Assembly: GCA_030834835.1 (NCBI GenBank)
Contig: JAUQXD010000593.1
Coordinates: 1-20,450, forward strand
Reading direction: 5' to 3'
DNA: 20,450 nt
From: Thermoflexales bacterium
GTDB taxonomy: Bacteria > Chloroflexota > Anaerolineae > Fen-1058
Both the position numbers and the translations under genes were made by a program. The notes under the pieces are model-generated. The model ran no database searches. It worked only from the letters and a program-made list of their open reading frames with translations, and was not told the DNA's origin. Each line of letters starts with the position of its first letter. Position 1 is the stretch's first letter. Below, piece after piece: positions 1 to 20,450 of the stretch.

Positions 1-123
1 GTAACCGGTCAGGCCCCGCAAGCGGACGCCGTGGGACTCAGCGCCATCATTGCGCTTACACTCCTGCTGTTGGGGTATTTTGTCTTTAAGCGCACTGAAC
101 CGGTCTTTGCAGATCTGATCTGA
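1..123 (+). CDS. ABC-2 polysaccharide export permease, C-terminal end (partial)
   Basis: Open from the window edge to TGA at 121-123, giving the last 40 residues of a protein. They hold one hydrophobic helix (about residues 13-29, centred on IIALTLLLLGYFVF) followed by a short basic and acidic tail, KRTEPVFADLI. The last transmembrane helix plus a tail with a 'P.FAD' ending is typical of Wzm-type ABC-2 permeases that export O-antigen, teichoic acid or capsule. The Wzt-type ATPase gene starts at 581, as expected for such a pair, but permease and ATPase genes usually abut and here a decayed gene lies between them. The assignment rests on this short tail and the partner ATPase, so the family is likely but the substrate is not shown. 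Confidence 0.7.
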   Translation, partial: VTGQAPQADAVGLSAIIALTLLLLGYFVFKRTEPVFADLI

Positions 124-162
124 GAGCCGAGTTCGAAAGAAAGACCAGAGGGCAAACTGCCG

Positions 163-560
163 ATGCGGATTGAGGACCTGCAACTAGATCGTCGCGAGGC
201 ATGGACGCGCATGAGTGCCAGCGTGGTGTCGGCCCTGCGGGCCAATCAGCTGGACTATATTCAGACGCGCTCCCGGCTAATGATGTTTCACCTGAATTGT
301 TGGCCCAGGTGCTGGTGGATAAGGACTATCCGGTCTGCTGGTATCAAGAAGTGATTGAGCCGCTAACCGTGCCGGGAAGGCATGATCCTGTCAGGATTAT
401 CAAGAAACAGCTCTCGCACTTCAGCCGGCTCCGCGCCCGGCGGAACGCGCGAGATTGGCAGAGCGTCGTTAATCGCCCCGATCACAAATCCACCGGCGGT
501 CGCATTCGCCAACTCTATCGAGGCTTCAGAGCCATCGGCCGTAGCCAGGCCTATTCTTAG
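163..560 (+). pseudogene. Decayed third copy of the QueC-like PP-loop protein
   Basis: Three pieces of the protein encoded intact at 1851 and 3191 survive in two reading frames. Frame 163 starts MRIEDL (paralogues: MRIDNL, MRIENL) and after about 21 residues jumps near nt 226 to VSALRANQLDY, which matches the segment just after the SGGxDS loop (VSTLRGNRLDF, LATLRANRLNY). Near nt 257-262 it jumps again, and the match continues in the frame ending at TAG 558-560: DALPANDV, CWYQEVIEPLT, GRHDPVRII, ARDWQSV and LYRGFRAIG align with the paralogue C-termini. Roughly 107 and 180 codons are missing. The lost parts include the ATP-binding SGGxDS loop and all four zinc-ligand cysteines, so catalysis is excluded. 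Two separate deletions argue against a sequencing error. It sits between the permease and ATPase genes, which are normally adjacent. Confidence 0.88.
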
Positions 561-580
561 GTGAGGTACTGCAACTCTCT

Positions 581-1849
581 ATGATCTCTCAACTTCCGAT
601 TGGTACCATCGCATTTGAGCAGGTTTCCAAGCGCTACCGGCTGGGCACGCTGGGCACATTGCGCAGCACGCTGGCCGCGCTCCGGCGTGGCGCAGGCAAC
701 GCGAATGACGCGCGTCGCATACTGTGGGCCGTGCGCGACGTTAGTTTCAAAGTCGAGCGGGGAACTTCGCTGGGATTGATCGGCCCCAACGGCGCTGGCA
801 AGACCACGACGCTCAAACTGTTGTCAAATATCACCCGGCCCACTTCCGGACAAATCACGGTGGCCGGCCGCGTCTCGTCATTGATCGAACTCGGCGCGGG
901 TTTTCATCCAGAATTGACCGGCCGCGAGAACATCTATCTCAACGGCGCCATTCTCGGGCTAAAGCGCCAGGCTATCACTCGGCGGCTGGACGCAATTATC
1001 GCTTTCTCAGAACTGGAACGGTTTATCGACACGCCCATCAAGCGCTATTCGTCTGGCATGTATGTGCGTCTGGGCTTTGCCGTGGCGGCGCATGTCGAGC
1101 CGGACATTCTGCTGGTCGACGAAGTGCTCGCCGTGGGAGACACCAGCTTTCGCCATAAGTGCATGCAGCGCATGCACGACCTGAAAAACAACGGGACAAC
1201 CATCGTCTTTGTATCGCACAACATGCACCAGGTACGCAATGTGTGCGATACCGCGCTGCTATTCATGCAAGGCCAGGTGCGCGCTGCCGGTACACCGCAG
1301 GACGTCATCGCCGAGTATGAGCGCATCCTCTTGAGTCCGCCGGCCGGCCAGCCGGCCTCTGACCCCGCCCAACCCGAACTTCAATCCATGACCGGTCTGG
1401 TTCTAACGGCAGTTGACGTGACCGCCGGGACCGGGGACCACGATCGCGTGTTACGCAGCGATCAGGCCGTGACTGTGAAAGTCCACTATCGAACCGCCGG
1501 TCAGCAGCCTGTCGGGCGTATCGATCTGCGCATGATTCGCGACGACAGCCTGTTGTGCAGCGCCACGGACGCCAGCCAGGACTTGAACCGCCTTCAAAAG
1601 ATCGAGGCGTTGTCGGGAGAGGGCACCATCGAGGTAACCTACAATCCGTTGCAGTTGACAACGGGTCGTTACACCTGCATCGTCCAGATCACCGACCCGA
1701 GTGACGCCCTGGTCATCGCCTCTGGACAATCACGAGCATTTGACGTTTACGCGGAACTGAACATGTCCAACCCAGGCATTTTCGTTCCGCAGGTACGCTG
1801 GGCGCTGCACCCGACCACAAACCCGCTTCAAACTAAGGGAGAGATCTAG
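581..1849 (+). CDS. wzt: Polysaccharide export ABC transporter ATP-binding protein (Wzt type, with C-terminal glycan-binding domain)
   Basis: A 422-residue cytoplasmic ATPase that would power export of a lipid-linked glycan with the permease whose end lies at 1-123. Walker A GPNGAGKT is at 68-75, the signature YSSGM at 156-160, Walker B ILLVDE at 176-181 and the H-loop His at about 213. The segment SSLIELGAGFHPELTGRENI (99-118) is characteristic of the Wzt/TagH/KpsT group. Residues about 270-405 form an extra beta-rich domain ending GRYTCIVQI...FDVY, matching the Wzt C-terminal domain that, in characterised O-antigen systems, recognises the modified non-reducing end of the glycan before export. 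This suggests the chain carries a terminal mark. The ATG is preceded by AGGTGAGG at 559-566, a rather long 14 nt away. The stop lies 1 nt before the next start. Confidence 0.95.
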   Translation: MISQLPIGTIAFEQVSKRYRLGTLGTLRSTLAALRRGAGNANDARRILWAVRDVSFKVERGTSLGLIGPNGAGKTTTLKLLSNITRPTSGQITVAGRVSSLIELGAGFHPELTGRENIYLNGAILGLKRQAITRRLDAIIAFSELERFIDTPIKRYSSGMYVRLGFAVAAHVEPDILLVDEVLAVGDTSFRHKCMQRMHDLKNNGTTIVFVSHNMHQVRNVCDTALLFMQGQVRAAGTPQDVIAEYERILLSPPAGQPASDPAQPELQSMTGLVLTAVDVTAGTGDHDRVLRSDQAVTVKVHYRTAGQQPVGRIDLRMIRDDSLLCSATDASQDLNRLQKIEALSGEGTIEVTYNPLQLTTGRYTCIVQITDPSDALVIASGQSRAFDVYAELNMSNPGIFVPQVRWALHPTTNPLQTKGEI

Positions 1850-1850
1850 C

Positions 1851-3092
1851 ATGCGTATCGACAATCTGCACACGGAACAGCACGGGCCGCGGCAGAGGGT
1901 GGCTGCCACGGTTACGTGGGAAGACTGCGATCGACCGGCCCGCCAGGTATACTTTGAAACAGACCAGGCTTTTGCCGAAGCGCTGACGCTCAACCCGAAT
2001 GCGTTCGTCACCGCCTGCATTATTCCGGCCATGCATCACCACGAGCAACGGTTAACGATCGACGCGCCGATCTGCCCGGAGCTTCGCAACGGGTTGATAA
2101 CGGCGATGAACTGGCAGCAGGTCTGGTACCCTGAAGGCTCAATAGTGCGGATCGAGGCGAAGGCGGACGCACAACCGATCGGACCACGCGACGCCAGGCG
2201 CACTGCCGTGTTTCTGTCCGGCGGCGTCGATTCAGTGTCGACGTTGCGGGGCAATCGGCTCGATTTCCCGCTCGATCATCCCGGTTCGATCAAGGATGGT
2301 CTGGTGGTGCACGGCTTTGACATCAGCGGCACCCAGGTCAGCGGCGATCAGACGCGTTTGTTCGAGCGCGCCCTGGAGGCCCTGTCGCCGATTGCCGGCG
2401 AAGCCGGAGTTACGCTCATTCCAGTGTCCACCAATTTGCGGCTGCTCGATGATAGCGTGGAGTTCTGGATGTACAAGTTTCACGGCGCCGCACTGGCTGC
2501 GGTTGCCCATGCGCTGGCCAATCGCATCGGCGCAGTGTATATTGCGTCGACGTATGACATTCGCAACATGAGGCCGTGGGGCTCACACCCGCTGCTTGAT
2601 CCCTTATACAGCAGCACTGATCTGCAAGTTCGCCACGCCTATGACCGGTTGTCACGCCTGGACAAAGTACGCCTCATCGCCGATTGGCCCACGGCCCTGC
2701 ACAACCTGCGCACCTGCACCGAAAACGATCCTGGCGCGCTAAATTGCGGCAAATGTGAGAAATGCATTCGGACCATGTTGGAACTATTGGCGGTGCGCAA
2801 GTTGGCGCACAGTTCGGCGTTTGCGGCTGACGACGTAACCGTGGACATGTTGCGCGACCTTCACATTACGAATGCCTACCAGAATTCGTGCTATCGCGAC
2901 CTGCTGGAGCCGTTGATCGCGAACGGGCGAGCGGATCTGGCGGCGGCCATTGAAGCTAGGTCGACCGAATTCCAGCGTCACCTTAGATGGACAGAAGAAA
3001 GGGATTGGAAAGGCGCCGTCAAGAAATTCGACCGCAAGTTTCTGGGCCGCGGCCTGTATCGTGCCTACCAATCACTGCGCGCGCTAGCCTGA
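1851..3092 (+). CDS. QueC-like PP-loop ATP-pyrophosphatase, copy A (putative glycan-modifying enzyme)
   Basis: 413 residues. The PP-loop SGGVDS at 123-128 marks an N-type ATP pyrophosphatase, which adenylates a carboxylate or similar group. Cys289, then C299-x2-C302-x2-C305 (LNCGKCEKC), is a four-cysteine site with nearly the spacing of the QueC zinc site. Between them are HGFDISG (154-160), FHGAALA (210-216) and WGSHPLLD (243-250), probably active-site segments. The N-terminal 115 residues form a beta-rich domain absent from QueC, and about 100 C-terminal residues after the cysteines are also extra. QueC makes a nitrile from a carboxylate with ammonia; here the setting suggests amidation or another modification of a uronic-acid-like sugar, which is inference. 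The start follows AAGGGAGAG, 1 nt after the wzt stop, so it is coupled to the transporter. Sugar amidotransferases of the WbpG/PseA type are an alternative. Confidence 0.82.
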   Translation: MRIDNLHTEQHGPRQRVAATVTWEDCDRPARQVYFETDQAFAEALTLNPNAFVTACIIPAMHHHEQRLTIDAPICPELRNGLITAMNWQQVWYPEGSIVRIEAKADAQPIGPRDARRTAVFLSGGVDSVSTLRGNRLDFPLDHPGSIKDGLVVHGFDISGTQVSGDQTRLFERALEALSPIAGEAGVTLIPVSTNLRLLDDSVEFWMYKFHGAALAAVAHALANRIGAVYIASTYDIRNMRPWGSHPLLDPLYSSTDLQVRHAYDRLSRLDKVRLIADWPTALHNLRTCTENDPGALNCGKCEKCIRTMLELLAVRKLAHSSAFAADDVTVDMLRDLHITNAYQNSCYRDLLEPLIANGRADLAAAIEARSTEFQRHLRWTEERDWKGAVKKFDRKFLGRGLYRAYQSLRALA

Positions 3093-3190
3093 TCGGGCGG
3101 CGATCCGATCTGAAGATGAATCATGGGGCTGCACCACCGCTGAACCTGATCAGCCAGACATGTCGAACCACGCTGGGAGCAAAAGCGCCA

Positions 3191-4519
3191 ATGCGAATTG
3201 AGAACTTGAGAACCGAAATCCGGGGGCGAAAGGTGCGCCGGGTTGCCACAGTCATCTGGGAAGATAGCCCTCGACCCACGCGCGATGTTTATTTCGCAAC
3301 CGACGAAGCCTACGCCGCGGACCTGGCACCAGGCCAACATGCGTTTCTAACCGCCTGTCTCATTCCGGCGATGCGCCACGGCGAACGGCGCATCAAGCTG
3401 GATGAACCGATTGCCCCGGAACTGCGAAACGGCCTGCATATCAATATGGTGTATCTGCGCTCGTGGTATGGCACGCCGCGCAACTTAGTGCAGATTGAGG
3501 CCAGCACAGAACGTCGTCAGCCTATTCCGCGCACCGCAACAAATGCTGCTTCATTCTTATCGGGCGGAATTGACTCACTGGCTACCTTGCGGGCAAATCG
3601 CCTGAATTACCCGGCCGACCATCCCTATTCGATCGCAGACTGCCTGATCGTGCACGGATTCGATATCGGCGGACGCGAAGCCGTGGGAGATGAGGCGGAT
3701 TTCTTCGATCGGACACTGGCCACCCTGACCCCCATCGCCCAGGATGCCCGGGTACATCTCATTCCAGTCGCCACCAACATCCGCCACCTGGACGATGACG
3801 TGACCTTCTGGATGTACGAGTTTCACGGCGCGGCCCTGGCAGCGGTGGCGCATGCTTTGTGCCGTCGAATCAGCCGCGTCTGCATCGCCGGTACCATGCA
3901 CGTACCCTTTCTCGAGCCGTGGGGTTCACATCCAGCGCTGGATTCAAATTACAGCTCCGTCGATCTGCAGGTGGAGCACGACGGACTGGCGATGTCGCGC
4001 CTGGAGAAAGTGCAGCTCATCGCCGACTGGGATGTAGCCTTGCGCGACCTGCGGGTCTGCACCATGAACCCCGCCCGGGGTCTGAACTGCGGACGCTGTG
4101 AAAAGTGCCTGCGCACCATGTTGGAACTGCTGGCCTGCGGCAAGCTCGCCCGGACCTCGGCCTTTCCGGCCCAGGACGTGACGGCGGATCAAATTTTGAA
4201 TATTCACATTGACGTCGAATTTCCGGCTCCCTGGTATCAAGAACTTGTGGCGCCGTTGACGGATCGGGGCCGAGCCGATTTGGCGCACGCCATCCAGGAA
4301 AAATTAAATGAGTTCGAACACCACAAGGTGTGGCAACAGGAAAAAGACTGGAAGGGCCTTATCAAGCGCTTCGACCGACGGTTCCTGCGCGGTGTACTGT
4401 ATCAATCGTATCGCGCCACGCGGCAGGTGGTGCGTTCAAAGGCGCCCATGTTGCAGTTGCTGGCGGGAGCCGCGACAGGATTGGACGCCTGGGCACAACT
4501 GCCCGGTGGCTTGATATGA
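3191..4519 (+). CDS. QueC-like PP-loop ATP-pyrophosphatase, copy B (putative glycan-modifying enzyme)
   Basis: 442 residues, clearly paralogous to the product of 1851 along its whole length: MRIENL start, SGGIDS PP-loop at 124-129, HGFDIGG at 155-161, FWMYEFHGAALA at 206-217, WGSHPALD at 244-251 and the zinc-type cysteines C290, C300, C303, C306 (LNCGRCEKC). All catalytic-type motifs seen in copy A are kept, so both copies look active. The start was placed at 3191 because it matches the paralogue N-terminus and has GGGAG at 3175-3179; the frame is open further upstream but would overlap copy A. About 25 extra C-terminal residues (QLLAGAATGLDAWAQ) distinguish it from copy A. Its stop overlaps the next ATG by 4 nt, coupling it to the pyruvyltransferase fusion. 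The substrate is unknown; a heteromer with copy A or a different sugar substrate are both possible. Confidence 0.83.
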   Translation: MRIENLRTEIRGRKVRRVATVIWEDSPRPTRDVYFATDEAYAADLAPGQHAFLTACLIPAMRHGERRIKLDEPIAPELRNGLHINMVYLRSWYGTPRNLVQIEASTERRQPIPRTATNAASFLSGGIDSLATLRANRLNYPADHPYSIADCLIVHGFDIGGREAVGDEADFFDRTLATLTPIAQDARVHLIPVATNIRHLDDDVTFWMYEFHGAALAAVAHALCRRISRVCIAGTMHVPFLEPWGSHPALDSNYSSVDLQVEHDGLAMSRLEKVQLIADWDVALRDLRVCTMNPARGLNCGRCEKCLRTMLELLACGKLARTSAFPAQDVTADQILNIHIDVEFPAPWYQELVAPLTDRGRADLAHAIQEKLNEFEHHKVWQQEKDWKGLIKRFDRRFLRGVLYQSYRATRQVVRSKAPMLQLLAGAATGLDAWAQLPGGLI

Positions 4520-6210
4520 ACATCGGCGTGATCGGTTGGTGGAACAACGGCAACCAGGGCGATTTTGCGATCCTGGAGAATATCACGCTGGCGCTGGCGG
4601 CCCATCGCGTCGTTCCGATCGATGTGCCGTTCCACATCACACCCGACGAAATCGCTCGCCTCAACCAGCTGGATTTCTTAATCTTTGGCGGCGGCGGCCT
4701 GTTGACAACCAGCCCGGCTGTGCCCTTTGATACGTTCGATGCCTGGGGCGACGAACTCCACACCCCGATCGGCATCCTCGGCCTTGGGGTGGATGAAGTT
4801 AAGCCGCAACACCGGCGGGCGGTGCAGTTGTTGCTTGATCGGGCCAGGTTCGTTTTTGTGCGTGATACCACGAGCCAACGACTATTGAATCATCCTAAAG
4901 TACAGTTGATGCCGGATGTAACTTTCTGGCAGCCTCCAACAACCATGCCACACCTCACCGATCTGGCGCATCCCAGCTGCGGCGTGAACTTGCGCTCCCT
5001 GTCACCCGCCGATCGGCAGCAGTGGATTGCAACCCTGCAATCACTACCCCTGCGCCTCCGCGGCGTGCCGCTCGCCACTTACGGCGCGTTTGAAGAACTG
5101 GAGACGCTGCAGGCCATCGATCCGCGGGTGTCGCGAACGTTTGACCACGGTGTGTATCAACAGATTGATCTGATGATCGGCACAGCGTTCCACTCTGTGA
5201 TCTTTGCCATTCAGGCCGGTGTGCCTGTCATCGCCATCGGTTATGCACCCAAAGTCGCGCGGTTGATGACCGAGTTGGGGTTGAGTGACTTCTTGCTGAA
5301 AACCGACGAATGGCGCAAATTGGCCGGCCTCGTCGAGCGTGTCAAGAATGACCATGAATCGATAGCCGCGCGGTTGCGCGAGACCACGCGTCAACTTTCG
5401 CAGAGCACCCAACAGATCATGCGTGATGTGCAGGACCTGATCGAAGGCGTGACGCCGGCACAGCCAGCCGCAGAGGCGCTGGCCAGTATCATCGTCCTTG
5501 ATTCAGACTCGGCCGAAGCCACCCACCGAACGTTGGCATCCTGTCTCAAGCAAACATACCCGAATACAGAGATCGTCCTGGTGTCAGCTGGCCACCAGCA
5601 GAGTGATAATCCGACGGTAAAGTTGGTCGCCTGCGCCGCCAACCCTTCGCTCGCGCGCCGCATCAATGCGGGTCTGGCGAAGGCCAGCGGCCAATACCTG
5701 ACATGGATCAACGCGGGCGATCGGTATACCCTGGACGCCATCGCGGTGCTGGTCCATCGACTACAGCAAGAGCCAGCGTGCGCAGCAGTTTACGCCGATC
5801 ACTATACAATGCATGAGCCGCAGCTCATCGCCGCTGCCCACCGGGTAGACGAGCCGAACAAATTGATCCGGCGCAATGTTGTGGAGCCTTGCTTCTTGTA
5901 CCGGCGGAGGCTTCACGACGAGCTCATGTCGCTGGCCGAGCAGACCGCCCTGCCCGCCTACGATTTTTGGCTGCGCGCCTGGCAATCGGCGCGACTTTTG
6001 CCAATCCATGCGCGGTTGATGTACTGCGAGCCGTCTGACAGTGCACCTGGCGACTGCGCGGCAGAACGGCAGACGCGACATCAATGGCGAGCCACACAGC
6101 CGTGGCTTAAACGCACCGCCTGGAACATCGTCGACACGGAATTTGTCGAGTCCCATGCCGTGCAGCCTCTCTTGAAACTACGGCGTCGGCTAAGAGCGAA
6201 CCGGTCATGA
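4516..6210 (+). CDS. Polysaccharide pyruvyltransferase family protein fused to a divergent GT2-like domain
   Basis: 564 residues. Residues 1-300 match the polysaccharide pyruvyltransferase family (CsaB/WcaK type): N-terminal NIGVIGWWNNGNQGD, the glycine run FGGGGLL (57-63), LGLGVDEV (88-95) and near the end GTAFHSVIFAIQAGVPVIAI (222-241). Such enzymes move pyruvate from phosphoenolpyruvate to a sugar as a ketal. A linker with a possible coiled coil (about 280-312) leads to residues 323-560, which follow the GT2 fold: ASIIVLDS, SCLKQTYPNTEIVLV, NAGLAKASGQYLTWINAGDRYTLDAI. The usual GT2 DDGSxD is replaced by VSAGHQ and the DxD-like site reads NAGD, so sugar-nucleotide binding may be altered or lost. 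The start at 4516 overlaps the preceding stop (ATGA) and suits the family N-terminus; the end overlaps the next gene by 4 nt. The fusion is in one frame with no sign of a sequencing join. Confidence 0.82.
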   Translation: MNIGVIGWWNNGNQGDFAILENITLALAAHRVVPIDVPFHITPDEIARLNQLDFLIFGGGGLLTTSPAVPFDTFDAWGDELHTPIGILGLGVDEVKPQHRRAVQLLLDRARFVFVRDTTSQRLLNHPKVQLMPDVTFWQPPTTMPHLTDLAHPSCGVNLRSLSPADRQQWIATLQSLPLRLRGVPLATYGAFEELETLQAIDPRVSRTFDHGVYQQIDLMIGTAFHSVIFAIQAGVPVIAIGYAPKVARLMTELGLSDFLLKTDEWRKLAGLVERVKNDHESIAARLRETTRQLSQSTQQIMRDVQDLIEGVTPAQPAAEALASIIVLDSDSAEATHRTLASCLKQTYPNTEIVLVSAGHQQSDNPTVKLVACAANPSLARRINAGLAKASGQYLTWINAGDRYTLDAIAVLVHRLQQEPACAAVYADHYTMHEPQLIAAAHRVDEPNKLIRRNVVEPCFLYRRRLHDELMSLAEQTALPAYDFWLRAWQSARLLPIHARLMYCEPSDSAPGDCAAERQTRHQWRATQPWLKRTAWNIVDTEFVESHAVQPLLKLRRRLRANRS

Positions 6211-7406
6211 GCCTGCTGAACATCAGTACAATCATTCCATCGTATAATCGCGCGAACTATTTGCGGCTCGCCCTGGATAGCGTGCTTGGCCAGACCTATC
6301 CCGTAGCCGAAATCATCGTCGTCGACGACGGCTCAACCGACAACACACGCGAAGCCGTGCAGCAATACGAGGGCAGAGTACGCTTCTACCAACAGAATCA
6401 TGGTGGAGTATCGGCGGCGCGCAACAAGGGGTTGGAACTGGCCCGGGGTGAAATCATCGCCTGGTGTGACGCCGACGACATATGGGAACCAACGTTTTTG
6501 CAGCGCACGGTATCATTGTTAGAAAACGATCCGCGGTTGGATGGGGCGTATGCCGGGGTCGTGCACATCGATTCAGCTGGCAACCGTCTGCCGCAGGAAA
6601 ACCGCGTCGCGGTGCCGCCCGATCAGCTTTACGCAGCCCTGGCAGATGATTGTTTTATTCAGACGACCGCTTTCGTCATGCGCAAGCAATGTTTTGATCA
6701 GGCCGGCTGGTTTGACACCGACTTCGACATCAGCGAAGATTATGATATGTTCTTGCGGCTCGCAAAGCGCTACCGCATTGTCGGGGTGGGCGAGCCGCTG
6801 GTTCAGTATCGGGTGCATCAGCAGAACACGGTCGCCAATACAACCAGGTGGTGCGAGTCACGATTGGCCTTGACGCGCAAGCACTTCGGTGATCCGCGCG
6901 AGGGCGGGGCAGCGCTGACGGTGCAACAGCGCCGTGCGCATGCCTACGCTTATCGGGCCGCGGCGATCAAGTGCTTGCAGGACGCTGCTGACGATCGGGG
7001 CTGGCAGTATCTGCGCCAGGGAGCCATCATCTGGCCGGAGATGCTGAGCCAGCTTAGTACGGCGTATGAACTAGTTTGCGGCAATCAGGCACCCGGCCTG
7101 CGCGGAGATGCCGCCCATATGAATCTGCCGCAACGCGAATCGTATATGCAGCAGTATCTGAACGAGCTGTTTCGGCTAGCCGATCCTGCACTGGCGCGCC
7201 ATCGGGGCAACGTGTATGGCAATACCTATCTGGCGCTGGGTATGTTGAGCGATCAGGCCGGTAATTGGCCAGCCGCGCGTCGTTACTTGCTCAGAGCGTT
7301 GCAATCGAACCCGCGCCTGAGCGCCAGGTCTGTCGTCTTGCGGCGGCTGCTCAAAGTTTCAGGAGCCGGAAGAATCACGGCGGCATTGCGCAAAATTCGC
7401 GCCTGA
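6207..7406 (+). CDS. Family 2 glycosyltransferase with C-terminal helical (TPR-like) extension
   Basis: 399 residues. An N-terminal GT-A fold of family 2: STIIPSYNRANYL at 7-19, VVDDGSTD at 38-45, nucleotide and metal site DADD at 88-91, and the acceptor-side SED at 176-178 (probable catalytic base region). It would transfer one sugar from a nucleotide donor to the growing lipid-linked glycan at the cytoplasmic membrane. Residues about 225-399 are helical; the part near 335-375 (YLALGMLSDQAGNWPAARRYLLRAL) looks like a TPR unit, a common tail in such GTs. It overlaps the preceding gene by 4 nt and is followed by 32 nt before the next start. All GT2 motifs are intact, in contrast to the divergent GT2 module just upstream. 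The sugar is not predictable. Confidence 0.92.
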   Translation: MSLLNISTIIPSYNRANYLRLALDSVLGQTYPVAEIIVVDDGSTDNTREAVQQYEGRVRFYQQNHGGVSAARNKGLELARGEIIAWCDADDIWEPTFLQRTVSLLENDPRLDGAYAGVVHIDSAGNRLPQENRVAVPPDQLYAALADDCFIQTTAFVMRKQCFDQAGWFDTDFDISEDYDMFLRLAKRYRIVGVGEPLVQYRVHQQNTVANTTRWCESRLALTRKHFGDPREGGAALTVQQRRAHAYAYRAAAIKCLQDAADDRGWQYLRQGAIIWPEMLSQLSTAYELVCGNQAPGLRGDAAHMNLPQRESYMQQYLNELFRLADPALARHRGNVYGNTYLALGMLSDQAGNWPAARRYLLRALQSNPRLSARSVVLRRLLKVSGAGRITAALRKIRA

Positions 7407-7438
7407 GCATCACCCGTAACGAGGATCGATCACAGCGA

Positions 7439-8692
7439 ATGAAATTACTCTTTGTCACTAATCTATATCCGCCGCATCATCTGGGCGGATACGAGCAACT
7501 GTGCCACGAGGTGACGGCGCGCTTGCAGGCGCGCGGGCACACGCTACATGTTTTGACCAGCACCTTTGGGGCGCAGCACCAGCAATCGGAACCGGGAATT
7601 GACCGCCGCCTGTTGCTTGAAAGCGATGTCTACTTCTATCGGCCGCAGCAGATCGTACACTACCGTGCGATTCAATCTCATAATCGACAGGTGATTGAAC
7701 GCACGTTACAGACAATCGCGCCGGATGCGGTTGTCCTGTGGGGCATGTGGAAGTTATCCAGACAAGTAGCGAAACAGTTGGAAGAACCAACCGCCCCACC
7801 CCTCGCTTACTATCTGGCGAGCGAGTGGCCCAACGAGCCCGGCGCACACGAGGAATACTGGGACGGTTCGGCCGATCGCATTGGCGGCAGACTGTTCAAA
7901 CGATCGCTGCGGGGCGTGGTGAAGTCAGCGCTCCGTTCGGAGTGGCGGCCCTATCAGTTGCGCTACCAGCATGTCATGACGTGCAGCGCGGCGGTGCGCG
8001 ACAATCTCGCAGCCGCGAGTGTCCCGGTCAGGCACGCCAAAGTTGTGTATCACGGAATCGACCCGGAGGCTTATGGTGAAATTGCCGATCGGGTTGCCAA
8101 TCAAGCCGGCGCTGCGCTCAAGGTGGTGTTCGTTGGCAGTCTAGTGCCGCACAAAGGCACGCACACCGCCATCGAGGCCATCAGGCGCGTTCTGGAACAA
8201 TACCCTGACGCGCCGATCTCGCTGGATATTCTGGGCAAAGGACATCCGGACTACGAAGTGAGATTGCATGAAGCTGTTAAGAGCTGGCAGCTCGAGCGAG
8301 TGGTTACCTTTCACGATCCGATTCCACGCGCGGACTTACCGGAGTTTCTAGCCCGCTTCAACACCATGGTACTGCCATCTATCTGGGCCGAACCGCTGGC
8401 CCGTATCTCACAAGAGGCGATGGCCGCGAAACTCGCACTGGTTGGCACGCTGACGGGCGGCACCAAAGAGATACTGAACGATGGAGTTAACGGCCTGGGA
8501 TTCCCGCCGGACGACGCGAATCTACTGGCACAACAGTTGATCCGGTTGCTGACTGATCCAGCCTTGCGTCGCCAACTTGCTGAGGCAGGTTGGAAAACAG
8601 TGACCGAGCGCTTTACGATGGCGCGCATGCTAAATGAACTGGAAACCTATCTGGACAATCTAGTGGCCAGCGATCGCAATCGAGGTAAGTGA
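7439..8692 (+). CDS. Family 4 glycosyltransferase (GT-B), first of a similar pair
   Basis: 417 residues in the GT-B fold. The N-terminus MKLLFVTNLYPPHHLGGYEQ with the acceptor-side glycine motif and the C-terminal donor domain (FVGSLVPHKGTHTAIEAI at 231-248; LDILGKGHPDYEVRL) are typical GT4. The E-x7-E pair is E318 and E326 in EPLARISQEAMA. It retains the anomeric configuration in characterised members. The start was placed at 7439 because it gives the conserved hydrophobic first strand; the reading frame is open further upstream but overlaps the previous gene. A weak GAGG lies 14 nt before it. It resembles the next gene closely at the N-terminus (GGYEQLC shared), suggesting tandem duplication. 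A long insert at about 125-175 (EWPNEPGAHEEYWDG) is also shared in outline with the next gene. Donor and acceptor unknown. Confidence 0.92.
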   Translation: MKLLFVTNLYPPHHLGGYEQLCHEVTARLQARGHTLHVLTSTFGAQHQQSEPGIDRRLLLESDVYFYRPQQIVHYRAIQSHNRQVIERTLQTIAPDAVVLWGMWKLSRQVAKQLEEPTAPPLAYYLASEWPNEPGAHEEYWDGSADRIGGRLFKRSLRGVVKSALRSEWRPYQLRYQHVMTCSAAVRDNLAAASVPVRHAKVVYHGIDPEAYGEIADRVANQAGAALKVVFVGSLVPHKGTHTAIEAIRRVLEQYPDAPISLDILGKGHPDYEVRLHEAVKSWQLERVVTFHDPIPRADLPEFLARFNTMVLPSIWAEPLARISQEAMAAKLALVGTLTGGTKEILNDGVNGLGFPPDDANLLAQQLIRLLTDPALRRQLAEAGWKTVTERFTMARMLNELETYLDNLVASDRNRGK

Positions 8693-8696
8693 GTCA

Positions 8697-9977
8697 ATGT
8701 CTGGCAAGAACTCGCCTGTCATGAGGATTCTAATCATCAGCAACTATTATCCGCCCTACGAAGTTGGCGGCTATGAACAACTGTGCCGGGATGTTGCCCT
8801 GCGATTGATGAAACGTGGACATCAGATTCAAATCTTGACCAGCCAACGCGGCACCGCCGGGCAGTCACCGTTGGGCGAGTCAAACGTCCATCGGGTATTG
8901 CGCCTGCAACCTGATTATGAATCCAGGCAAAGCGCCAGCGCGCAATTCTTCTTGCATCGCCGCCGCGATGAGGCTCACAATGTACGGTGTTTGCAGAAGT
9001 TGATCGGTGAATTCAAGCCCGACGTGATTTTCATGTGGAACCTGGAATACCTGCCCGGTGCACTGGCGCTGACGGCGGAAAACACACCGGGCGCAGGCGC
9101 CGCCTACTGGCTGGCGGGCTACTCGCCCATGGAGCCAGAAGAGTTTTGGAAGTATTGGGACCGCCCGGCCAACCGATCGGTCGTCAAGCCGTTTAAGCGA
9201 GCGCTGCAAAAAATCGCACTGGGCATGATGTCCGACGAAAAGCACACGCGACATCAGGTTCAGATGCGCCACACCGGCATTGTCAGCGACTACATGCGGC
9301 AAAGGGGTGTTGCGGCCGGAACCATACCTTCGCAGACGCGAGTCATTTACAACGGCATTGAACCGGAATTATTCTATCGTCCGGTTTCTTTGAAAGCAAC
9401 CGACAAACTGATCTTGCTACAGGCGGGACGAATCAGTGCCGACAAAGGAGTTCATACAACGATTGAAGCCATCGGACATTTGGCAGCCAACTACACCGCC
9501 GGGCAAGTGCACCTGAACATTGCCGGCTCCGGCCCGGCTGACTATCAAGATCATTTACGACAGCTGGTTGATCAATACCACATCGGCGATCGGGTTTCGC
9601 TGCTGGGCTGGCTCGCGCGCGACAAAATACCGGAGTTGATGGCGCAGAGCCATGTACTGGTACTGCCCACCACACATCAGGAGCCTTTCGCGCGGGTCGT
9701 CCTGGAAGCGATGGCCAGCGGGTTGACCATTATTAGCACGGTGACGGGTGGTACCGGCGAAATCATTCAACATGGTGTAACCGGCTTGACCTTTGCGGTT
9801 GAAGACAGCCGCGACCTGGCCCGTCAGATCGAGCAGTTGATGCTGAATCCTGCTCTTAGAACCCAACTGGCAACTTGTGGGCAGCAGTTGGTGCTTGAAA
9901 AATTCAGCCTCGATCGTATGGTTGAAAATGTCGAGCAGTTGTTGCGCGAAGCCTGCGCCGATCGCGGCCACAGGTAA
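8697..9977 (+). CDS. Family 4 glycosyltransferase (GT-B), second of a similar pair
   Basis: 426 residues from ATG 8697. The conserved N-terminal strand begins at MRILIIS, coded from an in-frame ATG at 8721, so the real protein may be 8 residues shorter; 8697 is 4 nt after the previous stop and is preceded by GTGAG, while 8721 has no obvious ribosome site. Motifs: YYPPYEVGGYEQLC at 17-30, VIYNGIEPELF at about 216-226, QAGRISADKGVHTTIEAI at 242-259, AGSGPADYQ, and E-x7-E with E329 and E337 in EPFARVVLEAMA. It closely parallels the product of 7439, including a tryptophan-rich insert (PMEPEEFWKYWDRP, about 144-157), so the pair probably adds related sugars or similar linkages. Donor sugar not predictable. 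Confidence 0.92.
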   Translation: MSGKNSPVMRILIISNYYPPYEVGGYEQLCRDVALRLMKRGHQIQILTSQRGTAGQSPLGESNVHRVLRLQPDYESRQSASAQFFLHRRRDEAHNVRCLQKLIGEFKPDVIFMWNLEYLPGALALTAENTPGAGAAYWLAGYSPMEPEEFWKYWDRPANRSVVKPFKRALQKIALGMMSDEKHTRHQVQMRHTGIVSDYMRQRGVAAGTIPSQTRVIYNGIEPELFYRPVSLKATDKLILLQAGRISADKGVHTTIEAIGHLAANYTAGQVHLNIAGSGPADYQDHLRQLVDQYHIGDRVSLLGWLARDKIPELMAQSHVLVLPTTHQEPFARVVLEAMASGLTIISTVTGGTGEIIQHGVTGLTFAVEDSRDLARQIEQLMLNPALRTQLATCGQQLVLEKFSLDRMVENVEQLLREACADRGHR

Positions 9978-9984
9978 TAGTCAG

Positions 9985-11187
9985 ATGCGGGTACTCTTTC
10001 TTTCAACCTGGTTTCCTTACCCAACCGATAATGGCTCAAAAATTCGAGTGCATTATTTGCTAAAAGCGCTGGCGGAAAGACATCAGGTCAGTTTGATTTC
10101 ATTTGCGTTTGATACCGCCAACCCCGATCGGGCAGACGAGCTACGCGGGCTTGGCATTGAGGTGCAAGCCGTCCCCGTCAATCCCTTTGATCAACAGCAG
10201 AAGATGGGGGCGCGGCGGTTCTTGTCCCCGGCTCCCGCTGTAACCTATCCCGTGCAAGAGATGAGCGACGCGGTGCGCGCGGCCAGCGGCCGACAGTCGT
10301 TCGACGTGGTAATCGCGTCCATCGAAGTCACCGCGACTTACCTGGACCACTTGCCTGGAGCGACGAAACGGGTTTTGGAAGAACACAATTCCCTGACGCG
10401 CTGGATGTGGGAACGGTATCAATCACAGACCTCGCTCCCTCAACGGCTCAGATGCTGGCTGAGTTGGATCAAGACGCGTTCTTACGAGGCCCGCCTGTTC
10501 CGTCAGTTCGATCTGTGCACGATGGTCTCCGAGCAGGATCGACGGACAAGCCTGGGTCTGGCGCGGAACTTTCCGGGGCCGATCGAGGTAATACCAAACG
10601 GCGTTGATTGTCAGCACAATCGGCCTGGCCTGAGCCCGGCCGTACCCAATCGCCTGATCTACACCGGGGCTTTGACTTATCAGGCAAACTATAATGCGGT
10701 ACAGTACTTCTTAGCTGAAGTTTACCCGATCGTCCGGCAGTCTGTGCCAGAAGTGAGTTTGATTATCACGGGTTCGAAAGTGGGGGTGGATCTTAGTCGT
10801 CTGGAATTAGATGATAGCGTCCATCTTAGCGGCTATGTCGATGACGTGAGGCCCTTGATCAGCAGCAGCAGTATCTGCGTTGTGCCAATTCAAGAAGGCG
10901 GCGGAACGCGCTTGAAGATTTTGGAGGCGATGGCTTTAGGAACGCCTGTCATCTCGACATCAAAGGGCGCGGAGGGCCTGGCTGTTACGCATAACGAACA
11001 CTTATTGATTGCCGATGATTCAACTGCTTTTGCCGAGGGCATACTGAGACTGCTCAAAGATCCCGATTTGCGTGAGCGGCTGGCCGCCCACGCCCGACGT
11101 TTGGTTGAGCAACACTATGATTGGGATCATATTGGCCGGCGCTTTGTGGCTCTTATAGAACGTACCAACAAAGGACCGGGTAGATAG
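9985..11187 (+). CDS. Family 4 glycosyltransferase, third and distinct
   Basis: 400 residues. N-terminal MRVLFLSTWFPYPTDNGSKIR with 'PxPxDNGxKxR' is a signature of a GT4 branch common in exopolysaccharide clusters. Other landmarks are EEHNSLTRWMWERY (132-145), VIPNGVDC (202-209), YTGALTYQANYNAVQYF (226-242) and the C-terminal EGGGTRLKILEAMALGTPVIST (304-325), where the E304 and E314 region is the donor-phosphate site of this branch. It is not a close paralogue of the two GT4 genes before it. ATG 9985 is used because it begins the conserved strand and follows the previous stop by 7 nt; the frame is open upstream but overlaps the preceding gene. It ends 2 nt before the ligase-like gene. Donor unknown. 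Confidence 0.92.
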   Translation: MRVLFLSTWFPYPTDNGSKIRVHYLLKALAERHQVSLISFAFDTANPDRADELRGLGIEVQAVPVNPFDQQQKMGARRFLSPAPAVTYPVQEMSDAVRAASGRQSFDVVIASIEVTATYLDHLPGATKRVLEEHNSLTRWMWERYQSQTSLPQRLRCWLSWIKTRSYEARLFRQFDLCTMVSEQDRRTSLGLARNFPGPIEVIPNGVDCQHNRPGLSPAVPNRLIYTGALTYQANYNAVQYFLAEVYPIVRQSVPEVSLIITGSKVGVDLSRLELDDSVHLSGYVDDVRPLISSSSICVVPIQEGGGTRLKILEAMALGTPVISTSKGAEGLAVTHNEHLLIADDSTAFAEGILRLLKDPDLRERLAAHARRLVEQHYDWDHIGRRFVALIERTNKGPGR

Positions 11188-11189
11188 TC

Positions 11190-12614
11190 ATGTTAGGGAC
11201 TCTACAGAATACTGTTCCAGGCCGTGAATTCTGGCGGCGGTTATTGCCGGTTGCCGTGTTGTTGGCGGCCGCCATTCTTGGATACGACGCCTCACCCGTC
11301 TGGCTATTCGTACCAATTGGCCTCGCTGTAATCCTGGTCCTGCTGCGGCAGCCACTGCTCGGCCTGATGGGATTGATTGTCGCGGCTCTGGCAGTCAAGT
11401 TCGCCATCAATACCGGGACTGAAGTTAGCCTGAATGCTGCGGCAACACTGGTTCCCATCCTGTTCGTCATCTGGTTGCTCAATCGGATGCATGACCATGA
11501 CATTCGTCTGGTAAAGTCGCGGGCTAACCTGCCGTTGATCCTTTTTCTGCTCAGTGGTCTACTGTCTATCTTCATTGGCAATGTAACCTGGGCGCCGTCT
11601 GTGCCGAAGTCAGGTAACTTTATCATTGTGCAATTTGCGCAGTGGGCGATGTGGGCGTTTTCGGCAATCGCATTCTGGCTGGCCGGCAACACCGTGAAGA
11701 CCATTACCTGGCTGCGCCGCCTGACCATTTGTTTCATCACCGTTGCCGGTCTCCTGGCGATGGTGCGGGTCACGCCCAACGGTTTTGACACGCTCTACAA
11801 CACGGTGTCGTTTGCCGTAGATCGTGCGCCATTCTGGTTATTGCTCACGGCGTTGAGTGTCGGGCAACTCCTGTTCAATCGGAGAATCACTACCTGGCAA
11901 CGCCTAGCGCTGTACGTGATCATAGGCGCAATTATCCTGTACTCGTTTGGCGAAGAGCAAGAGAGAATGGCGAATTGGGTCAGCGTCGTTTGCGCGGTGG
12001 GCGTGCTCATCTGGCTGCGCTTCCCCCGCGTACGACTGGTTGTAGTTGTGGCGATTCTCGTGCTGATCGGTAGTGGAGTTCTATTTCGCTTCATCTATGA
12101 CTTTGCGGGCGGTGATGCGAAATGGGACGAGAGCGGCGGCTCACGGCTGGCGCTGATAGGCAGCGTAGTTGAGTTGAGCATGCATAATCCAATCACCGGC
12201 TTGGGGCCGGCGGCTTATCGCGCTTACGGCAAGACCACGTCATTACAGTATGGGCGCGTTTTTTATTCCTCCGCATGGCTTTCATCGCACAACAACTACG
12301 TGGATATTTTCTCCCAGACTGGCATCCTGGGTCTTGGGCTGTTCCTGTGGTTCATGCTGCAAGTATTCCTGCTTGGACTGCGCCTGCGCAAACGTTACCC
12401 GGACGGTTTTGCCGGCGGCTACGTCAACAGTATGATTGCGGTCTGGGCGGGCATTATGGTCATCATGGCGATAGGCGACTGGTTCCTGCCGTTCGTTTAT
12501 AACATTGGGTTTCCAGGCTTTCAGGCCAGTGTACTGGTCTGGATGTTCCTGGGCGGGTTGATCGCGCTGGACCACATCCAGCCGGCGGCCCCCACTGGAT
12601 CGTCGAACGCATAA
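11190..12614 (+). CDS. O-antigen ligase/Wzy polymerase family membrane protein
   Basis: 474 residues, strongly hydrophobic with about ten to twelve membrane segments (for example about 18-31, 37-70, 82-98, 114-130, 148-165, 178-193, 214-229, 238-252, 262-276, 281-300, 372-396 and two near the C-terminus). The large outward loop between about 301 and 370 carries GGSRLAL (316-322) and PITGLGPAAYRAYG, followed by SSHNNYVDIFSQTGILGLG (365-383). This is the Wzy_C/WaaL pattern, in which a loop arginine and the His of SHNNYVD are important. It would join lipid-linked glycan units, or transfer glycan to an acceptor, on the outer face of the membrane. An ABC-exported chain does not need a Wzy polymerase, so a ligase role is favoured here; that is inference. 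Start 2 nt after the GT4 stop, end overlapping the next ATG by 1 nt. Confidence 0.9.
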   Translation: MLGTLQNTVPGREFWRRLLPVAVLLAAAILGYDASPVWLFVPIGLAVILVLLRQPLLGLMGLIVAALAVKFAINTGTEVSLNAAATLVPILFVIWLLNRMHDHDIRLVKSRANLPLILFLLSGLLSIFIGNVTWAPSVPKSGNFIIVQFAQWAMWAFSAIAFWLAGNTVKTITWLRRLTICFITVAGLLAMVRVTPNGFDTLYNTVSFAVDRAPFWLLLTALSVGQLLFNRRITTWQRLALYVIIGAIILYSFGEEQERMANWVSVVCAVGVLIWLRFPRVRLVVVVAILVLIGSGVLFRFIYDFAGGDAKWDESGGSRLALIGSVVELSMHNPITGLGPAAYRAYGKTTSLQYGRVFYSSAWLSSHNNYVDIFSQTGILGLGLFLWFMLQVFLLGLRLRKRYPDGFAGGYVNSMIAVWAGIMVIMAIGDWFLPFVYNIGFPGFQASVLVWMFLGGLIALDHIQPAAPTGSSNA

Positions 12615-13549
12615 TGGACCTTTCGATTCTTCTCGTCAATTGGAATACCCGTGAACTGCTGCGCAACTGTTTGCATTCGTTGCGGGCCACAGCCGATCGG
12701 TTGTCGGAAGTCACCCTGATCTTCGGCAACCACACAGCCGAGGTCATCGTCGTCGACAATGCTTCGCGCGACGATAGCGCCAGCATGGTGCGAACCGAAT
12801 TCCCGTGGGCGTTATTGATTGAAAACGCACGCAATCTGGGTTTTGCACCGGCCAACAATCAAGCGTATGAGCAGGCCACCGGCGAATACGTGTTGTTATT
12901 GAACAGTGATACGGTGGTTCAGCCGGAGGCGATCAGGCGTCTGATGGATTTCATGGCAAGTCAGGCGGATTGCGGCGGGGCCGGTGCGCGGTTGCTGAAT
13001 GCCGACGGCAGCTTACAGCCTTCATGTCAGCCGATGTTGACGCCGTGGCGGGAGTTCTGGCGTTTGATATTTCTCGACCGCGTCTGGCGGCAGGCCACCT
13101 ACGATCTGGATCGCTGGCCGATCGATATAGCCCGCCCGGTCGAGACCATCAAGGGAGCCTGTCTGATGGTGCGCCGCGCTGCACTTGATCCGGCGGCGTC
13201 TTTACTGGACGAACAATACTTCATGTACACCGAAGAGGTAGATCTGTGTTATCGACTGGCAGATGCAAACTGGAAGCTGTACTGGGTTCCCCAGGCCACT
13301 GTCACCCACTTTGGAGAAGGAAGCAGCCGTCAGGCTTACACTCAAATGTATGTGCAGTTATATCGCAGTAAGGTTCAATTCTATCGAAAATTCGGCGGCG
13401 AGTCACGAGCAAGACGTTTTAAGCGGCTCTTGCGGCTCGCATACTGGCCGCGCTTAATGGCCGCCCGGCTTGGCCGAGTCTTTAAACCCGCACTGGTCGA
13501 TCGAGTGCGCACTCTTCAGGAGTTGTTGATCGAACTTCCGCGCATGTAG
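12614..13549 (+). CDS. Family 2 glycosyltransferase, rhamnosyltransferase-like (WbbL group)
   Basis: 311 residues. LSILLVNWNTRELL at 3-16, VVDNAS at 46-51, NLGFAPANNQAYEQATG (74-90), the metal site NSD at 97-99, GACLMVRR at 181-188 and YTEEVDLCYRL at 205-215. NxS/VDNAS plus 'NSDT' and 'EEVDLCYR' identify the WbbL/rhamnosyltransferase-like GT2 branch, although the donor need not be rhamnose. Its TAATG overlap with the ligase-like gene indicates translational coupling. It is the last gene of the + strand operon; the opposing DNRLRE gene ends only 3 nt further on. A basic C-terminal stretch (about 267-300) may hold the enzyme at the membrane. Confidence 0.92.
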   Translation: MDLSILLVNWNTRELLRNCLHSLRATADRLSEVTLIFGNHTAEVIVVDNASRDDSASMVRTEFPWALLIENARNLGFAPANNQAYEQATGEYVLLLNSDTVVQPEAIRRLMDFMASQADCGGAGARLLNADGSLQPSCQPMLTPWREFWRLIFLDRVWRQATYDLDRWPIDIARPVETIKGACLMVRRAALDPAASLLDEQYFMYTEEVDLCYRLADANWKLYWVPQATVTHFGEGSSRQAYTQMYVQLYRSKVQFYRKFGGESRARRFKRLLRLAYWPRLMAARLGRVFKPALVDRVRTLQELLIELPRM

Positions 13550-13552
13550 GTT

Positions 13553-15304
13553 TTACCCCAGTATCACTGGCAAATAGACACGCCGGCCATTCGCAATCAC
13601 CGTTGTCGTGCTGGTCGCAACGCCAGCCAGACTATCGGTCAATACCGCCCTGCTAACAAGCGCGGCTGGAGCAACGGCCGAGATCTTCACCGGAAACACA
13701 ATGGTGACGGGCACACCCGGCGCAACAGTTGCCGCCCAATCGATGCGGTGCTGTAGCGCGTTGTAGGTAGCGGCTCCCCCGCCACTTGTGTTCAGGCTCA
13801 GGGGCGCACTCACCAACTCTGGCAACACCTTCGTCAGCGTCATGGCGTGACCGCTGCCTTGCAACGAGACCGTATACGTCACCGTGGTTCCGGTTGCAGC
13901 AAATACAGGTTGTACCTCAGCCTTGAGTGTTGGTCCGACGCTCCCCCATGCAACGGATAACGCAGGCCGACCCTGAGCGTTATACTCCTCAACATCCGAC
14001 GAATGAAAATAACGGCCGCCATGAAATGGACCGTGGGACGAGTACAGCGCCAATCGCACTGGCTGGTTGGCGTGGTGGGCCTCAGCCACGGCACGGCTCA
14101 CATCCCAAACGTACGGTATTCCAGGATAGGGAGGCGCGGTCTGTACGGACGGAATCAAAACGCCCCCCAGATTTTCTCGAGCGAGTGGCGCGTTGTTCCA
14201 CGTGATGTTGTTTTCGCTCCAGTCATCGCCCACCGTAAATACTTGCACGAAAGACGCTTCAGGCGCGGGGCCAGGGTTTCCACTATGATATAACGTCAAC
14301 GTGGCCGAGATAACCGTTTTGCCTGACGGTATGGAGCTTAACGGGAAAGTAACAAACGCTTTCGAAAAGCACGGCCATTCGGATATTGCCTCCACGTTCT
14401 GCACATTGAACAGAACTTTGTGGGCGTGGTTGAGGTTGCCCCACTGCACGAAATAGTCGGACAGCCCACCGCCACATTCGTTATCCCCGCCGACAGCGGC
14501 ATCCGGCACCACGGCGCCATTCAGACCCTGGCGGATGGTCGTCGTGCCCTGTTTCACCACCGATGCGGGCGGCACGTACGCAGGCCTGCCAAAATACAAC
14601 TGGCCCCACGACGACGGCTGATTGGTCGACAGATTCGGCGGCCAAAACTTGTCGGGAGTCATCGAACCCGTTGCAACATCCCGATCGTGCACTGCAATTC
14701 CAAGACCCCAGGTTGTGCCCGGCGCCGGTGGACTGGACATGCCCAGGCTGTCAAATGGAATTCGAAAAGCGATGAACCAACCGTGATGGGCCCCAGGTTC
14801 ATTCGGTGGAACGGAACCATTCCAATTGTTGTAGGTCGTAAACGGGATCGATGCCGGCACCCAGGCAGAACCATTGCCGCGATATGTCGCCTGGTAGTCC
14901 GCGCGCGACTCCCACCAGCTTAATTGTCCATCAAAACGGTAACTGTCTGGGGTTGGCGCGCCGCCACTGTTGCCGCGCTTGTCGAGATAGATCGTCACGG
15001 AATCCCAGTCAGTCAAGGTTGCCGCCGCAGGCTCCGTGTCATACCATAGATGTTGATCCATGATATTCACATGCAGCCACAGCGCCTGATCGATGTAGGC
15101 AACCCGTACGTCGGCGTAATTCTCGGTGGGCGTCACGCGCCCCAACCAAAACACAGCAGATTCATCAAAGACCAGGCCATTGCTGAAGTGTGGTGCATTC
15201 ACTCGATACATGACTGGCAGCGGCGCTGCCAGAGCGCCGCTGCCAGATACCGGGCCAGCCGCCAACAAAGCCACGAGAATCAACCGGTGTAAATATCTTC
15301 CCAT
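13553..15304 (-). CDS. Secreted CBM9-like, DNRLRE and DUF11-like domain protein
   Basis: 583 residues. A signal peptide covers about residues 1-27 (MGRYLHRLILVALLAAG ... ALAAP). Residues about 38-240 resemble a CBM9-type carbohydrate-binding fold (AYIDQALWLHVNIMD, DSVTIYLDKRGN, WWESRADYQATY). Residues about 255-455 match the DNRLRE domain (VTFPLSSIPSGKTVISATLTL, DDWSENNITWNNAP, RPALSVAWG), a beta module of secreted and surface proteins. Residues about 458-570 are DUF11-like (TVTYTVSLQGSGHAMTLTKVLP). It ends YLPVILG with no membrane anchor. It likely binds glycan outside the cell; no catalytic site was recognised. AAAGG lies 7 nt before the ATG. The gene follows the PQQ-propeller gene by 21 nt on the same strand, so the two are co-transcribed. 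Confidence 0.85.
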   Translation of the reverse strand: MGRYLHRLILVALLAAGPVSGSGALAAPLPVMYRVNAPHFSNGLVFDESAVFWLGRVTPTENYADVRVAYIDQALWLHVNIMDQHLWYDTEPAAATLTDWDSVTIYLDKRGNSGGAPTPDSYRFDGQLSWWESRADYQATYRGNGSAWVPASIPFTTYNNWNGSVPPNEPGAHHGWFIAFRIPFDSLGMSSPPAPGTTWGLGIAVHDRDVATGSMTPDKFWPPNLSTNQPSSWGQLYFGRPAYVPPASVVKQGTTTIRQGLNGAVVPDAAVGGDNECGGGLSDYFVQWGNLNHAHKVLFNVQNVEAISEWPCFSKAFVTFPLSSIPSGKTVISATLTLYHSGNPGPAPEASFVQVFTVGDDWSENNITWNNAPLARENLGGVLIPSVQTAPPYPGIPYVWDVSRAVAEAHHANQPVRLALYSSHGPFHGGRYFHSSDVEEYNAQGRPALSVAWGSVGPTLKAEVQPVFAATGTTVTYTVSLQGSGHAMTLTKVLPELVSAPLSLNTSGGGAATYNALQHRIDWAATVAPGVPVTIVFPVKISAVAPAALVSRAVLTDSLAGVATSTTTVIANGRRVYLPVILG

Positions 15305-15325
15305 ACGACAACCTTTGCGCCCGAT

Positions 15326-18202
15326 CTACGGCGCTTCAATCGCCAGGACCAGTTTGTGAATGAAGAACAGATCCCCACGCGCGAAAGCAGGCGCGTCAAG
15401 ATACTTCCCGAGTTCGGCGCGAGACTGCTTCAGAATCAACGCTTTGGCGCTGAAAACACCGATCACATCATATAGCGGCTGCGACACGCCTTCATTGATC
15501 GTATCTTCGTAGGCCGACACGAACCAGTAGGGCATTACCCGACTGTATTCGTTGACAGCGGTCTGCACCTTAGCCAGCGCGTTGTCGTGCAGATAGTTGC
15601 CCAACTCTGGTACGAGATCGATGAAATTGCGCGAGGAAGAGAATGCCCGGCAGTACATGGTGGCCGAGTCAACCGCGCCGGAGACGTAAGGGGTATCCTT
15701 GTTAAAGTTGGTTGCTCGCTTCGCGAGTAAGGTATTTAGCCCAGCCTGCCTGGCGGATGCTTCGACGTTGTCTCCGGCAAGTTTTGCAAGCTCGATATAT
15801 CCCACGTACCCGGCGATATAGTCATTGTGCGCAAATGGATACTCGGCCAGTACCGCATCACCCGGAACCGCCGGTAATTTACCCTTCGCTTGAGCAAATA
15901 TTTGCGACCCGCCGCCGAAGGCCTGGGCATACTTCCAAAGCGCATAGAACGTGAAGGGCGGTATCGATTCGCCTGGCCACCCTGGAAATCCGCTATAGTT
16001 CAGTCGAGCCGGAAGACCCGCCGCGTCACTTTCAAGTTCCGGTGGCAGACTGAAGCTCTGCCGATTCACGCCGTTCTTCCAGCCGATGTGTGTAACATTA
16101 AGCGGTGGATAGGCCGCATATTCAGCCTGGAGATAGGCACGCGTCCGTTGGGCCAGGTCCGGCGACAGATGGGGTAGTGCGCGTAACAGCGCATACAGGG
16201 TATCAGCTGGATTGCGGAAGTAATCTTGAAACTCATCGGCACACCGCGACTTTGCTTCCAAATCGACGTGCCCCGAACTCAACAAACCCGGTCGAAGATG
16301 ACCCGCATCCACGATCTTCTGAACTTCCTGTGCCAATCGCTGCTTAAGGCTGCCGAGATCAGAGGAGATCGTGGCCGGCTGGGCTGTCGCGGCCGGAGCC
16401 GCCGGTAGCAGCACCGGGGTCACTTGCTGAGGTCCCAGCGCTATCACGGAGTTTCCGCGATGAACATAGACTCGGCCCGCATACGGAATAGGCGGGTTCT
16501 GATCTCCACTATTGTCATATGAACCGTTCGTTCCGCCGTACTGTGAAGTACTGGTGGACGCAGGAAAGTTGGGAAAAACCTCATGCAAGCCATTGGACCA
16601 GTAGCCCCACTCGCGATAGGCGTCGCCAGGCTGTCCTTGATCCAGAAAATGCGTGTTGGGCACTGATAGGTCAAACGCGCCTGCACGCTGATTGCCGCTG
16701 TCATTCCAATAGACGATATTTCCGCCAATTGCAAAGGCCGTAGGCTCGTCAATAGCATGCCAGCCAGACGATGGCGTACTGATGTACGGGGTTCCAATCC
16801 GCCAGCCGGCAATCCCGCCGCCATTGATCCATGGAGCGTAGTAGATACCGGTTGCCTGATAGATTACACCATCCGGGCCAACCGCCGGCGGAAAACGATT
16901 GCCGCTCTGCGTGCCAAACCATAGAAACGGCGCATATTCAGGCTTGCCGTTGCCGTTAAAATCATAAGTGACCTCCTGGCCTGTACTCCGGTCGAGCACA
17001 AAGTAAGTTCGCCGCCAGGGCTTGTCCTCAAGGTATTTTGAGATATTGGACGTACCGCTCCCAATGGTCGCCGCCTGACTGGTGTTAATCCAGCCATCGG
17101 CGCCGCGAGGTCCAAGTACCTTGCCGCGCAAGCTGCCTTCACCATCAGGCAACCCGCTCACCACCTGGCGGTCGAGCTGGTCGATATTGTACGGGCTTGA
17201 TGCGCCCGGTCTGACATTGTCACGATAATTGGAACTGCCCGAAAAAACAACCACCCCTTCATACACAACCGGCCACCACGAATGGAACCCCGCGCCGAGC
17301 AGCCTGGCAGACTTCCAAACCAATGATCCCGTCAAGGCGTTGAGGGCATAGGCATATGAGTCATCTGAGGCGAAGTAGATATTGGAGCCGTCAGAAGCCG
17401 CCGAAAAGTGAATCGCGCCATCCGTCTTGTATTTCCAGGCCAGCTGCCCCTTCTGACTGTGGCTATTGGCATACACGGCATACATATACCCATCTCGATT
17501 GCCGGCAAAAACCAACGAGTTGCTAACAAGTGGGTTCGTATCGAATCCGGCGCCGGCGCCGGCGTACGACCACAAAAGATCACCGGACAATGCATCGATG
17601 GCATACAACCGATGATCCATTCCGCCTACGTACGCCACGCCATCGACTACCGTCGGCGAGTGGCCCAGCGGCAGTTCCGTCGGAAAGACCCACTTTACTG
17701 CGCCGCTCGCTGGATCGAGTGCATACAGGCCACGCGCAGTAGATACGTACAGGGTATTGTTGGCGGCGATGATCTGCACTTTTTGCGGAATGTACGGCTC
17801 GATCGGCTTAGCCCACTGAGGATATAGCATCCCGTTGTTCCAATCATATCGGTGCGACGCCATGTATTCAGCAGAGGGAACCTGATCTGATGTATGGGAT
17901 GTGCGTTGCGGATTCGCGCCCGCCATCGGCCAGCCGGCGCCAGTCGGCCAGCCTGTCTCAACCGACCGACTAACCATCGGAAGGTAAATCAGATTACCGG
18001 CATTCACAGTGTTCGGCGCCATCGCGGCGATCGATGGTGCAGGAGACGCAGATACGGAGCCAACGGCGCCGCTGCCGGGAAGTTCTTCAGGCACGGAGGC
18101 GTTGGCAATCTTCACAATGGGTTGTGCCACCGCAACTGACAGTACAAGGCCTGTGCTAACCACAGACCACAGGAAAGCTGACCATCTTGATTTAGTCGTC
18201 AT
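15326..18202 (-). CDS. Secreted PQQ-propeller protein with helical C-terminal region
   Basis: 958 residues from ATG 18200-18202; an upstream TTG (18233-18235) is in frame but overlaps the Shine-Dalgarno AAGGGGG that sits 9 nt before the ATG, so the ATG is preferred. A signal peptide spans about 1-26 (WSAFLWSVVSTGLVLSVAVA). A low-complexity linker holds NLIYLPMVSR (70-79). Residues about 140-610 carry PQQ-like propeller blades (LYVSTARGLYALDPASGAVKW, VAYVGGMDHRLYAIDALSGDLLW, IYFASDDSYAYALNALTGSLVW), which suit a beta-propeller binding scaffold. Residues about 615-958 are helix-rich (TLYALLRALPHLSPDLAQRT, PFTFYALWKYAQAFGGG), possibly an alpha/alpha toroid such as those of polysaccharide lyases or glycosidases; that is a guess from composition. 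First gene of a two-gene secreted operon. Confidence 0.83.
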   Translation of the reverse strand: MTTKSRWSAFLWSVVSTGLVLSVAVAQPIVKIANASVPEELPGSGAVGSVSASPAPSIAAMAPNTVNAGNLIYLPMVSRSVETGWPTGAGWPMAGANPQRTSHTSDQVPSAEYMASHRYDWNNGMLYPQWAKPIEPYIPQKVQIIAANNTLYVSTARGLYALDPASGAVKWVFPTELPLGHSPTVVDGVAYVGGMDHRLYAIDALSGDLLWSYAGAGAGFDTNPLVSNSLVFAGNRDGYMYAVYANSHSQKGQLAWKYKTDGAIHFSAASDGSNIYFASDDSYAYALNALTGSLVWKSARLLGAGFHSWWPVVYEGVVVFSGSSNYRDNVRPGASSPYNIDQLDRQVVSGLPDGEGSLRGKVLGPRGADGWINTSQAATIGSGTSNISKYLEDKPWRRTYFVLDRSTGQEVTYDFNGNGKPEYAPFLWFGTQSGNRFPPAVGPDGVIYQATGIYYAPWINGGGIAGWRIGTPYISTPSSGWHAIDEPTAFAIGGNIVYWNDSGNQRAGAFDLSVPNTHFLDQGQPGDAYREWGYWSNGLHEVFPNFPASTSTSQYGGTNGSYDNSGDQNPPIPYAGRVYVHRGNSVIALGPQQVTPVLLPAAPAATAQPATISSDLGSLKQRLAQEVQKIVDAGHLRPGLLSSGHVDLEAKSRCADEFQDYFRNPADTLYALLRALPHLSPDLAQRTRAYLQAEYAAYPPLNVTHIGWKNGVNRQSFSLPPELESDAAGLPARLNYSGFPGWPGESIPPFTFYALWKYAQAFGGGSQIFAQAKGKLPAVPGDAVLAEYPFAHNDYIAGYVGYIELAKLAGDNVEASARQAGLNTLLAKRATNFNKDTPYVSGAVDSATMYCRAFSSSRNFIDLVPELGNYLHDNALAKVQTAVNEYSRVMPYWFVSAYEDTINEGVSQPLYDVIGVFSAKALILKQSRAELGKYLDAPAFARGDLFFIHKLVLAIEAP

Positions 18203-18211
18203 TTGAATTTG

Positions 18212-18218
18212 CCCCCTT
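18212..18218 (-). promoter_or_regulatory. Strong Shine-Dalgarno of the PQQ-propeller gene
   Basis: AAGGGGG on the - strand, 9 nt before the ATG at 18202. It decides the start: the in-frame TTG at 18235 lies upstream of this site and has no such signal. Confidence 0.75.
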
Positions 18219-18249
18219 ATAATCCACTTTTTCAAACCTCACGCAAACC

Positions 18250-18278
18250 ATTATAGCGGCGAAGTGCGCCAACGTCAG
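18250..18278 (-). promoter_or_regulatory. Sigma70-like promoter for the PQQ/DNRLRE operon
   Basis: On the - strand, CTGACG (18273-18278; four of six match TTGACA), a 17-nt spacer, then a perfect TATAAT (18250-18255). Transcription would begin near 18243, giving a leader of about 40 nt before the ATG at 18202. No other comparably good promoter was seen upstream of this gene. Confidence 0.55.
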
Positions 18279-18312
18279 CAGGACTAATTCACCAAAAACT
18301 CCAAAAAGCCTC

Positions 18313-18349
18313 AGTACTTTTGTACTATCGCAGATGTACTATCCGCAGA
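18313..18349. repeat. TGTACT tandem repeat with adjoining inverted repeat
   Basis: Two adjacent copies, TGTACTATCGCAGA (18321-18334) and TGTACTATCCGCAGA (18335-18349), differ by one inserted C. Just before them AGTAC-TTTT-GTACT (18313-18326) forms a short inverted repeat that shares the first TGTACT core. Spaced by 14 nt (about 1.3 helical turns), these could bind a regulator upstream of either divergent gene; function is inferred only from arrangement. Confidence 0.5.
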
Positions 18350-18508
18350 TCCACACGATGCATCACCGACGAATTGCGCATAATCCATGACAACGGGACA
18401 ATATGGTTTTCACCATGACTTGTCGCGTCGAAGGCTTGCTGACCGATACGTTCGAACGTCAGGCCGCTCTACAACGGCAGACTTTCAACCGGGCCGCACG
18501 CCGTCTTA

Positions 18509-18530
18509 TGCTATAATTGGCGCAATTATA
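18509..18530 (+). promoter_or_regulatory. Extended -10 promoter overlapped by an operator-like palindrome
   Basis: TG-C-TATAAT at 18509-18517 is a perfect extended -10 element on the + strand; no good -35 is present at 16-18 nt, which extended -10 promoters tolerate. A perfect inverted repeat, TATAATTG-GCG-CAATTATA (18512-18530), begins at the -10 and runs to the expected start site near 18524. A dimeric repressor bound there would block the promoter. If used, it gives a leader of about 390 nt before the LamG gene. Confidence 0.45.
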
Positions 18531-18629
18531 CGAGTGCGGGTTGTCACATGCGTTTTGACCATACCGTGATGACTGCTTTGGTACTCAAGAACTTGTCAAG
18601 CTATTAGGGCCTACCACTCCATCTGGAGA

Positions 18630-18646
18630 GACATCTTATGGATGTC
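18630..18646 (+). other. Small perfect hairpin in the putative leader
   Basis: GACATC-TTATG-GATGTC forms a 6-bp stem with a 5-nt loop. No T-run follows, so it is not a terminator. It may be a structural element of the long leader or a binding site. Confidence 0.3.
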
Positions 18647-18739
18647 ACATTCGTCAGCCCTCCCTGGTCTTAGCTACCCCGAGCGTAGAAGTCCGCTGCA
18701 TTCTGCATTGGACCGGTTCAATTACCACGGAGCATTGCA

Positions 18740-18865
18740 ATGAACAATTCAAGGGTATCTGTGGTTGACACAGCCAGTACCAACGACGGGAGGATTTATC
18801 GCCACACGACACTTCGCGCTATCTGCGACCTTCGCCTGTCAACTGAAATGGTAGTATCGGCCTGA
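18740..18865 (+). CDS. Possible 41-codon leader ORF upstream of the LamG gene
   Basis: ATG at 18740 is preceded 7 nt away by GGAG (18729-18732) and runs to TGA at 18863-18865, 48 nt before the LamG start. The product begins MNNSRVSVVDTASTNDGRIY and has no signal peptide, membrane segment or recognised motif. Codon use is not clearly like the flanking genes. It could be a leader peptide that affects translation of the next gene, or chance. Confidence 0.22.
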   Translation: MNNSRVSVVDTASTNDGRIYRHTTLRAICDLRLSTEMVVSA

Positions 18866-18899
18866 GTGTGACCGGCCGTGCAGAGTCATGTCACTTCAT

Positions 18900-18904
18900 G
18901 GAGG
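18900..18904 (+). promoter_or_regulatory. Shine-Dalgarno that fixes the LamG gene start
   Basis: GGAGG at 18900-18904 is 9 nt before ATG 18914. An in-frame GTG at 18878 would extend the protein by 12 residues but lacks such a site and would place polar residues ahead of the signal peptide. Confidence 0.75.
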
Positions 18905-18913
18905 ACCAGACAA

Positions 18914-20251
18914 ATGACACACCATCAACAAACACCCATTCGACTAAGCCTCATCGTTAAAATACTGATCGTGGTCATGTTGCTGAGTTTCGTCACGAAC
19001 ATGGCCTATGCGGGCAATGACGGCGGCATGGACCTTGACTTTGGCGGCGTTAATGAGGCTGTCGCTGCCGTTCTGGACGGGACAGCTCTGACTCAGGTTA
19101 CCGTGGAAATGTGGATAAGGCCGACACCAGGGACAGGTGAGAGCGGCGTCTTTCAGTGGGCGTTTGAGCCAAGCGCCACGCAACCATTTATCTATTTCCG
19201 TTACAATTACGATACTGGGCAATTCCAGCTATATGCGGATAACGGCTACCGGATATCAACGACTATCTCGCCTGGGACATGGGCTCATATAGCGGTCACC
19301 TACGATGGAACTGACTGGAGATTGTACAGAAACGGCATCCTGGCTGGCGCGTATACGGGTTCAGCCGCGCACCAGTTAAATGCCTCGTATGTCTATTTCG
19401 GCAATGGGCTTGCTGGATTCTGGATCGGTCAGATCGATGAAGCCCGCATCTGGAATGTAGCTCGCACGCAAAGCCAGATCCAGGCCAACATGTATACGGA
19501 GCTGGCACCTTCATACCCGGCTGCCCTGATAGGGTACTACCAGTTTAACGAGGGTACGGGAACCGCGACCGCAAATGAGGTGGGTGGAGCGGACGGCACG
19601 CTGTTCAACATGGAAGAGGGCGATTGGATCGCCTCCACCGTGCCCCTGGGTGATCTGACCGCACATCAGAATGGCATCACTGCCATGTGGGCTGGCCAGG
19701 TGTCAACCGCTGCCGATGGCCTTGCCACGGGCCTGGATACTGGCAACGTTAGCTTCCTCAACGATGTGGGCGACGACATCATCTTTGCCCACAACAATGC
19801 CGCTTTTGCGAACTTGATTACTGAGGTGCCTGTCGGCGTTGACAAAAGGTGGGCGCGCGTCTGGGAATTGGACGTCAACGATGCTGCCGGTATAACTGGC
19901 GGCAACGTCAACTTGACCTTTGATATTTCAGACGCGGGTGGGCAATTCGACTTTAGCGGTTCAGGAACGTATTTCTTGCTCGGTCGCGCGGCCGGCAGCA
20001 CTGGTGTGTTTTCAATCATCCCAGTCGTCAGCACGAGTGTGACAGGCGATCAATTGACTTTTACAGTGAGCGCCAGTAACCTGGGATCAGAATTCACCCT
20101 GGGAGCCACCGCTGATTCCCCAACAGCGCTCAGTCTTCAAACCCTGGGCGCGCGCTCCAATGCAGGAAGCCAAATGGTGTTGCCGTTGGGAATGGTCCTG
20201 ATGGCTCTTGGCGGAGCAGCGCTTGTCTGGCGTCGGCGCCGTTCAGCCTAA
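18914..20251 (+). CDS. Secreted LamG-domain protein with C-terminal membrane anchor
   Basis: 445 residues. The signal peptide has hydrophobic core LIVKILIVVMLLSFV and probable cleavage after AYA (residue 33). Residues about 38-235 form a LamG/concanavalin-like domain (VTVEMWIRPTPG, GTWAHIAVTYDGTDWRLYRNG, IGQIDEARIWNVART, GYYQFNEGTG), a glycan- or protein-binding fold. Residues about 245-400 are a second beta-rich domain I do not recognise (AGQVSTAADGLATGLDTGNVSFLND). The C-terminus, PLGMVLMALGGAALVWRRRRSA, is a hydrophobic helix followed by arginines, a surface-anchoring or sorting-type tail without LPXTG or PEP motifs. Preceded by a long control region and followed by a GC-rich hairpin, it appears to be a single-gene unit. 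Likely a cell-surface adhesin or glycan-binding protein. Confidence 0.85.
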   Translation: MTHHQQTPIRLSLIVKILIVVMLLSFVTNMAYAGNDGGMDLDFGGVNEAVAAVLDGTALTQVTVEMWIRPTPGTGESGVFQWAFEPSATQPFIYFRYNYDTGQFQLYADNGYRISTTISPGTWAHIAVTYDGTDWRLYRNGILAGAYTGSAAHQLNASYVYFGNGLAGFWIGQIDEARIWNVARTQSQIQANMYTELAPSYPAALIGYYQFNEGTGTATANEVGGADGTLFNMEEGDWIASTVPLGDLTAHQNGITAMWAGQVSTAADGLATGLDTGNVSFLNDVGDDIIFAHNNAAFANLITEVPVGVDKRWARVWELDVNDAAGITGGNVNLTFDISDAGGQFDFSGSGTYFLLGRAAGSTGVFSIIPVVSTSVTGDQLTFTVSASNLGSEFTLGATADSPTALSLQTLGARSNAGSQMVLPLGMVLMALGGAALVWRRRRSA

Positions 20252-20283
20252 CGGGCTGCTGTACCCTGCCCCAAACCTGGCTC

Positions 20284-20323
20284 TTTTTTCCGCGACCTCG
20301 CGTGCTGAACGCGCGAGGTCGCG
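20284..20323. terminator. GC-rich 12-bp hairpin after the LamG gene, possible terminator
   Basis: CGCGACCTCGCG (20291-20302), a 9-nt loop and CGCGAGGTCGCG (20312-20323) form a perfect 12-bp stem. A T6 run (20284-20289) lies before the stem, not after it, and the next bases are TGTGACG; read on the other strand the stem is followed by A residues. It is thus not a standard rho-independent terminator, but its place between two + strand genes suggests a transcription boundary or RNA-stabilising stem. Confidence 0.4.
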
Positions 20324-20359
20324 TGTGACGATGTGACCCGATGCCCGCTGAGAAATAAT

Positions 20360-20450
20360 GTGATCCCTTTACTTGATCTGAAAGCCGCTTACACCGAACT
20401 AAAGGATGAACTCGACACCGCCTACGAGCGCACGTTGAGCTCTGGCTGGT
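20360..20450 (+). CDS. DegT/DnrJ/EryC1 family sugar aminotransferase, N-terminal part (partial)
   Basis: Thirty codons to the window edge, starting at GTG 20360. The product begins VIPLLDLKAAYTELKDELD and continues to TLSSGW, which matches the conserved first helix of PLP-dependent nucleotide-sugar aminotransferases (pattern IPxxDLKxxYxxLKxEID...SGW). Such enzymes make amino sugars for surface glycans, in keeping with the cluster. The start rests on the family N-terminus; another in-frame GTG at 20333 would add nine residues that do not fit. The ribosome site is weak (TGAGAAA). The PLP-binding Lys and the rest of the protein are outside the window. Confidence 0.85.
   Translation, partial: MIPLLDLKAAYTELKDELDTAYERTLSSGW

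What the first reader, a model, noticed from the sequence alone, without database searches (positions are those of the whole stretch)
1851..4519. Tandem QueC-like PP-loop enzymes inside an ABC-type glycan export operon
Two full-length paralogues lie between the Wzt ATPase and a pyruvyltransferase. Each has SGG[VI]DS and a C-x9-C-x2-C-x2-C cysteine set close to the QueC zinc site, plus about 115 N-terminal and 100 C-terminal residues not found in QueC. QueC-type chemistry (adenylate, then amide or nitrile) is not, to my knowledge, an established step of capsule or O-antigen synthesis. The coupling to wzt (1 nt) and to the pyruvyltransferase (4-nt overlap) points to glycan decoration, for example amidation of a uronic acid, possibly the mark read by the Wzt C-terminal domain. 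This is the best candidate for an undescribed system in the window.
Basis: partly seen in the sequence, partly recalled or inferred. Interest (0 to 1): 0.72.

Follow-up and report, generated by a model that had tools for sequence, protein, structure and literature searches.

The report
Paired carboxylate-activating enzymes for surface glycans
Two sister enzymes, built like a tRNA-base maker and a phage-defence enzyme but belonging to an unnamed family, sit in a sugar-coat export operon and probably use ATP to activate an acid group on the sugar polymer, a modification step that seems not to have been described.

The parts
1..123 (+). C-terminal end of a permease-like protein, probably Wzm, cut by the contig start
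   Evidence: Frame 1 ends ...LLLLGYFVFKRTEPVFADLI*; the Wzm reading rests on sequence and position only
163..536 (+). Decayed third PP-loop paralogue: first ~21 residues in frame 1, last ~91 residues in frame 3, PP-loop core missing
   Evidence: Homologue P0099: residues 1-21 at 163-225, 67% identity; residues 322-412 at 261-533, 65% identity, E 4.5e-35. Also found
581..1849 (+). wzt, ATPase of a glycan ABC exporter, 422 aa, with a C-terminal extension (Wzt_C only 14.3 bits, cut-off 30.4)
   Evidence: Pfam ABC_tran 75.3 bits; NCBIfam teichoic acid/galactan exporter models below cut-off
1851..3092 (+). PP-loop paralogue A, 413 aa: N-terminal domain 1-112, QueC-like core ~113-316, C-terminal helices
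   Evidence: Motifs; model pLDDT 91.1, pTM 0.87; fold match
3191..4519 (+). PP-loop paralogue B, 442 aa
   Evidence: 55% identical to A; motifs; start chosen by alignment with A
4516..6210 (+). Polysaccharide pyruvyltransferase fused to a GT2 glycosyltransferase, 564 aa
   Evidence: Pfam PF04230 71.5 bits and PF00535 38.1 bits; 4-nt overlap with B
6207..7406 (+). GT2 glycosyltransferase
   Evidence: PF00535 125 bits
7439..8692 (+). GT4 glycosyltransferase
   Evidence: PF00534 98.9 bits
8697..9977 (+). GT4 glycosyltransferase
   Evidence: PF00534 122.7 bits
9985..11187 (+). GT4 glycosyltransferase
   Evidence: PF13692 99.2 bits
11190..12614 (+). O-antigen ligase/polymerase family membrane protein (Wzy_C)
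   Evidence: PF04932 52.7 bits
12614..13549 (+). GT2 glycosyltransferase
   Evidence: PF00535 67.4 bits

Best explanation
A and B belong to an unnamed family of PP-loop ATP pyrophosphatases with a QueC/QatC-type core, a four-cysteine (probably zinc) site and an extra N-terminal domain. In the branch to which the window belongs they work on surface glycans made for Wzm/Wzt export. Most likely steps: (1) the PP-loop binds ATP; (2) a carboxylate of a glycan or its precursor is turned into an acyl-adenylate with release of pyrophosphate; (3) an amine, most simply ammonia, attacks and leaves an amide. The likeliest carboxylates are a pyruvate ketal set by the neighbouring pyruvyltransferase or a uronic acid. 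The tandem copies have diverged and probably act at different positions or together. Shown by computation: intact motifs, fold class, linkage to Wzt and pyruvyltransferase. Inferred: adenylation, substrate, amide product, division of labour.
Against: No substrate evidence of any kind. Foldseek gave no match at E <= 0.001. The narrow profile A1 did not match QatC (E 0.0087, probability 4.6%) and single QatC sequences gave only 1.5e-4 to 8.4e-3. The pyruvyltransferase is not universal: the profile found it in 2 of 86 genome loci (it did not report the L107 fusion). It was not listed near the gene in Nostoc or three haloarchaea. A sister clade sits beside RimK/GNAT genes. The pyruvyltransferase domain scores of the fusions are modest (30.7 and 26.7 bits, cut-off 25.3). 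I made no search for an ammonia-donating glutaminase.
Confidence: 0.45

Rival explanations
1. The enzymes modify a protein N-terminus, as Cap9 does and as is proposed for QatC, for example on a subunit of the exporter or a glycosyltransferase.
For: QatC is the nearest known protein over the full length; the abstract and text of PMC13279940 support protein targeting by QatC.
Against: Tyr/Asp that bind the deazaguanine in QueC/Cap9, Thr/Thr in QatC, correspond by the HP anchor to P242 (Pro in 239 of 290 rows) and G244 (Gly in 265 of 297). The own genome (90.7% complete) shows no QueC (its one PF06508 hit is an NAD synthetase), no QatC and no match to two QueE models, though a QueD-like protein is present. 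The complete Wzt and GMC partner proteins read do not start Met-Gly, except L110 Wzt, whose called start is a GTG and uncertain. PADLOC gave no match for 4 family members.
Confidence: 0.1
2. ATP-dependent epimerase: the carboxylate is adenylated, the neighbouring carbon is epimerised and the adenylate is hydrolysed, as proposed for MurL.
For: MurL uses ATP, gives AMP, acts on a sugar-linked residue and lacked known domains (passages of PMC8788868 and PMC5808125). Uronic acids could be epimerised at C5 in this way.
Against: No MurL model could be found in the library, so kinship was not tested; PMC8788868 gives the mechanism itself as a hypothesis.
Confidence: 0.12
3. Amidine-forming or related amidotransfer on an N-acyl sugar, as in WbpG/PseA/NASAT.
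For: Known PP-loop step in LPS synthesis with a zinc tetracysteine site (passages of PMC10607449).
Against: The NASAT cysteine pattern is absent in A, B and 217 of 217 family members tested; no NCBIfam match for A or B at E <= 1.
Confidence: 0.1
4. The carboxylate is joined to an amino acid, amino sugar or other amine instead of ammonia.
For: The sister clade stands beside a RimK-like amino-acid ligase and a GNAT gene: RimK immediately upstream in 45 of 52 loci with an upstream gene. Mur-ligase-like, formyltransferase and PGA_cap genes occur near other members.
Against: No consistent amine-supplying gene in the glycan loci read.
Confidence: 0.15
5. Sulfur or other chemistry (thiocarboxylate, thioamide) as in LarE or tRNA thiolases.
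Against: The only cysteines present in all 298 rows are the four in the QueC-type arrangement (column 75 has Cys in 196 of 297).
Confidence: 0.05

Closest known systems
QatC of the qatABCD anti-phage system (NF041925; PDB 9y01, 9y02)
   Same: PP-loop, QueC-type core, four cysteines, an HP (here SHP) site, an N-terminal and a C-terminal extension; length about 400-450 aa
   Different: Zn spacing 9 rather than 19; RxRxxx[FY] and P(x)4TK, present in 5 of 5 QatC, absent in A and B; Thr pair replaced; glycan neighbours instead of qatA, qatB, qatD
[quoted passage not shown]
   Different: 11.1 bits against a cut-off of 22; YxQxHxxE, VPxRN, YPDC absent; two extra regions; no QueC pathway context
Cap9 of type IV CBASS (PDB 9nto)
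   Different: About 185 residues, keeps the QueC substrate motifs (PMC13329287)
WbpG/PseA/WbuX N-acetyl sugar amidotransferase (NASAT)
   Same: PP-loop plus zinc tetracysteine, works in LPS synthesis
   Different: Other cysteine pattern; no family match
Polysaccharide pyruvyltransferase (PF04230, CsaB/WcaK/ExoV type)
   Same: Recurrent neighbour and fusion partner
   Different: A partner, not a relative

Membership tests
PP-loop ATP pyrophosphatase superfamily | SGGxDS pyrophosphate loop on a Rossmann-like core | tested here: met
   A, B and 120 of 120 nearest homologues; 179 of 217 in the wider set; fold
QueC (PF06508) | Score above the Pfam gathering cut-off | tested here: not met
   A 11.1 bits against 22, B not listed at E <= 1; 7 of 43 members listed at E <= 1, best 0.052
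QueC (PF06508) | C(x)8CxxCxxC zinc motif | tested here: not met
   Spacing is 9 in A and B; x8 pattern in 2 of 120 nearest. The four cysteines themselves are present
QueC (PF06508) | Substrate motifs YxQxHxxE, VPxRN, YPDC | tested here: not met
   0 of 120 nearest for each; VPxRN in 1 of 217 wide. Weak control: the only QueC-like protein at hand (L093) carries just VPxRN
QueC (PF06508) | Makes preQ0 from 7-carboxy-7-deazaguanine | not testable with these tools
   Needs biochemistry
QatC | NF041925 model above cut-off | tested here: not met
   No match in the own genome; NCBIfam scan of A and B empty at E <= 1
QatC | RxRxxx[FY] and P(x)4TK motifs | tested here: not met
   Absent in A and B, present in 5 of 5 QatC at hand
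QatC | D(x)4R(x)7WxR and C(x)19CGxCxxRR | tested here: inconclusive
   Absent in A and B, but the patterns fit only 1 of 5 and 0 of 5 of the QatC at hand
QatC | N- and C-terminal extensions around the QueC core | tested here: inconclusive
   VIA alignment spans model 1-370 and the profile 11-374, but the N-terminal domain alone gave no listed QatC match
QatC | qatA, qatB, qatD neighbours | tested here: not met
   Window genes are wzt, pyruvyltransferase, glycosyltransferases, Wzy_C
NASAT (WbpG/PseA/WbuX) | CxxC(n)[GN]xCxxC tetracysteine motif | tested here: not met
   0 of 217 members
MurL epimerase | Sequence or fold kinship with MurL | not tested
   No model in the library

The most novel reading that the evidence does not exclude
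A two-step carboxyl masking of surface glycans: a pyruvyltransferase sets a pyruvate ketal, and a QatC-like PP-loop enzyme then adenylates its carboxylate and turns it into an amide or joins it to an amine, removing the negative charge. Tandem A/B copies would act on different sites or as a pair, and the product could be the chain-end mark for Wzm/Wzt export. The sister clade with RimK and GNAT genes would use the same chemistry to cap an acetylated peptide.
Probability: 0.2. Interest if true: 0.82.

Novelty: new variant of a known kind. Interest (0 to 1): 0.62.

Why it matters
The QueC fold was recently shown to have left nucleobase chemistry for protein modification in phage defence. This family, present in at least 544 stretches of the genome collection and unnamed in Pfam and NCBIfam as searched here, would take it into surface glycans, and in a sister branch into what looks like an amino-acid ligase pathway. 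If the product is an amide on a pyruvate ketal, a charge-masking step in capsule and exopolysaccharide structure would have a gene. Azospirillum and Priestia plasmids give small, harmless test systems.

Tried and rejected

Deazaguanine chemistry rejected as the first choice because the nucleobase-binding residues are replaced and the own genome shows no QueC, QueE or QatC. DUF6395 looked related (5 of 43 members at E <= 1, best 0.15; L110 protein 0.0093; a DUF6395 gene lies near the Priestia pair) but stays below cut-off; its own-genome search rang nowhere, controls included, so it says nothing. The MurL idea could not be tested by sequence. Cyanobacterial loci showed no shared neighbourhood.

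Paper searches, all ten used. None listed a paper on this family; the library holds open papers only. Papers seen: PMC13329287 (outline, found passages and two of three parts of Results), PMC13279940 (parts 1 and 2 of 6), PMC10607449, PMC8788868 and PMC5808125 (found passages only); the rest as search listings.

Limits of the counts: the glycan set of 11 loci was chosen by me from tree place and neighbours, and four of them (L106, L107, L109, L110) came from searches in the window's own phylum, so 6 of 11 is a description, not an independent test. My gene caller missed the family gene in 4 of 80 loci (L032, L057, L079, L086) and in L111. The 54-locus set is all loci not put in another set. The plasmid count leaves out 4 of 17 records (H5, H7, H8, H12); eight of the nine positive records fall in three genera. 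PLSDB gene tables are incomplete.

Full report
What is there. The window holds one operon-like run on the + strand: the end of a probable Wzm (1-123), a decayed gene (163-536), wzt (581-1849), A (1851-3092), B (3191-4519), a pyruvyltransferase-GT2 fusion (4516-6210), GT2, three GT4, a Wzy_C protein and another GT2 up to 13549. A and B are 55% identical: 56 of 112 positions in the N-terminal part, 128 of 208 in the core, 41 of 93 in the tail. Both keep SGG[VI]DS and the four cysteines.

The third copy. P0099, a metagenome protein, matches 163-225 with its residues 1-21 (67% identity, frame 1) and 261-533 with its residues 322-412 (65%, E 4.5e-35, frame 3); the part between, with the PP-loop, is missing. 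Two other searches found the same place. So the locus once had a copy between wzm and wzt as well. An assembly error cannot be excluded.

The family. One search gave 1013 homologues at E <= 1e-3 among 7,996 scored; names given by sources were only 'hypothetical protein' in the 120 listed. It is patchy: 2 of 150 relatives and 6 of 400 genomes of the phylum, the own genome counted in both. Members occur in Chloroflexota, Desulfobacterota-type bacteria, Myxococcota, Nitrospirota, Planctomycetota, Bacteroidota, cyanobacteria, and on plasmids of Azospirillum, Priestia, Gloeothece, Nostoc, Gemmobacter and haloarchaea (17 of 72,556 records). No phage record matched. No Pfam or NCBIfam model passed for A or B.

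Active site. PMC13279940 (parts read) reports that QueC and Cap9 hold the deazaguanine with a Tyr and an Asp, that QatC has Thr278 and Thr280 there, and that the QatC reaction is unresolved. Anchoring on the HP pair that QatC and this family share, the places are P242 (239 of 290 rows) and G244 (265 of 297 rows) here. The QueC motifs of PMC13329287 are absent. With no QueC, QueE or QatC match in the 90.7% complete own genome (the one QueC-model hit is an NAD synthetase), a deazaguanine substrate is unlikely; a QueD-like protein is present.

Two branches. In a tree of 108 rows a 54-row branch, mostly Desulfobacterota and with the 'Deltaproteobacteria' records that NCBI ranks read as Myxococcota, is set apart (SH-aLRT 100). 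In the 54 loci not put in another set, 52 have an upstream gene in reach; a RimK-like ATP-grasp gene is immediately upstream in 45 and a GNAT-type gene within three genes in 42; Wzt is within three genes in 2. RimK identity rests (TIGR00768 over cut-off in the three checked). GNAT plus ATP-grasp plus amide former recalls the N-acetylglutaminylglutamine amide pathway (recalled; TIGR03103 itself only far below cut-off). This branch is a finding of its own.

The glycan branch. In 11 loci chosen by tree place and neighbours, Wzt is immediately upstream in 6 (L007, L011, L020, L025, L035, L110), one gene further in L109 behind a PGA_cap gene, and absent upstream in the other four: L008 has the pyruvyltransferase there, L014 has no upstream gene on its contig, L106 and L107 have other genes. 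A GMC oxidoreductase is within three genes downstream in 5 (L011, L014, L020, L035, L109). Sulfotransferase and carbamoyltransferase genes are near in L020 and L035. Ten cyanobacterial loci showed no Wzt and no shared neighbour.

The pyruvyltransferase. Of 13 plasmid records examined, the next gene is annotated as polysaccharide pyruvyltransferase in 8: Azospirillum 4, Gloeothece 2, Priestia 2; in Gemmobacter one gene lies between; in Nostoc and three haloarchaea none is listed in the stretch. In Azospirillum the pair stands between a multicopper oxidase and a molybdate transporter, without other glycan synthesis genes. In Priestia the pyruvyltransferase precedes a tandem PP-loop pair. A profile of seven such enzymes found it next to the gene in L008 and L110, the only 2 of 86 genome loci; in L110 the order Wzt, PP-loop, pyruvyltransferase repeats that of the window with a very divergent PP-loop protein. 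Two fusion proteins, P0121 (the same as L107) and P0122, carry the domain behind the PP-loop part (30.7 and 26.7 bits, cut-off 25.3). For four lineages, a random place would give three or more adjacent with P 0.008, a small test chosen after the fact. P0144 and P0150 are PP-loop plus methyltransferase.

Tandem copies. 5 of the 11 glycan loci have two or more copies (L007, L011, L014, L020, L106). First copies of L011, L020 and L014, from three phyla by record title, group together (SH-aLRT 99), so the duplication is older than those loci; the second copies form no supported group, and the tree does not tell whether A and B descend from that same duplication. P0192 holds two domains in one chain; the first is degenerate and matches the wide family profile weakly (25.4 bits, E 1.4e-9 among four sequences; its reverse was not reported).

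Mechanism. PP-loop enzymes with this core activate a carbonyl or carboxyl group with ATP, releasing pyrophosphate (known chemistry of the superfamily). Given the neighbours, the carboxyl group is most likely on a glycan: a pyruvate ketal or a uronic acid. An amide from ammonia is the simplest outcome; joining to another amine, epimerisation or amidine formation are the rivals. My odds: PP-loop enzyme with QueC/QatC-type fold 0.95; surface-glycan role of A and B 0.8; carboxylate activation 0.65; amide as product 0.4; pyruvate ketal as the substrate 0.2. The reading as a whole is set at 0.45.

Novelty. The fold and general chemistry are known, and a PP-loop amidotransferase in LPS synthesis is known (NASAT/WbpG). 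The family, its tie to Wzt and pyruvyltransferase, the fusions and the RimK branch were not found in ten searches of open papers (listed under tried and rejected). I call it a new variant of a known kind.

Noticed in passing
163-536: Decayed third PP-loop copy between wzm and wzt: both ends remain in different frames, the catalytic core is gone.
   Followed up: yes
L018:6859-11143 and 54 similar loci: Sister clade of the family in mostly Desulfobacterota: GNAT-type gene, RimK-like ATP-grasp gene and PP-loop gene in a row, a possible small-molecule or peptide amide pathway.
   Followed up: partly
4516-6210: One gene joins a polysaccharide pyruvyltransferase to a GT2 glycosyltransferase.
   Followed up: no
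P0123-P0136: Many pyruvyltransferase-type proteins are fused to coenzyme F420 hydrogenase beta-subunit domains (PF04432, PF04422), an odd pairing.
   Followed up: no
L108:7325-9271, P0144: Family members with a changed PP-loop (SLGVDS); possibly inactive or different in mechanism.
   Followed up: no
L112:8845-11230: Azospirillum plasmids carry the pyruvyltransferase and PP-loop gene as a lone pair next to a multicopper oxidase gene.
   Followed up: partly
13553-18235 (-) and 18878-20251 (+): A CBM96 protein, a BamB/PQQ-like beta-propeller protein and a LamG-domain protein whose tail ends in a hydrophobic stretch and basic residues, like a sorting signal (the tail is my reading).
   Followed up: partly
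L119:13820-14612: A DUF6395 gene lies near the tandem PP-loop pair of a Priestia plasmid; DUF6395 is also the nearest weak Pfam match besides QueC.
   Followed up: partly
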